Positions 1-64,000 of a stretch of 64,000 bases of DNA are shown here, in pieces (the stretch's first letter is position 1; each line of letters opens with the position of its first letter). The stretch is taken from the NCBI RefSeq assembly GCF_004403985.1, contig NZ_SOHL01000027.1, positions 186,373-250,372 on the forward strand. Reading direction: 5' to 3'. This stretch comes from Cryobacterium gelidum. Its GTDB lineage: Bacteria > Actinomycetota > Actinomycetes > Actinomycetales > Microbacteriaceae. The position numbers and the translations under genes were made by a program. The notes below the pieces were generated by a model. The model was given only the letters and a program-made list of their open reading frames with translations. It was not told where the DNA came from and ran no database searches.

Positions 1-1761
1 CTCGACGCCTCCGACGTACTGGTCGACGGGAGCCCACTTTTCGGCTTCCTTCGGATCGAAGGCCCTGGTGTCATCTTTCGGGTTCAGGAACCGCAGGAAG
101 TACCACGAACTGTCCACGAAGGTGTCCAGGGTGTCTGCGTCGCGTCTGGCCGGAGTGCCGTCGATCGGGTTCGGCACGTTGACCCAGTCTGCGGCACCGC
201 CCAGCGGGGAGGTTCCCCTGGGCTTAAGATCGAGGCCCGCTGCGGGCGGAAGCAAGACCGGCAGCTGGTCTTCCGGCACCGGAATCTCGGCGCCATCGGC
301 ACCGTGGATGATCGGGATCGGAGCACCCCAGTAACGCTGCCGGGAGACCAGCCAATCCCGCAGGCGATAGTTCTTCGCGGCGCGGCCGAGCCCGTCGGCG
401 GCGAGCTGTTCGATGATGCGCTTGATGGCGGTGATCTTGCTCAGGCCATTGAGCGGGCCGGAATTGATCAGGCGGCCTTCGCCGGCCAGCGCTATGCCGG
501 TGTTGAGCGGATCGAGCTCCGGCAGATTTTCGGTTCCGTCCAGCATGCCCTGCGTGATCACCGGGATCATGCCGGTGGCCGGCGAGTTGGTGTCGACGAC
601 GACCCGCACGGGCAGGTCGAAGGCGCGGGCGAAGTCGAGGTCGCGCTGGTCGTGGGCAGGCACGGCCATGATCGCACCGGTACCGTAGTCGGCGAGCACA
701 TAGTCCGCCGCCCAGATGGGCAGGCGTTCGCCGTTGACCGGATTGATCGCGTAGCGGCCGAGGAACACGCCGGTCTTGGGCCGATCGGTCGCCTGACGCT
801 CGATCTCGGTGCTGCGTTGTACTTGCAGGAGATAGTGCTGGAAGGCTTCCTGTTCCCTCGGGGTGGCCTCGGCGACGAGTTCAGCGGCGAGATCGCAGTC
901 CGGGGCCACGACCATGAACGTCGCTCCGAACAGGGTGTCTGGCCTGGTGGTGAACACGGTGACGCGTTCGGCGCGTCCCTCGATCGCAAAGTCGACATCC
1001 GCTCCGATGGAGCGTCCGATCCAGTTGCGCTGCATGTTGAGCACCTTGGCCGGCCAGGTGCCTTCGAGCTGGTTGAGGTCGTCGAGCAGGCGGTCGGCGT
1101 AGTCGGTGATCTTGAAGTACCACTGGGTCAGTTTCTTCTTGACCACGACGGCGCCGCTGCGGTCGCTCGTGCCGTCGGCCAGGACCTGTTCGTTGGCGAG
1201 TACGGTCTGGTCGATCGGGTCCCAGTTGACCCAGCTGTCCTTGCGGTAGGCGAGGCCCTTTTTGTGGAGCTGCAGGAACAGCCACTGGGTCCACTTGTAG
1301 TATTCGGGGTCGCTCGTGTGCAGTTCGCGGTCCCAGTCGAAACTGGTCGCGTAGAGCTTCATGCTCTTCTTCTGCTGGGCGATGTTGTCGTAGGTCCAGC
1401 CGCGCGGGTCGATGCCTCGCTTGATGGCGGCATTCTCGGCGGGCAGCCCGAAGGAGTCCCAGCCGATCGGGTGCAGCACGTTGAAACCCTGGTGGCGCCA
1501 GTAGCGGGCCACCACGTCGCCGAGCGCGTACACCTCGGCGTGCCCCATATGCAGGTCGCCGGACGGGTAAGGAAACATGTCGAGCACGTACTTGCGCGGC
1601 CGGGTGTCGCCGCCCGCGCTCGTCTTGAACGGCGCCAGCTCTTCCCAGATGGGTTGCCACTTCGCCTGGATCGCCGCGAAGTCATACACCTCTTCGTCGC
1701 TCTCATCGCGCGCGTCGATGCGGACGCTTTCGTGCTCGTGTGCCACGTGACTCTCATTCAT
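1..1761 (-). CDS. leuS: Leucyl-tRNA synthetase, C-terminal part outside the window
   Basis: Class I aminoacyl-tRNA synthetase that charges tRNA-Leu in the cytoplasm. 587 residues are visible, starting [13 protein letters not shown]; the family is about 830-970 residues long, so the KMSKS loop and anticodon-binding domain lie beyond the left edge. The HIGH-type signature reads [11 protein letters not shown] near residue 70, the large insert expected for the CP1 editing domain follows, and the visible end carries the typical DSSWYFLRF stretch. The ATG at 1761 gives the correct frame; an ATG at 1757 is out of frame. pabB lies downstream on the opposite side of an 82-nt spacer in the same direction of transcription. 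Confidence 0.97.
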
Positions 1762-1843
1762 TGCAGGGATTGAACATGATCGATGCGGGAGCATCCGCTC
1801 GGGTGCACGCGCGACAAAGCACACGTCTACACCCATTAGATTA

Positions 1844-3280
1844 CTAGGGCGCGGTGACACCGAGGCTCGTAAGCAGTGCGGCCGCCTTGATTCGGGTCTC
1901 CTCGATCTCTTCGGCAGCGTCGGACAGGGCGGTGATTCCGCCGCCGGTTCCGATGCTGGCCCCGGCTGAATCGAGCACGATGCTGCGGATCACGATGGCC
2001 AGGTCGGCGCTGCCACCGTGCCCGATGTACCCGAATGCTCCGGAATAGATGCCCCGCGGCCCCTGCTCGAGCGAGTCGAGGATTGTCATCGCGCTCTGCT
2101 TCGGAGTGCCCGTCATGGAACCGGCCGGAAAGCACGCCTCAATGGCATCGATCACCGTGACACCCGGTGCGAGTTGTGCCTCGATGGTGCTGACCAGCTG
2201 GTGAACATGCGGGTAGCTCTCCACCGCGAGCAGGGTGGAGACAGCGACCGTTCCCAGCTTTGCGATGCGCCCGAGATCGTTGCGCATGAGGTCGACGATC
2301 ATCAGGTTTTCGGCGCGCTCCTTGTCGCTGTGCTGCAGCTCGAGTTTCAGCCGGTCGTCCTCGACCGGGTCGCTCGAGCGCGGACGGGTGCCCTTGATCG
2401 GTTTGGTCCGGATGCGTCGATCCCGGCCGACGTGCAGAAACTGCTCCGGGCTCGCACTGAGCAGCGCGACGTCCCCGAATCGCAGCAGACCGCCGTGGTG
2501 GCTCGGGCTGCCGGCACGCAGCACGCCGTAGGTATCGACCGGATGCCACCGGCCCGGCACCCGAATCTCATTGGTCAGGCACAGTTGGTAGGCGTCGCCG
2601 TCATGGATGGCAGCCAGACAGGTCTCAATCAGTGCGGCATACGCGGTGGGACGGTGACGCCAATGCGAGGCAGCGGATGCCCCGGGGCGGGACGGGCCGG
2701 CCGGCTCGGGTGCCGCCGTCGTCGTCGTCGTCGCAGCCAGTGCCTCGGTCATCTGCTCGAACCAGTCGGTCACGAACGAGCGGGACTCGGTTGCCGGTGC
2801 GCGTGCCACCAGTGTCACGGTGCGGTCACCATGGTCGAACCGGATCATGCGGTCTATCTCCAGCAGAGCCGCATCGGGATACCGCGACTCGTACCCGGGT
2901 GCGCCGACGGTTTGCGCGCCCAGTTCGTAGCCGAGCCAGCCGACCCAGCCGAGGTCGAACCCGTCACCCTCGGGCTTGTCGCCGCCAGCACCGTGCGCGT
3001 TTAGATCGCGACGCAGGAACTCGAAGACGGTCTCGTGCGTGACCCGGGGCGGCGCAGGATGCTTCGCGCGAACGTATCTGCTGGTGATCGTGCCCTCCGC
3101 CACCGAGGCGGTAATGAAACGGGAGGTGGGCGAGGCCGCGCCGAGGTAGCTGACGCCGGTGCGCGCGCCCGGGCCGGCATCGAGCCAGAAGGTATACCGG
3201 TCGGCGCTGTAGAGCGCGGCAAAGACTGCCGCGGGGTCCGACCAGCCGGCCAGGAGTTTGCTCTGCACGGCACCGGTCAC
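1844..3280 (-). CDS. pabB: Aminodeoxychorismate synthase component I
   Basis: Converts chorismate, with ammonia from a glutaminase partner, to 4-amino-4-deoxychorismate for folate synthesis. 478 residues: an N-terminal TrpE/PabB-like domain, a Thr/Ala-rich linker at about 183-205, then the chorismate-binding domain. PIKGT at residues 294-298 contains the Lys typical of PabB; anthranilate synthases have Ala there, so PabB is preferred over TrpE. The C-terminus carries the conserved GSMTGTPK and [11 protein letters not shown] motifs. No glutaminase subunit is adjacent. The start is GTG at 3280, six nt after a TAGGCT hexamer, suggesting a leaderless mRNA. Confidence 0.9.
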
Positions 3281-3286
3281 CAGAAC

Positions 3287-3292
3287 AGCCTA
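3287..3292 (-). promoter_or_regulatory. Probable -10 element of pabB (leaderless)
   Basis: TAGGCT on the minus strand matches the actinobacterial TANNNT -10 consensus. It ends six nt before the GTG of pabB, so transcription would begin at or next to the start codon. No clear Shine-Dalgarno is present. Inferred from spacing alone. Confidence 0.5.
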
Positions 3293-3344
3293 GCTTTTCG
3301 CCGCGGGCACCCGTGTGCTCGAGCCGTGCCCGCTCGCCGCGACC

Positions 3345-3372
3345 TTGTTGAATCGCGCGCACCACGTAGGCT
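3345..3372 (+). promoter_or_regulatory. Probable dedA promoter (leaderless)
   Basis: TTGTTG at 3345-3350 and TAGGCT at 3367-3372 are separated by 16 nt. The -10 ends seven nt before the ATG at 3380, which fits a leaderless transcript. It is back to back with the pabB promoter in a 99-nt divergent spacer. Confidence 0.55.
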
Positions 3373-3379
3373 GGGAGAG

Positions 3380-4015
3380 ATGAATGACATCCTCACCTGG
3401 ATCCTCGACACCGTCTCCGCCGTCGACCCGGTCATTCGAACGCTTCTGGCCTTCGTGGGCATGCTGCTGGAGACCTCGGTACTGGTGGGCTTAGTCGTTC
3501 CCGGCGACACGATCGTCATCGTGGCCAGCACGGCGGTAGCCAGCCCGGTCGAGTTCGTGACCCTCGTTCTGGCCGTGATCGTGGGCGCACTGGCCGGAGA
3601 GAGCATCGGTTTTGCCCTCGGACACCATTTCGGTCCGTTTATTCGGGGCAGCCGACTGGGCCGACGCATCGGCGAACACAACTGGATTCGCGCCGAGATC
3701 TATCTCGACCGGCGCGGCGGTGTCGCCGTATTCATCTCCCGGTTCTTACCGGTCTTGCACTCGCTCATTCCGGTCACTGTGGGTGCGAGTCGCATGCGCT
3801 ATCGCACCTTCATGGCCTGGACCGTTCCCGCCAGCATCCTCTGGTCCCTCGCCTACGTGAGCGTCGGGTCGGCGGCGGCCGGCGGTTACCGCGAGCTGAG
3901 TGGCCAGCTGCATTTTGCCGGTTATCTGTTCGTCGGGGCGATCGCCTTGTTCGTGCTCGCCGTGTTTCTGATCAAGAAGTGGCTGCACCGCCGCGAACTG
4001 CGCCACATGGACTGA
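3380..4015 (+). CDS. DedA/SNARE-associated family membrane protein
   Basis: 211-residue polytopic membrane protein of the DedA (VTT) family; members flip or scramble lipid carriers and phospholipids and support envelope homeostasis. Visible family features are a hydrophobic N-terminal half with LVVPGDTIVIVAS, the glycine-rich GALAGESIGFALGHHFG, and the signature FISRFLPVLHSLIPVTVGAS with its conserved Arg and Pro. A longer upstream frame is open, but the ATG at 3380 follows the -10 element directly and begins at the conserved N-terminus. The last 270 nt are overlapped on the other strand by the extended cydC frame. Confidence 0.9.
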   Translation: MNDILTWILDTVSAVDPVIRTLLAFVGMLLETSVLVGLVVPGDTIVIVASTAVASPVEFVTLVLAVIVGALAGESIGFALGHHFGPFIRGSRLGRRIGEHNWIRAEIYLDRRGGVAVFISRFLPVLHSLIPVTVGASRMRYRTFMAWTVPASILWSLAYVSVGSAAAGGYRELSGQLHFAGYLFVGAIALFVLAVFLIKKWLHRRELRHMD

Positions 4016-5743
4016 CCCGCTGGGTCGCGCCGATAATGTCACCCGCGCGGTCACGAGCTCGTCGGGCACCGGTGTGTGCGAGATGAGCAGTACCGCGCGG
4101 CGGGCGTCGGCCGCCGCGGTGAGGATATCGCGCACGAGGGCATCCGCGCCGCCACTATCGACGTTGGCGGTGGGTTCGTCGACGATGAGCACCGGAAAAT
4201 CGGCCAGCAGGGCACGCGCCAGCGCGATGCGCTGGGCCTGACCGCCGGAGATAAGCGCACCGCGCTCGCCCACACGGGCGTCGAGGCCGCCGCGCTGGGC
4301 GACCCAGTCGGCCAGTCCGACGCGGGCCAGCACAACGTCGAGTTCGGCATCGGTGGCGGTATCGCGGGCGAACAAGAGATTCTGACGGATGCTGTCATCA
4401 AACAACCAGGGGCGCTGCTCGCACAATCCAACCACCCGACGCACCTCGGTCTGGGTGAGCAGCCGCGCTTCGACCCCATTGAGCCGGTATGAGCCGGAGT
4501 AGTCGAGAAAGCGCACGAGGGTCTGGGCGAGAGTGGTCTTGCCGGCGCCACTCGGGCCGGCGAGGTGCACCCGGTCCCCCGGCGCCAGGCGCAGGGTCAC
4601 GCCGGCCACGCCGGGTTCGGATTGCCCCGGCCAGCGTGCGCCGAGATCGGTCAGTTCGAGCACGACTGGCAATGGGGCTGAGGCTGGCAACGCGTCTTGG
4701 TCTGCACTAAGGAGCGCTTGCGGGTGCCCAACGTCGACGGGAATCTCGGCGGGCGGCGACGCCGGAACGACACCGGCGACGCGCCGTGCGCTCACCCGCA
4801 CTTGACGCCAGGCAGAAGCGGCGAAGGGAATCATGCCGAACACCTCGAACACAGCCATCGGCACGAGCACGGCCACGACGAGAGTCGGGCCGAGCAGTAC
4901 CGGGCTGAGCAATCCGCCACCACTGGTGAGCGCGGGGATACCGAAGTAGAGCGCGCCGAGCGTTGCCGCACCGGCGAACAGGGACACGACGGCCGATTGC
5001 ACGCCGACCCCGACCGAGCGGCGCAGGGTGGCCCGGCGCAGGCGCGCATCGGTGCGCGCGAGCGCCACGAGACGCGGGCTGAGGGCGTCAAAGGCAGTGA
5101 GCACATCGAGGTTCTCGACGATTTCGAGTACCTCGTCGGCGAGGGCGCCACGCAAGGGTGCGAGCTCGCGGTCGGACCGTGCGGCCAGAGTGCCGGAGAA
5201 GACGGTGCCGAGAACTCCGGCCAGCAGCAAGCAGACGAGGAGGGTGAGCCCGGCGGCCGGGACGATCAGCCAGATGCCGACCACGCTGAGCAGGGCGGTG
5301 ATGCCAGCCACCAGGAGTGGTTGCACGACGCGCAACGGCAGGTCCTGCAGGTCATCGACATCGCGCACGAGGCGGGTGAGCAGGTCGCCGCGCCCGGTAC
5401 TCGCGAGCCCGGCCGGGGCCACCGGAACGATGCGACGAAAGATTCCCAGCCGCAGTTCGGCGAGCTGCCGGAACGCGGCATCGTGGCTGGTCAGCCGTTC
5501 CAGGTAGCGGAGCGCGGAGCGCCCAATCGCGAAGGCGCGCACCCCGACGATCGCCATGCCCAGAAACGCCAACGACGGCATATCGGCCGCGAAGGTGATC
5601 AACCAAGCCGAACAGGCCAGCAGCCCCACCGCCATGACGGCGCTCCCGATGCCGGCCAGCAGCCCGGGAACAAACCAGCGCTGCCGCGGCTGGGCGAGGC
5701 GCAGCACGTCTCGGGCAGCGCTGTCGAGCGTTGCGTCAGACAT
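3746..5743 (-). CDS. cydC: Thiol reductant ABC exporter subunit CydC with antisense C-terminal extension
   Basis: One half of the CydDC ABC exporter, which is needed for cytochrome bd assembly and exports cysteine/glutathione-type reductants. An ABC membrane domain spans about residues 20-310 and an ATPase domain about 360-560: Walker A GPSGAGKTT 396-404, signature SGGQ 499-502, Walker B VLIVDEP 518-524. The ABC domain is complete by about residue 570. The remaining ~90 codons run antisense through the 3' end of dedA and are low-complexity, so this tail is probably a lost-stop run-on rather than a domain. The ATG overlaps the cydD stop by 8 nt, implying coupled translation. Confidence 0.9.
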   Translation of the reverse strand: MSDATLDSAARDVLRLAQPRQRWFVPGLLAGIGSAVMAVGLLACSAWLITFAADMPSLAFLGMAIVGVRAFAIGRSALRYLERLTSHDAAFRQLAELRLGIFRRIVPVAPAGLASTGRGDLLTRLVRDVDDLQDLPLRVVQPLLVAGITALLSVVGIWLIVPAAGLTLLVCLLLAGVLGTVFSGTLAARSDRELAPLRGALADEVLEIVENLDVLTAFDALSPRLVALARTDARLRRATLRRSVGVGVQSAVVSLFAGAATLGALYFGIPALTSGGGLLSPVLLGPTLVVAVLVPMAVFEVFGMIPFAASAWRQVRVSARRVAGVVPASPPAEIPVDVGHPQALLSADQDALPASAPLPVVLELTDLGARWPGQSEPGVAGVTLRLAPGDRVHLAGPSGAGKTTLAQTLVRFLDYSGSYRLNGVEARLLTQTEVRRVVGLCEQRPWLFDDSIRQNLLFARDTATDAELDVVLARVGLADWVAQRGGLDARVGERGALISGGQAQRIALARALLADFPVLIVDEPTANVDSGGADALVRDILTAAADARRAVLLISHTPVPDELVTARVTLSARPSGSVHVAQFAAVQPLLDQKHGEHEQGDRPDEQITGKMQLATQLAVTAGRRRPDAHVGEGPEDAGGNGPGHEGAIAHATRTHSDRNERVQDR

Positions 5744-7421
5744 GACTCATCTCCTGCAGTTCCACCACGTGGTCTGCTGCGGCCACGACGGCCGGCCGGT
5801 GACTGACGACGATCACGACGCGACCCTGGTCGGCCAGATTGCGCAGCCCCGCGAGAAGACCGGCCTCAGCGTCGGAGTCCAGCGCTGAGCTCGGTTCGTC
5901 CAAAATCACCACGTGGCAATCGGTCGCGAGCACACGGTAGATGGCCCGCGCGGCGGCGACGCGTTGCGCCTGACCGCCGGAGAGCCCATCGCCGTTCACC
6001 CCGAGAACCGTGGCGGGTGACACCTCGGAGGCGCCCGCCCAGTCGAGCGCCTGCGCGACGAGGCCGTCGTCACGCAGGCCCTGGTTGGCAAAGACTGCCC
6101 CGAGCGACACATTCTCGGCCACCGTTCCTCGAAAAAGGCCAGGGCGCTGACCGGCCCAGGCCAGCCACGGCCTGGTCGCCCCGGCCGTGGCGGCCACGCC
6201 ACCAAGCGTCAGCTCACCGGTCATCGGGACGAAACCGAGCAGGGCGGCCACGAGGGTCGACTTCCCAACCCCGCTCACTCCGCGCACCACGCTCAGTTCC
6301 CCGGGTGCAAATTCCGCGTGCAGCTGGTCAATCACCACGGTGTTGCCACGTCGAACGGAAACGCCGGCCAGGCGAAGCGTGCCCGAACCGGAGCCGGGTT
6401 GCCCGGCGGGCTCCGTTTCACGTCCTGGCGCGAACTCGGCGGCATCCGCTGTCCCTGAAGCCGGTGCCGTGTCGTCATCGAGAATAGCGAACAACTCTTC
6501 GGCGGCGGCCAGGCCGTCGGCGGCGGCATGAAATTGGGCGCCGACCTGGCGCACCGGCAGAAATGCCTCCGGCGCGAGCAGCAACACGAACAGGCCCACA
6601 CCGAGCAGCAGCGCGCCGTCGATGAGCCGCAGGCCGATCGACACAGCGATGAGCGCGACCGAGAGGCTCGCTGCAAGCTCGAGCACGAAGCCGCTCAAGA
6701 ACGACACCCGGAGCACCTTCATGGTGCGGGCGCGGTACTGCTCGGTAATCGAGCGGATCAGCACGAACTGGCGTCGCTCGCGGCCATAGATCTTGAGGGT
6801 GCCCAGGCCACCGACCAGGTCGAGAAAACCGGTGGAGAGGCGTTGGAGCGCCTGCCACTGCTCCCGCTGCACCGATTGGGTGGCCCGGCCGATGAGAATC
6901 ATGAACACGGGAATGAGTGGGATCACGATGATGACTGTGAGGCCGCTGGCGAAGTCCTGCGAGAGGATGACCGCAATCAAAATGGGCGTCGCGATCATGG
7001 TCAGTAACAGTTGCGGCAGGTACCGGGCGAAGTAGTTGTCGAGAGCGTCAAGACCGGTGGTCACCACGGTGGACAGGCCCGCGCTCTGCCGGGAGGCGAC
7101 CCAGTCGGGGCCACGCTCGGCGAGCTTGGCCAGGACTCGGGCCCGCAACTGGCTCTTGACCTGGGCGGCGCCGCGGTTGGCCGAGACCTCGAGCAGCCAG
7201 ATGAGCGTGGAGCGCAGCACGATCACCCCGGCCAGAGCGACCAGGGTCGGCATGATCTCAGCGAGTGGCTCCCCCGCCACCGTCAGGGTGACGGCCCGGG
7301 TCAGCAGCCAGGCGAACGCGATAACGACGAGGGTTTGCGCAAGACCCAGCAGTGCGCCGATCAGAAGAAACCGGCGCGCTGCTTGAGCATATCGAAGAAG
7401 GCGAGGATCCAGAGGGCGCAC
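5736..7421 (-). CDS. cydD: Thiol reductant ABC exporter subunit CydD
   Basis: Partner of CydC in the heterodimeric ABC exporter for cytochrome bd assembly. It has a six-helix membrane domain, then an ATPase domain with Walker A SGVGKST, signature LSGGQAQRVAAARA and Walker B VVILDEP. The GTG at 7421 (protein begins VRPLDPRLLRYA, about 561 residues) sits four nt after the cydB stop and matches the usual CydD start; a TTG at 7445 would add eight residues and overlap cydB. The 3' end overlaps cydC by 8 nt. Gene order cydA-cydB-cydD-cydC is the same as in mycobacteria. Confidence 0.92.
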   Translation of the reverse strand: MRPLDPRLLRYAQAARRFLLIGALLGLAQTLVVIAFAWLLTRAVTLTVAGEPLAEIMPTLVALAGVIVLRSTLIWLLEVSANRGAAQVKSQLRARVLAKLAERGPDWVASRQSAGLSTVVTTGLDALDNYFARYLPQLLLTMIATPILIAVILSQDFASGLTVIIVIPLIPVFMILIGRATQSVQREQWQALQRLSTGFLDLVGGLGTLKIYGRERRQFVLIRSITEQYRARTMKVLRVSFLSGFVLELAASLSVALIAVSIGLRLIDGALLLGVGLFVLLLAPEAFLPVRQVGAQFHAAADGLAAAEELFAILDDDTAPASGTADAAEFAPGRETEPAGQPGSGSGTLRLAGVSVRRGNTVVIDQLHAEFAPGELSVVRGVSGVGKSTLVAALLGFVPMTGELTLGGVAATAGATRPWLAWAGQRPGLFRGTVAENVSLGAVFANQGLRDDGLVAQALDWAGASEVSPATVLGVNGDGLSGGQAQRVAAARAIYRVLATDCHVVILDEPSSALDSDAEAGLLAGLRNLADQGRVVIVVSHRPAVVAAADHVVELQEMSHV

Positions 7422-7425
7422 TGCC

Positions 7426-8430
7426 CTAGTGTACGGCGAGGTCAATGTGGGCCCGGCCGATGCGCTTGCGGAACACCCAGTAGGTCCAGCCCTGATAGAG
7501 CAGAATGACGGGCATACCGATCAGTGCCGTCCAGCTCATCACGCCGAGCGTGTAGGTCGACGAGGAAGCGTTCGCGATCGTCAGGCTGTTGGCCGGGTCG
7601 TTGCTGGCCGGCATGACGTCGGGAAACAATGACGAGAACAGGGTCAGTACGACGAGACCGATCGTGCCGGCCATCAGGGCGAATGCGAGACGTTCGGCGC
7701 CGCGCAGGTTGGCCAGGAACGATGCGATCAGCAGGGCAGCGGCCAGGGCGGCGAACAGAGCGGATACCACGGTGCCGTAGGCGAGCGTCGTCCAGGCCAG
7801 GAATGTGGCCGCGGCGACGATCGTCGCGAATCCAGCTTTCGTCGCTAGTTTGCGGGCCCGCATCCGGATGTCCCCCTCGGTCTTGAGCGACACGAACACC
7901 ACCCCGTGCACGAAGAACAGCAGCAGCGTCGCGACGCCGCCGAGCAGGGCATACGGGTTGAGCAGGTCGAAGATCGTTCCGACGTAGTCGTGGTTGGCGT
8001 TGAGCTTCACGCCTTGCACGATGTTGGCGAAGGCCACACCCCAGAGCAACGCCGGAACGGCCGAACCGACGATGATCAGGCCGTCGAACCATTTCTTCCA
8101 CACTGATTCGGGGCGCTGGTGCCGATATTCGAATGACACACCACGCAGGATCAGGGCCACCAGAATGAGCAGCAGTATCAGATAAAACCCGCTGAACATC
8201 GTCGCGTACCACTCGGGGAATGCCGCGAACAGCGACGCCCCTGCCACGATGACCCAGGTTTCGTTGAGGTCCCAAACCGGACCGATGGTGTTGATGAGAA
8301 CGCGGCGATCGGTGTCGTCTCTGCCGAGGAAAGGCAGGGACATACCGACCCCGAAGTCGAAGCCGTCGAGTACGAAGTACCCGATGAACATGAAAGCGAT
8401 GATCCAGAACCAAAGAATTGTGAGATCCAT
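7426..8430 (-). CDS. cydB: Cytochrome bd ubiquinol/menaquinol oxidase subunit II
   Basis: Membrane subunit II of the high-affinity bd oxidase, which with CydA reduces oxygen to water using quinol. 334 residues, beginning MDLTILWFWIIAFMF with the conserved YFVLDGFDFGVGM stretch near residue 20 and several hydrophobic helices to the end. A longer open frame extends to 8799 but overlaps cydA; the ATG at 8430 has a GGAG element upstream and begins at the family N-terminus. The gap to the cydA stop is 23 nt. Confidence 0.95.
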   Translation of the reverse strand: MDLTILWFWIIAFMFIGYFVLDGFDFGVGMSLPFLGRDDTDRRVLINTIGPVWDLNETWVIVAGASLFAAFPEWYATMFSGFYLILLLILVALILRGVSFEYRHQRPESVWKKWFDGLIIVGSAVPALLWGVAFANIVQGVKLNANHDYVGTIFDLLNPYALLGGVATLLLFFVHGVVFVSLKTEGDIRMRARKLATKAGFATIVAAATFLAWTTLAYGTVVSALFAALAAALLIASFLANLRGAERLAFALMAGTIGLVVLTLFSSLFPDVMPASNDPANSLTIANASSSTYTLGVMSWTALIGMPVILLYQGWTYWVFRKRIGRAHIDLAVH

Positions 8431-8453
8431 TGTGTATTCTCCGTAATCCCGTC

Positions 8454-9866
8454 CTAATAGACCGTGACAGCGTGCTGGTGTGCCCCGGATTCGGCGTCTT
8501 GAACCGGCGCATCGTCCGGGCCCTTCTGGACGGCCTTCAAAATGAGTTTGACCTCGACCACCGCGAGAGCACCGTACAGCAGGGTGAAGACGATCAACGA
8601 GATCAAAATCTCCACTCCGCTGACCCCGGGCGAGACGCCGTCCGCGGTGCGCATGAGTCCGAACACGAGCCAGGGCTGACGGCCCATCTCCGTGAAGACC
8701 CAACCGACGCTCATCGCGAGCAGGGAGAACGGAAAGCTCCAGATCGCGACCTTCCACACCCAGGTGCGCTTCGGGCTGCGCCCCCCACGGGTCAGCCACA
8801 GGCCGACGACGGCGACGAGCATGTGCGCGAGTCCGAGGCCGATCATCCAGCGGAACGCCCAGTAGGTGATCCAGATCGTGGGGGTGTAGTCGCCAGGGCC
8901 GTAGAGAGTGACGTACTGCGCCTGCAGGTTGTTGATGCCCTCGACTGTGCCGTCGAAGGTGTGGGTCGATAGAAAGGAGAGCAGGTACGGAATACGCACG
9001 GAGAACAGCTCTTGCACGCCGTCCGGCGTGCCCAGAGTGAAGACTGAGAAGCTTGCGTTGGCACCGGTTGCAGTGTGATAGAGCGCCTCGGCCGCGGCCA
9101 TCTTCATCGGTTGGGCGTCGACCATGGCCAGACCGAGCTGGTCACCGGCGAGCGTGGTGAGCACTCCGGCGATGACCATCATCCAGAGGCCGAACTTGAG
9201 TGCGGGACGCATCGTGTCGAGGTGCTGGTTGCGATAGAGGTGCCAGGCGGCTACCGAGATAATGAGTCCGGCAGACACCATGAAGCAGGCGAAAATCGTG
9301 TGCGGGAACGCGGCGAGAGCAATCGGGTTCGTGAGCAGGTCCCAGATGCTCGTGAGTTCGGCACGCCCCTTCTCCTCGTTGATCGTGTAGGCGACCGGAT
9401 TTTGCATGAACGCATTCGCGGCAAGAATGAAGTAGGCCGAGGTGATCGAGCCGATCACGGTCAACCAGATCGTGCCCAGGTGAATCTTTTTGGGCAGTTT
9501 GTCCCAGCCGAAGATCCACAGTCCGATGAACGTCGCCTCGAGAAAGAACGCGACGATGCCCTCAAAGGCGAGCGGAGCGCCGAAGACGTCACCGACGAAA
9601 CGCGAGTAGTCCGACCAGTTCATGCCGAACTGAAATTCCTGAACGATTCCGGTCACAACGCCCATGGCGACGTTGATGAGAAAGATCTTGCCGAAGAAGT
9701 GCGTCAGCTGCAGGTATCTTGCCTTATCCGTGCGCACCCAGGCCGACTGGAAGATCGCGACAGTGAGCGCCAAGCCGATCGTCAGTGGGACGAACAAAAA
9801 ATGGTACATGGTCGTGAGACCGAACTGCCACCGTGAGAGGAGTAAAGGATCCAACCACTCGTTCAT
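8454..9866 (-). CDS. cydA: Cytochrome bd quinol oxidase subunit I
   Basis: Catalytic, haem-carrying subunit of cytochrome bd. 470 residues starting MNEWLDPLLLSRWQFGLTTMYHFLFV; the early His lies in the conserved RWQFG-MYHFLFVPLTIG segment. The Q-loop region is short, as in Gram-positive CydA, and GRQPW appears near residue 395. The ATG at 9866 has GGAGG just upstream; an in-frame start at 9899 would add 11 residues but has no ribosome site. First gene of cydABDC. Its upstream region carries a twin palindrome facing a BlaI-family gene, so expression is probably BlaI-repressed (inference). Confidence 0.96.
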   Translation of the reverse strand: MNEWLDPLLLSRWQFGLTTMYHFLFVPLTIGLALTVAIFQSAWVRTDKARYLQLTHFFGKIFLINVAMGVVTGIVQEFQFGMNWSDYSRFVGDVFGAPLAFEGIVAFFLEATFIGLWIFGWDKLPKKIHLGTIWLTVIGSITSAYFILAANAFMQNPVAYTINEEKGRAELTSIWDLLTNPIALAAFPHTIFACFMVSAGLIISVAAWHLYRNQHLDTMRPALKFGLWMMVIAGVLTTLAGDQLGLAMVDAQPMKMAAAEALYHTATGANASFSVFTLGTPDGVQELFSVRIPYLLSFLSTHTFDGTVEGINNLQAQYVTLYGPGDYTPTIWITYWAFRWMIGLGLAHMLVAVVGLWLTRGGRSPKRTWVWKVAIWSFPFSLLAMSVGWVFTEMGRQPWLVFGLMRTADGVSPGVSGVEILISLIVFTLLYGALAVVEVKLILKAVQKGPDDAPVQDAESGAHQHAVTVY

Positions 9867-9882
9867 ATGCCCTCCAGCATTG

Positions 9883-9888
9883 TTAATA
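9883..9888 (-). promoter_or_regulatory. Candidate extended -10 of cydA
   Basis: On the minus strand the sequence reads TGG-TATTAA, an extended -10 type element about 16 nt before the cydA ATG. A 17-nt spacer places the -35 region inside the first palindrome (9902-9918), so a bound repressor would block it. Spacing-based inference. Confidence 0.4.
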
Positions 9889-9901
9889 CCAGCGCACACT
9901 T

Positions 9902-9918
9902 TTCTACGCTGTGTAGAA
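9902..9918. promoter_or_regulatory. Palindromic operator, copy 1 (cydA side)
   Basis: Perfect dyad TTCTAC-gctgt-GTAGAA. Its CTAC/GTAG arms resemble the TAC...GTA cores of BlaI/MecI-type operators. It overlaps the expected -35 region of cydA. Confidence 0.75.
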
Positions 9919-9925
9919 GATTACG

Positions 9926-9944
9926 CTTCTACGCTGTGTAGAAG
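9926..9944. promoter_or_regulatory. Palindromic operator, copy 2 (blaI side)
   Basis: Second copy of the same dyad with the same 5-nt spacer and one more paired base, CTTCTAC-gctgt-GTAGAAG. The two copies are 25 bp apart in direct register. This copy overlaps the expected -35 of the blaI-like gene, whose -10 TACTAT is at 9961-9966. Confidence 0.75.
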
Positions 9945-9960
9945 TCTCAGTTTCGGGGCG

Positions 9961-9966
9961 TACTAT
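9961..9966 (+). promoter_or_regulatory. Candidate -10 of the blaI-like gene
   Basis: TACTAT fits TANNNT and ends seven nt before the ATG at 9974, which suggests a leaderless mRNA and decides between the ATG codons at 9965 and 9974. Confidence 0.5.
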
Positions 9967-9973
9967 GGATTGC

Positions 9974-10360
9974 ATGGGATCTTTGGGTGTGCTCGAGAGG
10001 CTGATGATGGATGTCCTGTGGGACTCCCCGACATCGTTGACGGCCAACGAACTCAGGCAGTCCCTGCTCAATCGCGACATTGCGTCCGCGCGACCGAAGC
10101 CCCTTGCGACGACGACCGTCTTGACGGTGCTGTCCAGGCTCGAAACGAAGGGCTTCGTCACCCGCGACCGCAGCGTTCGGCCCCACGCTTATACCGCCCT
10201 CATGACCCGGGCCGCTCACACGGCCGGCCTTATGCACGACGTGCTCGAGCAAGTACCCGACCGTCAAGCGGCACTGGTGCGCTTCATCGGAGGCGTCAGC
10301 CCCGAGGAGGCAGAGACCCTTCGCCAGCTGCTCGGCGTCGCAACGTCCGACAACTCCTAA
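9974..10360 (+). CDS. BlaI/MecI/CopY-family transcriptional repressor
   Basis: 128-residue winged-helix repressor of the penicillinase-repressor family. The N-terminus MGSLGVLERLMMDVLW matches the usual BlaI opening (SLG-LE--VMDVLW); TTTVLTVLSRLETKGFV is the recognition helix and wing, followed by a short C-terminal dimerisation part. An ATG at 9965 would add three residues. The adjacent M56 gene is the usual partner that relieves such repressors by proteolysis. It is divergent from cydABDC with two identical palindromes between, so it likely represses itself and perhaps cytochrome bd. The ligand or signal is not visible. Confidence 0.9.
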   Translation: MGSLGVLERLMMDVLWDSPTSLTANELRQSLLNRDIASARPKPLATTTVLTVLSRLETKGFVTRDRSVRPHAYTALMTRAAHTAGLMHDVLEQVPDRQAALVRFIGGVSPEEAETLRQLLGVATSDNS

Positions 10361-10378
10361 CCCCGCTCCAGCTGCGCC

Positions 10379-11368
10379 GTGATCACCGCCTCCGCCCTGC
10401 TCGGGGCCATCGCCGTGCTGCTCGCCTGGCCGGTGCCGCTGGCGCTGGCCCGATCACACTGGCCGGCCCGCTCCCCCGGCGTGGCACTCGTGCTGTGGCA
10501 AGCCATCGCCCTGTCCGGCGGTATTTCGATGATCGGCTCATTGCTGCTCTATGGCCTCATTCCCTTCGGCAGCCCCCTGAGGCAGGGCATCGTCGCCCTC
10601 GGCGGCGATCTTCGAACCGGCACTCTTCCGTCCGGCACGAGTTTCACCCACGTGCTCGCCCTGGGCGCTGCCCTTTTGCTCGGCACTCACCTGCTGCTGA
10701 ATCTGCTCGCGACCTTCGTTCGCGCCGAACGGCAACGCCGCCGGCACCACACCCTCATCACTCTGCTCAGCGATCCCCTGAACGGCCAGCCGGGAATGCG
10801 GGTCATCGACCATCCAGCGCCGGTCGCCTATTGCCTTCCCGGAGCCGGGCATTCGGCAACGGTTCTTTCGAATGGGCTGCTCCGACTGCTCGATGCCGAC
10901 CAACTACGCGCAGTGATCGCGCACGAACAGGCCCACCTCGTGCAACAGCACCACCTGGTATTGCTCGCCTTCAAGAGCTGGCACAGCGCGCTGCCGTGGT
11001 TTCCCATCGCCAATCGCGCCGAAAACGCCGTCGCTCTGCTGGTGGAGATGCTCGCCGACGACTACGCCCGCCGAGTCGTCGACGATCACACCCTCGCCCG
11101 CGCGATCGCGCTGGTGGGCTTCGCCCTGGCCGGTTTTGCCCCGAAACGCACGAGTGAAGCGGATGCGCTGGCTCCCGCCGCCGCATCCGCTTCCCTCACC
11201 CACGAGGTAGTGTCTGCCAAACCCGAGCATCCGGCGTATCAGGTGATGCCCCGCGTGGCACGGCTGGTCAACCCGGTCCAGCCGCTGCGCCACGCGGCCA
11301 CGGCCGGAGCTCTTACCGTGTCGGCGATGCTCCTGGCCGGGCCGGCGCTCATTCTGTTCGCGGCTTAG
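10379..11368 (+). CDS. M56-family (BlaR-like) membrane metalloprotease
   Basis: 329-residue polytopic membrane protein with a zinc-protease motif HEQAH at residues 182-186 and hydrophobic segments at about 1-22, 33-60, 92-112 and 305-328. It lacks the large extracellular penicillin-sensor domain of staphylococcal BlaR1. By family analogy it degrades or inactivates the adjacent BlaI-type repressor on a membrane signal. The start is GTG at 10379, 18 nt after the repressor stop, so the two form an operon. Its stop is 11 nt from the convergent osmoprotectant-binding protein gene. Confidence 0.88.
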   Translation: MITASALLGAIAVLLAWPVPLALARSHWPARSPGVALVLWQAIALSGGISMIGSLLLYGLIPFGSPLRQGIVALGGDLRTGTLPSGTSFTHVLALGAALLLGTHLLLNLLATFVRAERQRRRHHTLITLLSDPLNGQPGMRVIDHPAPVAYCLPGAGHSATVLSNGLLRLLDADQLRAVIAHEQAHLVQQHHLVLLAFKSWHSALPWFPIANRAENAVALLVEMLADDYARRVVDDHTLARAIALVGFALAGFAPKRTSEADALAPAAASASLTHEVVSAKPEHPAYQVMPRVARLVNPVQPLRHAATAGALTVSAMLLAGPALILFAA

Positions 11369-11379
11369 AACCGTTTCAG

Positions 11380-12303
11380 CTAGAGCAACTTCTCCTGGGT
11401 CAGCCAGGCCGTCGCGATCTTGTCGGCCGAGAGCTTGTCGTTGACGCTCTGCGAATTCAACTCGACCAGAGAGTCGGCCGTCAGTGCCGCACTGACCTTG
11501 TTGAGAATCCCCGCCGCGCTGTCATCGACCTTCTTGGAGACGACGGGCACGACGTTGTCCGGAAAGAACAGTCCGTCAGGGTCGGAGAGGGCGACCAGAT
11601 TGTCGGTCTTGATGTTCGGGTTGGCCGTGTAGATGTTAGCGAGCTGGATGTCGCCGTCGACGAGCGCCTTCACGGTCAGCGGTCCGCCGCTGTCCTCGAC
11701 CGGCACGAACCCGGCGATGTCAATTCCGTACTTCTCCTTCAAGGCAGTCGGCCCGTACGGACGGGTCTCCAGCTCTGAATTACCGCCGACGGTGATCGGT
11801 TCGGTGACGTTGGTCAGGGAGGCTACGTCGGTGAGGTTATACTTGCTCGCGAAAGCACCGGTGACGGTCCAGGAGTTCTGATCGGAGGCGTCCGCCTTGT
11901 CGAGAACCCGGAGGTTGTCGGGCAGGGCCGCCTGGAGTTCTGCGTAGGCCGCGTCACTGGTGCCACCGACGGCGTTCTTGTCGAGGGCCTGCAGAAGGCT
12001 CCCGGTGTATTCCGGGAAGACATCGATCTTGCCGCTTTCGATGTCGGGCAGGTAGACCTCGCGCTGACCGATCTGGAACTGTCGATCGACGGTGAAGCCA
12101 CCGGCTTCAAGTGCCTGGGAGTAAATTTCGGCGATGATCTCGTTGGAGTAATACGCCTGCGACCCGACCACGATGGTCGACCCGGCGGCACCACTCGACG
12201 GTTCCGCCAGGGGATCCCCCGACGCACACCCTGCGAGGGCTACGACGGCCCCAACCGCGACGGCGCCAATGAGCGTGAGTCGGCCTCTATGTGCTGTGAA
12301 CAT
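11380..12303 (-). CDS. Osmoprotectant (glycine betaine/choline) ABC transporter substrate-binding lipoprotein
   Basis: 307-residue extracytoplasmic solute receptor of the OpuBC/OsmF/ProX class. The signal peptide ends in lipobox LAGC with Cys26 as lipidation site; the mature part opens TIVVGSQAYYSNEIIAEIY and has the family stretch GKIDVFPEYTGSLLQAL. Last gene of the four-gene importer; its ATG at 12303 lies inside the permease gene (17-nt overlap). The substrate is inferred from family and operon; aromatic cage residues were not checked. Confidence 0.9.
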   Translation of the reverse strand: MFTAHRGRLTLIGAVAVGAVVALAGCASGDPLAEPSSGAAGSTIVVGSQAYYSNEIIAEIYSQALEAGGFTVDRQFQIGQREVYLPDIESGKIDVFPEYTGSLLQALDKNAVGGTSDAAYAELQAALPDNLRVLDKADASDQNSWTVTGAFASKYNLTDVASLTNVTEPITVGGNSELETRPYGPTALKEKYGIDIAGFVPVEDSGGPLTVKALVDGDIQLANIYTANPNIKTDNLVALSDPDGLFFPDNVVPVVSKKVDDSAAGILNKVSAALTADSLVELNSQSVNDKLSADKIATAWLTQEKLL

Positions 12304-13042
12304 TGCTGTTTCCTTCCTCGATGGTGGATTCCATCACCGGTCGGGATCGGGATGACCCGCCCGGGATATCTGTGGGGAGCCCCGCTGTCACACCGCGGGG
12401 AACGACCAACTTTTGTACGAGGGCGAACACACCCTCCAACACGATAGCGAGCAGGATCACCAGAATCGAGCCGCCCAGCATTTCGCCGTAGTCGCGGGTG
12501 CGCAGACCGGCGAACAGATAGCGGCCGAGCCCGAAATCGGCGACATACGCCGCGAGGGTGGCCGTTGCGACCACCTGCAGGGTCGCGGAGCGAAGGCCCC
12601 CAATGAGCAGGGGCAGCCCGAGCGGCAACTCGACCTTGAGCACGATCTGTGCCTCCGACATGCCCACGGCCCTGGCCGCATCGATAACTTTACGATCGAC
12701 GGCCTCGAATCCGGTGTAGGCACCGGCCAGAATGGGCGGAATGGCCAGCACGGTCAGCGCCACATAGGGGGCGTTCAAGCCGATACCCACCCACAGTGCG
12801 ACGAGGGTGAGCAGGCCCAGAGTGGGAATGGCCCGGAAGGCGCCCGAGGTTGCCACGGCGAACCCCCGGCCACGACCGGTATGCCCGATCAAGAACCCGA
12901 TCGGCACGGCGATCGCCGCTGCGATGACGAGGGTCACCAGTGTGAACAGCAGGTGTTGGGCCAGACGCGTGGGAATTCCGCCGGCGCCGACCCAATTCGC
13001 GGGGTCGCTCAACCAGGCCAGAGTGTCGATGAGAAAGCTCAT
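12287..13042 (-). CDS. Osmoprotectant ABC transporter permease (second)
   Basis: 251-residue integral membrane permease (BPD-type, OpuBB/BD family). MSFLIDTLAWLSDPANW opens the protein; several helices follow, and the cytoplasmic EAA-like loop is around GFEAVDRKVIDAARAVGMS. The ATG at 13042 overlaps the stop of the preceding permease in an ATGA arrangement. An upstream GTG in the same frame (13108) is less likely because it reads deep into the previous gene. It pairs with the 228-residue permease to form the channel. Confidence 0.9.
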   Translation of the reverse strand: MSFLIDTLAWLSDPANWVGAGGIPTRLAQHLLFTLVTLVIAAAIAVPIGFLIGHTGRGRGFAVATSGAFRAIPTLGLLTLVALWVGIGLNAPYVALTVLAIPPILAGAYTGFEAVDRKVIDAARAVGMSEAQIVLKVELPLGLPLLIGGLRSATLQVVATATLAAYVADFGLGRYLFAGLRTRDYGEMLGGSILVILLAIVLEGVFALVQKLVVPRGVTAGLPTDIPGGSSRSRPVMESTIEEGNSNVHST

Positions 13043-13725
13043 GTGGCTACCCCCGCGACGACGGCATCGCGTCGGGTCCGTGCGCCGCTCGCGGAGCGCC
13101 GGGTCCACGGCATCAACAGCCGTCCAAGCAGAACGAGCACCGCATCCAGGGCGAGGGCGAGCAGCACGGTGGCCACGATGCCGGCGATGATCTCGGCCTG
13201 GATTCCCCGTTGGAACCCGTCGGTGAACAAGCTGCCGAGGTTCTGAGCGCCGATCACCGCGCCGACCGTGGCGAGACTCACCGTGCTGACGGCCACCACG
13301 CGCAGGCCGGCCAGCAGAACGGGGCCCGCCAGGGGCAGCTCAACCTGCCAGAATGACGTCCATCCCGAAAAACCGACGGCCGTCGCCGACTGTTGCACGT
13401 CTCGGTCGACGGAACCGAGACCATCCGCGACCACCCGCACCATCAGGGCGACTCCGTAGAGAGTGAGCGCAATGATCAGGTTCAGTGGCGAGCGGATGCT
13501 GGTGCCCACGATAAAGGGCAGCACGATGAACAACGGCAGCGACGGAATCGCATAGAGCACTCCGACCGTCGTGAGAATGACCGCCCGGCTCGTGCGGTAA
13601 CGATGCGCCAGCCAGCCAAACGGGAGGGCGATGACGAAGCTGAGGAAGATCGAGGGCACGCTGAGTACGAGGTGATCGATTGTGCGATCCCAGATGAGGT
13701 CGAGATTTGACCAGATCCAGGTCAC
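13039..13725 (-). CDS. Osmoprotectant ABC transporter permease (first)
   Basis: 228-residue BPD-type permease, the other membrane half of the importer. It opens MTWIWSNLDLIWDRTIDHL; the EAA-like loop sits in DRDVQQSATAVGFSGW. The GTG at 13725 overlaps the ATPase gene stop (GTGA), and its own stop overlaps the next permease start, so all four genes are translationally coupled. Two permeases with one ATPase and one receptor is the OpuC-type arrangement. Confidence 0.9.
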   Translation of the reverse strand: MTWIWSNLDLIWDRTIDHLVLSVPSIFLSFVIALPFGWLAHRYRTSRAVILTTVGVLYAIPSLPLFIVLPFIVGTSIRSPLNLIIALTLYGVALMVRVVADGLGSVDRDVQQSATAVGFSGWTSFWQVELPLAGPVLLAGLRVVAVSTVSLATVGAVIGAQNLGSLFTDGFQRGIQAEIIAGIVATVLLALALDAVLVLLGRLLMPWTRRSASGARTRRDAVVAGVAT

Positions 13726-14630
13726 CGCGAATCCCCACCCTGCGCCGGAGCACCCGGCCCACGCGGACCGGCCTTTGATTCTCCAGTACCGACCGTTGAG
13801 GATGCGGTCGGCGAGCGGGAGCCGACGAGCACTCCGGCCAGGCGCCCTGTTCCGTCGACCACGATGTCGCCATCGCCGCGATTTTCGACGTGCAAAGACC
13901 TTTTGCCTCGATCCGCGCCGACGAACGTCGCCACGAACTCGTCGATCGGATTCGCCAGGATCTCGGCGGGGGTACCCACCTGGGCGACCTTGCCGCCGGT
14001 GCGCAGGATGACCACCCGATCGCCGAGCAGGAAGGCTTCGTCGATGTCGTGGGTGACGAAGACAACCGTCTTGCCGAGTTCGCGTTGCAGCCGCAGTAGC
14101 TCCTGCTGCAATTCGGCGCGCACGATGGGATCCACCGCGCCGAATGGCTCATCCATGAGCAGGATATTGGGATTGACAGCGAGCCCGCGTGCAACGCCAA
14201 CGCGTTGCTGCTGGCCGCCGGAGAGTTGGTTGGGATACCGATTGGCGAGGGATCGGTCCAGGCCCACCGTGTCCAGGAGCACGAGTGCCTCTTCGCGGGC
14301 TTTCCTTTTCGGCGTTCCCCGCAGCATCGGCACGGTGGCGACGTTGTCGACGACCCTGCGATGGGGAAGCAGCCCCGAGTTCTGCATGACGTAGCCAATT
14401 CCGCGTCGCAGCTGGACCGGCTCAAGGGTACCGATGTCGGCTCCATCAATGTCAATGGACCCGCTGGTCGGATCGACCATCCGGTTGATCATACGGAGCA
14501 GGGTCGTCTTGCCCGACCCCGAGGTTCCGACGAACACGGTGGTTTTGTGCGAGGGCAGCGCGAGGCTGAAGTCGTCGACGGCGAGGGTGCCATCGGGGAA
14601 TCGTTTGGTCACCGAGTGGAATTCAATCAT
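13722..14630 (-). CDS. Osmoprotectant ABC transporter ATP-binding protein
   Basis: 302-residue ATPase that powers the importer. Walker A is GTSGSGKTT, the signature LSGGQQQRVGVARGLA and Walker B ILLMDEPFGAVD. After the ABC domain there is a Ser/Gly/Pro-rich tail in place of the tandem CBS domains that sense ionic strength in OpuCA/OpuA, so osmotic gating may differ here. The ATG at 14630 begins MIEFHSVTKRF; a GTG-type extension of 25 residues has no family similarity. First gene of the operon. Confidence 0.92.
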   Translation of the reverse strand: MIEFHSVTKRFPDGTLAVDDFSLALPSHKTTVFVGTSGSGKTTLLRMINRMVDPTSGSIDIDGADIGTLEPVQLRRGIGYVMQNSGLLPHRRVVDNVATVPMLRGTPKRKAREEALVLLDTVGLDRSLANRYPNQLSGGQQQRVGVARGLAVNPNILLMDEPFGAVDPIVRAELQQELLRLQRELGKTVVFVTHDIDEAFLLGDRVVILRTGGKVAQVGTPAEILANPIDEFVATFVGADRGKRSLHVENRGDGDIVVDGTGRLAGVLVGSRSPTASSTVGTGESKAGPRGPGAPAQGGDSR

Positions 14631-14761
14631 CTTGGTGGCTCGCTCCTCGCATCGGGTCAACACAAAGCAGATGTTAACCCAATCACTATTCGCCGCAACT
14701 GGCAAAACCGATTACACACCGAGATTCATCCAGAAGCGAACCGGCCAGGCCCGCAGACAAC

Positions 14762-14793
14762 AAAAAAGCCGAGCGCCCGGTGGGTCGCTCGGC
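14762..14793 (-). terminator. Rho-independent terminator of the TetR gene
   Basis: An 8-bp stem GCCGAGCG/CGCTCGGC (14768-14775 with 14786-14793) is followed on the minus strand by a T-run (14762-14767). It lies 12 nt after the TetR-gene stop and also insulates the osmoprotectant operon. Confidence 0.85.
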
Positions 14794-14805
14794 TCTCAGT
14801 GGATG

Positions 14806-15483
14806 CTAGGACAACGCAGCGAGAAGGTGGAGTGCCTGCGGGCTGTAGAAGCGGTCGAGGTAGTCACGCAGCACCAAACGGCACTCGGTGATAAAGCGCT
14901 CGTCACCGACCGGGTCGGTGTGGAAGGCGCGGGCGAGCAGCGCGTCGGCCATCTCGACGGCGACTTCGAGTCGAAAGATCAGTTCCGCGCCGGCCGGCAG
15001 ATTGAATTCGTTCACGAGCACATCGGCGAGTCGGCGGGCGAAGAAATCAGCATCCGCAACGGCGTCGGCGGTCGGAGCGCCGTGGCGGTCGTCGAAATTC
15101 ACAATGCGAAAGCCGGGCTCCGTGCGGTACAGGCCCACAAATGCGGTGACAACACAGTCCACCGCGTCCCACCAGGAGGTGAGGGTGCTGGCGCCGAGCT
15201 CGTCGACGACACGCTGCCGAAAGCGCACCACGGCACGCTCGTGCAGGGCATGCAAGACGGCCACTCGGTCGGGGTAGTAGCGGTAGACCGTTCCGATGGA
15301 GGCACCGGCGCGTTCCGCGACCATCGCGGTCGTGATGCGGTCGAAACCGACCTCGTCCACCACGGCGGCAGCCGCATCGAGCAGACCGGACAGACGTGCA
15401 GCGCTGCGCTGCTGAATCGGCTCCGTGCGCACCTGCTGGAGTGCTGCACCGGTCTCATTACTTAGTAAGCCACCATGCGGCAT
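14806..15483 (-). CDS. TetR-family transcriptional regulator
   Basis: 225-residue regulator with an N-terminal helix-turn-helix at about residues 45-70 (ITTAMVAERAGASIGTVYRY, the canonical TetR motif) and a C-terminal all-helical ligand domain of unknown specificity. The ATG at 15483 has GGGGGA five nt upstream. It is divergent from the APP1-type phosphatase gene; the 96-nt spacer holds GGGT-aaa-ACCC at 15517-15527 and outer repeats ATCCCCC/GGGGGAT, possible but weak operators. It may control itself, the phosphatase or the adjacent importer; the sequence does not decide. Confidence 0.9.
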   Translation of the reverse strand: MPHGGLLSNETGAALQQVRTEPIQQRSAARLSGLLDAAAAVVDEVGFDRITTAMVAERAGASIGTVYRYYPDRVAVLHALHERAVVRFRQRVVDELGASTLTSWWDAVDCVVTAFVGLYRTEPGFRIVNFDDRHGAPTADAVADADFFARRLADVLVNEFNLPAGAELIFRLEVAVEMADALLARAFHTDPVGDERFITECRLVLRDYLDRFYSPQALHLLAALS

Positions 15484-15579
15484 TTATCCCCCTTGAAGAT
15501 ACGCCACCATCCTACGGGGTAAAACCCTATTCCCTCAGACTTGATGGGGGATGCACAGCAAGCATGGCAGAATGAGGGA

Positions 15580-16653
15580 GTGCCACAGTCCCCAGACGCA
15601 AAGCCGAACGCGCCCAGTCCCGTGCGAATCATGCACCGGGCGGCCCGCATCGAAGACTGGCTGCACGACCGCCGCGAATATTCGGCCCGCCGCCGCGGCT
15701 ACCAGCCGACCGTCATTCCCTACACCGGGTATGGCTCGACGGCGTGGGTGCGCATCCTCTGCCGAGTTCTCCTGACCAAACCAGACAAGCCCGCGAAACG
15801 CCAAAAGCGTCCCCGAGCGGATGGCCGTGACGCCGGCATTCGAGGCTGGCGCAGTTTCACGAGCGTGCCCGTCAATGATGTCACCGTCACGATTGAGATC
15901 GGTGGTCAGACGCATCACGTGCAGGCGGATCGCGGAGGGGTCGTCGATACCGTGGTCGCAGTGTCACTGACCGCCGGCTGGCACCTGGCCCGGCTGCACA
16001 CGGAATTCTCGGTGGTGGTCGAAGCCCCGCTATTCATCGTGGCACCCACGGTCGGCTACGGCGTTGTTTCCGACGTCGACGACACCGTGATGGTCACCAC
16101 TCTCCCCCGTCCGCTGCTGGCAGCCTGGAACACGTTCGTGCTCGACGAGCACGCCAGGGTCCCGACCCCCGGAATGGCCGTGTTCCTGGAACGATTGGCG
16201 TCGTTCACCCCCGGCGCTCCGGTCATCTACCTCTCCACCGGGGCCTGGAACGTGGCTCCCACGCTGTCGCGCTTTCTATCACGCAACCTCTACCCGGCGG
16301 GGGCACTGCTGCTGACCGACTGGGGGCCCACCCACGACCGCTGGTTCCGCAGTGGCAGTGCGCACAAACGAGAGAACCTGCGTCGGCTCGCCGAACAGTT
16401 TCCGCACATGCGCTGGATCTTGATCGGCGACGATGGCCAGCACGACGAGGCCATCTATAGCGACTTTCAGCGCGACTATCCGAACAGCGTCGCGGCCGTG
16501 GCCATCCGTCAGCTCTCTCCGAGCGAAGCAGTGCTCGCCGGTGGGCGTTCGCGAGACGCCGTCTTAATCGAGGGCGGCACCGCCGCCCCCTGGGTCTACG
16601 GTCCCGACGGATCGAGCCTCGCCAACCAACTCGCCGAGCACGGGCTGTTGTAG
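15580..16653 (+). CDS. APP1-family (DUF2183) phosphatase domain protein
   Basis: About 357 residues. The C-terminal half carries the phosphatidate phosphatase APP1 catalytic domain: GVVSDVDDTV gives the HAD-like DxDxT motif (Asp165, Asp167, Thr169 from the GTG start), then YLSTGAWN and LIGDDGQHD for motifs II and IV. Predicted substrate is a phosphorylated lipid such as phosphatidate, but bacterial members are little studied. Start uncertain: the GTG at 15580 is six nt after a -10-like CAGAAT (leaderless), while ATG at 15544 would add 12 residues. It shares a terminator with pyrD. Confidence 0.82.
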   Translation: MPQSPDAKPNAPSPVRIMHRAARIEDWLHDRREYSARRRGYQPTVIPYTGYGSTAWVRILCRVLLTKPDKPAKRQKRPRADGRDAGIRGWRSFTSVPVNDVTVTIEIGGQTHHVQADRGGVVDTVVAVSLTAGWHLARLHTEFSVVVEAPLFIVAPTVGYGVVSDVDDTVMVTTLPRPLLAAWNTFVLDEHARVPTPGMAVFLERLASFTPGAPVIYLSTGAWNVAPTLSRFLSRNLYPAGALLLTDWGPTHDRWFRSGSAHKRENLRRLAEQFPHMRWILIGDDGQHDEAIYSDFQRDYPNSVAAVAIRQLSPSEAVLAGGRSRDAVLIEGGTAAPWVYGPDGSSLANQLAEHGLL

Positions 16654-16683
16654 CCCCGCTGACGGGCTCGGACAGCGGGGCTA
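16651..16683. terminator. Bidirectional terminator between the APP1-type gene and pyrD
   Basis: Perfect 11-bp stem TAGCCCCGCTG/CAGCGGGGCTA with an 11-nt loop. The left arm begins with the stop codon of the plus-strand gene and the right arm ends with the stop codon of pyrD, so both genes stop inside the same hairpin. There is no strong T-run. Confidence 0.75.
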
Positions 16684-17718
16684 ACTGGCCGGTGCCAGGA
16701 TGCGGTCGAGCCCACGGTTGATCTGGCGGGCCCAGAGCGGACCGCGATAGAGGAACGCCGTGTAGCCCTGTACCAGGGTGGCGCCGGCAGTGAGGCGCTC
16801 GGCCACCTGGGCGGCCGTGTCCACCCCACCGACCGAGATGACACAAAATTCGGGCGGCACAACGGCGCGAATAAGCTGCAGGATCGCCAGGGACCGGGCG
16901 TGCAGCGGGGCGCCGGACAGGCCGCCGGCTCCGGCGGCGGCGATGGTGGCGGCATCCGTTCGCAAACCGGTGCGGGAGATGGTGGTGTTGGTGGCGATGA
17001 TGCCATCGAGGCCGAGCTCGACGGCGAGAGTGGCGATACGCGCGACTTCGGCATCGTCGAGGTCGGGGGCGATCTTGACGAGCAGTGGAGTGGCGCCGGC
17101 GGCACGCTTGACCGCGGTCAGCAGCGGGGCGAGCTGGTCGAGTTCCTGGAGTCCGCGCAATCCCGGCGTGTTGGGTGAGCTCACGTTGACCACGAGATAG
17201 TCGGCGAGGGCGGCGAGGGTCTCAGCGCTTCGCAGATAGTCGGCCGTCGCGTCCTCGACGGCTGTCACGCGGCTCTTGCCGATGTTGATCCCGAGTACGG
17301 GGCGCCCGGCCGCGGCACGCACCCGGGTCAGTCTGGCGACGGCCGCGGCAGCGCCATGGTTATTGAAGCCCATACGATTGATGACCGCGCGGTCGGCGAC
17401 GAGCCGAAACAGGCGTGGGGAGGGGTTACCCGGTTGGGCGACGGCGGTGAGCGTGCCGACCTCGACGTGTCCGAACCCGAGCTGGCCGAGGCCGAGCACG
17501 GCCTCGCCGTCCTTGTCGAAACCGGCGGCGACGCCGAACGGGGACGAAAAGTGCAGCCCCAGGGTGTTCACGCCCAGGTCAGTACGCGGACGAGTGAATC
17601 GGTGCACCAGACGCCCGATCCCCCAGGATGGCAGTAGCCGAATGACGGTGAAGGCGAAGTGGTGTGCGCGCTCGGGATCCATCCGGGTGAGCACGTATTT
17701 GAACAAGAGCGGATACAT
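16681..17718 (-). CDS. pyrD: Dihydroorotate dehydrogenase (quinone), class 2
   Basis: Oxidises dihydroorotate to orotate in pyrimidine synthesis and passes electrons to menaquinone at the membrane. 345 residues; the N-terminal YPLLFKYVLTRMDPERAHH helix region is the class 2 membrane-docking extension, followed by the FMN barrel with GFDKDGEAVLGL, NRMGFNNHG and VNVSSPNTPGLR (Ser as catalytic base). The C-terminal SVGGVDTAAQ binds FMN phosphate. It follows nrdR by 6 nt in the hisD-nrdR-pyrD operon. Confidence 0.96.
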   Translation of the reverse strand: MYPLLFKYVLTRMDPERAHHFAFTVIRLLPSWGIGRLVHRFTRPRTDLGVNTLGLHFSSPFGVAAGFDKDGEAVLGLGQLGFGHVEVGTLTAVAQPGNPSPRLFRLVADRAVINRMGFNNHGAAAAVARLTRVRAAAGRPVLGINIGKSRVTAVEDATADYLRSAETLAALADYLVVNVSSPNTPGLRGLQELDQLAPLLTAVKRAAGATPLLVKIAPDLDDAEVARIATLAVELGLDGIIATNTTISRTGLRTDAATIAAAGAGGLSGAPLHARSLAILQLIRAVVPPEFCVISVGGVDTAAQVAERLTAGATLVQGYTAFLYRGPLWARQINRGLDRILAPAS

Positions 17719-17724
17719 CGAACC

Positions 17725-18255
17725 CTACGGTTTGGTGGAGCTGGCGGGGGCGGTGCCGATCGGCGCGTCGCCGGCATCCGCTGCGGCGCCGCGAACTTTT
17801 GACCGGGCCGAGTGCTCGCGGCGCAGCTGCGTGATGGCGACCTCGAAATCGTCGAGCGAGTCGAAGCCCTGGTAGACGCTCGCGAACCGCAGATACGCCA
17901 CCTCATCGAGGTCCCGCAGCGGGGGCAGGATGGCCAGTCCGACGTCGTTGGCGTCGACCTGGGAGGCACCGGTCTGGCGGATGGTCTCCTCAACCTTCTG
18001 GGCCAGCATGGCGAGGTCGGAGTCGGTGACGGGTCGGCCCTGGCAGGCCTTGCGCACGCCGGAGACAATCTTCTCGCGGCTGAACTGTTCGACCACGCCG
18101 CTGCGCTTGATGATGTTCAGGCTGGCCGTCTCGGTGGTGCTGAAGCGGCGACCGCATTCCGGGCACTGCCGGCGGCGACGAATCGACAGTCCGTCGTCGC
18201 TCGTGCGCGAGTCGACGACTCGGGAATCGGGGTGGCGACAGAACGGGCAGAACAT
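17725..18255 (-). CDS. nrdR: Ribonucleotide reductase repressor NrdR
   Basis: 176-residue zinc-ribbon/ATP-cone repressor of ribonucleotide reductase genes. The N-terminus [17 protein letters not shown] with a second pair CPECGRRF gives the four zinc Cys; the ATP-cone follows from about residue 48 ([18 protein letters not shown]). The C-terminal tail after residue 150 is an Ala/Pro-rich extension. No nrd genes or obvious NrdR boxes were seen in the window. It lies between hisD (12 nt upstream) and pyrD. Confidence 0.96.
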
Positions 18256-18267
18256 TATGGAACTAGC

Positions 18268-19596
18268 TTAGCTGTCGGCACTGAAGCGAGCGGCCTGGAA
18301 CCGAGCAGCCACGGCGTCTCCGTGCGCCGGCAGTGCCTCGGCATGGGAGAGCGCCGCAATGTGATCGGCGACAGCTTCGAGCGCGTCCCTGCTGTAGCGC
18401 ACGACCTGCTGCGGCCGCAGAAACGTGTAGGCGCCAAGGCCCGACGAGAACCGGGCCTGTCCCCCGGTCGGCAGTACGTGGTTGGATCCGGCAACGTAAT
18501 CGCCGAGGCTCACCGGCGAATATGGGCCGAGAAAAATGGCTCCGGCGTTCTCGATCTGTGCGAGCACGGCGTCTGGATCGCTCGTCTGGATCTCGAGGTG
18601 CTCCGGCCCGAACGCGTTGCTGAACGCGGCCGCCACCTGCAGGTCGTCGACGAGCACGATGGCTGACTGGCGCCCCCGAAGCGCTGCAGTCACCCGCTCG
18701 CTGTGGGTAGTGGATGCGGCCAGCACGGCCAGGTGCGCCGCCACGGCCTCGGCGAGCTCGGGAGAATCGGTCACCAGCACGGCCGCAGCGAGTTCGTCGT
18801 GCTCGGCCTGGCTGACCAGATCGGCGGCGACGAGCAGCGGGTCGGCGGCGGCATCCGCTATGACGAGAATGTCGGTGGGGCCGGCCTCGGAGTCGATGCC
18901 GGCCTGCCCGCGAATGAGTCGCTTGGCCGCGGCGACGTAGACGTTGCCCGGGCCGGTGACGATCTGCACCGGGTCGAGGCCGATGTCTTCGACCCCGTAG
19001 GCGAGGGCGCCGATGGCCCCTGCCCCGCCCATTGCGTAGATCTCATCGACCCCGAGCAGTCCGGCGACAGCGAGAATGGTCGGGTGCACGCGCCCGTCGA
19101 ACTGGCTCTGCGGCGGCGAGGCCAGGGCGATCGACCGCACGCCCGAGACCTGCGCGGGTACGACGTTCATCACGACGCTCGAGGGGTAGACGGCCTTGCC
19201 GCCGGGAACGTAGAGACCGACCCGGTTCACCGGCTGCCAGCGTTGAGTGACGGTGGCCCCGGCTTCGATGGTGGTGGTCACGTGCGGCGGCACCTGAGCG
19301 GCGCTGGCCAGGCGTACGCGGTGGATGGTCTCGGTGATGGCCGTGCGCACGGCCGGGTCGAGCCCGGCGACCGCGTCGGTAATGTGGCTCGGCGGAACCC
19401 GCACCTGGCCCGGGCGCACCCGGTCGAGCCGTTCAGCCTGGTCGAGCAGGGCCGCCCCGCCGCGCGCGCGTACGTCGGCGATCAGCTCGGCCGCGACATC
19501 GGCGGCGACGGCAACGCTCGTCAGAGCGCGCGGAACGGAAGCCAGAAGCGCGGCCGGTGTCGGCTCGCTCCCGCGAAGGTCAATAGTCTGAATCAT
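18268..19596 (-). CDS. hisD: Histidinol dehydrogenase
   Basis: Catalyses the last two steps of histidine synthesis, histidinol to histidine with NAD. 442 residues from the ATG at 19596 (MIQTIDLRGSEP); a GTG six nt earlier is also possible. Motifs: QRWQPVNRVGLYVPGGKAVYPSS split over the nucleotide-binding part, VTGPGNVYVAAAKR, AGPTDILVIAD, and a C-terminal SNHVLPTGGQAR with the catalytic His. Other his genes are not in the window. A TAGGCT element lies eight nt upstream. Confidence 0.96.
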   Translation of the reverse strand: MIQTIDLRGSEPTPAALLASVPRALTSVAVAADVAAELIADVRARGGAALLDQAERLDRVRPGQVRVPPSHITDAVAGLDPAVRTAITETIHRVRLASAAQVPPHVTTTIEAGATVTQRWQPVNRVGLYVPGGKAVYPSSVVMNVVPAQVSGVRSIALASPPQSQFDGRVHPTILAVAGLLGVDEIYAMGGAGAIGALAYGVEDIGLDPVQIVTGPGNVYVAAAKRLIRGQAGIDSEAGPTDILVIADAAADPLLVAADLVSQAEHDELAAAVLVTDSPELAEAVAAHLAVLAASTTHSERVTAALRGRQSAIVLVDDLQVAAAFSNAFGPEHLEIQTSDPDAVLAQIENAGAIFLGPYSPVSLGDYVAGSNHVLPTGGQARFSSGLGAYTFLRPQQVVRYSRDALEAVADHIAALSHAEALPAHGDAVAARFQAARFSADS

Positions 19597-19604
19597 CGTC
19601 ACCC

Positions 19605-19610
19605 AGCCTA
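19605..19610 (-). promoter_or_regulatory. Probable -10 of hisD
   Basis: TAGGCT on the minus strand, eight nt before the ATG at 19596, with a TTGTTT-like -35 at 19626-19631. Suggests a nearly or fully leaderless hisD-nrdR-pyrD transcript. Confidence 0.45.
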
Positions 19611-19678
19611 TCCGTCAACGCGACTAAACAATCAGTGCGCGGGAATAGGGTGGTGCTGAAACAGATTGTTGGTTGAGT

Positions 19679-20248
19679 ATGCAAAGCAACGTTGAACCCC
19701 CAGTGACTACTCTGCCCGTCATGACCGTGCCTGCCAGCCCGCCGCTGGCCACCGATCTCAATGCCCCCGACGACCTCGCCGCGTTCAAACACGCGTTCCG
19801 TCGTCATGCGGCGGGGGTCGCCGCGATCACGACGCTCGCGCCCGACGGCTCCCCGGTCGGCTTCACGGCCACCTCGTTGGCGTCGCTCTCCGCGGTTCCG
19901 CCACTGGCCACGTTCAACATGGCCCGATCGGCCAGCTCGTGGTCCGCGCTCGCTGTCGCCGACCGCGTGGTCATTCACATGCTGGGCGCCCACAATCGTG
20001 CTGTCGCTGAGAAACTTGCCGGTCCCCACGCGGATCGTTTCGTGGGAGATCACTGGCAGCCGGGGCCGTACGGACTCCCGGTGCTCACCGGCGTGACCAG
20101 CTGGATGATCGGTCGCATCGTCGAACGGGTTTCTGTACACAATAATGCCGTTGTGGTGGTGCAGATCGAGGGCGGCGGCATGGGCCCCGACGACGACGCC
20201 CTGCTCTACCACGAGCGCACCTACCGGGTACCGGGCGCCGCCGTCTAG
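19679..20248 (+). CDS. Flavin reductase family protein (FMN-binding split barrel)
   Basis: 189 residues from the ATG at 19679; another ATG at 19721 would remove a Pro/Thr-rich leader. The core AFKHAFRRHAAGVAAITTLA then GFTATSLASLS is typical of the DIM6/NTAB flavin reductase domain that supplies reduced FMN to a monooxygenase. No monooxygenase is adjacent, so the electron acceptor is unknown. It is in a short plus-strand segment that interrupts an otherwise minus-strand run. Confidence 0.85.
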   Translation: MQSNVEPPVTTLPVMTVPASPPLATDLNAPDDLAAFKHAFRRHAAGVAAITTLAPDGSPVGFTATSLASLSAVPPLATFNMARSASSWSALAVADRVVIHMLGAHNRAVAEKLAGPHADRFVGDHWQPGPYGLPVLTGVTSWMIGRIVERVSVHNNAVVVVQIEGGGMGPDDDALLYHERTYRVPGAAV

Positions 20249-20376
20249 ACCCACGCTCCGCGCTGGCCCCTGGTCGGAGCTGCTCCCGTGCCCTGTCGAG
20301 ATGACCCGCAAACTCTGTGGCACGCCCCGCCTCGAAGGGCCGAACTTCATCAACGATGATGTGAACGGAGGAGATC

Positions 20377-20424
20377 GTGGCTGAGCGGGATGCCCACCAA
20401 GGAGGCCCATCATCGATGTCCTAA
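20377..20424 (+). other. Possible 15-codon micro-ORF with a strong ribosome site
   Basis: GTG at 20377 through TAA at 20424 encodes MAERDAHQGGPSSMS, preceded by GGAGGA at the expected distance. It sits in the 203-nt gap between the flavin reductase and hydrolase genes and resembles either the stub of a deleted gene or a leader peptide. No family is recognisable. Confidence 0.25.
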
Positions 20425-20451
20425 AAAGCGAACTGTTCGTATGGTTGTCCC

Positions 20452-21300
20452 ATGACGGCCCTCTGCACGTACATTGTGACCTTCGACGAAGTCGAGCTCT
20501 GCGTCGAGATGTACGGAGAGCGACGTGACCCTCCCGTGCTTCTGATCGCCGGGATGTCAGCCTCTATGTTGTGGTGGCCGGGCGAGGTCTGCGAGGCGAT
20601 CGCATCCTCTGGGTTCTTCGTGATCCGTTACGACCAGCGGGACACCGGTCGTTCGACGAGTTTTCCACGCGGGCGCCCCGGCTACTCGACCCACGATCTA
20701 GCGGCCGATGCCTTGCATATCTGCGACTCGCTCGGTCTGCGTTCCACGCACGTGGTCGGCCACTCCCTGGGATCAGGCATCGCCACTATTCTGGCTGTCG
20801 ACCACCCCGAGCGGTTGCGCTCTGTGACATTGATAGGGGCAACCACCGGGGCGCCAGGCCTTCCTGCTGGAACCGGTATCTTCCCCGTTCTCCCTGAGGA
20901 TCTCGATTCGAGAGTGGCCGCTATCGATTACCTCCTCGAGGACACTCGCGCCTGTGATGGCCTATCACCCCGGTTTGACGAGGATCGGATCCGCCAGTTC
21001 ATCACCAGCGACGTAGATCGAGCCGACGATATCGCCGCCACGATCTCCAATCCTCCTGCCATGGAGTTCCTACACCCCAGACGCGGCGACCTCGGCACCG
21101 TGTCTGCCCCGTCCCTCGTGATGCACGGCGAAATGGACTCAGTTTTTCCGGTGGCTCACGGCGAGGCCGTCGCACGTTTGATACCCGATGCCGCTTTCGT
21201 GGTGCTTCCCGGCGCCGGGCACACATTACTCACCATCGATCAAGCAGATTTCACGACCCCCCTCATCCGTCACCTCCGTGTGGCCGAGCGCCGCTGCTAG
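20452..21300 (+). CDS. Alpha/beta-fold hydrolase
   Basis: 282-residue soluble hydrolase. Visible core: a PPVLLIAGM oxyanion strand, nucleophile elbow VVGHSLGSG (Ser of GHSLG), catalytic acid in VMHGEMDSVFP and catalytic His in LPGAGHTL. YDQRDTGRS is typical of the haloperoxidase/esterase-like group. The substrate cannot be told. Base composition looks somewhat less GC-rich than neighbours, compatible with separate acquisition. The ATG follows a TATGGT hexamer by six nt and has no Shine-Dalgarno, so it may be leaderless. Confidence 0.88.
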   Translation: MTALCTYIVTFDEVELCVEMYGERRDPPVLLIAGMSASMLWWPGEVCEAIASSGFFVIRYDQRDTGRSTSFPRGRPGYSTHDLAADALHICDSLGLRSTHVVGHSLGSGIATILAVDHPERLRSVTLIGATTGAPGLPAGTGIFPVLPEDLDSRVAAIDYLLEDTRACDGLSPRFDEDRIRQFITSDVDRADDIAATISNPPAMEFLHPRRGDLGTVSAPSLVMHGEMDSVFPVAHGEAVARLIPDAAFVVLPGAGHTLLTIDQADFTTPLIRHLRVAERRC

Positions 21301-21321
21301 CGGCGGTCTGGTCCCCTCGTC

Positions 21322-21342
21322 GACGGCTTCGCCGGCGCCGTC
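21322..21342 (+). terminator. Weak hairpin after the hydrolase gene
   Basis: GACGGC/GCCGTC 6-bp stem with a 9-nt loop and a short T-rich stretch a few bases later. The rest of the gap to 21440 holds only a GGGTGC triplet repeat (21395-21412). Confidence 0.3.
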
Positions 21343-21439
21343 CGCGTCCTTTCGATTCCTGACCAGCTCCCCCCACGATTTCGATCTGGATTAAGGGTGC
21401 GGGTGCGGGTGCGGCAACTGATCACGCCATGGCCTGGGG

Positions 21440-22222
21440 TTAGGCTCTCAGCTTCTTCCGGTCCGCTTTGCGGCGCCGGCGTTCAGCCTCGACGACCGCG
21501 GCCTCGGCCGGTGTCGGCGCGGTTCCGCCGAGATGGGCGGGTTGCCACCACTGGCCGACTCCGGTAACCGGATACTCCGCCTGCACCGCGTCGACGAGTC
21601 CCTGCAGGGTGTCGTGCAGTTGCAGCGTGGCCGCCGCGACGTCATCGTCGGCCGGGTCAACGGCATCCATTGAAAACGACGCGCCAAAGCGGATGATGAC
21701 CGGCACGCCGAGCCGCTCCCGCAGCGTCGACCGATGGTTCTTGGTCATCAGCCGATGCCCGCCCCACACGACGACCGGAATGATCGGCACGTTCGCGGCC
21801 AGCGCCATGCGCACCGCGCCGGTTTTCAGCTCACGCACGGTGAATGAAGCGTTGACGCCGCCCTCGGGAAACACGCCGAGCAGCTCACCGGTGCCGAGGG
21901 CCGCCACCGCCTGGTCGTAGGCCGCACGGCCGCTCTCCATGTCGACCGAGATATGTTTCATGCCGCGCAGCAGACGCCCGACCAGCGGCTGGTCGAAGGC
22001 GCCCTTCTTGGCCATGAAACGGATGTGCCGGCGGTTGTGCAACCAGGCGACCCACTCGACCAGGGCGAAATCGAGGTAGCCGAAATGGGTGATCGCCAGC
22101 ACGGCGCCGCCGGTGGCCGGCAGCTGATTCAGCCCGGATGTGGTCTGGCGTACCCGGAGCAGGCCGAACAGGGCGCGACCGGCGCCGATAGCGGTCGAAT
22201 AGATCGGCTCTCGCGTGTGCAT
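21440..22222 (-). CDS. Lysophospholipid acyltransferase family protein (PlsC-like)
   Basis: 260-residue acyltransferase of the PlsC fold. The HX4D catalytic motif reads THFGYLDFALVEW and the acceptor-binding motif GVFPEGGVNAS, with a hydrophobic stretch before HX4D. The C-terminal 40 residues are Ala/Arg/Lys-rich. Probable role: acylation of lysophosphatidate or a glycolipid; substrate not determinable. The start ATG at 22222 is six nt from TAGGCT (leaderless). It is transcribed in the same direction as, and downstream of, dnaE across the 38-bp tandem repeat. Confidence 0.85.
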   Translation of the reverse strand: MHTREPIYSTAIGAGRALFGLLRVRQTTSGLNQLPATGGAVLAITHFGYLDFALVEWVAWLHNRRHIRFMAKKGAFDQPLVGRLLRGMKHISVDMESGRAAYDQAVAALGTGELLGVFPEGGVNASFTVRELKTGAVRMALAANVPIIPVVVWGGHRLMTKNHRSTLRERLGVPVIIRFGASFSMDAVDPADDDVAAATLQLHDTLQGLVDAVQAEYPVTGVGQWWQPAHLGGTAPTPAEAAVVEAERRRRKADRKKLRA

Positions 22223-22228
22223 GGTGCC

Positions 22229-22234
22229 AGCCTA
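22229..22234 (-). promoter_or_regulatory. Probable -10 of the PlsC-like gene
   Basis: TAGGCT on the minus strand ending six nt before the ATG at 22222; no Shine-Dalgarno. Leaderless start inferred. Confidence 0.45.
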
Positions 22235-22295
22235 GGCGCACCCGGCTGGCACGTGAGGAACTTACCGGGGCGACAAGGGAAAGGCATCCTGACAG

Positions 22296-22440
22296 TGCAA
22301 CGACCGCCCGACGCCCGGAATCAGGTCAGACAATGCAACGACCGCCCGACGCCCGGAATCAGGTCAGACAATGCAACGACCGCCCGACGCCCGGAATCAG
22401 GTCAGACAATGCAACGACCGCCCGACGCCCGGGATCAGGT
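22296..22440. repeat. 38-bp tandem repeat (about 3.8 copies) at the dnaE stop codon
   Basis: Three identical 38-bp units at 22296-22333, 22334-22371 and 22372-22409 (each starts TGCAACGACCGCCCG), and a fourth from 22410 that diverges after about 30 bp as it enters dnaE. The dnaE stop codon (22435-22437) lies in the fourth copy, so the array looks like a duplication of the dnaE tail plus flanking DNA. There are no spacers, so this is not a CRISPR. Confidence 0.95.
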
Positions 22441-25400
22441 CAGGCAGTTCGGCCCGAGGATGCTCTTGAGCTCACCGAACAGGTCGGCGCTCACCTTCAC
22501 CCGGTGTGGCAGCTCGAATACTCGTGCCAGGTCACCCTTGACCAGTTTCAGCCGGACCTCGGCATCTCCGGCGTGACGCTGAAGAATCTCACCGAGCGTA
22601 CTCACGGTGTCGGTCGTCGCGCGGGCCTCCCCCACCGTGATCGAGACCATACTCTGGTCGGACCCTTGCCCGAGTTCGGGCTGGAAGACACTGAACGCGT
22701 GCAGGTTCATGCCGTCGTCGCGCAAGCTGACCCGACCACGTACCACGACCACCGCGTCGCTGATCAGCTCGGGCGCGAATTCGAGGTACGCCTTGCCCAT
22801 GAACATCGCGGTGATCTCACCGCCGAAGTCTTCGACCTGGATCATGCCGTACTGGTTGCCCGATTTTTTAGCAATACGGTGCTGCACGCTCGTGATCAGT
22901 CCCGCCACGGTCACCGTGTCACCGTCTTCGGTCGATTCCGACGCGATCAGGTCGGCAATCGTGGTACTCGCGTGTTTGGCGAGCGGAATCTCCAGCCCGG
23001 CGAGCGGGTGGTCGGACACGTACAGCCCGAGCATGTCGCGTTCGTAGGCGAGCTTCTCCTTCTTGCTCCATTCGGGCCGGTCGGGCACCTGCTCCGTGTC
23101 CTGCGGTTCGTCAAACAGGCTGTCGAAGTCGAAACCGATATTGCCGTTGCTCTCCTCCCGCTTGATCTTGACGGCCGACTCGACGGCCGATTCGTGTATT
23201 TCGACCATGCCGCGCCGGGTCGCGCCGAGCGAATCGAACGCCCCAGCCTTGACCAGCGACTCGATCGTGCGCTTGTTGGCGACCGGCAGCGGCACCTTGC
23301 GCAGAAAATCGTGGAACGACTCGAAGCGGCCTTTTTCCTCGCGGGCACCGCGGATGGCCTCGACCACGTTGAAGCCGACGTTGCGCACAGCACCCAGGCC
23401 GAAGCGGATGTCGGTACCCACGGCCGCGAAGAACCCGATGGATTCGTTCACGTCGGGGGCCAGCACCTGAATGCCCATGCGGCGGCATTCATTGAGGTAG
23501 AGCGCGAGCTTGTCGCGGGAGTCGCCGACGCTCGTGAGCAGGGCGGCCATGTACTCGGCCGGGTAGACGGCCTTGAGGTAGGCGGTCCAGTAGGAGAGCA
23601 CGCCATAGGCGGCCGAGTGCGCCTTGTTGAAGGCATAGTCGGAGAACGGCAGCAGGATATTCCAGACCGTGGTGACGGCATCCATCGAATAGCCGCGGTC
23701 CTGCATGCCCTGGGCGAAGCCCTCGAACTGCTTGTCCAGTTCGGACTTCTTCTTCTTACCCATGGCGCGGCGCAACAGGTCGGCCTCACCGAGCGAGAAG
23801 CCGGCGAGCTTTTGCGCGATCGACATGACCTGCTCCTGATACACGATCAGGCCGTATGTCGTGCCGATGACGTCTCGAAGCGGCTCCTCAAGCTCTTTAT
23901 GAATCGGGATGATCTCTTGCACGCCGGTTTTACGCAGCGCGTAGTTGGTGTGCGAGTTCGCGCCCATGGGCCCGGGGCGGTACAGGGCGATGACGGCCGA
24001 GATGTCTTCGAAGTTGTCGGGCTTCATGAGCCGCAGCAGTGCCCGCATCGGACCGCCGTCGAGCTGGAAGACACCGAGGGTGTCACCGCGCGCGAGCAGT
24101 TCGTAGGCGGCGGGGTCTTCGAGCCCGAGGTCTTCGAGCACGGGGCGGTGGCCACGGTTCACCGCGATGTTGTCGAGGGTGTCATCGATGATGGTGAGGT
24201 TGCGCAGCCCCAGGAAGTCCATCTTGATCAGTCCGAGGGCTTCGGAAGCCGGGTAGTCGAATTGCGTGACGACCTGACCATCCGCTTCACGCTTCATGAT
24301 CGGAATAATGTCGATCAGAGGGTCACTCGACATGATGACGCCGGCGGCGTGCACGCCCCACTGGCGTTTGAGGTTCTCCAGGCCCAGGGCGGTGTCGAAG
24401 ACGGTGCGCGCTTCGGGATCGCTCTCGATCACCGCACGAAAGTCGGCAGCTTCCCGGTAGCGCGGGTGGTCCTTGTCGAACATGCCGGTCAGCGGCACGT
24501 CCTTGCCCATGATGGCCGGCGGCATGGCCTTGGTGAGCTTGTCCCCCATGCCGAAGGGAAAGCCGAGTACGCGCGAGGCGTCTTTCAGGGCCTGTTTTGC
24601 CTTGATCGTGCCGTAGGTGACGATCTGGGCAACGCGTTCCTCACCGTACTTCTCGGTGACATATTTGATGACCTCACCGCGACGACGCTCGTCGAAGTCG
24701 ACATCGAAGTCGGGCATGGAGACGCGGTCGGGGTTGAGAAAGCGTTCGAAGATGAGTCCGTGCACGAGCGGATCGAGGTCGGTGATGCCCATCGCATAGG
24801 CGACCATCGAGCCGGCGCCGGAGCCACGGCCAGGGCCGACGCGGATGCCCTGCTGCTTGGACCACATGATGAAGTCGGCGACGACGAGAAAGTAGCCGGG
24901 GAAGCCCATCTGCACGATGATGCCGACTTCATAGTCGGCGCGCTTGCGGACGTCGTCGGGGATGCCCTTCGGGTACCGCTTGGCCAGCCCGATCTCGTTC
25001 TCCTTGATGAACCAGCTTTCCTCGTTCTCACCTTCCGGGCAGGGAAAGCGGGGCATGTAGTTGGCATTGGTGTTGAATTCCACCTCACAGCGCTCGGCGA
25101 TGAGCAACGTGTTGTCGCAGGCTTCGGGGTGGTCGCGAAACAGGTGACGCATTTGCGCGGCGGTTTTGAGATAGAACTCGTTGGAGTCGAACTTGAACCG
25201 GTTCGGGTCGTCGAGGGTGGACGCCGACTGCACGCAGAGCAGCGCGGCGTGGGCGGTGGCGTCGTGGGCGTGCGTGTAGTGCAGGTCGTTGCTGGCCAGC
25301 AGGGGCAGATCAAGCTCCTTGGCGAGCTTGAGGAGGTCGGTCATGGTACGGCGCTCGATGTCGATACCGTGATCCATGATTTCGCAGAAGAAGTTCTCCT

Positions 25401-25965
25401 TGCCGAAGATGTCCTGAAAATCTCCGGCGGCCTTCTTGGCCTCCTCGTACTGGCCTAGGCGCAAGCGGGTCTGTACTTCCCCACCGACGCAGCCGGTCGT
25501 GCCGATCAGACCCGTCGAATACTGGCTGAGCAGCTCGCGGTCCATGCGCGGTTTGAAGTAGTAACCCTCGAGGCTCGCCTTCGACGACAGCCGGAACAGA
25601 TTGTGCATGCCGGCGGTGTTCTCGGAGAGCAGGGTCATGTGGGTGTACGACCCGGCGCCACCGACGTCATCCCGGTTTTGTCCGCTCGTGCCCCAGCGCA
25701 CCCGGGTCTTGTCGCGGCGATCGGTGCCGGGGGTGATGTAGGCCTCGGTGCCGATGATCGGCTTGATGCCGGCGTCGGTCGCGCTCTTCCAGAAGTCGAA
25801 GGCACCGAACACGTTGCCGTGGTCGGTGATCGCCACCGCCGGCATCCCCTGCTCTACGGCGGCTTTGATCAGGGGTTTCACCCGGGCAGCACCGTCCAGC
25901 ATGGAATATTCGCTGTGCACGTGCAGGTGAACGAACGAATCCGTGGCGGTTTCCGGGTTACTCAC
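22435..25965 (-). CDS. dnaE: DNA polymerase III alpha subunit
   Basis: Replicative polymerase catalytic subunit, 1176 residues. The N-terminal PHP domain starts HLHVHSEYSMLDG (residues 13-25); the palm carries PDFDVDFDE with the catalytic Asp residues; GPGRGSGAGS and the C-terminal OB-fold follow. This is DnaE1-like in length and PHP conservation rather than ImuC/DnaE2. The GTG at 25965 is the start. The C-terminus ends at the tandem repeat. A long open frame on the opposite strand here is a codon-bias shadow. Confidence 0.97.
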   Translation of the reverse strand: MSNPETATDSFVHLHVHSEYSMLDGAARVKPLIKAAVEQGMPAVAITDHGNVFGAFDFWKSATDAGIKPIIGTEAYITPGTDRRDKTRVRWGTSGQNRDDVGGAGSYTHMTLLSENTAGMHNLFRLSSKASLEGYYFKPRMDRELLSQYSTGLIGTTGCVGGEVQTRLRLGQYEEAKKAAGDFQDIFGKENFFCEIMDHGIDIERRTMTDLLKLAKELDLPLLASNDLHYTHAHDATAHAALLCVQSASTLDDPNRFKFDSNEFYLKTAAQMRHLFRDHPEACDNTLLIAERCEVEFNTNANYMPRFPCPEGENEESWFIKENEIGLAKRYPKGIPDDVRKRADYEVGIIVQMGFPGYFLVVADFIMWSKQQGIRVGPGRGSGAGSMVAYAMGITDLDPLVHGLIFERFLNPDRVSMPDFDVDFDERRRGEVIKYVTEKYGEERVAQIVTYGTIKAKQALKDASRVLGFPFGMGDKLTKAMPPAIMGKDVPLTGMFDKDHPRYREAADFRAVIESDPEARTVFDTALGLENLKRQWGVHAAGVIMSSDPLIDIIPIMKREADGQVVTQFDYPASEALGLIKMDFLGLRNLTIIDDTLDNIAVNRGHRPVLEDLGLEDPAAYELLARGDTLGVFQLDGGPMRALLRLMKPDNFEDISAVIALYRPGPMGANSHTNYALRKTGVQEIIPIHKELEEPLRDVIGTTYGLIVYQEQVMSIAQKLAGFSLGEADLLRRAMGKKKKSELDKQFEGFAQGMQDRGYSMDAVTTVWNILLPFSDYAFNKAHSAAYGVLSYWTAYLKAVYPAEYMAALLTSVGDSRDKLALYLNECRRMGIQVLAPDVNESIGFFAAVGTDIRFGLGAVRNVGFNVVEAIRGAREEKGRFESFHDFLRKVPLPVANKRTIESLVKAGAFDSLGATRRGMVEIHESAVESAVKIKREESNGNIGFDFDSLFDEPQDTEQVPDRPEWSKKEKLAYERDMLGLYVSDHPLAGLEIPLAKHASTTIADLIASESTEDGDTVTVAGLITSVQHRIAKKSGNQYGMIQVEDFGGEITAMFMGKAYLEFAPELISDAVVVVRGRVSLRDDGMNLHAFSVFQPELGQGSDQSMVSITVGEARATTDTVSTLGEILQRHAGDAEVRLKLVKGDLARVFELPHRVKVSADLFGELKSILGPNCLT

Positions 25966-26013
25966 AATGACTCCGACGAGTTGATGAAACGGTTATGGAA
26001 CAGTCGGCAGCGG

Positions 26014-26964
26014 TCAGTCTCCGCGCAGCACCGCAAGGGCGTGGGTGAGATCGGCCGGGTAGTCGGCGTTGTAGCTGACCCACTCCTGACTGTCCGGGTG
26101 GGTGAACGCCAGCTGCTTGGCGTGCAGCCACTGGCGTTTCAATCCGAGCCGGGCGGTGATCGACGGATCGGCGCCGTACATGGCGTCTCCGACACACGGA
26201 TGCCGTTGGGCGTGCATGTGCACCCGAATCTGGTGGGTGCGCCCGGTCTCCAGGTGCACCTCGAGCAGCGAGGCGGACGGAAAAGCCTCCAGGGTCTCGT
26301 AGTGGGTGATCGAGTGCTTGCCGTCGGCCATGACCGCGAACTTCCAGTCCGACCGCGGGTGGCGTCCGATGGGTGCGTCGATGGTGCCGGTGAGCGGATC
26401 GGGATGGCCCTGCACGACGGCGTGGTAGATCTTCTCGACCTCGCGGTCGTGGAACGCTTTCTTCAGCGCGACGTAGGCCGTCTCCGACTTGGCGACGACC
26501 ATGAGGCCGCTCGTGCCCACGTCGAGGCGATGCACGATCCCCGCGCGTTCGGCTGCGCCCGAGGTCGCGATCCGGTAACCCGCCGCCGCGAGGGCGCCGG
26601 GAACGGTTGGACCAGTCCAGCCGACGCTCGGATGAGCCGCGACCCCGGCCGGCTTGTTGATGACGACGATGCTCTCGTCGTCGTGCACGATGGTCAGGTC
26701 GGGAACGGCGATGGGAATGATGCGCACCGGCTGCTTGGGCTGCCAGGTGACTTCGATCCAGCTGCCGGCTCGCAAACGGTCAGATTTGCCCACGACGGTT
26801 CCGTCGAGCACGACGCCTCCGGCCTCGGAGACCTCGGCGGCGAAGCTGCGGGAGAATCCGAACAACTTGGCCAGTCCGGCATCAACGCGCACACCTTCCA
26901 AACCGTCCGGAAGGGGAAGCGATCGCCGCTCCGGGGGGTTGGTCAGGTCGAGGGAACCCGTCAC
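26014..26964 (-). CDS. RluA-family pseudouridine synthase (RluD-like)
   Basis: 316 residues: an N-terminal S4 RNA-binding domain (about 20-85) then the RluA catalytic domain with [19 protein letters not shown], whose Asp is the catalytic nucleophile, and [14 protein letters not shown]. It makes pseudouridine in rRNA; by the usual position after lspA it is the RluD type acting on 23S rRNA, though the exact uridines are inferred. The GTG at 26964 overlaps the lspA stop by four nt. Confidence 0.93.
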
Positions 26965-27590
26965 GGCCGGGCCTCGGCCCCGGGTGTCGGCCGGTCGCTG
27001 GTCGACACGCCCGGGTTCACAGCATCCGTTTGATGCCGGGGTGACTCCACGCTCGGGCTGGCGGTCTTGCTGACAGCTTCCGCCTTATTGCCGTCCAGGC
27101 CGATGCCGCGAATCGTCAAAATCATAAAGATAACCATGCTGGTCACGATGGCTATGTCGGCGACGTTGTAGATCGCCGGCAGCAGCCACGGAGTTGAGAT
27201 GAAATCGACGACGTGCCCCACCCCGAAGCCGGGTTCGCGCAGCAACCGATCCGTCAGGTTTCCGAGCACGCCACCGAGCAGGAGCCCAAAGACGAGGCCC
27301 CAGGCCAGTGAACGGATGCGCCGGGCGAACCAGACGATGAACACCACGACCGCGGCGGCGATGATCGAGAAGATCCAGGTGGATCCGCTCGCGAGCGAAA
27401 AAGCCGCGCCCGGGTTCCGAACGAAATGCCATTGCAGCACATCGTTCAGAACCCGAACCACGGAGCCCTCGGTCATCGAGACGACGACGAGGTACTTACT
27501 GAATTGATCGAGCGCGTAAACGCCCAGCGCGACGAGAGCTAGAACGATGAGCGCTCGCGAACGCTTCTTCGTTCTTGCGCTAGGCTCCAA
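26961..27590 (-). CDS. lspA: Lipoprotein signal peptidase (signal peptidase II)
   Basis: Aspartic membrane protease that removes signal peptides from prolipoproteins such as the osmoprotectant receptor in this window. About 209 residues with four membrane helices; the two catalytic Asp motifs are GNLTDRLL and YNVADIAIV, preceded by [10 protein letters not shown]. The C-terminal 45 residues are a polar, Ser/Pro-rich tail longer than in most LspA. No ATG or GTG is available: TTG at 27590 (11-nt overlap with divIVA) is preferred, TTG at 27629 possible. Confidence 0.92.
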
Positions 27591-28197
27591 AGCCCTGGAA
27601 GCTGGGCTTCGGCGCGTTCCCGGCGTCAACCGAGCTCGCGTCGAGGTCGTGGAGCTGGCCCTCGATGTAGCTCTTCAGCTTGAGGCGGTACTCCCGCTCG
27701 AACGTGCGCAGCTCGTCGATCTTGCCTTCGAGGGTGGAACGTTCCAGGTCGAGCTTCTGCAGCTGGACGCGCTGCTGGGTCTCGGCTTCGGCGATGACGC
27801 GTGCCGCGGTGGCATGGCCTTCGGCGATCAGCGCGTCGCGCTTCTCGGCGCCTTCCTTGACGTGCTCTTCATGCAGGCGGCGAGCCAGCTGCAGCAGATT
27901 GGTCGTGCCGGCGGTCTCGTCGATCGGCGCGGCGGCGACAGCAGCAACCGGAGCGGCCACGACGGGTTCGACCACTGCAACCGGCTCGGCAACCGCGGCG
28001 GCGACCGGAGCGGACTCGACTGCCGGGGCAGCATCGGAGCCGACCTGGCCGCGCAGTTCCTCGTTCTCCTTGGTCAGGCGACGCAGTTCGACGACGACCT
28101 CGTCGAGAAAGTCATCGACCTCGTCCTGGTCGTATCCCTCGCGGAACTTGGTCGACTGAAACCTTTTGTTGACTACATCTTCCGGAGTTAGCGCCAT
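27580..28197 (-). CDS. divIVA: DivIVA/Wag31 polar growth and septum-site protein
   Basis: 205-residue coiled-coil scaffold that marks poles and septa and recruits wall synthesis. The N-terminal DivIVA domain reads MALTPEDVVNKRFQSTKFREGYDQDEVDDFLDEV in two conserved blocks, then a coiled coil (to about 55), an Ala/Val/Pro-rich linker (about 57-95) and a second coiled coil to the end. The last gene of the division cluster proper; lspA follows with overlap. The upstream 156-nt spacer to yggT carries no clear hairpin. Confidence 0.95.
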   Translation of the reverse strand: MALTPEDVVNKRFQSTKFREGYDQDEVDDFLDEVVVELRRLTKENEELRGQVGSDAAPAVESAPVAAAVAEPVAVVEPVVAAPVAAVAAAPIDETAGTTNLLQLARRLHEEHVKEGAEKRDALIAEGHATAARVIAEAETQQRVQLQKLDLERSTLEGKIDELRTFEREYRLKLKSYIEGQLHDLDASSVDAGNAPKPSFQGFGA

Positions 28198-28353
28198 GGC
28201 TTTCCACCCTCAAAACTTGTGTGTGTTATGAACATTTGACTGACTTGAGACGAGTATCGCCCAAGTGTTGGATTGACTACGGGCGGCCAACGAGCGAGTA
28301 CGGGCTCGCGGCGAACCAGCCATCCGATAAGGATACATGCCCCGGTCGAACGT

Positions 28354-28647
28354 TTAGATTAAGCCCGACAGGGACATGCCGACGATGGTGCAAAGCATCG
28401 TCAGGGTGAAGCCGAAATCCAACGCGATAGGCCCGATGCGAAGCGGCGGGACCAGGCGACGGAAAAAACGTACCGGTGGGTCGGTCAGCGTGTAGACGAG
28501 TTCGACGAGCACGAGCAGGAAGCCCTGCGGACGCCAGCCCCGGTTGACGCCGCGCACCAGGTCGACGATGAAGCGACCCCAGAGCACGAGGAAGTACATA
28601 AAGAACAGGAAATAGAGAAGATTTCCCAGGATCGGTATACCAGTCAC
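28354..28647 (-). CDS. YggT family membrane protein
   Basis: 97-residue integral membrane protein with two hydrophobic blocks (about 5-30 and 70-97) and the conserved DPPVRFFRRLVPP between them, the YggT/Ycf19 signature. It sits between sepF and divIVA as in most Gram-positive division clusters; the role is probably in septal membrane organisation but is not defined. The GTG at 28647 is 8 nt past the sepF stop. Confidence 0.88.
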   Translation of the reverse strand: MTGIPILGNLLYFLFFMYFLVLWGRFIVDLVRGVNRGWRPQGFLLVLVELVYTLTDPPVRFFRRLVPPLRIGPIALDFGFTLTMLCTIVGMSLSGLI

Positions 28648-28655
28648 GCTTGAGT

Positions 28656-29213
28656 CTAGCCTTGCGCGAAGAAGGAACTGTCCTCAGCGCCCTCTTCGGT
28701 GGTGCTGTCGCCCGAGACGACGACATGGGACGGCGACAGCAAGAAGACCTTCGCGGTGACGCGCTCGATTTTGCCATACAGGCCCTGCGACAGGCCACTT
28801 GCGAAGTCGATGAGACGGCGGGCATCGCCGTCGCTCATCTGCGACAGGTTGATGATCACCGGAATGCCATCGCGGAAGGATTCGGCAATGACCTGGGCAT
28901 CTTTGTAGGCGCGCGGGTGAACCGTGAGAATTTCATTCATTTCAGACGCAGCCACATTCTGGGGAGTCGAAGTCGTACGCAGGGGGGTGACCGGTGCCCG
29001 ACCGGCAGAGTTCTGGGCCGCGCTGGAGTGTGCGGCACTGCCGTGCGGCACGTTCTCGTGTGCGCGTGACGGGACAGCACTCATGTGATTGGTGGCGCCG
29101 TGGTTGGCGGAGCCATTGTTGGCAGCGCCCTGGGTGCCGGCGGGTGCCTGGTACTCCAGCTCTTCGTCTGCCAGACCCAGGTAGACCATGGTTTTCTTGA
29201 GCGGGTTGGACAT
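28656..29213 (-). CDS. sepF: Cell division protein SepF
   Basis: 185-residue FtsZ-ring anchor. The N-terminal amphipathic helix [18 protein letters not shown] binds membrane, a Ser/Ala/Asn-rich linker spans about 25-85, and the SepF domain (about 95-175) has [19 protein letters not shown] and [13 protein letters not shown]. It would bind the FtsZ C-terminal tail encoded two genes upstream. GGAGG precedes the ATG at 29213. Confidence 0.95.
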
Positions 29214-29245
29214 GTCGACCTCCGTGTTGGTTTGCTACTTCGAGA

Positions 29246-29953
29246 TTAACTGAGCACCGGACGAATGCCGGTGATTGCCGTGCCAATTCTTAGGTGTGTC
29301 GCCCCTTCGAGCACGGCCGCCGCGTAGTCCTGGCTCATTCCCATGGACAGTGCGGTCGCCGTCGGCGCCTGCGTACGCAGCTCGACACTGAGTTCGCGCA
29401 TCCGGGCGAAGGCTCGGCGCGGTTCCTCGCCGAGCGGAGCCACAGCCATCAGGCCGAGCAGGCGCAGCCCGGGCGCGGCCAGGAGGCTGTCGACCAGGGC
29501 AGACAGGTTCAGCGGATCCACGCCGCCGCGCATAGCGTCATCGGTGAGATTGACCTGAATGAAGCAGTCAAGACTCGAATCCTCCGAGCCCAGAGCGGTC
29601 ACCAGGGACTCCCGATCGACCGAGTGGATGACGTCGGCGTAGGCCCGCACCTGGCGCGCCTTCTTGCCCTGCACCTGCCCGACGAAGTGCCAGCTGAGGT
29701 CGAGATCGGCCAGCAGCGCAGCCTTGGATTGCGCTTCCTGATGCCGATTCTCTCCCACATGGCGCACGCCGAGGGCGTAGAGCTCCTCAATGAGTGACAC
29801 CGGGTGGAACTTGGTGACCACGATTGTCGTGATTCCGGCCGGGTCTCGACCGGCCTCGCGTGCTGCGTCAGCGACGCCGGTACGTACGGCGCCCAGCCGG
29901 GTGGCCAAATCGCTCGAGGATAACTCGGAGGGTGTCGCGTCAGGAAGTGCCAT
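29246..29953 (-). CDS. YggS family pyridoxal phosphate homeostasis protein
   Basis: 235-residue fold type III PLP-binding protein (YggS/PROSC/YlmE). The PLP Lys is in TTIVVTKFHPVSLIEELY, and HVGENRHQEAQSK and LMAVAPLGEEPRRAF are conserved. It regulates PLP supply rather than catalysing a known reaction. Position between ftsZ and sepF is standard. An earlier generation of annotations called these alanine racemase-like. Confidence 0.93.
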   Translation of the reverse strand: MALPDATPSELSSSDLATRLGAVRTGVADAAREAGRDPAGITTIVVTKFHPVSLIEELYALGVRHVGENRHQEAQSKAALLADLDLSWHFVGQVQGKKARQVRAYADVIHSVDRESLVTALGSEDSSLDCFIQVNLTDDAMRGGVDPLNLSALVDSLLAAPGLRLLGLMAVAPLGEEPRRAFARMRELSVELRTQAPTATALSMGMSQDYAAAVLEGATHLRIGTAITGIRPVLS

Positions 29954-30061
29954 GCTCAGGCTGCTCTGTTCGTTACGTGCAAAGAAGGCGCTGCCCCCGG
30001 GCTGACCCGACTGGCGTCGGCCCGGAGACTGCTGCTCATCGACCTGCTGAAGAGGTCGGGT

Positions 30062-31270
30062 CTACTTGAGGAAGTCGGGGATGTCCAGGTCATCGGCTTC
30101 TTCTTCAAAGGCCGGGTCGGCCACGGTTACGCCACTGGCGGCGTCGGAGCTCCCCCAGACAGCCGCGAGCTCGCCATCGCTGTAGCTTCCCGAGCCGGTC
30201 GCCGGTGCGCCGTTGGCGCTGCCGGCGGATGCCAGCGCACCGGCCGTGGCCGTTCCGGCGCCTGCTGCAATCCCAGCAGCGACGAGGTCGGCACGCCGCA
30301 CCTCGACCGCTTTGGCGCCGGGCTCACCGCCGTCGAAACCGGCGGCGATGACGGTGACCCGCACCTCGTCGCCCAGGGTGTCATCGATGACGGCACCGAA
30401 GATGATGTTGGCTTCGGGGTGCACGGCCTCCTGGACGAGGCGAGCCGCATCGTTGATCTCAAAGATGCCGAGGTTGGATCCGCCCTGAATCGACAGGAGC
30501 ACGCCGTGGGCGCCGTCGATGCTCGCTTCGAGCAGGGGCGAGGCAACGGCCAGTTCAGCTGCCTTGATCGCGCGATCGGCACCGCGAGCAGAACCGATGC
30601 CCATGAGGGCGGAGCCGGCGCCCTGCATGACCGACTTGACGTCGGCGAAGTCGAGGTTGATCAGGCCCGGGGTGGTGATCAGGTCGGTGATGCCCTGCAC
30701 ACCGGCCAGGAGCACCTGGTCGGCGGTGGCGAAGGCTTCGAGCATGCTGATGCCGCGGTCGCTGATTTCGAGCAGGCGATCATTGGGCACGACGATGAGG
30801 GTGTCGACCTCGTTCTTGAGTGAGGCGACCCCGGTCTCCGCCTGGGCCTGGCGACGCTTGCCCTCAAAGCCGAACGGCTTGGTGACCACACCGATAGTGA
30901 GAGCGCCAATCGACTTGGCGATGCGGGCGACGACAGGCGCGCCACCGGTTCCGGTACCGCCACCCTCTCCGGCGGTGACGAAAACCATGTCGGCACCGGC
31001 GAGGGCCTCCTCGATCTCTTCGGCGTGGTCTTCCGCGGCGCGGCGACCCACCTCGGGGTCAGCGCCGGCACCAAGACCGCGGGTGAGGTCACGACCGACG
31101 TCGAGCTTGACGTCGGCGTCGCTCATGAGCAGCGCCTGGGCATCCGTATTGATGGCGATGAACTCGACACCGCGGAGGCCCAGCTCGATCATGCGGTTGA
31201 CGGCGTTGACGCCGCCACCGCCGATGCCGACAACCTTGATGACGGCTAGATAATTTTGATTGTTTGACAC
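30062..31270 (-). CDS. ftsZ: Cell division GTPase FtsZ
   Basis: 402-residue tubulin homologue that forms the division ring. GTP-binding G-box GGGTGTG at residues 103-109, nucleotide loop [13 protein letters not shown] near 16-27, T7-loop [12 protein letters not shown] Gly/Ala-rich linker (about 325-390) precedes the C-terminal peptide [10 protein letters not shown] that docks SepF/FtsW-type partners. GTG start with GGAGG upstream. The 169-nt leader contains an inverted repeat and may hold an extra promoter. Confidence 0.98.
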
Positions 31271-31291
31271 GTCCGGCCTCCGGGTGGAACC

Positions 31292-31314
31292 TTAAACCTC
31301 TTGTCGAAGTTTAA
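31292..31314 (-). promoter_or_regulatory. Inverted repeat in the ftsZ leader
   Basis: TTAAAC-N11-GTTTAA between ftsQ and ftsZ, about 20 nt before the ftsZ start codon region. AT-rich in an otherwise GC-rich cluster. It could be a regulator site or an mRNA hairpin near the ribosome site; function unknown. Confidence 0.4.
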
Positions 31315-31439
31315 AGTTATGCTGAGTATGCAATTCCTGTTTACGAAAGTATGCGCGGGTGACGCGTGGATGGGGAGGCGCGCCCGCGTGTCGCGAAGAA
31401 CTCGCCGAATCCGTGGTGAAGACCCCGTGGGTGCGCGAA

Positions 31440-32540
31440 CTAGCGCAGTACGGCGCTGTCGGGCGATGAGACGTCGTACTCGTTGACCGTGCCGGCCGGG
31501 TGTCCGATGAGTAGGGCGGCCAGCACGACGGCCTTGTATTCCGACTTCTCCGCACTGCCCCAGACGACGCGTTCACCGCCGAGCAGACTCAGGGTGACGT
31601 CGTCCGTGGTTGCGGCGGTCACCGCATCCAACTGGATGCGGATGCTGTCGGGGAGCACGGTGAGTACGGCGGCTGCGGCGGTGAACCCGGCACTGTCGAT
31701 TCCGTTCGGGGCGTCGATGAGCGGGTAGCCCGCCGTGCGTACCGGCGTCGTCTCGATGACGACGCCCGCGGCATCGACGAGGTCGAAACCGGTCGGACCG
31801 GCCAGCACGCCCACCGGCACCCGCTCGATGATGCGCACCACGAGCGTGCCGGGCGGGCGACTCTCGGTGACGTAGCTCTGGATGAGCGTGAACTGCGACA
31901 GTTCGCTCTTGACCAGGTCGGTCTCGATCAAAGGAAGGGGCGTTCCGATCTGGCCGGCCAGGGCCGCCGACACGTCGGTCGCCGGAATGCGGCTGGTACC
32001 CACGACCTCGATCGTACGGAGCGCCATCAACGGTGAGTAGGCGGCACCGATAATCAGTCCGAAGGCGACAACAACAGAACCGGCACCGAGAATCCAAGCG
32101 GTACGCCGGCGCCGAGTGCGCCCGGTGAACCGGCGTACCTCGGCCCGTTCGAAGCGTTTACGGGCACGCTGAGCGGCTCGGAGCACTGACCGGGCCGCAC
32201 GGGCTCCCGCTGTGCCGCCGGACGACCCTTCGGTCGTATTCGCCGACGCCAGAGGAGTCACACCCGGCACGGGGATCACCGTGTTCGCCGCCACCGATGC
32301 CGTGACCCCGGCGTGGATGATCGGTTCTGTCGTCGTATCGGAAGCGTCGAACGGCTTCGACGAGCGCTTCAGGGGCCCAACGGCGCCCCGGATGCTTGTC
32401 GACTCTGTCGGACGCGGAGTCTGCTCGTCTGAACGAGCCGTTGTCACCCTGTTGCGGTGTGCTTTCGTGCCCGGATTCGGCTTGCCGACCTGCTCGGGAG
32501 CCGGCTGGGCCGGATGCTGGAAGCCGCCTGGCCGCCTCAC
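31440..32540 (-). CDS. ftsQ: Cell division protein FtsQ/DivIB
   Basis: 366-residue bitopic septal protein. A long polar cytoplasmic N-terminus (about 1-150, Thr/Pro/Ala-rich, then Arg-rich RAAQRARKRFERAEVRRF) precedes one membrane helix at about 148-170, a POTRA domain starting LRTIEVVGTSRIPATDV, and the FtsQ domain. The cytoplasmic tail is unusually long for the family. The GTG at 32540 lies seven nt after the murC stop. Confidence 0.92.
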   Translation of the reverse strand: MRRPGGFQHPAQPAPEQVGKPNPGTKAHRNRVTTARSDEQTPRPTESTSIRGAVGPLKRSSKPFDASDTTTEPIIHAGVTASVAANTVIPVPGVTPLASANTTEGSSGGTAGARAARSVLRAAQRARKRFERAEVRRFTGRTRRRRTAWILGAGSVVVAFGLIIGAAYSPLMALRTIEVVGTSRIPATDVSAALAGQIGTPLPLIETDLVKSELSQFTLIQSYVTESRPPGTLVVRIIERVPVGVLAGPTGFDLVDAAGVVIETTPVRTAGYPLIDAPNGIDSAGFTAAAAVLTVLPDSIRIQLDAVTAATTDDVTLSLLGGERVVWGSAEKSEYKAVVLAALLIGHPAGTVNEYDVSSPDSAVLR

Positions 32541-32547
32541 CGCCGCC

Positions 32548-33957
32548 TCATCCGCGTGCCTTTTCCAACGAGGCGAGCAGCTGGGGCACGATACGGTTGA
32601 CGTCGCCGCAACCGAGGGTCACGACGAAGTCGCCGTCGCGGGCGATGCTGGCCAGGTAGTCGGCAGCATCCTGCCAGTCGGGCACGTAGGCAACGTGCGA
32701 CGGGTCGCGGAACCGTTCGGAGACGAGTGCGCCGGTCACGCCAGGCTCTGGATCTTCGCGGGCACCATAGACGCCGAGCACGATGGTCTGGTCGGCGAAG
32801 GTCTCGAGAGTCTCGGCGAATTCCTGCGCGAACATGCGTGTTCGGCTGTACAAGTGCGGCTGGTGCACCGCAATGATGCGGCCCGCGCCGACGACCGTGC
32901 GGGCTGCAGCGAGAGCGGCGGCGACCTCGGTCGGGTGGTGGGCGTAGTCGTCGTAGACGCTCACGCCGCCGACCGTGCCGTGTAACTCGAACCGGCGCTG
33001 GGTGCCGCCGAAGCCGGCGATCGCGTCGAGGCTTGCTGCGGGGTCGAATCCGAGGCCGACCAGAACGGCAAAGGCGCCGGCCGCGTTGATGGCGTTGTGC
33101 TTGCCGGGGATGCGTAGGGTGGCGCTGTAATCCTGGCCCCGCCAGGAGACGCTGAAGCTCACCGGTCCGGTCGTGGTGATGGAGTGCACGCGCACGGTGG
33201 AATCGGGATGCTCCCCGAAGGTGATCACCCGCGCGGCGATATCCGCTTCGGCAATCGTGGCGGTGACCCGCACGGCGCCCGCGTCGTCGGACGAGATGAC
33301 GACCAGCTCGCTCGCGTTGCGGCTGAACTCCACGAAAGCAGCCTGGAAGGCTTCGAGCGAGCCGTAGTGGTCGAGGTGGTCGGGGTCGACGTTCGTGATC
33401 AGCGCGACCGCCGTGTGGTAGAGCAGAAAGGAGCCGTCGGATTCGTCAGCTTCGACCACGAACAGGTCGTCGCCACCACTAGCCGAGCTCACGCCGAGGG
33501 ATTCGATCACGCCGCCGTTGACGAAGCTCGGGTCCTGGCCGAGGCCGAGGAGTCCGGTGACGATCATTCCGGTGGACGTGGTCTTGCCGTGGGCGCCGGC
33601 GACCGAGACGAGGCGGTGCTCACGGATGAGCCAGGCCAGGGCCTGCGCCCGGTGCAGCACCGGGAGCCCGCGTTCGTTGGCGAGCACGTACTCGGGGTTG
33701 TCCAGCCAGAGGGCGCCGGTGACCACGAGCGTGTCGGCGTTGCCGACGTTGGCCGCGTCATGGCCGATGAAGACGCTGGCACCCAGGTCGCGGAGCGCCT
33801 GCACGTTGGGCGACTCCTTCGCATCGGAGCCGGTCACCGTGTAGCCGCGGTTCAGGAACAAGCGTGCGATGCCGCTCATGCCGGATCCGCCGATCCCCAC
33901 GAAGTGCACCACTCCGAGGTCGTCGGGAATGGTCAGAGTGAGGTCTGGTTTGATCAC
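32548..33957 (-). CDS. murC: UDP-N-acetylmuramate--L-alanine (or glycine) ligase
   Basis: Adds the first stem amino acid to UDP-MurNAc. 469 residues from the GTG at 33957 ([15 protein letters not shown]); the open frame continues to a TTG at 33999. N-terminal [11 protein letters not shown] binds the UDP-sugar; the ATP loop is [12 protein letters not shown]. Many Microbacteriaceae have Gly rather than Ala at position 1 of the stem, so the amino-acid specificity is open. 88 nt separate it from murG. Confidence 0.95.
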
Positions 33958-34045
33958 GGCGGTGCGCTCTTCTCGGTTGTAGCTGATGAGGTGTAGCAAA
34001 TAAAACAGATCGTGCGGGCACTACGTTACGCGTGCGGCCTGACGA

Positions 34046-35119
34046 TCACGACGGGAGGGCTCCGTGGATCAGGTCGAGCATTCGGGCCGTTCCGTCGAGT
34101 GCGCCAACGGACGCCGCCCCACGCGCCATCGACGCCAGCCTCGCGCGGTCACCCAGCAGTGCCACCAACTCACCCTGAACCCAGGTCGGCACGAAATCGG
34201 AGTCGGCGATCAGCACTCCCCCGCCGGCTGCCAGCACGGGCGAGGCGTTGAAGCGCTGCTCGCCGTTGCCGACCGGGTAGGGCACATACACGGCAGGAAT
34301 GCCGAGCGCGCACAGTTCGCTCACCGTCGCCGCTCCCGCCCGAGTCACGGCGAAATCGGCCGCTGCCAGGGCGAGATCCATGCGGTCGCAGTAGGCGACC
34401 AAGTGGTAATCCGGCAGCTCGGGGTCGACGACCTCGGCCGTGGTCCCGGTGATGTGCAGCACCTGCCAGCCCGCGGCCACGAGGTCGTCCGCAGCTGCGA
34501 CCATCGAGGCGTTGAGCCGGCGGGCTCCGAGCGACCCACCGGTGACGAGCACCACCGGTCGGTCGGGGTCAAGCGAGAAGAAGGCCAGGGCTTCGGGACG
34601 AGCCGCCGAGCGGTGGAGTTCTTCGATCTCGGGCCGAAGCGGCATCCCGACGAACCGGGCATGTCGAATCGGTGTGCCGGCGAACGCAACGCCGACGTGC
34701 CGGGTCAGGCGGGCGCCGAGCTTGTTGGCCAGGCCCGGCTTGGCGTTCGCCTCGTGGATGACGATCGGCACCCCGGCACGCCGGGCGGCGAGGTAGGCCG
34801 GGGTGGAGACGTAGCCGCCGAAGCCGACGACCACGTCAACGTGACGCAAACGGATGACGTCGGTCACCGCCCGCACGGCCGCGCCAAAGCGCGGCAGAAA
34901 GCGCAGGGCCGCCCGATTCGGTCGGCGTGGAAACGGCACCCGGGGGACGACGATGAGCTCGTAGCCGCGGGCGGGGACCAGGCGCGCTTCGAGACCCTCA
35001 GACGTTCCGAGCACGAGCACCGTGGCATCCGCTTCGGTGCTGCGAATGCGGTCGGCGACGGCGAGCAGGGGGTTGACGTGACCGGCGGTTCCGCCGCCTG
35101 CCAGAAGGTACGTGGTCAT
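34046..35119 (-). CDS. murG: UDP-N-acetylglucosamine--lipid I N-acetylglucosaminyltransferase
   Basis: Membrane-associated glycosyltransferase that converts lipid I to lipid II. 357 residues of GT-B fold: N-terminal LLAGGGTAGHVNPLLA, the acceptor-side GFGGYVSTPAYLAA, and C-terminal TRAGAATVSELCALGIPAV with VPYPVGNGEQ for UDP-GlcNAc. The ATG at 35119 overlaps the ftsW stop (ATGA). Confidence 0.97.
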   Translation of the reverse strand: MTTYLLAGGGTAGHVNPLLAVADRIRSTEADATVLVLGTSEGLEARLVPARGYELIVVPRVPFPRRPNRAALRFLPRFGAAVRAVTDVIRLRHVDVVVGFGGYVSTPAYLAARRAGVPIVIHEANAKPGLANKLGARLTRHVGVAFAGTPIRHARFVGMPLRPEIEELHRSAARPEALAFFSLDPDRPVVLVTGGSLGARRLNASMVAAADDLVAAGWQVLHITGTTAEVVDPELPDYHLVAYCDRMDLALAAADFAVTRAGAATVSELCALGIPAVYVPYPVGNGEQRFNASPVLAAGGGVLIADSDFVPTWVQGELVALLGDRARLASMARGAASVGALDGTARMLDLIHGALPS

Positions 35120-36495
35120 GCCCGGTCAGCCTCGATGGGGTCAGGAGCGGGTTCGCTCGAACGGTCGCCGCGCGCAAAGGAGAGCACGATTCCGATCGCG
35201 ACGAGGGTGGTGAGCAAAGCGGTACCACCCGCCGAGATCAACGGCAGTGGAACGCCCAACACGGGGAACACTCCGAGCACGACGGCGATGTTGACGAAGG
35301 CCTGGCCGATGATCCAGACCATGACAGCAGCCGTGGACACCTTGGCCTGAACCGTCGTGGCCGAACGCATGATGCGGAGGAAGGCGAAGGCCAACAGAAT
35401 GAACATGCCGAGCACGACGATGCAGCCGATCAAGCCGAGCTCCTCGCCGATGATGGCGAAGATGTAGTCATTATCGGCCGCCGGCAGCCAGGACCATTTG
35501 GCCTTCGAGTTGCCCAGGCCTACGCCGAGGATTCCGCCGTTGGCCAGCGCCCAGGTGCCGTGCAGCGGCTGCCAGCAGCTGCTGGAAATCTCCCCGCTCA
35601 GCTGGGTACAGCTCTCGCTGAGAAAGCTCATGATGCGGGTCATGCGGTTGGGACTCACCATGGCCAGCACGATGGCGGCGCCGACGCCGATCAGCACCGG
35701 CACGGCGAGGAGCCGCATTTTGACTCCTGCGAAGAACAGCGCGCCGAAAAGTATGCCGGCCATGATCATGGCGGTTCCGAGATCACCGCCGATCATGACG
35801 AGCAGCACCGCGCCGCCGCCGACACCGAACACGGGAATGAACACGTGCTTCCAGTCGTCGAGCTGGTTCTGCTTTTGCGAGAGAATCATGCCGAGCCAGA
35901 CGACCAGGGCCACCTTGATGCCCTCGGACGGCTGAAATTGGATGCCGCCGATGTTCAGCCAGTTGGTGTTGCCGCCGGTTCCGACGCCGAGCCCGGTCGC
36001 CACGACGAGAAACTGCAGAAAGCTGGTGATCAGCAAGGACGGCCACGCCACGCGACGCCAGAAGGCGAGCGGCAGCCGGCTCACGACGAGCATGAGCGGA
36101 AGACCGATCAGGGCGAACATGCCCTGACGCAACAGTCCGCCGAAGAACCCCATGTCCGCCAGAAAGGAGTCCACCGACGACGACGACAGCACCATGACGA
36201 GGCCGAAAATGACCAGGAACAGGGTCGTACCGAGCAGCAGAAAGTAGTTGCCGCCCTCAGCCTTGAACACGCGACCGAGGTTGATCCGAACCGATGGCCC
36301 GCCCGCCGCTTCCGGTGCGGCTGGCACGGCCGCGCCCCGCAATGGCCGCAGTGCCGCCAGGCGCGCACCGGGCCCCTGGCGCGCACCGGTCGACGGGTGT
36401 GAGGTCGGGAGAGAAGTCGGTGCGCTGGGCTGGACCTGAGCGGCCGGCCTGGTGCGGGAAGCGGGGTTACGCGGCACCTGTACCATCCGCGTCAC
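35116..36495 (-). CDS. ftsW: Septal peptidoglycan glycosyltransferase FtsW
   Basis: SEDS-family polymerase that builds septal glycan with FtsI. 459 residues: a Pro/Ala-rich cytoplasmic N-terminus of about 75 residues, then about ten membrane helices. The C-terminal part has the SEDS hallmark FPVLGVPLPLISAGGTALL, and a conserved Asp is in DNDYIFAIIGEELGLIG. GTG start at 36495 overlapping the murD stop (GTGA). Confidence 0.96.
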   Translation of the reverse strand: MTRMVQVPRNPASRTRPAAQVQPSAPTSLPTSHPSTGARQGPGARLAALRPLRGAAVPAAPEAAGGPSVRINLGRVFKAEGGNYFLLLGTTLFLVIFGLVMVLSSSSVDSFLADMGFFGGLLRQGMFALIGLPLMLVVSRLPLAFWRRVAWPSLLITSFLQFLVVATGLGVGTGGNTNWLNIGGIQFQPSEGIKVALVVWLGMILSQKQNQLDDWKHVFIPVFGVGGGAVLLVMIGGDLGTAMIMAGILFGALFFAGVKMRLLAVPVLIGVGAAIVLAMVSPNRMTRIMSFLSESCTQLSGEISSSCWQPLHGTWALANGGILGVGLGNSKAKWSWLPAADNDYIFAIIGEELGLIGCIVVLGMFILLAFAFLRIMRSATTVQAKVSTAAVMVWIIGQAFVNIAVVLGVFPVLGVPLPLISAGGTALLTTLVAIGIVLSFARGDRSSEPAPDPIEADRA

Positions 36496-38006
36496 CTGCC
36501 CAAGAAGTCGTGTACTGCCTGATTGAAAAGCCGGCCCCGTGCGGCATAGCTCTCGAACTGGTCCATCGACGCGGCTGCCGGTGCCAGCAGCACCGTGTCA
36601 CCAGCCAGGGCGAGTTCGGCGGCACGCCGCACCGCTTCCGTCATCACCTGATCAGTGTCGTCCGAGTCGATCTCGAACACGGTCAGGTCGGGGGCGTGTC
36701 GCGCGAATGCCTGCCGTAATACCGTTCGGTCGACGCCGATGATGATCGCCCCCCGCAGACGGCCGACGTGCTTGTGCACGAGGGCGTCGACGTCGACCCC
36801 TTTGAGCAGCCCGCCGACCAGCCAAACGACCGACTCATAGGCGGCCAATGAGGCGTCGGCGGCGTGCGGGTTGGTGGCCTTGGAATCGTCGATCCACTCG
36901 ACGCCGTCTCCGATGGCGACGGTCTCGATGCGGTGGGCGTCAAGGTGGAAAGTTTCCAGCGCCGTATGGATGGTCGCCGGGAGCACGCCGAACGACCGGG
37001 CCAGGGCGCTCGCGGCGAGCACGTCCGCGATCACGTGCGGGGCGCCGAGTCCGGCGGCGACGAGGTGCGGCACCGTGGTCAGCTCGAGCGCGCGTTCAAA
37101 CCGGTCCTCCAGAAAAGCCCGATCGCAGACGATGCCGTCGACGATGCCCAACTCGCTCGGTCCGGGCACGCCGAGTCCGAAACCGATCGCCCGGGCGCCA
37201 TCCTGCACGTCGGCGTTTTGCACCATGGTGAGGGTCGCGTCATCCGCCTTGTTGTAGACGCACGCCACGGCGGTGTTCAGGTAGACGGTCGCCTTGGCGG
37301 CGCGATAGGCCGCAGCCGTTCCGTGCCAGTCAAGGTGATCGTCGGCAAGGTTGAGGCAGACGCTCGCCCAGGGTTTAAGGGCACCGGGGCCGCTGTGCGG
37401 CAGGTGGTGCAGCTGGTAGCTCGACAGTTCGACGACCAGCACGTCCCAGCCTTGCGGGTCGCGGATGGCGTCGAGCACTGGCACGCCGATGTTGCCGCAG
37501 GGGGCGACGCGGCTACCGTGGGCGGCGAGCATCGTGGCGGTTAGTTGCACGGTCGTGGTCTTGCCGTTGGTGCCGGTGACGAGCATCCACTCGGCGGGAG
37601 GGCCGACCTTGTCACGCAGCCGCCAGGCCAGTTCTATATCGCCCCAGACCGGAACCTCGTGTGCGGCCGCCCAGAGCAGCAGCGGGTGGTCCGGGTGAAA
37701 ACCGGGTGACACGATCATCAATTCCGGATGCTGCGCCGCGAGTTGGGCAGGAACCTCGCGCAGGTCAGCCTGCACGAACGGCACCCCGAGTACGGTGAGC
37801 AGATCGAATCGTTCGTCGGGGCCCGGCGACGCCAGCACGAGGACGTCGGCGCCGAGCTCGGCCAGGGTGTCGGCGGCGGCGAAGCCCGTCACGCCGAGGC
37901 CCAGCACGCTCACGCGCAGGCCCCTCCAATCGGCGTGCCAGCTGGTGAGCTCATTCAGGCGGTCGTCGGTGCCGGCGTCTCCATCAGCATTAGTGTCAGC
38001 ACCCAT
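36492..38006 (-). CDS. murD: UDP-N-acetylmuramoyl-L-alanine--D-glutamate ligase
   Basis: Adds D-Glu, the second stem residue. 504 residues from the ATG at 38006, whose A is shared with the mraY TAA stop (TAATG). SVLGLGVTGFAAADTLAELG forms the N-terminal Rossmann part, the ATP loop is GTNGKTTT and ATP/Mg residues lie in NLADDHLDWHG; IDDSKATNPHA is the C-terminal substrate motif. The upstream in-frame extension to 38105 reads into mraY and is not used. Confidence 0.96.
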   Translation of the reverse strand: MGADTNADGDAGTDDRLNELTSWHADWRGLRVSVLGLGVTGFAAADTLAELGADVLVLASPGPDERFDLLTVLGVPFVQADLREVPAQLAAQHPELMIVSPGFHPDHPLLLWAAAHEVPVWGDIELAWRLRDKVGPPAEWMLVTGTNGKTTTVQLTATMLAAHGSRVAPCGNIGVPVLDAIRDPQGWDVLVVELSSYQLHHLPHSGPGALKPWASVCLNLADDHLDWHGTAAAYRAAKATVYLNTAVACVYNKADDATLTMVQNADVQDGARAIGFGLGVPGPSELGIVDGIVCDRAFLEDRFERALELTTVPHLVAAGLGAPHVIADVLAASALARSFGVLPATIHTALETFHLDAHRIETVAIGDGVEWIDDSKATNPHAADASLAAYESVVWLVGGLLKGVDVDALVHKHVGRLRGAIIIGVDRTVLRQAFARHAPDLTVFEIDSDDTDQVMTEAVRRAAELALAGDTVLLAPAAASMDQFESYAARGRLFNQAVHDFLGR

Positions 38007-39097
38007 TAGCGCGACAGCCACTCGAGGTAGAAGGAGCCGACACCGGCAGCGACGAGCAGGCCGCCGATGATCCAGAATCGCACGACGACCGTTACTTCGG
38101 CCCACCCTTTGAGTTCGAAATGGTGATGGATCGGACTCATCAGGAAGATGCGCTTACCGTGGGTGATCTTGAAGTAGGCGCGTTGCACGATCACCGAACC
38201 GGCTTCCATCACGAACAGCCCGCCGATGAGCACGAGGAGCAGTTCCGTGCGGCTGAGAATCGCGAGGGCGGCGAGGGCGCCGCCGAGGGCGAGCGATCCG
38301 GTGTCACCGAGAAATATCTTGGCCGGAGAGGTGTTCCACCAGAGAAATCCGATCAAGCCGCCGACGATGGTCGCAGCGACAATGGCGAGGTCGAAGGAGT
38401 CTGGCCCGAGATAACACTTGTATTGATCAGCGGCATCCGCTCCCCCGAAGCAGCTCTGGTTGGACTGCCAGAAACCGATCACGACGAAAGACCCGATTGC
38501 GAAGATCAGCGCCCCCGTGGCGAGGCCGTCGAGGCCGTCGGCCACGTTGACGCCGTTCGAGGTCGCGGCGACTATCAGGCAGATCCAGATCAGGAACACG
38601 CCGATCCCGATGAAGGTACCGAGCTTCATGAAGTCGAGCGGCAGGTCGCGAATGAAGGAGATGCTGGTCGACGCGGGCGTCTGGCCGTTGCGGTCGGCGA
38701 ATTGCAGCGACAGGACGCCGAAGGCACCGGCGACGATGACCTGCCCGAGTACTTTCGACCAGCCGCCGAGCCCGAGGCTGCGCTGATTGCGGGTCTTGAG
38801 AAAGTCGTCGAGAAAACCGACGAGTCCCAGGCCGACCATCATGAACAGCACGAGCAACGGCGAAGGGGTGAAGGGCCGTTGTTCGATCAGCATGGTAGTG
38901 AAATAGCTGATCAGCACACCCAGAATGATGATGATGCCACCCATGGTGGCGGTGCCGCGCTTGGCGTGGTGGCTCTTGGGGCCGTCGTCGCGAATGAACT
39001 GGCCCCAGCCGAGCTTCTTGAACAATCGAATGAACAGCGGAGTCAGGAACAGGGTGAACGCGAGCGAAAACGCACCGGACAGTAAAAGGACTCTCAC
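38006..39097 (-). CDS. mraY: Phospho-N-acetylmuramoyl-pentapeptide transferase
   Basis: Polytopic enzyme that transfers phospho-MurNAc-pentapeptide to undecaprenyl phosphate, making lipid I. 363 residues from the GTG at 39097, which overlaps the murF stop (GTGA). Motifs include [16 protein letters not shown], the catalytic Asp region [33 protein letters not shown] and a C-terminal [13 protein letters not shown] with the conserved His residues. The open frame upstream of 39097 is antisense-style noise within murF. Confidence 0.97.
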
Positions 39098-40503
39098 GAG
39101 AACAAGTCTCCCAGTCGATCGCCGAGGAATCGCAGACCCGCGGAGTTCGATGACTTCACCAGCACCGTATCCCCCGGATTCACGCTTCTGCGCACCAGAT
39201 CGAAGGCTTCGTCCGGCGTGTCGACATAGGCCGACTCGCCGTCCCACGATCCCTCGTTGATCGTGCTGATGTGCATGCGGCGGGCCGCGGGGCCCACCAC
39301 GATCATCTGGGAGATATTCAGGCGCACGGCGAGCAGTCCGATCCGATCGTGCTCGTCACCGGCCAGTTCACCGAGCTCGGCCATCTCCCCGAGCACCGCG
39401 ATGGTGCGTCGGCCGGGGGTACCGATCTGCGCGAGTGTCTTGAGCGCAGCGCTCATCGAGTCGGGGCTCGCATTATAGGCGTCGTTAATGACGGTGATGT
39501 CGTCTTTACCGCCGAGTACCTCCATGCGCCATCGTTCGGCTCGGGTGGTGGCTTGCAGTGCGGCGACGATGTCGCCAAGCGATACTCCGAGCACCTCGGC
39601 GGCGGCCGCCGCGGCCAGGGCGTTCATGACGTGGTGCTCACCGAGCACGCGAAACTCGACCGTGGCGCTCTGCCCGCTTGCGAGGTGCAGGGTGAAGGTC
39701 GTTCCGGTGCGGCCGGAGTTCAGGTCGCTCGCGCGCACGTCGGCCTGGCCATATTCACCGAAGCGGACGATGCGCGCGGGGGTGATCGCGGCCATCTGCG
39801 CGACCCGTGGATCGTCGGCGTTGAGCACCGCGACATCCGTTTCGAGCAGGTCGGTGACCATCTCGGATTTAGCCCGCACGGTGGCGTCGAGGTCGCCGAA
39901 TTCGCCGGCATGAGCCAGACCGACGATGAGCACAATGCCGATGTCGGGGCGGACCAGACGCACGAGGTTCGCGATCGCGCCCTCGCTGCTGGCCCCCATC
40001 TCGATCACGAGAAACCGCGTCTCGAACGTCACCTCGAGCATCGTCATCGGCGCACCGACCTGATTGTTGAAGGAGCCGCGCGGGGCGACGGTGGGGCCGA
40101 CCCGTTCGAGCATGCTGCGCAACAGGTTCTTGGTGGTGGTCTTGCCGTTCGAACCGGTGACGGCGACGACCTTCAGGTTCCCGACGGCGCGCACCCTGGC
40201 GACGACCGCGGCGGCCAGGGCGCCGAGCGCTGCGACGGAGTCGGCGACGACAATCTGGGTGACCGGCAAATCGAGCAGATGTTCCACGATGAGCAGCACG
40301 GCACCGCGTCCGCTCGCGTCGGGCGCGAACAGGTGTCCGTCGGTGACCGCGCCGAACTTGGCTACGAAAATGGAGCCGGGTTCGCTCAGCCGGGAGTCGG
40401 TCTGCACCGAACCGTCAACGAGGTCAGTGGCCGAGGAGGCGTCGGTGAGGTGCAGGGCACCGTTGACGGCCCGGCTGATATCGGACAGGGAGAGGGCGAT
40501 CAT
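39094..40503 (-). CDS. murF: UDP-N-acetylmuramoyl-tripeptide--D-alanyl-D-alanine ligase
   Basis: Adds D-Ala-D-Ala to finish the UDP-MurNAc-pentapeptide. 469 residues; ATP loop [13 protein letters not shown], central [15 protein letters not shown] and [13 protein letters not shown]-terminal [15 protein letters not shown]. The ATG at 40503 follows the murE TAA directly with no spacer. Confidence 0.96.
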
Positions 40504-42048
40504 TTACAGCCACCCCGCGTCGCGAAGCGCCTGCCGGGAGTCTTCCCGGGCCGAATACGGCAGTTTCACGCCTTGCACCTCGTGGTAGTCCTCGTGGCCT
40601 GGGCCGGCGTAAAGAATGGTGTCTCCTTCGTGTGCGAGTGACAACGCCGTGCGAAATGCCACACGCGGATTGGCCACCTCGTAGAACTCGCCGTCTGGCA
40701 CAGCTTCGCGGGCAGCGTTCAGCAGAACGCTACGGATGCTCGCGGCGTCTTCAAACCGCGGGTGAAAGTCGGTCACGACCACGATATCGCTGCCTTGCGC
40801 GGCGATTCTGCCCATATCGGCGCGTTTCGTGGTGTCGCGGTCGCCGTCGGCACCGAACAACATGATCAGTTTGCCGGGCGTGAATTTGCGTAGGGCCGCG
40901 AGGGTGTTGAGGAAAGCATCGGGGCTGTGGCCGTAGTCGATGTAGACGAGCGGGCCGCGATCACCGGAGATGCGCTCCGCGCGCCCGGGAATGAAAGCCA
41001 CGATGCCACCGTCGCGGTTCAGCGTGTGTTGGATCGCGCCGAGGTCGAATCCGCTCTCCACGAGCATGACGATGGCCAGCGCGGCGTTGGCGGCCATATA
41101 CCAGCCCAGCAGCGGCACTCGGGTGTGCAGGCGGCGACCGCCCTGGCCCTCGAGCACGAAGTCGGTGTGCGTGGCGGATTCGCCGACCACGGTCATGCGC
41201 CAGTCGGCGTCCACATCTGCCCGGTTGGTGATCGTCGTCACCGGGATACGGCACTCGTCGGCGATTCGGCGACCCCAGTCGGTGTCGACGGTGACGACGC
41301 CGCGGTGCGAGCGGTCGGGCTGGAACAGCTCGAGCTTGGCCTGGAAGTAGTCGTCCATGGCCGCGTAGTCGTCGAGGTGGTCGTGGCTGAGATTCGTGAA
41401 CGCCGCGATGTCGAAGACGAGTCCGTCGACCCGGTAGCGGCTCAGGGCTTGTGCTGACACCTCGATGCCGACCGCGCGCACTTCCGCCTCGTTCATGCGC
41501 GCCAGCAGGGCGTGCAGTTCGCTGGCTTCCGGTGTGGTGAGCGCACTCGTCACGGCGAGGTCGCCAATGCGGCGTTCAGCGGTGGAGGTGAGTCCGGAGA
41601 CAACGCCCAGTTGGTTCAGGATGCCAAAGAGCAGGTAGACGACGCTGGTTTTGCCATTGGTCCCGGTGACCGCGAACAGGGTCGCCGGGTTGTCGTGCGT
41701 GCGGTAGATCCAGGCGGCAACGGCGCCGAGCGCGGCCCGGGCATCCGGTGTCACGAGCACGGGCAGACCGATGCCCGCACACAGCACAGCGCCCGCCTCG
41801 TCGGTCAGGATGGCCACTGCGCCGGCTTCGGCAGCCGCCGCGGCGAAGCTGGCACCGTGCAGGTGTTGGCCGGGAACACCGACATAGAGGTCACCCGGTT
41901 GCACCGTGCGCGAGCTCAGGCTCACACCGGTGACCTCGAGACCGTCGATGTCTCCACGCAGTTCTAGATCAAATTCGGCAACCAATCCCGACAACGACCG
42001 CGGAACGGGGTGCTCGGGACGAAGAGCCGACGGCGCCAATTCAGACAC
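40504..42048 (-). CDS. murE: UDP-MurNAc-tripeptide ligase MurE with non-DAP substrate motif
   Basis: Adds the diamino acid at stem position 3. 514 residues; ATP loop TGTNGKTSV near 128-136, STAERRIGD and NLSHDHLDDY in the central domain. The motif that reads DNPR in diaminopimelate-adding enzymes reads FHPR here (VVTDFHPRFED, residues 424-434), replacing the Asp and Asn that contact DAP. This suggests another diamino acid such as diaminobutyrate, ornithine or lysine, fitting Microbacteriaceae wall types. GTG start at 42048, 15 nt after ftsI. Confidence 0.95.
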   Translation of the reverse strand: MSELAPSALRPEHPVPRSLSGLVAEFDLELRGDIDGLEVTGVSLSSRTVQPGDLYVGVPGQHLHGASFAAAAAEAGAVAILTDEAGAVLCAGIGLPVLVTPDARAALGAVAAWIYRTHDNPATLFAVTGTNGKTSVVYLLFGILNQLGVVSGLTSTAERRIGDLAVTSALTTPEASELHALLARMNEAEVRAVGIEVSAQALSRYRVDGLVFDIAAFTNLSHDHLDDYAAMDDYFQAKLELFQPDRSHRGVVTVDTDWGRRIADECRIPVTTITNRADVDADWRMTVVGESATHTDFVLEGQGGRRLHTRVPLLGWYMAANAALAIVMLVESGFDLGAIQHTLNRDGGIVAFIPGRAERISGDRGPLVYIDYGHSPDAFLNTLAALRKFTPGKLIMLFGADGDRDTTKRADMGRIAAQGSDIVVVTDFHPRFEDAASIRSVLLNAAREAVPDGEFYEVANPRVAFRTALSLAHEGDTILYAGPGHEDYHEVQGVKLPYSAREDSRQALRDAGWL

Positions 42049-42063
42049 GCAGGGCTCACTTTC

Positions 42064-43875
42064 TTACCAGGTGGAAGGGAGGTCAGGCGGGGTCGCACCT
42101 GAAGGAACCGCCCGGTACTTTTTCAACACCTGACTCATGATCTCCTGGAAGACCGGAGCCGGTGCGGCCGACGTGTTCAGTTTAACAGGGTCGGCGATGC
42201 TCACCGAAACGACATACTGTGCATCGTCCGCCGGAGCGTACCCGGACACCGACACCAAATACCCGTCGGAGTATCCGCCCTTACCGTCCGGCATCTGGGC
42301 GGTTCCGGTCTTGGCAGCCACGCGGTAGCCAGGAATATTCCACTTGCTGGCCACCCAGCTCTTCTGGTACACCATCTCGAGCACGTCACTGGTTTCGTGC
42401 GCCGCCGTCTCGGACAGCACCCGGGTACCGGTCACGTCGGGCACCTCGGTCATGGTGCCGTCGGATTGCCGGCACCCCTCCACCAACTGCACCGGCATGC
42501 GCACGCCGTCGTTGGCGATGGTCTGGTAGATGCTCGCAATCTGCAATGCGCTCGTGGTCAGGCCCTGACCAAACATGGTCGCGTAGTTGGTCTGGCTGTC
42601 CCAGTCGTCGACCGCGTGCAGTATTCCGCCGTCCTCGCGCGGAAAACCGGTCTCGGTCGCGGTGCCCACACCGAATGCTTTCATGTAGTCGAAGCGCTGC
42701 TGTTTGGTGAGCAGTTCACCGAACTTGGACATGCCGGTGTTGCTCGAGTCGATCAGCACGCCGGTGAGAGTCATACGCTGGTCGGGGTGTTGATGGCTGT
42801 CATTGATGTTCGCGCCGTTGGCCGGCAGATACCGGTAGGGCACGACGATGCCGGTGTCGAGCGTGGCCACCCCGGCGTCGAGCACGGATGCCGCGGTGAG
42901 CGCTTTAAAGGTCGAGCCGGGTTCGAAGGACTGGGTGAAGGCGCGGGAGCCGCGATCCTCCGGGTTCTTGGTACCGCCGACATTGTTCGGGTCGACCGAG
43001 GGATAGTCGGCCACAGCCAGTAGCTTGCCGCTCTTGGCATCCTGCACGACCGCCGTCGCCCACGCTGCCCCGGTCTCCTGCGCCCGTGCGGCGAGGGTCT
43101 GCTGCACGAACCATTGCAGGTCGGAGTCGATGGTCGTCACGACATCGCCGCCGTCGACGGCCTCGCTGCTCGTGACGCTGCTACCCGGAATGCGCACGCC
43201 GTCGGCACCCTTTTCGTAAGTCTCCGAACCGTTGGTTGAGGCCAGGCAGGTTTCCTGCCCGGATTCGAGGCCAGCCTGCGGCACGCCCTCCCCCGACAGA
43301 AAGCCGAGCACGTTGCCGGCGACGGCCCCATTCGGGTAGACCCGGCTGGGACTTTTCTCGGAGTAGGTCCAGGGAATGTGCAGGTCTTGCACTGCGCGCA
43401 ACACGTCGACGTCGACCTTCTTCGCGATGTAGGCAAAGTTCGTTTTAGCATTCGCCTTCAGGGCGGTCGAGATCGTCGACAGAATGGCGTCACCGCTTTG
43501 GCCGGTCGCTGCGCCGATTTCGGCGGCGGCTTCGGCCACCGAAATTTCGATTTTCTTGCCATTGACGGTGCGCTTGAACGGTGTCGCATTCACCGGGGAC
43601 ATGGTGATATTGAAGCGCATGACCGTTCCGGCCAGCACGACACCGTTGGTGTCCACGATCTCGCCGCGTGAACCGTAGACCACCTGGCCGACCGAGCGGT
43701 TTCCCACGGAGTCGGCGGTGAGCGAATCGGCCTGCACGACCTGAATGTCGACCAGGCGCACCAGGAACACGGCGATCACGGCGAACAGCACGACGATGGT
43801 GAAAAAGGTGCGTCGGCGGCTGGACCGGGATTTAGTCGGATTGTTGTCTCCGGCACTGCTGTTGCGCACGCTCAT
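42064..43875 (-). CDS. ftsI: Septal transpeptidase FtsI (PBP3 type)
   Basis: 603-residue class B penicillin-binding protein that cross-links septal peptidoglycan with FtsW. A short cytoplasmic N-terminus and one membrane helix (about 23-43) precede the pedestal domain and the transpeptidase domain. Active-site motifs: STFK 321-324 (nucleophile Ser321), SSN 377-379, KTG 522-524. ATG start at 43875, 27 nt after the ftsL-like gene. Confidence 0.96.
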   Translation of the reverse strand: MSVRNSSAGDNNPTKSRSSRRRTFFTIVVLFAVIAVFLVRLVDIQVVQADSLTADSVGNRSVGQVVYGSRGEIVDTNGVVLAGTVMRFNITMSPVNATPFKRTVNGKKIEISVAEAAAEIGAATGQSGDAILSTISTALKANAKTNFAYIAKKVDVDVLRAVQDLHIPWTYSEKSPSRVYPNGAVAGNVLGFLSGEGVPQAGLESGQETCLASTNGSETYEKGADGVRIPGSSVTSSEAVDGGDVVTTIDSDLQWFVQQTLAARAQETGAAWATAVVQDAKSGKLLAVADYPSVDPNNVGGTKNPEDRGSRAFTQSFEPGSTFKALTAASVLDAGVATLDTGIVVPYRYLPANGANINDSHQHPDQRMTLTGVLIDSSNTGMSKFGELLTKQQRFDYMKAFGVGTATETGFPREDGGILHAVDDWDSQTNYATMFGQGLTTSALQIASIYQTIANDGVRMPVQLVEGCRQSDGTMTEVPDVTGTRVLSETAAHETSDVLEMVYQKSWVASKWNIPGYRVAAKTGTAQMPDGKGGYSDGYLVSVSGYAPADDAQYVVSVSIADPVKLNTSAAPAPVFQEIMSQVLKKYRAVPSGATPPDLPSTW

Positions 43876-43902
43876 CTGCCCATTCTGGTCGACTCCGGGG
43901 AA

Positions 43903-44472
43903 CTATCGGGTAGTGGGCGCCGCGAGTCCCGCGGGCACGACCGGAGCGCTGGTGATTGCGACGGCGCCAGCCTTGGCCGCCGCGTCGTCCGGAAGCTGCG
44001 TCAGCGGGGTGCTGCCGGTCAACAGGGCGTTGGGTACCAGGCTGGCCGCTCCGGCCTGGGAACCCGACGCCGAGGACGGAGCGCCCAAAACAGCACCGTC
44101 GGAGAGCCGCAGGTAGACCGGATTGGAGTTGCTGACCATGCCCAATCCTTCGGCATTGGCGGCAAGGCTCTGCGGGGAGGACACCCGAACGAGGTCTTCA
44201 TTCAAACTGGCCGCGGTGCGCCCGAGGTCTGCCTGGTTCGATTGCAGGCTCGAAATCTCATAGGCGCCCTGGGAGATGCCCACACTCAGCAGCAGTTGGG
44301 CGACGATGATGGCGGCTATGCCGGCTACCGAGGTGAGCGCGTAGAAGATGCGCGGGCGGGCCCGACTGCTCGGGGCGGGCGAGACGAGGCGGAACCCACG
44401 GCGTTCCGGAGTCGGAGCATCGAACTGGTCGCTGTCAAGTGAAAACGGTGCGCGTGCCAGGTTGTCGCTCAT
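43903..44472 (-). CDS. ftsL: FtsL-like bitopic division protein
   Basis: 189 residues with one membrane helix at about 43-65 ([20 protein letters not shown]), then a short coiled-coil-like stretch ([19 protein letters not shown]...) and an Ala/Ser/Pro-rich outer tail. Sequence identity to FtsL is not recognisable by eye; the call rests on topology and on its place between rsmH and ftsI, which is invariant for ftsL. Its ATG at 44472 overlaps the rsmH stop. The outer tail is longer than typical FtsL. Confidence 0.75.
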
Positions 44473-45425
44473 GCGGTGGCCCTTCTCAGTCGTTCAGCGG
44501 CGCGCAGCCTGACCGGCGTGGCACGGGGGTTGAGAGCTTTTTCTTCGTCGGAGGCAAGTTCGGCGCCACGCAGCAGAAGGGTGAACAGTGGCTTGTGTTC
44601 GGGCAGCTCGACCGGAAGTCCGGCGGGAGCTGTGGAACCGGATGCGGCGGCGAAGGCCCGCTTGACGATGCGGTCCTCGAGCGACTGGTAGGCCATGACG
44701 ACGATGCGGCCGCCGACGGCTACCCGGTCGAGCGCGGCGGGAATGGCCCGTTCGAGCACGGCCAGCTCCTGGTTGACCTCGATGCGCAGCGCCTGGAACA
44801 CCCGCTTGGCCGGGTGGCCGAGACGCTGGATGGCGACCGGGGTGGCCTTGGTGATCACGTCGACCAGTTGCGCCGATCGCACGAACGGAGTCAGTTCGCG
44901 GGCTTCAACGATGGCCTTGGCGTAGCGTGCGGACAGTTTCTCTTCGCCGTAGTCCTGGAAGATGCGCCGGAGATCATGCTCACTGTAATCGGCGAGGATG
45001 CTCTCGGCGGTGAGGCCGGCTGTACCGTCCATGCGCATATCGAGAGGAGCATCCTTCGAGTACGAGAAGCCGCGTTCGACCCGGTCAATTTGTAGCGACG
45101 AGACGCCGAGGTCGAAAAGTACGCCGGCGACTTCGCTGATACCGAGGCCATCGAGGGCCTCGCCGATGCCGTCGTAGACGGTGTGTACGAGGTGTACCCG
45201 GTCGCCGAAGTCCTTGAGTCGTTCCTCGGCAATGGCGAGGGCCTCGGTGTCGCGGTCGAGGCCGACAAGGGTCAGTTCGGGGAAGCGTGACAGGATCGCT
45301 TCCGCGTGTCCGCCCATGCCGAGTGTCGCGTCGACGAGCACGGCGCCGGGCCGGGCGAGCGCGGGTGCGAGTAGCTCGACGCAGCGTTCGAGCAATACCG
45401 GGGTGTGAATTTCGTTACCAGCCAT
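44469..45425 (-). CDS. rsmH: 16S rRNA (cytosine(1402)-N(4))-methyltransferase
   Basis: SAM-dependent methyltransferase of 16S rRNA C1402. About 318 residues from the ATG at 45425 ([15 protein letters not shown]); the open frame extends to a GTG at 45476 without family similarity. SAM motif [17 protein letters not shown], then [11 protein letters not shown] and the C-terminal VEARELTPF and [18 protein letters not shown]. It follows mraZ by about 100 nt as in most bacteria. Confidence 0.95.
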
Positions 45426-45524
45426 AATGCCGGGATAGTCCGTGACGCCTGATTCCCCTCCATTTCGTCCTGGCACCGGGGAAGTGTGTCAGGGCAAAAA
45501 CGGCTGGGAGTCAGGCGCCAAGGG

Positions 45525-45956
45525 CTAGAAGAGTCCCGGAATCACCTCCTCCGTCGTGTTGGCGAACGAGGTCTCCTGCTCGGCGAGGTACGTGGCCCAC
45601 GCTTCGCTGTCCCAAATCTCGACTCGGCTGCCAGCACCGATGACGGTCAGTTCCCGGTCAAGCCCCGCATAGCTGCGGAGGTTGCCGGGGATGGTGACGC
45701 GGTTTTGTTTGTCCGGTGTTTCCGAACTCGCACCCGACAGAAAAACCCGGAGGTAATCACGAGCTTGCTTGCTCGTGACCGGCGCCTGGCGGATCTTGTC
45801 GTGCAGGATTTCGAATTCCCGGGTGCTGAACACGTAGATGCAGTGTTCCTGCCCGCGAGTCATCACCACACCGGTGGAGAGTTCGTCCCGAAACTTGGCG
45901 GGAAGAATGATGCGCCCTTTTTCGTCGAGCCGGGGGGCATAGGTGCCAAGAAACAA
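45525..45956 (-). CDS. mraZ: MraZ transcriptional regulator, TTG start
   Basis: 143-residue SpoVT/AbrB-fold repressor of the division cluster. Two half-domains are visible: [26 protein letters not shown] and, after about 75 residues, [21 protein letters not shown], each ending in the DEKGR/DKQNR-type DNA-binding turn. The start is TTG at 45956 with AAGGGG six nt upstream; the ATG at 45963 is out of frame. Upstream direct repeats (45993-46007) are probable autoregulatory sites. Confidence 0.95.
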
Positions 45957-45992
45957 GCATCACCCCTTTCTTCCGGCCAGATTCAGGTCTGG

Positions 45993-46007
45993 CTCCACTT
46001 TACTCCA
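45993..46007 (-). promoter_or_regulatory. MraZ box pair in the mraZ leader
   Basis: On the minus strand TGGAG-taaag-TGGAG: two 5-mers with a 5-nt spacer, the same geometry as the TGGGN-N5-TGGGN repeats bound by E. coli MraZ. It lies about 14 nt downstream of the predicted transcription start and 37 nt before the TTG. Confidence 0.7.
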
Positions 46008-46020
46008 CCTTGAACCACGA

Positions 46021-46048
46021 AATCTAGAAAATCGAGGCTATTCTGCAA
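46021..46048 (-). promoter_or_regulatory. Candidate promoter of the division cluster
   Basis: On the minus strand TTGCAG (46048-46043), 16-nt spacer, TAGATT (46026-46021). It is AT-rich compared with the surroundings and sits just before the MraZ box pair. This promoter would drive mraZ and downstream dcw genes. Confidence 0.55.
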
Positions 46049-46090
46049 AAAAATGTCTCGTCAACCCCGGATTTACGGGTCAACATCACG

Positions 46091-46105
46091 TGGAGGGAAA
46101 TGGAG
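46091..46105 (+). promoter_or_regulatory. Second, oppositely oriented MraZ-type box pair
   Basis: TGGAG-ggaaa-TGGAG on the plus strand, the same two 5-mers and same spacer as the pair at 45993-46007 but on the other strand, about 45 nt upstream of the predicted mraZ -35. No recognised gene starts downstream on the plus strand until 46840. Confidence 0.45.
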
Positions 46106-46148
46106 CATGATCTGTCAGAACGACTGCTTTCGGCCCGTTTTCGAGCAC

Positions 46149-46177
46149 AAAAAAGGGCCGATCAAATGATCGGCCCT
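46149..46177 (-). terminator. Rho-independent terminator upstream of mraZ
   Basis: Perfect 10-bp stem AGGGCCGATC/GATCGGCCCT (46154-46163 with 46168-46177), loop AAAT, followed on the minus strand by a T-run. It terminates the DUF3040 transcript about 180 nt after its stop and isolates the dcw promoter. Confidence 0.85.
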
Positions 46178-46266
46178 GTGCGGCTGCAAATTATGGAGTT
46201 ATTGGCGCCCGGTGGAGGGTCTGGATTGTCCTTCGGGTCCGGGGTGCAGCCGAGCATTCGCACTAC

Positions 46267-46345
46267 TGAACATCAGCAACACTGAACGTCAGCAACAATG
46301 AAAATCAGCAACATTGAGCACTAGCGATATGAGCATCGGCGATAC
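46267..46345. repeat. Degenerate 16-bp tandem repeat, about five units
   Basis: Units at 46267, 46283, 46299, 46315 (15 bp) and 46330. Consensus TGAACATCAGCAACAY; the last two units drift to TGAGCAYYRGCGATA. It lies 12 nt after the DUF3040 stop codon and before the terminator. The period is not a multiple of three, and no reading frame is supported. Confidence 0.8.
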
Positions 46346-46357
46346 CGACCGTTCGCG

Positions 46358-46735
46358 CTATTGACCGTCCTGGCGGCGGTCCCACCGGTCGTTCAGTCGT
46401 TCCATGAAGCCCTGGTTGGACTTGGCCTGCGCCGGGCGACGGCCGGCTGCGGATGGGCCGGGAACGGCGCGGATGGCTTTGCCGGGCGTGACCGCGATGA
46501 GCACACCACCGAACATGACGATGAACCCCAGAATGCCGAGCCACAGCTGTGCGATGGCGACGCCCGTAATGAGGGCGACGATGCCGGCGACGGCGAGCAA
46601 GACGCCGATTGCGATCGAACGATAGTTCGGGCGCATTCGCGATGCTCCAACGCTGGCGACGAAGTCGGCATCGTTGTGATAGAGGCTGCGCTCCATCTCT
46701 TCAAGGAGTCGCTGCTCCTGTTCCGAAAGCGGCAT
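46358..46735 (-). CDS. DUF3040 domain membrane protein
   Basis: 125-residue small membrane protein common in actinobacteria. MPLSEQEQRLLEEMERSLY is the DUF3040 signature, two adjacent hydrophobic helices follow (about 45-66 and 70-88), and a basic tail ends the protein. GGAGGG precedes the ATG at 46735; the frame upstream of this is not used. Function unknown; its position next to the division cluster is conserved in many relatives. Divergent from the polyprenyl synthase gene. Confidence 0.88.
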   Translation of the reverse strand: MPLSEQEQRLLEEMERSLYHNDADFVASVGASRMRPNYRSIAIGVLLAVAGIVALITGVAIAQLWLGILGFIVMFGGVLIAVTPGKAIRAVPGPSAAGRRPAQAKSNQGFMERLNDRWDRRQDGQ

Positions 46736-46827
46736 CTCATTCCCTCCAGTTACGGGATCGAGCGGGTGGGGTGATAAATCCGAGCAGGACGGCTCGAACT
46801 CCATAATTCTAACCCCGCCGTGGTGGC

Positions 46828-46833
46828 TAGGCT
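46828..46833 (+). promoter_or_regulatory. Probable -10 of the polyprenyl synthase gene
   Basis: TAGGCT ending six nt before the GTG at 46840, with no Shine-Dalgarno; leaderless mRNA inferred. Confidence 0.5.
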
Positions 46834-46839
46834 ATACGG

Positions 46840-48051
46840 GTGCCTGAAAGCAAACGCCTGGTCGACTTGGTTCAATCTCGTATCGACGACTACCTCATGT
46901 CTCGTGCTCCAATTGTGACCCTGATCAGCTCCGATCTAACTCCCCTTATTGACTACTCACGGCAGTTTCTCAGCGGTGGAAAGCGCTTTCGAGCTCAATT
47001 TTGTTACTGGGGTGCACAGAGCGTTCTCGCGTCCGATTTCGCTCCGGAAACGGGGCAGGAAGCGAGCCCGGAGTCGGTCAGCAAAGCGGCGGGAGAACGA
47101 ACGAACTCTGCAGCCGGTGCGGCCGACGAAGCCATGGCATCCGCCGGCCTGGAAGCCGGCGCGGTAGGGTTGGCGGCCGTTGTATCGACGGCCAGCGCAC
47201 TGGAGATTTTTCATGCGGCTGCCCTCGTGCACGACGACATTATTGACAATTCCGACACGCGACGGGGTGCTCCGAGCGCCCACAAGCTGTTCGAAAGTTT
47301 GCACACGCGTGAGGGCTGGGCCGGCGACCCGCTCTCGTTCGGTCGGGCGTCAGCGATTCTGCTCGGCGATCTACTGCTCGGCTGGAGCGATGAGCTGCTC
47401 GACGAGGGCCTCCATGGACTCGCCGATCTCGCCGCGGCCCGACGCGCCCGACTCGAGTTCAACCATATGCGCACCGAGGTCACAGCCGGGCAGTACCTCG
47501 ACATTCTCGAAGAACGCGCGTGGCTGGCCCAGCCGGAAGCGGAGCTGCTCGATCGGGCTCTCCGGGTGATCGTGTTCAAATCAGCTAAGTACAGCGTTCA
47601 GGCTCCCCTTGTGATCGGAGCAGCGCTGGCCGGCGCCACGGCCGCCCAGCTGGACGCGCTGCGTACTTTCGGCTTGCCACTGGGCATGGCGTACCAGCTG
47701 CGCGACGACCTGCTCGGGGTATTCGGCGACGCTGCGGTGACCGGCAAGCCGAGTGGCGACGATCTGACCGAGGGCAAGCGCACGGTGTTGATCGCGCTGG
47801 CGCGGGAGCGTCTGGACGACACCGACAGAGCCTCGCTCGACGCACAGCTCGGCGACCCAACGCTCGACGCCGCACAGATTCGTACGTTGCAGCAGCTCAT
47901 CACCGACAGTGGCGCCGTCGACCGGGTCGAGGCGCTTATCGAATCGCAGGTTGCGCAGGCTTTAGCGGCACTTCAGACCGCACCCATCACTGCCGAGGCC
48001 AAGCAGAAGCTGCGGGATTTGACCGATCGGGTGACGCACCGGGCGTTCTGA
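46840..48051 (+). CDS. Polyprenyl (geranylgeranyl/farnesyl) diphosphate synthase
   Basis: Trans-isoprenyl diphosphate synthase that extends allylic diphosphates with IPP. 403 residues. First Asp-rich motif HDDIIDNSDTRRG (DDIID 132-136), second motif YQLRDDLLG, both with short-chain spacing. Residues about 66-110 are an Ala/Glu/Ser-rich insertion not found in most members. Product length cannot be read reliably; by synteny with mycobacterial idsA2 a C15-C20 product is plausible, feeding carriers or carotenoids. GTG start. Confidence 0.9.
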   Translation: MPESKRLVDLVQSRIDDYLMSRAPIVTLISSDLTPLIDYSRQFLSGGKRFRAQFCYWGAQSVLASDFAPETGQEASPESVSKAAGERTNSAAGAADEAMASAGLEAGAVGLAAVVSTASALEIFHAAALVHDDIIDNSDTRRGAPSAHKLFESLHTREGWAGDPLSFGRASAILLGDLLLGWSDELLDEGLHGLADLAAARRARLEFNHMRTEVTAGQYLDILEERAWLAQPEAELLDRALRVIVFKSAKYSVQAPLVIGAALAGATAAQLDALRTFGLPLGMAYQLRDDLLGVFGDAAVTGKPSGDDLTEGKRTVLIALARERLDDTDRASLDAQLGDPTLDAAQIRTLQQLITDSGAVDRVEALIESQVAQALAALQTAPITAEAKQKLRDLTDRVTHRAF

Positions 48052-48112
48052 TCGGCACGCGTTCTTTTGAAGCAAGGCCCGTTCAGGCCACAGTCGGCTG
48101 AGCCAAAGCCGG

Positions 48113-48454
48113 TTAAGCCAGGGCCTGGGCAACCCGACGCACTTCGGCCTTGCGGCCGGCGCGGAGGGCTTCGATCGGCGGCACGCCGAGGCTGTCGTCG
48201 ATCTCGAGCAGCCAGGTCATGGCCTGCATGTCCGTGAAGCCGTCGTCGGCCAGAACGAACAGCGTGCCACGGAGTTCCGGAACGGGAGCACCATCACGTA
48301 GGAAGAGTGAGGGGACCATCGAAACGTTGTCCCGCCGAATAGCCAGCAGGTACTTGTCGTCGATCAGATGCCGCACGCGACTCTGGCTCATTCCGAGCAG
48401 GTTGACCAGGGCAGGGATAGTAAGCCACTCGGGCTCTAAAGACACATCGCTCAC
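48113..48454 (-). CDS. Rv2175c-like winged-helix DNA-binding protein
   Basis: 113-residue protein matching Rv2175c: a helix-turn-helix (IPALVNLLGMSQSRVRHLIDD, about 13-33) and a C-terminal domain (GTLFVLADDGFTDMQAMTWLLEIDDSLG). In M. tuberculosis Rv2175c is a DNA-binding substrate of the kinase PknL, phosphorylated in its flexible N-terminal tail. Here the tail is only about 10 residues long, so that site seems absent. GTG start at 48454. Convergent with the polyprenyl synthase gene and near a PASTA kinase gene. Confidence 0.88.
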   Translation of the reverse strand: MSDVSLEPEWLTIPALVNLLGMSQSRVRHLIDDKYLLAIRRDNVSMVPSLFLRDGAPVPELRGTLFVLADDGFTDMQAMTWLLEIDDSLGVPPIEALRAGRKAEVRRVAQALA

Positions 48455-48558
48455 TCCCTCAGCTTCCCATGAATCGGGGCCACGGCAAAACCTCCAGCCG
48501 CTTAATTATCTTGATCAGAGCTTTTTCGTGCTGACCGTTCGATTGACTCCCCTGCATT

Positions 48559-48590
48559 ACTATGAAAACCTCATAGTGGGGATTGCCCCA
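48559..48590. promoter_or_regulatory. Two adjacent inverted repeats upstream of the LysM gene
   Basis: ACTATGA-aaacc-TCATAGT at 48559-48577 and TGGGG-attg-CCCCA at 48577-48590, sharing one base, about 65-95 nt before the LysM protein ATG. They may be a regulator site, or together a structured leader. No known riboswitch core matches. Confidence 0.4.
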
Positions 48591-48655
48591 CACTGCACGT
48601 TGCTGTACGAATTCTCTGCACACAGTGACCGTGTGCGCACAATGAATGGAGCACC

Positions 48656-49972
48656 ATGTCGTCCAAGGTGAGTACAAAAACGACGGATGCCGCCGCGCTA
48701 GGCGCGTCGGTTCCCGAGGCAGGGAGCGTTGTCGCATTGTCCGGTGCCGGTTCTTCCACTCGGCTGGCGAAGAAGACCAGCGACCGACGCTCCAGTCCGG
48801 CATTGCTGACGGTACCCATCGTGCTCGTGAGTACGCTCGCGATCAGCCTCAACCTGGCGGCGCCGGTTCACGCCCAGGCCCTGACGAAGAAACCGCTCGA
48901 GTCGAAGCTCGCCGAGACCACTCCCGCGTTGGCGGTGGCCGCGGTAGCCGCCGTGCAGAGTGCGCCGGCCCAGTATTCGGTCGTGGATGGCGACTCCGTG
49001 AGCGCAATCGCCGCGCGGTTCGGTTTGACGACGTCGGCCGTGCTGGCGCTGAACGGTCTCGATTCCCAGGCGTTGATCTTTGCGGGTCAGGTTTTGGCCT
49101 TGGCTCAGACGGCGGCGCCGGCGCCGGCGCCATCCGCTGCCAACGCACCGAACGCCTACACGGTGCAGAGTGGCGACACCCTGAGTGGCATCGCGGCCGC
49201 CCACGGCCTGAAAACCGCCGATGTTCAAGGAGCCAACGGCCTCACCGCGAGTGACGTCATTCACCCGGGTCAGATCGTCCTTCTTACCGAGACCCCGGTG
49301 TTGGAATCGTTGGCGTACATCGCGCCGGTAGCGCACGTTGCCACGGCAGTCGCCCACACCATCGCCTCTGGCGAGACCATCACCACCGTGGCCAGCGCAG
49401 CCGGGGTGAGCGTGCAGGCCGTGCTCGACGCCAACGGCCTCGGCTGGTCGAGCATCATCTACCCAGGACAGGTTCTGGTTCTGCCGTTGCCGCCGGCATC
49501 CGTTCCGGCCGTCGTCGCACCCGCCCGCGCGCCGGATGCGATCGCATCGGCCGGTGTGGTGACTCCGATGTCTGAAGAGATGCGGCAGAACGCCCAGACG
49601 ATCGTGTCGGTCGGTCGGGACGCCGGTGTGAACCATGCCGGTCTCGTCGTGGCACTGGCCGCGGCGGCCCAGGAATCAGGGCTGCGCAACGTGGACTACG
49701 GCGACCGGGATTCCCTCGGACTGTTCCAACAGCGGCCGAGCGCCGGCTGGGGCACCCCCGAGCAGATTATGGACCCGGTGCGGGCCAGCCGCGCCTTCTT
49801 CGGTGGCGCGAGCAACCCGAACCCAAACGTGACCCGAGGGCTGCTCGATATCGCTGGCTGGGAGTCGATGACCGTGACTCAGGCTGCGCAGGCCGTGCAG
49901 ATTTCGGCGTTCCCCGACTACTACGCGAAATGGGAAACGTCGGCGCGCGCCTGGATCAGCCAAATCGGGTAG
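48656..49972 (+). CDS. Secreted LysM protein with C-terminal lysozyme-like domain
   Basis: 438 residues. A long polar N-terminus precedes a signal-like helix (about 48-68) with a likely cleavage after VHAQA. Three LysM repeats bind peptidoglycan: about 107-149 (YSVVDGDSVSAIAARFGL), 167-210 (YTVQSGDTLSGIAAAHGL) and 233-276 (HTIASGETITTVASAAGV), linked by Ala/Pro stretches. The C-terminal 305-438 region (VALAAAAQESGLRN..., LGLFQQRPSAGWGTPEQI) resembles lytic transglycosylase/lysozyme-like folds, with Glu340 a candidate acid. Probably a wall-remodelling enzyme. No RBS better than GGAG near -9. Confidence 0.85.
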   Translation: MSSKVSTKTTDAAALGASVPEAGSVVALSGAGSSTRLAKKTSDRRSSPALLTVPIVLVSTLAISLNLAAPVHAQALTKKPLESKLAETTPALAVAAVAAVQSAPAQYSVVDGDSVSAIAARFGLTTSAVLALNGLDSQALIFAGQVLALAQTAAPAPAPSAANAPNAYTVQSGDTLSGIAAAHGLKTADVQGANGLTASDVIHPGQIVLLTETPVLESLAYIAPVAHVATAVAHTIASGETITTVASAAGVSVQAVLDANGLGWSSIIYPGQVLVLPLPPASVPAVVAPARAPDAIASAGVVTPMSEEMRQNAQTIVSVGRDAGVNHAGLVVALAAAAQESGLRNVDYGDRDSLGLFQQRPSAGWGTPEQIMDPVRASRAFFGGASNPNPNVTRGLLDIAGWESMTVTQAAQAVQISAFPDYYAKWETSARAWISQIG

Positions 49973-50081
49973 GCCGGTCGCCCGCCCGATCAGGGCGGCC
50001 GGGCCACGGGGTCACCGATCAGGATGGCGCCCTGTGCGCGCCGCGTGCCGGTGCCGCCACCGAATTCCGTAGAATCAAGGA

Positions 50082-52058
50082 GTGAGCGTTCCCTCGACCG
50101 ACCCGATGATCGGCCGTCTTATCGACGGCCGGTATCAAGTGCGCTCGCGCATCGCGCGCGGCGGCATGGCCACGGTCTACCTCGCCACCGACTTGCGCCT
50201 CGAACGCCGGGTTGCGATCAAGATCATGCACGGCCATCTCGCCGACGACAGCGCGTTCAAGATCCGGTTTATCCAGGAGGCCAGATCGGCAGCCCGACTG
50301 GCTCACCCCAACGTTGTGAACGTGTTCGACCAGGGCCAGGACGCCGACATGGCCTATCTCGTCATGGAATATCTACCCGGCATCACCCTGCGTGACCTGC
50401 TCAAGGATTACGGCCGACTCACAGCTGAGCAAACCCTCGATATTCTCGAAGCCGTGCTCAGCGGGCTCGCGGCCGCCCACAAGGCGGGCATCGTGCACCG
50501 CGACGTCAAGCCAGAGAACGTGCTGCTTGCCGACGACGGCCGCATCAAGATCAGCGACTTCGGTCTGGCGCGCGCGGTCAACAACAATACGGCGACCGGC
50601 CAAGCCCTGCTCGGCACCATCGCCTATCTCTCCCCCGAACTCGTCACCCGCGGTATCGCCGATGCGCGCAGCGACATCTATGCACTCGGCATCATGGCTT
50701 TCGAAATGCTCACCGGCGAGCAGCCCTATGTAGGCGAAGCTCCGATGCAGATCGCCTACCAGCACGCCAACGACACCGTGCCGATGCCGAGCAGCAAGGT
50801 CGTCTCCGTTCCCCGCGAACTCGACGAACTCGTACTCTGGGCCACCGCCCGTGACCCCGAGGACCGTCCTCGTGACGCCCGGGCCATGCTCGACCAGCTG
50901 CACGACGTGAGCGCACTCGTGCGCGGCGGTACCGAAGAACTGGCTCTGCAGCAGACGATGGTATTGCCCGCCAACCTGCGCACCGACGCCAAAGCACTAG
51001 CAGACGCCGAAACGCAGGTACTCGGCGCCAGACTCGCTCCCACCAAACCTCCCGCCGCGACACTGCTGGGTATGCACCCGGTCGGCACCGGCCCGATAGG
51101 CCCGCCCGACAGTGGCGATCTATTGACCAAGAAAGCCGACAAGCGCAAGCGTCGCGGCTTTTGGCTGTTCGCCCTTGTCATCGTCATTGCCGTCGCCCTC
51201 GGCGGAACCGGCTGGTACTTCGGATCCGGCCCGGGATCCGACGTCATGGTGCCCGACTTCGTGTCGGCCTCCCCCGAAGCCGCCTCGTCTGAGCTGACCG
51301 AACTCGGTCTCACACCCGAACCGAGCGGCGCCTTCAGTGCCACCATCGCCGAGGGTCTCGTCATCGGTACCGATCCGAATGCGGGCAGCCGCGTACCCCA
51401 GGACAGCACCGTCAGGGTCATCGTCTCCCAGGGCCTCCAGCCCATCACGCTGCCTAAATTGGCCGGGGCGACGCAGGCGGACGCATCCGCTGCCATCACC
51501 GAACTGAACGCCGTGGTCGGCAGTATCGACCCGGTCTTTAACGGCGAGGTGCCGGAAGGCACCGTCCTCTCGGCAAGCAAGGAATCCGACGGCGCCGACG
51601 TCTCGGCGGGCGGCGAATACTTCGAGGGCCTGACCGTGAACCTCGTCGTGTCACTCGGGGTCATTCCCAACGTCGATGGCAAGACCGTGGCTGCAGCCAC
51701 CGACATCCTGGTCGGCAAGAACCTTCTCGTGGTCTCCGGCGAGCAGACCTTCAGTGACACGGTCGATGAGGGCGACGTCATCACCGCTCGGGTACCTGAG
51801 GGCACCGTACGCGAGGGCGCCACGCTCACCCTCGTCATTTCCCGCGGTCCCGAGCCGGTCACCGTGCCCAATGTCATCGGCATGTCCTGGAGTGACGGCA
51901 AGAAGGCCTTGACCGCGCTCGGCTTCAAACTGAGCTACAACCCCGGCGCAGACGCCATCGCCGCCCTCCTCAGCGTCGCATCGACGGATCCCGTCGCTGG
52001 CACCTCCGCCACCAAGGGCAGCACCATCACGATCAAGCCGACGAATCCCTTCGCCTAG
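50082..52058 (+). CDS. Membrane Ser/Thr kinase with four PASTA domains (PknB/PknL type)
   Basis: 658 residues. Kinase domain about 17-275: ATP loop RIARGGMATVYLA, Lys47 (VAIKIM), catalytic HRDVKPEN at 139-146, DFG 159-161. A basic juxtamembrane (KKADKRKRRG) precedes one helix at about 360-381, then four PASTA repeats (about 387-655) that bind muropeptides or lipid II. It senses wall state and phosphorylates wall/division proteins. Synteny with Rv2175c and aroG matches mycobacterial pknL, but PASTA repeats match PknB. GTG start. Confidence 0.93.
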   Translation: MSVPSTDPMIGRLIDGRYQVRSRIARGGMATVYLATDLRLERRVAIKIMHGHLADDSAFKIRFIQEARSAARLAHPNVVNVFDQGQDADMAYLVMEYLPGITLRDLLKDYGRLTAEQTLDILEAVLSGLAAAHKAGIVHRDVKPENVLLADDGRIKISDFGLARAVNNNTATGQALLGTIAYLSPELVTRGIADARSDIYALGIMAFEMLTGEQPYVGEAPMQIAYQHANDTVPMPSSKVVSVPRELDELVLWATARDPEDRPRDARAMLDQLHDVSALVRGGTEELALQQTMVLPANLRTDAKALADAETQVLGARLAPTKPPAATLLGMHPVGTGPIGPPDSGDLLTKKADKRKRRGFWLFALVIVIAVALGGTGWYFGSGPGSDVMVPDFVSASPEAASSELTELGLTPEPSGAFSATIAEGLVIGTDPNAGSRVPQDSTVRVIVSQGLQPITLPKLAGATQADASAAITELNAVVGSIDPVFNGEVPEGTVLSASKESDGADVSAGGEYFEGLTVNLVVSLGVIPNVDGKTVAAATDILVGKNLLVVSGEQTFSDTVDEGDVITARVPEGTVREGATLTLVISRGPEPVTVPNVIGMSWSDGKKALTALGFKLSYNPGADAIAALLSVASTDPVAGTSATKGSTITIKPTNPFA

Positions 52059-52168
52059 TCAGTTCTCTCTCCCGCTGCTCACCCGCCGATCTCGACGGGT
52101 CGATCAGCCGTGGCGCGAGAGGAAGACGCGGCCAGAGGCCGCCAAGACATTCCGCCGGTCGAAACCTA

Positions 52169-52199
52169 GAGGCCGCCACAGGAACGAGCGGACGGCCTC
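52169..52199. terminator. Possible hairpin between the kinase gene and aroG
   Basis: GAGGCCG/CGGCCTC 7-bp stem with a 17-nt loop in the 147-nt convergent spacer; a smaller GCGGCC/GGCCGC hairpin is at 52128-52142. Neither has a T-run. Confidence 0.3.
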
Positions 52200-52205
52200 C
52201 GCGGG

Positions 52206-53576
52206 CTAACGAGCCGCGAGCTCCTCGGCTACCAGGAAGGCGAGCTCGAGGGACTGCATGTGGTTCAGACGCGGGTCGCACAGCGACTCGTAGCGGGTCG
52301 CCAGGGCGGCCTCGTCGATGTGCTCGGAACCGCCGAGGCATTCGGTAACGTCATCGCCGGTGAGTTCAACGTGGATTCCGCCAGGGTGCGTCCCCACCGC
52401 GCGGTGCGCCTCGAAGAAGCCCTTGACCTCGTCGACGACGTCATCGAAACGACGCGTCTTGTAGCCGGTCGGTGTGGTGACGCCGTTGCCGTGCATCGGG
52501 TCGGTCACCCACAGCGGCGTCGCTTCGCTGGCCTTGATGGCCTCGAGCAGCGGCGGCAGGGCATCCCGCACCTTGCCGGCACCCATGCGGGTGATGAAGG
52601 TCAGGCGGCCCGGTTCGCGGTTCGGGTCGAGCTTGTCGACGAGGCGCAGCATGTCATCGGCCGACGTTGTCGGGCCGAGCTTGACGCCGATCGGGTTGCG
52701 CACCCGCGACAGGAAGTCCACGTGAGCGCCATCGAGGTCACGAGTGCGTTCCCCGATCCAGATGAAGTGTGCCGAGGTGTTGTACGGCGTTCCGGTGCGG
52801 GAGTCGATGCGGGTCATCGGGCGCTCGTAGTCCATCAGCAGGCCCTCGTGGCTGGTGTAGAACTCCGTTCGGCGCATCGCCTCGAAGTCCGCGCCGCAGG
52901 CGATCATGAATTTGATCGCGCGATCAATCTCCTTGGCCACCTTCTCGTACTGCTGGTTGGCCGGGTTGGCGGCGAAGCCCTGATTCCAGCTGTGCACCTG
53001 GCGCAGGTCGGCGAAGCCACCCTGCGTGAACGCACGAATCAGATTGAGGGTCGATGCCGACGTGTGGTAGGCCTTGACGAGCCGGTCCGGGTCGGCCTCG
53101 CGCGACTCGGGCGTGAACGGGTAGCCGTTGACGATATCGCCGCGGTACGCCGGAAGCGTGACATCGCCGCGGGTCTCGAAGTCGCTCGAGCGGGGCTTGG
53201 CGAACTGGCCGGCCATGCGCCCCATCTTGATCACCGGCATCGACGCACCGTAGGTGAGCACGACGGCCATCTGCAGCACGGTCTTGACTCGATTGCGAAT
53301 CTGATCGGCCGTGGCGCCGCTGAACGTCTCGGCGCAGTCGCCCCCCTGCAGCAGAAAACCCTGCCCGCCAGCGGCCTGAGCGAGCCGGTCGCGCAGAATG
53401 TCGACCTCACCGGCGAAGACCAGCGGCGGCTGCGTCGCCAGCTCAGCGGATGCGGCCGCCACCTTGGCCGCATCGGGCCAAGTCGGCTGCTGCTTGATCG
53501 GCAGGGTGCGCCAGTGGTCGAGACCCGTGATGACAGAGGCTTCTGCGGCAACGATGGGCTCGGTGGGGTCTACCAC
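52206..53576 (-). CDS. aroG: 3-deoxy-7-phosphoheptulonate synthase, class II
   Basis: First enzyme of the shikimate pathway, condensing PEP and erythrose 4-phosphate. 456 residues of the plant/actinobacterial class II type: QGGDCAETF near residue 78, RMAGQFAKPRS, SHEGLLMDYE, and the metal-binding GNGVTTPTGYKTR and HPGGIHVELTGDDVTECLGG. Class II enzymes form complexes with chorismate mutase in actinobacteria; no such gene is adjacent. GTG start at 53576 with AGGA about eight nt upstream. Confidence 0.96.
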   Translation of the reverse strand: MVDPTEPIVAAEASVITGLDHWRTLPIKQQPTWPDAAKVAAASAELATQPPLVFAGEVDILRDRLAQAAGGQGFLLQGGDCAETFSGATADQIRNRVKTVLQMAVVLTYGASMPVIKMGRMAGQFAKPRSSDFETRGDVTLPAYRGDIVNGYPFTPESREADPDRLVKAYHTSASTLNLIRAFTQGGFADLRQVHSWNQGFAANPANQQYEKVAKEIDRAIKFMIACGADFEAMRRTEFYTSHEGLLMDYERPMTRIDSRTGTPYNTSAHFIWIGERTRDLDGAHVDFLSRVRNPIGVKLGPTTSADDMLRLVDKLDPNREPGRLTFITRMGAGKVRDALPPLLEAIKASEATPLWVTDPMHGNGVTTPTGYKTRRFDDVVDEVKGFFEAHRAVGTHPGGIHVELTGDDVTECLGGSEHIDEAALATRYESLCDPRLNHMQSLELAFLVAEELAAR

Positions 53577-53674
53577 GGGATGGTTCCTGTTTTCTGTACT
53601 GGACCGGCAACTCGCACCGATCCGAAATGGATGAGATGTGTCACGCGCAATGCGCAGACAGCACTTCAGGCAGC

Positions 53675-54364
53675 CTATCGCGAAAGGCTGGCCCGCTTCT
53701 CCTTGACCGAGGAGGCGTAGACGTCGACGTACTCCTGCGTGCTGAGTCGCTGTAACTCATACATGAGCTCATCGGTGACACTGCGTAGAACGAATCGGTC
53801 GCCCTCCATCCCCTCGAACCGGGTGAAGTCCAGTGGTTTACCGATGACAATGCCGATGCGACGCACCCGCGGAATCCGTGTGCCGGTCGGCATGGCTTTC
53901 TCGGTGTCGATCATCGCCACCGGAATGACCGTCACGCCCGATTCCAACACCATGCGGGCCACACCGGTGCGGCCGCGATACAGGCGGGCGTCGGGGCTGC
54001 GGGTGCCCTCCGGATAGATACCGAGGATGCGCCCCTCGCCGAGAACCCGCAATCCGGTGTTGAGCGAATCCTCCGAGGCTTTGCCGCCCGATCGGTCGAT
54101 GGGCAGCTGCCCGGCCGCGGTGAGAAACTGGCGCGTCGCCCAGCCTTTGAGACCCTTGCCGGTGAAATAGTCGCTCTTGGCGAGAAAAGCCACGCGGCGC
54201 GGCACGACGAGTGGCAGAAAAACCGAGTCGATGAATGACAGGTGATTGCTGGCAAGAATGACCGGGCCGGTCTTGGGTATGTTCTCCAGCCCGATGATCC
54301 AAGGGCGAAAGAGCGAGAGCAGCAGCGGGCCGATGACGATGTTCTTCATGATCCAATAGAACAT
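53675..54364 (-). CDS. 1-acyl-sn-glycerol-3-phosphate acyltransferase (PlsC family)
   Basis: 229 residues from the ATG at 54364, with AAAGGAG upstream. Motifs: NHLSFIDSVFLP (HX4D), QLPIDRSGG, GIYPEGTRSPD and VIPVAMIDT, the four PlsC blocks in order, after a hydrophobic N-terminus. Probably makes phosphatidate; the homologue beside mycobacterial aroG (Rv2182c) has this assignment. Longer frame to 54442 lacks a ribosome site. It is the second PlsC-type gene in the window. Confidence 0.92.
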   Translation of the reverse strand: MFYWIMKNIVIGPLLLSLFRPWIIGLENIPKTGPVILASNHLSFIDSVFLPLVVPRRVAFLAKSDYFTGKGLKGWATRQFLTAAGQLPIDRSGGKASEDSLNTGLRVLGEGRILGIYPEGTRSPDARLYRGRTGVARMVLESGVTVIPVAMIDTEKAMPTGTRIPRVRRIGIVIGKPLDFTRFEGMEGDRFVLRSVTDELMYELQRLSTQEYVDVYASSVKEKRASLSR

Positions 54365-54456
54365 GCGCACTCCTTTATCCGGCTCTGAAAGCTTAGTCCG
54401 CTGACACGAGTTGAGCGGATGCCGCGCGCAGGCCGCGCACATCCGCCTTCTGCCGG

Positions 54457-55401
54457 TCAGCGCACCGCGTGCAGCCGGGCGAGGTCGGCCGCACCGACGA
54501 CACCCGCGTCGTTGACCAGCTGGGCGATGGCGAACTCCGCCTCCGGGTGGTAGCCGCGGGCGGGCAGATGGTCGAGGTACGCAGCGCGAATCGGCTCGAG
54601 CAGCAGGTCACCGGCGGCGGCCACTCCCCCGCCGAACACGAACACCTGCGGGTCGAGGACGGCACCGAGGCTCGCACAGGCCTGGCCGAGAGCGCCGCCG
54701 AGCTGGCGCAGGGCCGCAAGGGCGCCGCCGTCCCCGTCTTGAATCAGTCGACCGACGTCTTTGCCGGTGAGTTTGCCGCGCCGTTCGCGGGTGGCGGCCA
54801 GGCCCAGCCCCACGCCGCCGGCATCCGCAAATTCGTTGGCGATGCGCAGCAGTGCCCGACCGGAACCGTACTGCTCCAGGCAGCCGTGAGCACCGCAGCC
54901 GCACGGAAGCCCATCGGGCACGACCCGCAGGTGGCCCAATTCGGCGCCCGCGCCGAATCCGCCGCGGAACAGAGCGTTGTTGGTGACGATGGCCCCGCCG
55001 ACACCGGTACCGATGGTGAGGGTGACCATGTCGGAATACGCACGGCCGGCGCCGAAACGAAATTCGGCCCACCCGGCGGCGTTGGCATCGTTCTCGATGA
55101 TGATCGGCAGGTGCAGCCGAGCCTCGAGCTTGTCGCGGAACGGCTCATTGCGCCAACTGATGTTCGGTGCGTAATAGACAGTCGACTGGTCGGCATCGAT
55201 GAAGCCGGCAGCGGCGACTCCCGCCGCGACGACGTCTTCGCCCGCACTGAGGCCCTGAATCATCGCGACGACCGTGTCCTCGATTTCGCGCGGGTTGCCG
55301 GGGGTGGTCGGCTGTCGATCCGAGCGGATGATGGTGCCCGCCTCGTCGACGAGCGCCCCGGCAATCTTGGTGCCCCCAATATCGATACCAATGGCGTGCA
55401 C
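54457..55401 (-). CDS. ROK-family glucokinase
   Basis: 314-residue sugar kinase of the ROK family. ATP motif IGIDIGGTKIAGALVDE (6-12 core), sugar-binding ENDANAAGWAE and GAELGHLRV, and the ROK zinc site CGCGAHGCLEQYGSG. The most likely reaction is glucose to glucose 6-phosphate using ATP; the polyphosphate-dependent alternative has distinct motifs not seen here. GTG start at 55401 with AAAGGTG upstream. No sugar transporter is adjacent. Confidence 0.92.
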   Translation of the reverse strand: MHAIGIDIGGTKIAGALVDEAGTIIRSDRQPTTPGNPREIEDTVVAMIQGLSAGEDVVAAGVAAAGFIDADQSTVYYAPNISWRNEPFRDKLEARLHLPIIIENDANAAGWAEFRFGAGRAYSDMVTLTIGTGVGGAIVTNNALFRGGFGAGAELGHLRVVPDGLPCGCGAHGCLEQYGSGRALLRIANEFADAGGVGLGLAATRERRGKLTGKDVGRLIQDGDGGALAALRQLGGALGQACASLGAVLDPQVFVFGGGVAAAGDLLLEPIRAAYLDHLPARGYHPEAEFAIAQLVNDAGVVGAADLARLHAVR

Positions 55402-55574
55402 GGGGCACCTTTCTTTCGGGGCATGTGGGGAGCGGCGCCTCTCAGCCGAACGGCTGGGCAGGTCACCCTCTAGAGTGTAGTTAACCAGTTTGCCGCTGGA
55501 CGAAACACCCGCTCACCGCTGGATTCCCGGCGAGTGCGCAGTTGGCACGTTCAGCCGGTACCGAAGGAGTTGCC

Positions 55575-57407
55575 GTGAAACAGATTGACATGCCCGCCGT
55601 CGTTCCCGCCGATCCTGGCGCCAACATCACCGACCTGCTGATGAACCGTCTCGCCGCGTCTCCAGAACTCGTGCTGTTCTCACTTCCCCGGGATGGTCGC
55701 TGGCTGCCCGTCACCACCCGGGAGTTCCATGCGCAGGTCGTGGCGCTGGCCAAGGGCCTCGTCGCCGCCGGCATCCAGCCCGGCGACAAGATCGGGCTCA
55801 TCTGCAAGACCCGCTATGAGTGGACCCTGATCGACTTCGCGGTCTGGTTCGCCGGAGCAATCCTGGTGCCCGTCTACGAGACCAGCTCGCCCAGCCAGGT
55901 GCAGTGGAACCTCAGCGACTCGGGCGCCATGGCAGTCATCGTCGAGACCGCTGACCATTTCGCACGGTTCGACGAGGTGTACCCGGAACTTGGCAATATC
56001 CGGTCGGTCTGGCAGATCGATCTGGGCGATTTGGACAAGCTCGTCGCCGGGGGCGCTGACGTGACGGATGCTGAAATCGATCGCCGCCGCAACCTGGCCG
56101 TCGGCAACGACATTGCCACCCTGATCTACACCTCCGGTTCGACCGGCAAACCCAAGGGCTGCGTGCTCACCCACGCGAATTTCCTCGAGACCAGCCGCAA
56201 TGCCGCGGTCGCGCTCAAGGAAGTACTGGTTCACCCCGAGGGTGCTTCGACGCTGTTGTTCATCACCACCGCCCATGTCTTCGCTCGTTTCATCTCGGTG
56301 CTCTGCGTGCACGCGGGCGTGCGCGTCGGCCACCAGGCCGACACCAAGACCCTCCTGGCGGCGCTGGGCAGCTTCCAACCGACTTTCCTGCTCGCGGTAC
56401 CGCGGGTGTTCGAAAAGGTCTACAACTCGGCCCAGCAGAAGGCCATCGCCGGGGGCAAAGGCAAAATCTTTGACACCGCCGCGCATGTGGCGGTCGAACA
56501 TTCCAAGCTCGTGCAGGCGGGAACATCGATTCCCCTCGGTATGAAGATCAAGTTCGCACTGTTTGACAAGCTCGTCTACAGCAAGTTGCGGGCCGCCATG
56601 GGCGGCAAGGTCGTGTGGGCGGTCTCGGGTTCCGCTCCGCTCGGCGCCCACCTCGGACACTTCTTCAACAGTCTCGGCATTGTCATTCTCGAGGGCTACG
56701 GTCTGACCGAAACGACCGCTCCCGCCAATGTGGGCTTGGCCACGCGGGCCAAGATCGGCACGGTCGGACCGCCGCTGCCCGGCGTCTCGGTGCGCGTCAT
56801 GGACGACGGTGAGATCGAGGTCAAGGGGGTCAACGTCTTCAAGGAGTACTGGAACAACCCCCAGGCTACTACCGATGCGTTTGACGACGGCTGGTTGAAG
56901 ACCGGCGACATCGGTGACTTTGACGCCGAGGGCTTTCTCACCATCACCGGGCGCAAGAAAGAGATCATCGTAACGGCCGGTGGCAAGAACGTGGCCCCGG
57001 CCGCGTTGGAAGACCCCATTCGCGCGAACCCGTTGGTGGGCCAGGTCGTCGTGGTCGGCGACCAGAAGCCGTTCATCGGCGCGCTCATCACCCTCGACCC
57101 CGACATGCTGCCGGTCTGGCTGAACAACAACCAGGAGGATGCCGGCATGACGCTCGCGCAGGCATCCGTCAATAAGGCCGTGCTGGCGGAAATCCAGCGC
57201 GCTGTCGACCATGCCAATGAGGGTGTGTCGCGAGCGGAGTCGATTCGGAAGTTCTCACTGCTGCCGATTGAGCTCACCGAGGACAGCGGGCACCTGACAC
57301 CGAAGATGAGCATCAAGCGCAACATCATCCTGCGGGACTTCGCCGGTGAGATCGAGGCGATGTACGTCAACGCGCCGGCCACTGAGGGCATTTCGCTGCG
57401 CGAGTGA
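55575..57407 (+). CDS. Long-chain acyl-CoA synthetase (FadD15-like)
   Basis: Activates fatty acids with ATP and CoA. 610 residues of the ANL superfamily: P-loop TLIYTSGSTGKPKGC, GYGLTETTAPA, DGWLKTGDIGDFD and GRKKEIIVTAGGKNVAPA with the adenylation hinge. Length and the first block match mycobacterial FadD15, which shares this locus order. GTG start at 55575 with AAGGAG five nt upstream; the open frame starts 11 codons earlier. It shares a hairpin with def at the 3' end. Confidence 0.93.
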   Translation: MKQIDMPAVVPADPGANITDLLMNRLAASPELVLFSLPRDGRWLPVTTREFHAQVVALAKGLVAAGIQPGDKIGLICKTRYEWTLIDFAVWFAGAILVPVYETSSPSQVQWNLSDSGAMAVIVETADHFARFDEVYPELGNIRSVWQIDLGDLDKLVAGGADVTDAEIDRRRNLAVGNDIATLIYTSGSTGKPKGCVLTHANFLETSRNAAVALKEVLVHPEGASTLLFITTAHVFARFISVLCVHAGVRVGHQADTKTLLAALGSFQPTFLLAVPRVFEKVYNSAQQKAIAGGKGKIFDTAAHVAVEHSKLVQAGTSIPLGMKIKFALFDKLVYSKLRAAMGGKVVWAVSGSAPLGAHLGHFFNSLGIVILEGYGLTETTAPANVGLATRAKIGTVGPPLPGVSVRVMDDGEIEVKGVNVFKEYWNNPQATTDAFDDGWLKTGDIGDFDAEGFLTITGRKKEIIVTAGGKNVAPAALEDPIRANPLVGQVVVVGDQKPFIGALITLDPDMLPVWLNNNQEDAGMTLAQASVNKAVLAEIQRAVDHANEGVSRAESIRKFSLLPIELTEDSGHLTPKMSIKRNIILRDFAGEIEAMYVNAPATEGISLRE

Positions 57408-57414
57408 TCTTGCC

Positions 57415-57449
57415 GCGTTCCCGGCTGTCCGCACGGTGGCCGGGAACGC
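57415..57449. terminator. Bidirectional terminator between the acyl-CoA synthetase gene and def
   Basis: Perfect 11-bp stem GCGTTCCCGGC/GCCGGGAACGC (57415-57425 with 57439-57449), 13-nt loop, centred in the 58-nt convergent spacer. There is no long T-run. Confidence 0.75.
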
Positions 57450-57465
57450 AGCGCGTCAGGCTCGA

Positions 57466-57957
57466 TTAGAACCAGGTGGACTCGCGGATTTCCTTCATTG
57501 CGGCGCGACGGTTTTCTTTGTCGAGGCGGTCGATGTAGAGAAAACCGTCGAGGTGATCGGTTTCGTGCTGCAAGGCCTGGGCCATGATGCCGGTACCGGA
57601 GAGCTCGACCGTGTTCCCGTCGAGGTCGATGCCGGAGACTCGCGCGAAGGGATACCGCTTCGTCGGGTACCAGAGGCCGGGAACCGACAGACAGCCCTCG
57701 TCGACGAGGTCGGGCTCGCCGGATAGTTCAACGATGGTGGGGTTGAGAATATACCCGATGTCTCCGTCGACGTTGTAACTGAACGCGCGCAGATTGACGC
57801 CGATCTGCGAGGCAGCGACACCGGCCCGACCGGGCAGGCGCACGCTGTCGACGAGATCCTGCACCAGACCTCGCACACGGTCGTCGATCCCCGTGATGGG
57901 GTCGGAGGCAGTCTTCAGTACCGGATCTCCGAAGAGACGGATCTGACGTTCGGGCAC
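57466..57957 (-). CDS. def: Peptide deformylase
   Basis: Removes the N-formyl group from nascent proteins. 163 residues with the three deformylase motifs: GVAASQIG (46-53, usually GLAAPQ), EGCLSVPG (87-94, metal Cys) and HETDHLDG (131-138, metal His residues and catalytic Glu). GTG start at 57957. It follows the MinD-like ATPase gene in the same direction of transcription by 60 nt. Confidence 0.96.
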
Positions 57958-58017
57958 GGGGAGACTCCTCGGTAGGACGAATGGTGAGCGGCGAACGAGT
58001 GGAGGGCGAGCAGCCCG

Positions 58018-59346
58018 CTACAGGTTGCGGTCGGCGGGCAGCCCCTCGACTACGAGCTCGGCGAGCGTGCGCGCAGCCAGCCGAGTGATCGGCTTGAGGT
58101 CCTTGTACGACACGACGCTCCCTGCGGCCAGCTGCGGGTCGTAGGGAATGCGCACGATTTCGCGCACCCGGGAACGAAAGTGCGACTCGATCTCTTCGAG
58201 CCGCACCAAGTTCGTGCCCTGGGTTGCGGTGTTGAGCGCGACGATCGCGTTGCGCACCAGCTCGCCGTAGCCATTCGCTTCAAGCCAGGTCAGCGTTTCC
58301 GACGCCAACCGGGCCTCGTCGACACTGCCGCCGGAGACGATCACGATGGAGTCAGCGCGCTGCAGGGTGGCCCGCATGACCGAGTGCACGATGCCGGTGC
58401 CGCAGTCGGTGAGCGCGATCGAGTAGTACCGGGCGGCGAGGTCGGCAACGACGTTGTAGTCATTCTCGTCGAAGGCTTCGGAGAGCAGCGGGTCGGTGTC
58501 GGACGCGAGAATGTCCAGGCGGGTTTCGTCGCGCGACACCAGGGTGGAGAAGTCGGTGAAGTTGCCGATCGACGCCGCTTTGGTCACGACGTCCCGAACG
58601 GTCGAGCGGGTCTGCTTGCTGACGCGTTCGGAGAGGGTGCCTCGGTCAGGGTTGGCATCGATGGCGATGATGCGGTCCTCGCGGGCATCGGCCAGGGCCA
58701 TGCCGAGCAACGTCGTGACGGTGGTCTTGCCGACGCCGCCCTTGCGGGTGAGGATCGGCACGAACCGGGTGCCGCCCTCGAACTGGCGGCGGATGCGCTC
58801 GTCCATCTCTTTGTGCGCCTGCACCTTGGCAGAGTCGCCTAGGTTGACCAGGTGCAGGGTGAGCGCGTAGACGAATTCGGGCCAGGTGCCCTGCGGCGCT
58901 TTGCGGGTCTTGCGGTTGACCGCGAGCAGGCGATCGGAGGTCAGCATGGCCGCCGACTCGGGGGTGTTGGTGTTTTCGGAGCGGGTACGGTCGCGCCGAA
59001 CGGAGGAAGCGGTATCCGTTCTCGACAGCGATTCGATGGCGGAACTCGCGCCGGCCGCCCGGGTCGGGGCGGGCGTGCTGATTTCGACGGTGTGGGTCGC
59101 GGGGCTCGACACGCCCCTGGTCATCGGGGTGACTGCGCCGTTGGTTGAACGACCGGGCGCAACAACCGCGCGGCGGGGCATTGCTGTGACCTCGATCGGC
59201 ACGCTCAGGCTCTCGGGCAGAGCCGCCGCAAGATTGTCGATCGTGTGCGGCGGCAGCTCGCTGTGGTACTCGTCGTGGTCCCGCTGGGCGGCGGCAGACA
59301 CGGGGCGCGCGGGCACGCTCTGCTCGTCAGTACGTTTGTCTGGCAC
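58018..59346 (-). CDS. MinD/EspI-like P-loop ATPase with a long disordered N-terminus
   Basis: 442 residues. About 1-145 is Thr/Pro/Ala/Arg-rich and probably disordered; about 150-195 is a helical region (WPEFVYALTLHLVNLGDS); then a deviant Walker ATPase with KGGVGKTT at 202-209 and IIAIDANPDRGTLSERV. This arrangement resembles the MinD-like proteins that accompany type VII secretion (EspI/Rv3888c family), but no ESX genes are in the window. Function unknown. GTG start. Confidence 0.85.
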   Translation of the reverse strand: MPDKRTDEQSVPARPVSAAAQRDHDEYHSELPPHTIDNLAAALPESLSVPIEVTAMPRRAVVAPGRSTNGAVTPMTRGVSSPATHTVEISTPAPTRAAGASSAIESLSRTDTASSVRRDRTRSENTNTPESAAMLTSDRLLAVNRKTRKAPQGTWPEFVYALTLHLVNLGDSAKVQAHKEMDERIRRQFEGGTRFVPILTRKGGVGKTTVTTLLGMALADAREDRIIAIDANPDRGTLSERVSKQTRSTVRDVVTKAASIGNFTDFSTLVSRDETRLDILASDTDPLLSEAFDENDYNVVADLAARYYSIALTDCGTGIVHSVMRATLQRADSIVIVSGGSVDEARLASETLTWLEANGYGELVRNAIVALNTATQGTNLVRLEEIESHFRSRVREIVRIPYDPQLAAGSVVSYKDLKPITRLAARTLAELVVEGLPADRNL

Positions 59347-59381
59347 GGTGCATCCTCAACTGGTCGATAACGGCCCTCATC

Positions 59382-62300
59382 TTAGCGTGGACACACCACC
59401 ACGAGCAGATCGCCGGCATCAACCTGCTGGGTGAGCGGGATCGCCACCCGTTCGATGGTTCCCGCGATAGGTGCAGTGATGGCGGCTTCCATTTTCATGG
59501 CTTCAATCGACGCGACGCTCTGGCCTGCTTCGACCTGGGCGCCCTCTTCGACCTGCAGGGTGACCACACCGGAAAACGGGGCCGCAATCTGGCCGGGCTG
59601 GTTGGCATCCGCTTTCTCGGCGATTTTGGTCTGCACGGTGATGCTCGTGTCGCGCACGAATACCGGGCGCAGCTGGCCATTGAGAATGGTCATGACGGTA
59701 CGCATACCCTTGTCGTCGGCTTCTCCGATGGCTTCGAGGCCCACGTAGAGCCGCACGCCCTTGGCGATTTCGACGGCATGTTCCTGGCCGTGCTGCAGGC
59801 CGTAGAGGTAGTCGACGGTGTCAATGACCGACAGATCGCCGTAGGTCTCCTTGACCTGTTCAAACTGGCGGGTCGGCGCCGGGAACAGCAGCTGGTTGAG
59901 CATGGCACGACGTTCGACGCTGGTAGCGCCAAGCGCGGCGCGCTCCCCCGCGGTGATCTCGGTGACGCCGACGCGTATGTTGCGTCCCGCGAGCACCTTG
60001 GTACGAAACGGCTCAGGCCAGCCGCCGGGCAGGTCGCCGAGCTCGCCGGCCATGAACCCGATGACCGAGTCTGGCACGTCATAGTTGCCCGGGTTCTGCT
60101 CGAAGTCGGCGGGGTCGGCCTTCACCGCGGCGAGGTAGAGGGCGAGGTCGCCGACCACCTTCGACGAGGGCGTGACCTTGGGAACCCGGCCGAGGATGGA
60201 ATTCGCGGCGGTATACATGTCTTCGATCAGTTCGAAGTGGTCGGCAAGCCCAAGCGCGACGGCCTGGGTGCGCAAGTTCGAGAGCTGCCCACCTGGAATC
60301 TCGTGCGAGTACACCCGGCCGGTCGGTGCGGACAGCCCCGATTCGAACGGGGTGTACAGGGTGCGCACGGCCCCCCAGTACGGCTCGAGGTCGGTCGTGG
60401 CCTTGAGCGAAATGCCGGTGTCCCGCTCGGTGTGTGCCAGTGCGGCGACGAGGGAGGATGCCGACGGTTGGCTGGTCGTACCGGCCATCGGAGCCGAAGC
60501 CACATCGACGGCGTCAGCACCGGCGCGCGCCGCGGCGAGCAGCGTGGCGAGTTGGCCGCCCGGGGTGTCGTGGGTGTGCACGTGCACGGGCAGGTCGAAG
60601 CGTTCGCGGAACGCGGCCACGAGCTTCTCGGCTGCACTCGGCCGAAGCAGCCCGGCCATGTCCTTGATGCCGATCACGTGCGCGCCGCTTTCAACGATCT
60701 GGTCGGCAAGGCGCAGGTAGTAGTCGAGGGTGTAGAGATTCTCGGCCGGGTCGAGCAAGTCGCCGGTGTAACAGACGGCGACCTCCGCCAGGGCAGTGCC
60801 GGTATTCAGCACCGCGTCGATGGCTGGACGCATCTGCGACACGTCATTGAGGGCGTCGAAGATGCGAAAGATGTCCACGCCGGTGTTGGTCGCCTCGCGC
60901 ACGAAGGCGTCGGTGACCTCGGTCGGGTACGGGGTGTAGCCGACGGTGTTGCGGCCGCGCAGCAGCATCTGCAGGTTGATGTTCGGCAGGGCTTCGCGCA
61001 GCGCCGCCAGGCGATCCCAGGGGTCTTCGCCGAGAAAACGCAGCGCCACGTCGTAGGTGGCGCCGCCCCAGGCTTCCACCGAGAGCAGCTGCGGCGTCAG
61101 CCGGGCGACATAGGGCGCCACGGCGACGAGGTCCTTGGTGCGCACCCGGGTTGCCAGCAGCGACTGGTGGGCGTCCCTAAATGTCGTGTCGGTCACGGCC
61201 AGCGCGGTCTGGGCACGTAAGGAGGCGGCGAACTTGGCAGGGCCGAGCAGTTGCAGCTTCTGTCGCGAACCGTCGGGGGCTGGCTGGGTGATGTCGAGCT
61301 GTGGCAGCTTGTCACGCGGGTGCACCGTGGTCGGCGGCGCGCCGTTGGGCTGGTTGACGGTGACCTCGGCGAGCCAGTTGAGAATCTTGGTGCCGCGGTC
61401 CTTCGACTCGCGCCCGCGCAGCAGTTCCGGGCGCTCGTCGATGAACGAGGTACTGAGGTCGCCGGCCGCGAAATCCGGATCGTCGAGCACGGCCTGCAGG
61501 AACGAAATGTTGGTGGAGACGCCGCGGATGCGGAACTCGGCCAGCGCGCGCTTGGACCGGACGACAGCGGCCGCATAGTCGCGGCCTCGGCAGGTGAGTT
61601 TGGCGAGCATCGAGTCGAAGTGTGGGCTGATCTGCGCGCCCGTGTTGACGGTTCCACCATCCAAGCGGATGCCGGCGCCGCCAGGTGAGCGATAGGTGGT
61701 GATCTTGCCGGTGTCGGGGCGAAACCCGGCCGCGGGGTCTTCGGTCGTGATGCGGCACTGCAGGGCTGCGCCGCGCAGCCGGATCTTGCCCTGGGTCAGG
61801 CCGATCTCTTCGAGGGTCTCCCCCGCAGCGATGCGAATCTGCGCCTGCACGAGGTCGACATCGGTGACCTCTTCGGTTACGGTGTGCTCCACCTGGATGC
61901 GGGGGTTCATCTCGATGAACACGTGCTGCCCGGCGCGTTCACCGACGGTGTCGAGCAGGAACTCGACGGTGCCGGCGTTGACATAGCCGATCGACCGGGC
62001 GAACTTGATGGCGTCAGCGTACAGCTGCACCCGAATTTCATCACTGAGGTTCGGCGCCGGGGCGATTTCAATCACCTTCTGGTGCCGACGCTGAACCGAG
62101 CAGTCGCGCTCGAACAGGTGCACGGTCTCGCCGGAAGCGTCCGCCAGGATCTGCACCTCGATGTGTCGGGGGCGCAGCACCGCCGCCTCCAGGAACATCG
62201 TCGGGTCACCGAAGGCACTGGTGGCCTCACGCATGGCCTCTTCGAGCGCCCCGCGCAGCTCGCTCTTCTTCGCCACTCGGCGCATGCCGCGGCCGCCGCC

Positions 62301-62786
62301 GCCAGCGACGGCCTTGGCGAAGATGGGAAAGCCGATCTCATCGGCCTGGCTGATCAACAGCTCGACATCGGTCGACGGTTGTGTCGACTTGAGAACCGGT
62401 ACACCGGCCGCGATGGCGTGTTCCTTTGCGGTGACCTTGTTACCGGCCATTTCAAGCACGTCAGCGCCCGGGCCGATGAACGTGATGCCGGCTGCTGCGG
62501 CTGCATCGGCTAGTTCCGGGTTCTCCGACAGAAAGCCGTAGCCGGGGTAGATGGCGTCGGCGCCACATTCCTTGGCAACCCGGATGATTTCACTCACGTC
62601 GAGATAGGCCCGAACCGGATGCCCGACCTCACCGATCTGGTACGCCTCATCCGCCTTCAGGCGGTGCAGTGAATTGCGATCCTCGAACGGAAACACCGCC
62701 ACGGTCTTGGCTCCGAGCTCGTACGCCGCGCGCATGGCACGGATTGCGATCTCGCCGCGGTTGGCAACAAGGATTTTTTCAAACAT
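59382..62786 (-). CDS. pyc: Pyruvate carboxylase
   Basis: Biotin enzyme making oxaloacetate from pyruvate and bicarbonate (anaplerosis). 1134 residues: biotin carboxylase at about 1-455 (GGGGRGMR lid and IEMNPRIQVEHTVTEEV), carboxyltransferase at about 530-800 (DTTFRDAHQSLLATR), the allosteric/OADA region, and a C-terminal biotinyl domain with SIEAMKMEA where Lys1098 is biotinylated. ATG at 62786 with AAAGG upstream. The region around 62825-62839 between pyc and the divergent parA-like gene holds a small palindrome. Confidence 0.97.
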   Translation of the reverse strand: MFEKILVANRGEIAIRAMRAAYELGAKTVAVFPFEDRNSLHRLKADEAYQIGEVGHPVRAYLDVSEIIRVAKECGADAIYPGYGFLSENPELADAAAAAGITFIGPGADVLEMAGNKVTAKEHAIAAGVPVLKSTQPSTDVELLISQADEIGFPIFAKAVAGGGGRGMRRVAKKSELRGALEEAMREATSAFGDPTMFLEAAVLRPRHIEVQILADASGETVHLFERDCSVQRRHQKVIEIAPAPNLSDEIRVQLYADAIKFARSIGYVNAGTVEFLLDTVGERAGQHVFIEMNPRIQVEHTVTEEVTDVDLVQAQIRIAAGETLEEIGLTQGKIRLRGAALQCRITTEDPAAGFRPDTGKITTYRSPGGAGIRLDGGTVNTGAQISPHFDSMLAKLTCRGRDYAAAVVRSKRALAEFRIRGVSTNISFLQAVLDDPDFAAGDLSTSFIDERPELLRGRESKDRGTKILNWLAEVTVNQPNGAPPTTVHPRDKLPQLDITQPAPDGSRQKLQLLGPAKFAASLRAQTALAVTDTTFRDAHQSLLATRVRTKDLVAVAPYVARLTPQLLSVEAWGGATYDVALRFLGEDPWDRLAALREALPNINLQMLLRGRNTVGYTPYPTEVTDAFVREATNTGVDIFRIFDALNDVSQMRPAIDAVLNTGTALAEVAVCYTGDLLDPAENLYTLDYYLRLADQIVESGAHVIGIKDMAGLLRPSAAEKLVAAFRERFDLPVHVHTHDTPGGQLATLLAAARAGADAVDVASAPMAGTTSQPSASSLVAALAHTERDTGISLKATTDLEPYWGAVRTLYTPFESGLSAPTGRVYSHEIPGGQLSNLRTQAVALGLADHFELIEDMYTAANSILGRVPKVTPSSKVVGDLALYLAAVKADPADFEQNPGNYDVPDSVIGFMAGELGDLPGGWPEPFRTKVLAGRNIRVGVTEITAGERAALGATSVERRAMLNQLLFPAPTRQFEQVKETYGDLSVIDTVDYLYGLQHGQEHAVEIAKGVRLYVGLEAIGEADDKGMRTVMTILNGQLRPVFVRDTSITVQTKIAEKADANQPGQIAAPFSGVVTLQVEEGAQVEAGQSVASIEAMKMEAAITAPIAGTIERVAIPLTQQVDAGDLLVVVCPR

Positions 62787-62824
62787 GCAAGCCTTTCGAG
62801 GGCGTACGCCGCGCACAGCTAACG

Positions 62825-62839
62825 GTTAGGTTCTCTAAC
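62825..62839. promoter_or_regulatory. Palindrome between pyc and the parA-like gene
   Basis: GTTAG-gttct-CTAAC, perfect 5-bp arms. It overlaps the expected -35 region of the parA-like gene, whose possible -10 TAACGT (62851-62856) is eight nt before its ATG. It could bind a regulator of one or both genes. Confidence 0.4.
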
Positions 62840-62864
62840 ACTAGTGAAGGTAACGTTGCTACTC

Positions 62865-63677
62865 ATGCACGTACTCAGCGTAAGTTCCCTCAAGGGTGGT
62901 GTCGGCAAGACCACTGTGACCCTTGGTCTCGCTTCCGCTGCCTTCGCCCGTGGCGTGCGAACACTCGTCGTGGATCTCGATCCGCAGTCCGATGTGTCCA
63001 CCGGCATGGATATCCAGGTCGCCGGTCATCTCAACGTTGCCGATGTCCTCGGTTCGCCCAAAGAAAAGACGGTTCGCGCGGCGATCGCCCCGAGCGGATG
63101 GACCCGCAACCGTCCCGGCACCATCGACGTCATGATCGGCAGCCCGTCGGCGATCAATTTTGATGGGCCGCACCCCAGCATCCGTGATATCTGGAAACTC
63201 GAAGAAGCGCTCTCGACGATCGAGAAGGACTATGAACTCGTTCTCATCGATTGTGCACCCTCCCTCAACGCCCTGACGCGCACGGCGTGGGCCGCGAGCG
63301 ACCGGGTCGCGGTCGTGACCGAGCCCGGCCTGTTCTCGGTCGCTGCTGCCGACCGCGCCCTGCGCGCAATCGAAGAAATTCGTCGTGGCCTGAGCCCCCG
63401 TCTTCAGCCGCTCGGCATCATCGTGAACCGTGCCCGCTCCGCTTCGCTCGAACACCAGTTCCGCATCAAAGAATTGCGGGACATGTTCGGTCCCCTCGTG
63501 CTCAGCCCGCAGCTGCCCGAGCGCACCTCGCTGCAGCAGGCACAGGGAGCGGCCAAGCCGCTTCATATCTGGCCCGGCGACAGTGCTCTCGAAATGGCCG
63601 GATTCTTCGATCAGATCCTCGACCGTGTGCTGCGCACGGCGCGGATCGGCGAATACGCCGAGGTTCCCGCGCAGTAA
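62865..63677 (+). CDS. ParA-family ATPase
   Basis: 270-residue deviant Walker ATPase: HVLSVSSLKGGVGKTTVTLGL at the N-terminus, VVDLDPQSDVSTGMD, and LIDCAPSLNALTRTAW. These are typical of ParA partitioning/positioning ATPases. No parB or centromere-like repeat was seen nearby and this is not the dnaA-linked chromosomal parA, so the cargo is unknown. The ATG at 62865 is chosen; GTG at 62844 would add seven residues. Convergent with the MerR-type gene. Confidence 0.87.
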   Translation: MHVLSVSSLKGGVGKTTVTLGLASAAFARGVRTLVVDLDPQSDVSTGMDIQVAGHLNVADVLGSPKEKTVRAAIAPSGWTRNRPGTIDVMIGSPSAINFDGPHPSIRDIWKLEEALSTIEKDYELVLIDCAPSLNALTRTAWAASDRVAVVTEPGLFSVAAADRALRAIEEIRRGLSPRLQPLGIIVNRARSASLEHQFRIKELRDMFGPLVLSPQLPERTSLQQAQGAAKPLHIWPGDSALEMAGFFDQILDRVLRTARIGEYAEVPAQ

Positions 63678-63682
63678 GTCGT

Positions 63683-63701
63683 TCGACGGCATGCGCGTCG
63701 A
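63683..63701. terminator. Weak hairpin between the convergent parA-like and MerR-type genes
   Basis: TCGACG/CGTCGA 6-bp stem with a 7-nt loop in the 58-nt spacer; no T-run. Low support. Confidence 0.25.
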
Positions 63702-63735
63702 CACGACCTGCCGGAGGATCGTGCGCTCGCGGGTT

Positions 63736-64000
63736 CTAAGAGATTTTGCGGGTGGTGCGGCGCGCGGCGAGTTCGTCTGTGGCGTCGATCGCCTGCAGGT
63801 CGAGTTCGACCAGGCTGGTTTCAACCTCGCGCAGCACCTTGCCAACGGCAATGCCGAAGACGCCCTGGCCGCGGCTGACCAGGTCGATGACTTCATCGTT
63901 CGAGGTGCATAGGTAGACGCTCGCACCATCGCTCATGAGAGTGGTCTGGGCGAGGTCGCTGATGCCCGATTCGCGCAGCTGGTTGACCGCCGTGCGAATC
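63736..64000 (-). CDS. C-terminus of a MerR-family regulator (Rv1828/FtsR-like), partial
   Basis: The frame is open to the right edge: 87 residues before the stop, beginning IRTAVNQLRESGISDLAQTTLMSDGASVYLC. This looks like the C-terminal effector domain of the Rv1828-type MerR regulators; DEVIDLVSRGQGVFGIAV is the recognisable stretch. The DNA-binding domain is outside the window. An internal ATG at 63936 is not the true start. Such regulators are commonly found beside parA-like genes in Microbacteriaceae. Confidence 0.7.
   Translation of the reverse strand, partial: IRTAVNQLRESGISDLAQTTLMSDGASVYLCTSNDEVIDLVSRGQGVFGIAVGKVLREVETSLVELDLQAIDATDELAARRTTRKIS

Follow-up and report, generated by a model that had tools for sequence, protein, structure and literature searches.

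In Staphylococcus aureus, the BlaI-BlaR1 and MecI-MecR1 systems each combine a repressor with a membrane zinc protease and are autoregulated. A counterpart of such pairs is found in Mycobacterium tuberculosis, for which the accessible part of one article reports that cytochrome bd, ATP synthase and blaC all have promoters bound by BlaI (PMC5473688, citing Sala et al. 2009), that mycobacterial BlaR has no extracellular sensor, and that blaR-blaI and cydAB rise on amoxicillin/clavulanate; the same text states that how the sensor-less BlaR of M. tuberculosis produces a response is unknown (PMC5473688). In the portions available to us, other articles describe BlaI binding at the promoter of the gene that heads the ATP synthase operon, with a lowered transcript upon overexpression in M. 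smegmatis (PMC12565901), list BlaI among the regulators of this operon (PMC5874750), and tie M. tuberculosis BlaI-BlaR to blaC and sigC (PMC8265638). Among the matches listed in our search of the open literature, none reported such a BlaI-protease pair outside mycobacteria.

Here, we describe a locus from the actinobacterial genus Cryobacterium in which a BlaI-type repressor and a membrane protease stand divergent to the genes of cytochrome bd. The initial annotation of this DNA had presented the locus as the best candidate for an undescribed system, which was too strong a wording, as the link of BlaI with cytochrome bd and the sensor-less BlaR are already in print for M. tuberculosis. The principle, with BlaI acting on cytochrome bd and ATP synthase, was therefore already known, and the locus appears to be a variant of it.

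The cydABDC-blaI locus, its promoters and its proteins

The window (the whole stretch of DNA that was analysed, 64,000 nucleotides) contains two exact copies of the palindrome TTCTAC-gctgt-GTAGAA, with 18 identical bases each and a start-to-start distance of 25 bp. Both this observation and the gene setting first proposed for it were confirmed, with CydA, CydB, CydD and CydC encoded on the minus strand and a BlaI-type repressor and a zinc protease on the plus strand. The features of the locus are the following:

3746..5743, minus strand: cydC (TIGR02868 above cut-off)
5736..7445, minus strand: cydD (TIGR02857 above cut-off)
7426..8508, minus strand: cydB (PF02322, E 5e-107; TIGR00203 above cut-off; start codon provisional)
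8454..9866, minus strand: cydA (PF01654, E 2e-161)
9902..9918, no strand: putative operator copy 1, an exact match to TTCTAC-N5-GTAGAA that covers the predicted cydA -10/start region
9918..9923, minus strand: predicted cydA -10 (TAATCT), located between copies 1 and 2 and touching copy 1
9927..9943, no strand: putative operator copy 2, same sequence as copy 1, with its right arm GTAGAA (9938-9943) at the predicted blaI -35
9961..9966, plus strand: predicted blaI -10, TACTAT, 17 nt past copy 2
9974..10360, plus strand: blaI, BlaI/MecI-type repressor (PF03965, E 2e-19; the first ATG according to the ORF caller is at 9965)
10379..11368, plus strand: M56/M48-like membrane zinc protease of 329 aa (HEQAH at residues 182-186, E223; no sensor domain)

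On the 3' side of the protease gene, a convergent gene (11380-12303) encodes an OpuAC-type osmoprotectant-binding protein (PF04069), with transporter-like frames beyond it.

The two palindromes were the only matches in the window even when up to two mismatches were allowed; at this threshold, shuffled windows yielded a mean of 0.47 matches and reached two in 8 out of 100 cases. The complete 3.47-Mb genome holds three exact palindromes, namely the two copies and one upstream of hmp, compared with ~0.03 expected for a genome of this size from base composition and with a single occurrence of the backward-read control pattern. With zero mismatches, the putative targets in this genome are only cyd, blaI-M56 and hmp. 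A one-mismatch site elsewhere in the genome (L004) is located inside long open frames, and the two-mismatch sites, being fewer than those of the backward control (54 versus 110), were treated as noise.

A scan of the region for consensus sigma-70 promoters returned none on either strand. On the blaI side, 45 of 51 Cryobacterium loci have a TANNNT hexamer 17 or 18 nt past the last site, which is followed by an ATG 6-8 nt further on in 44 of these 45. The right arm GTAGAA therefore stands at the position expected for the -35 of blaI, such that, judging from sequence, the promoter of blaI itself contains the palindrome at its -35 in these loci, and the blaI transcript is probably leaderless and starts at the ATG at 9974. 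On the cydA side, a TANNNT hexamer is found 5-40 nt past copy 1 in only one of the 51 loci. In 43 of them, this motif instead lies in the gap between the copies and runs up to and including the base of copy 1 that comes first as read from cydA. This gap is 8 bp long in 42 of the 51 loci, and 18 of its 24 distinct sequences carry the hexamer, against a mean of 2.1 and a maximum of 7 in 500 shuffles. Copy 1 and copy 2 had originally been assigned to the -35 elements of cydA and blaI, respectively. The assignment of copy 2 agrees with the 45 loci above, but we reject that of copy 1 on the conservation of TANNNT in the gap and its near absence (1/51) from the claimed position. Copy 1 would instead cover the predicted -10 and start of cydA, and copy 2 would provide the -35 of blaI and adjoin the -35 position of cydA, an arrangement that fits the repression of both operons.

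The repressor matches the Penicillinase_R profile (PF03965) with 70.3 bits, well above the cut-off of 22.6, and is the only protein in the genome to do so. Its nearest relative of solved structure is BlaI of M. tuberculosis (2g9w; phmmer E 1.5e-14, profile E 2.8e-28). Firmicute BlaI/MecI operators have the core TACA-N2-TGTA, that is, TAC-N4-GTA. The sites described here do not match this spacing and have TAC-N5-GTA, also present in actinobacterial relatives from other orders; this is a different operator and not a loss of BlaI/MecI membership, which rests on the protein. CopY/TcrY repressors belong to the same winged-helix superfamily, and the copper repressors of the CopY type possess a C-terminal CxC metal-binding motif. 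A CopY identity was ruled out, as the NCBIfam match is weak (25 bits for a cut-off of 122) and the sole cysteine of the repressor is C3 of its longest reading, leaving it without a metal-binding CxC tail. We assign the repressor to the BlaI/MecI family and regard the protease as BlaR1-like in its working parts but not as a penicillin sensor of the BlaR1 type.

In the protease, H182, E183, H186 and E223, which constitute the HExxH motif and a downstream Glu, are invariant in all 27 aligned relatives. Its structural model (mean pLDDT 83) ends with a last helix at residues 305-328 and aligns best to S. aureus BlaR1 (8exs) with a Z score of 11.1 and an rmsd of 5.9 over 217 residues (5-287 of the model), a score practically tied with that of ZMPSTE24 (Z 10.0); a Foldseek search with the model gave no PDB match below E 0.001. 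BlaR1 chains (539-556 aa) align to the protease only up to about residue 300. The absence of the penicillin-sensor domain noted in the first description was thereby verified, since the protein ends where the BlaR1 sensor would begin. Its M56 label is fair by fold, although the Pfam Peptidase_M56 profile (PF05569) is unmatched and the M48 profile (PF01435) is matched; a relative (L251) reached 20.8 bits with PF05569, below the cut-off of 31.

These properties bear on the possibility that BlaI binds the sites without being cleaved by the M56-like protein, whose signalling would have been lost or whose substrate would be a different one, in which case BlaI would be governed by a ligand or by its own level. 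Besides the unmatched Pfam M56 model and the match to M48, this possibility draws on the sequence at the MecI/BlaI cleavage site, located at an Asn-Phe position: only the Phe is shared there by our repressor (F107, invariant in 18/18), with an Arg before it instead of Asn. Nevertheless, the invariance of the catalytic residues in the 27 relatives, the occurrence of the protease gene at all the 80 best named blaI loci and the predicted BlaR1-like fold across the membrane and protease parts of the model make a non-cleaving protease fairly unlikely. In our view, the protease probably relieves the repression exerted by BlaI.

Conservation of the sites and their association with BlaI

Exact sites were detected in 55 of the 57 Cryobacterium genomes, with a total of 143 copies compared with 43 for the backward control. 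We examined 51 blaI loci from the 55 genomes of the genus that possess BlaI, and cydA adjoins blaI in every one. These loci have two exact copies in 38 cases, three in nine and one in four; if up to one mismatch is allowed, all 51 contain at least two. The copies are spaced by 24-26 bp in 52 of 56 cases, 42 of which correspond to exactly 25 bp. The constancy of the palindrome arms is a consequence of the search pattern and not a finding, and the five centre bases vary, with 51 different centres among 107 sites. The palindromes and the cydA-blaI adjacency, which had been proposed as the features to look for in relatives, are thus both conserved together with the gene pair.

A BlaI orthologue is present in 55 of the 57 genomes and absent only from G071 and G028, which are also the only two Cryobacterium genomes without any exact site. 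Since the sites track the presence and absence of BlaI, this protein is the best candidate binder, and we consider it highly probable that it binds the palindromes. A different binder might be suspected from the third exact site of the genome, which stands between hmp and the NsrR-like (Rrf2) gene located just upstream of it. Cytochrome bd and Hmp are both nitric oxide (NO)-tolerance genes, and the sites could belong to this NsrR-like regulator, with blaI-M56 as a mere target. However, the NsrR-like gene has no match in 21 of the 57 genomes of the genus (one more has a weak match, E 4.5e-4), and 20 of these 21 keep exact sites and have BlaI; the exception, G028, is also devoid of BlaI. Conversely, G071 has the NsrR-like gene and hmp, yet neither BlaI nor the site. 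The expectation that sites occur only together with NsrR thus failed in 20 genomes and in G071 and, because those 20 genomes keep sites without a detectable NsrR-like gene, we reject this regulator as the binder and regard its ownership of the sites as very improbable.

The hmp promoters themselves contain a different element that fits NsrR. A separate conserved block, AATGCTActTTT, which resembles the NsrR operator, was present in 30 out of 30 Cryobacterium hmp promoters read (L065-L094), a count that describes the hmp listing from which the block was derived and is not an independent test; an earlier pattern, GCAT-N4..6-ATGC, had matched 13 of 33 hmp loci (G071 counted twice). The TTCTAC site accompanies the AATGCTActTTT block in 23 of the 30 promoters, always at 18 nt from it, and six of the seven genomes whose hmp promoter is without the site keep BlaI. 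The block is probably the NsrR operator and, since it occurs separately from the TTCTAC site in hmp promoters, hmp seems to carry two operators, one per regulator, that is, to be dual-controlled.

The association of BlaI with the sites was also observed outside the genus. In a 61-genome sample of the family that contains Arthrobacter (f6), 56 genomes had sites (284 copies versus 24 for the backward control) and the five genomes without sites also lacked this BlaI, the presence of BlaI having been checked in part of the 56 site-bearing genomes. Within genera g161 and g167, two genomes (G527 and G512) have BlaI and a site upstream of blaI and three (G485, G505 and G491) have neither. Three f6 genomes depart from this rule with a single exact site each: G244, in which BlaI is absent, and G489 and G509, whose only BlaI is distant (E ~1e-19) and has no exact site before its gene. 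These single sites may be due to chance, be relics or serve another regulator. In a mixed set of 41 genomes of the order, 20 have a close BlaI and sites were found in 17 of these; no sites were found in the three genomes with only a distant BlaI or in the 18 without one. Among the genomes with a close BlaI and no exact site, G283 and G227 have sites with one mismatch, and G042, with a good BlaI, has no site with up to two mismatches in the 250 nt before blaI. G139, which is among the 17, possesses BlaI and a single exact site elsewhere, with none in the 6 kb around blaI.

We read 28 blaI loci in the order outside Cryobacterium; an exact site lies no more than 260 nt upstream in 26 of them, and cydA is adjacent in 27. 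The site is kept before blaI at loci where cydA was not found adjacent (L102, in which blaI-M56 is present, L210 and L273). Among the best 80 named loci, 33 of which belong to Cryobacterium and the rest mainly to Arthrobacter, Pseudarthrobacter, Agromyces, Mycetocola and their kin, cydA lies within 2.5 kb in 79, an exact site is present in 79 and the protease in all 80. CydA shows ~45% identity to that of the window at the loci read in families f6 and f7 and genus g24, and ~75% in genus g23, with unchanged layout; the blaI-cyd arrangement has thus been kept across two quite different CydA lineages. At the class level, 126 of 196 genomes gave a match to the BlaI profile, distant relatives included. 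Twenty loci from other orders were read: six have a clear cydA (53-56% identity) beside blaI, and five more have a weak cydA match (27-44%). Those six (L318, L319, L320, L324, L325 and L326) possess cydA, blaI, the protease and TACTAC-N5-GTAGTA-like repeats, hinting that the outer bases of the operator changed by lineage; another locus from a different order (L312) has three exact TTCTAC sites. Given the clear cydA beside blaI in other orders, the BlaI-cyd link seems to extend past the order studied here.

Genes at sites away from the cyd locus

In addition to the conservation of the sites, their promoter position and their link to BlaI, the comparative evidence covers the kind of genes that these putative operators precede. 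Away from cyd-blaI, we inspected 44 loci with a site, distributed over 15 genomes; 41 are the sites of this kind in the 17 site-bearing genomes of the mixed set, and three come from Cryobacterium and were chosen for not being at hmp. Labels were obtained from Pfam, NCBIfam or tblastn, and ~30 proteins were scanned at these loci. Genes of respiration, heme, NO, copper/heme insertion, Fe-S or linked metabolism were recognised at 27 of the 44. They comprise hemQ (seven loci), qcrC (two), hmp (two), a fused CydDC (two), adhE (three, all in Cryobacterium), sdhC (where a second gene diverges), ctaC (opposite an ErpA-like gene), ctaB (heme o synthase), SURF1, ctaG/CopD, CopC, isocitrate lyase, YceI and TlpA-CcdA loci (three) and a SufR-like regulator, named from its HTH match and position. 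The sites before hmp in Cryobacterium and before hemQ, qcrC, ctaC, ctaB and SURF1 in Arthrobacter-type genomes point to a regulon of respiration and heme. At six of the seven hemQ loci in f6, the distance from the end of the site to an in-frame ATG is 44-46 nt, a constant place near the presumed promoter; at the seventh, the site ends 129 nt before a GTG.

Some genomes and loci showed particular arrangements. In genus g43, G124 and G510 have 15 and 13 exact sites, respectively; those of G124 (L186-L199 and L210) include sdh, cta, ctaB, SURF1 and isocitrate lyase loci, and its blaI (L210) comes after a gyrA-like reading instead of cydA. In two genomes of genus g24 (L169 and L170), the fused cydDC gene, situated ~5 kb away from blaI, is directly preceded by a site of its own. 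In three Cryobacterium genomes (L207, L208 and L209), an exact site precedes adhE, which encodes a fermentation enzyme; this position fits a response to failing respiration.

No recognised respiratory gene adjoins the site at the remaining 17 loci. A small membrane protein is common to four of them (L174, at 2108-2509, L177, L187 and L204), the operator being thus present next to it in four genomes, and a second one is common to two loci in two genomes (L178, at 2130-2474, and L200). The members of both families that were scanned had no Pfam or NCBIfam match. Their position at the same operator makes these two families new candidates for oxidase or heme assembly factors. A pyridoxamine-oxidase-like gene is found at L175 and L194, and nine further loci carry no label, including those of a globin-like protein without Pfam match (L184) and of a protein with a weak CopC match (L191).

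This set of genes has to be weighed against the possibility that BlaI binds the sites as part of an ordinary beta-lactam response, in which wall damage would activate the protease and cytochrome bd would belong to an antibiotic-tolerance programme. The best-known members of the family do answer beta-lactams, and the increase of blaR-blaI and cydAB on amoxicillin/clavulanate in M. tuberculosis, as given in the accessible part of PMC5473688, goes in the same direction. However, the protease described here has no penicillin-sensor domain, and no beta-lactamase was present among the seven neighbour proteins scanned at the window locus or recognised at the 44 other site loci (17 of them unlabelled, ~30 proteins scanned). 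We consequently see a beta-lactam response as quite unlikely.

Proposed mechanism and comparison with known systems

Binding of BlaI, a repressing and not an activating effect, its cleavage by the protease and the nature of the signal are what we infer from the comparative data. With good confidence, the palindromes are likely to be operators of the adjacent BlaI, through which the repressor-protease pair would control cydABDC, blaI-M56 and hmp. With a BlaI dimer on copy 2, both the -35 of the blaI-M56 operon and the upstream portion of the cydA promoter would be covered; a dimer on copy 1 would overlie the -10 and start point of cydA, such that the occupancy of both copies would switch off cydABDC and blaI-M56. 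That BlaI represses cydABDC and itself appears very likely. BlaI would also act on hmp through the third site of the genome. The membrane protease would sense trouble and inactivate BlaI, which would release cytochrome bd, the CydDC assembly exporter and the NO-detoxifying flavohemoprotein. Membrane or wall stress had been suggested as a possible signal in the initial annotation. As the target genes point to impaired respiration, heme supply or NO as the signal, we give about even chances to a natural signal consisting of respiratory, heme or NO trouble and not of beta-lactams.

A more general proposal, which we put forward tentatively and at somewhat less than even chances, is that the sensor-less BlaI-M56 pair of Actinomycetes is at its root a regulator of respiration and heme supply, the control of beta-lactamase being a later or side use. 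In this scenario, the membrane helices of the protease might directly sense the condition of the respiratory membrane (its quinone, heme or proton-motive state), leading to a joint release of cytochrome bd, NO defence, heme synthesis and oxidase assembly. The conserved regulon would offer a testable answer, in harmless bacteria of soil and cold habitats, to the puzzle of the sensor-less BlaR, namely trouble with respiration, heme supply or nitric oxide, and the operator motif lets the BlaI regulon be read from related genomes. Among the literature matches listed, we have not seen in print the tandem cydA-blaI operator, its tie to BlaI via natural losses, the dual-controlled hmp or the Arthrobacter-type heme and respiration regulon.

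Several known systems resemble parts of this one. In the accessible text on HrrSA of Corynebacterium glutamicum (PMC7337898), one regulator serves terminal oxidase and heme genes, but it is part of a two-component system. Similarly, the text available for Chromobacterium violaceum (PMC11837568) describes a local repressor of an NO-resistance bd oxidase, in that case from a different regulator family, MarR. With the BlaI-BlaR1 and MecI-MecR1 systems of S. aureus, our locus shares a repressor that aligns to MecI and a protease whose model aligns to BlaR1 (Z 11.1 over 217 residues), but the protease lacks the C-terminal penicillin-binding sensor and the recognised targets are respiratory instead of blaZ or mecA. 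M. tuberculosis BlaI-BlaR (Rv1846c-Rv1845c), as far as the available parts of the sources describe it, is similar in having the closest solved BlaI, a sensor-less BlaR and a cytochrome bd promoter among its targets. The Cryobacterium pair differs from it in having no adjacent beta-lactamase, in standing divergent to cydABDC with tandem operators in between, and in belonging to a system whose sites reach hmp, heme and bc1/aa3 genes.
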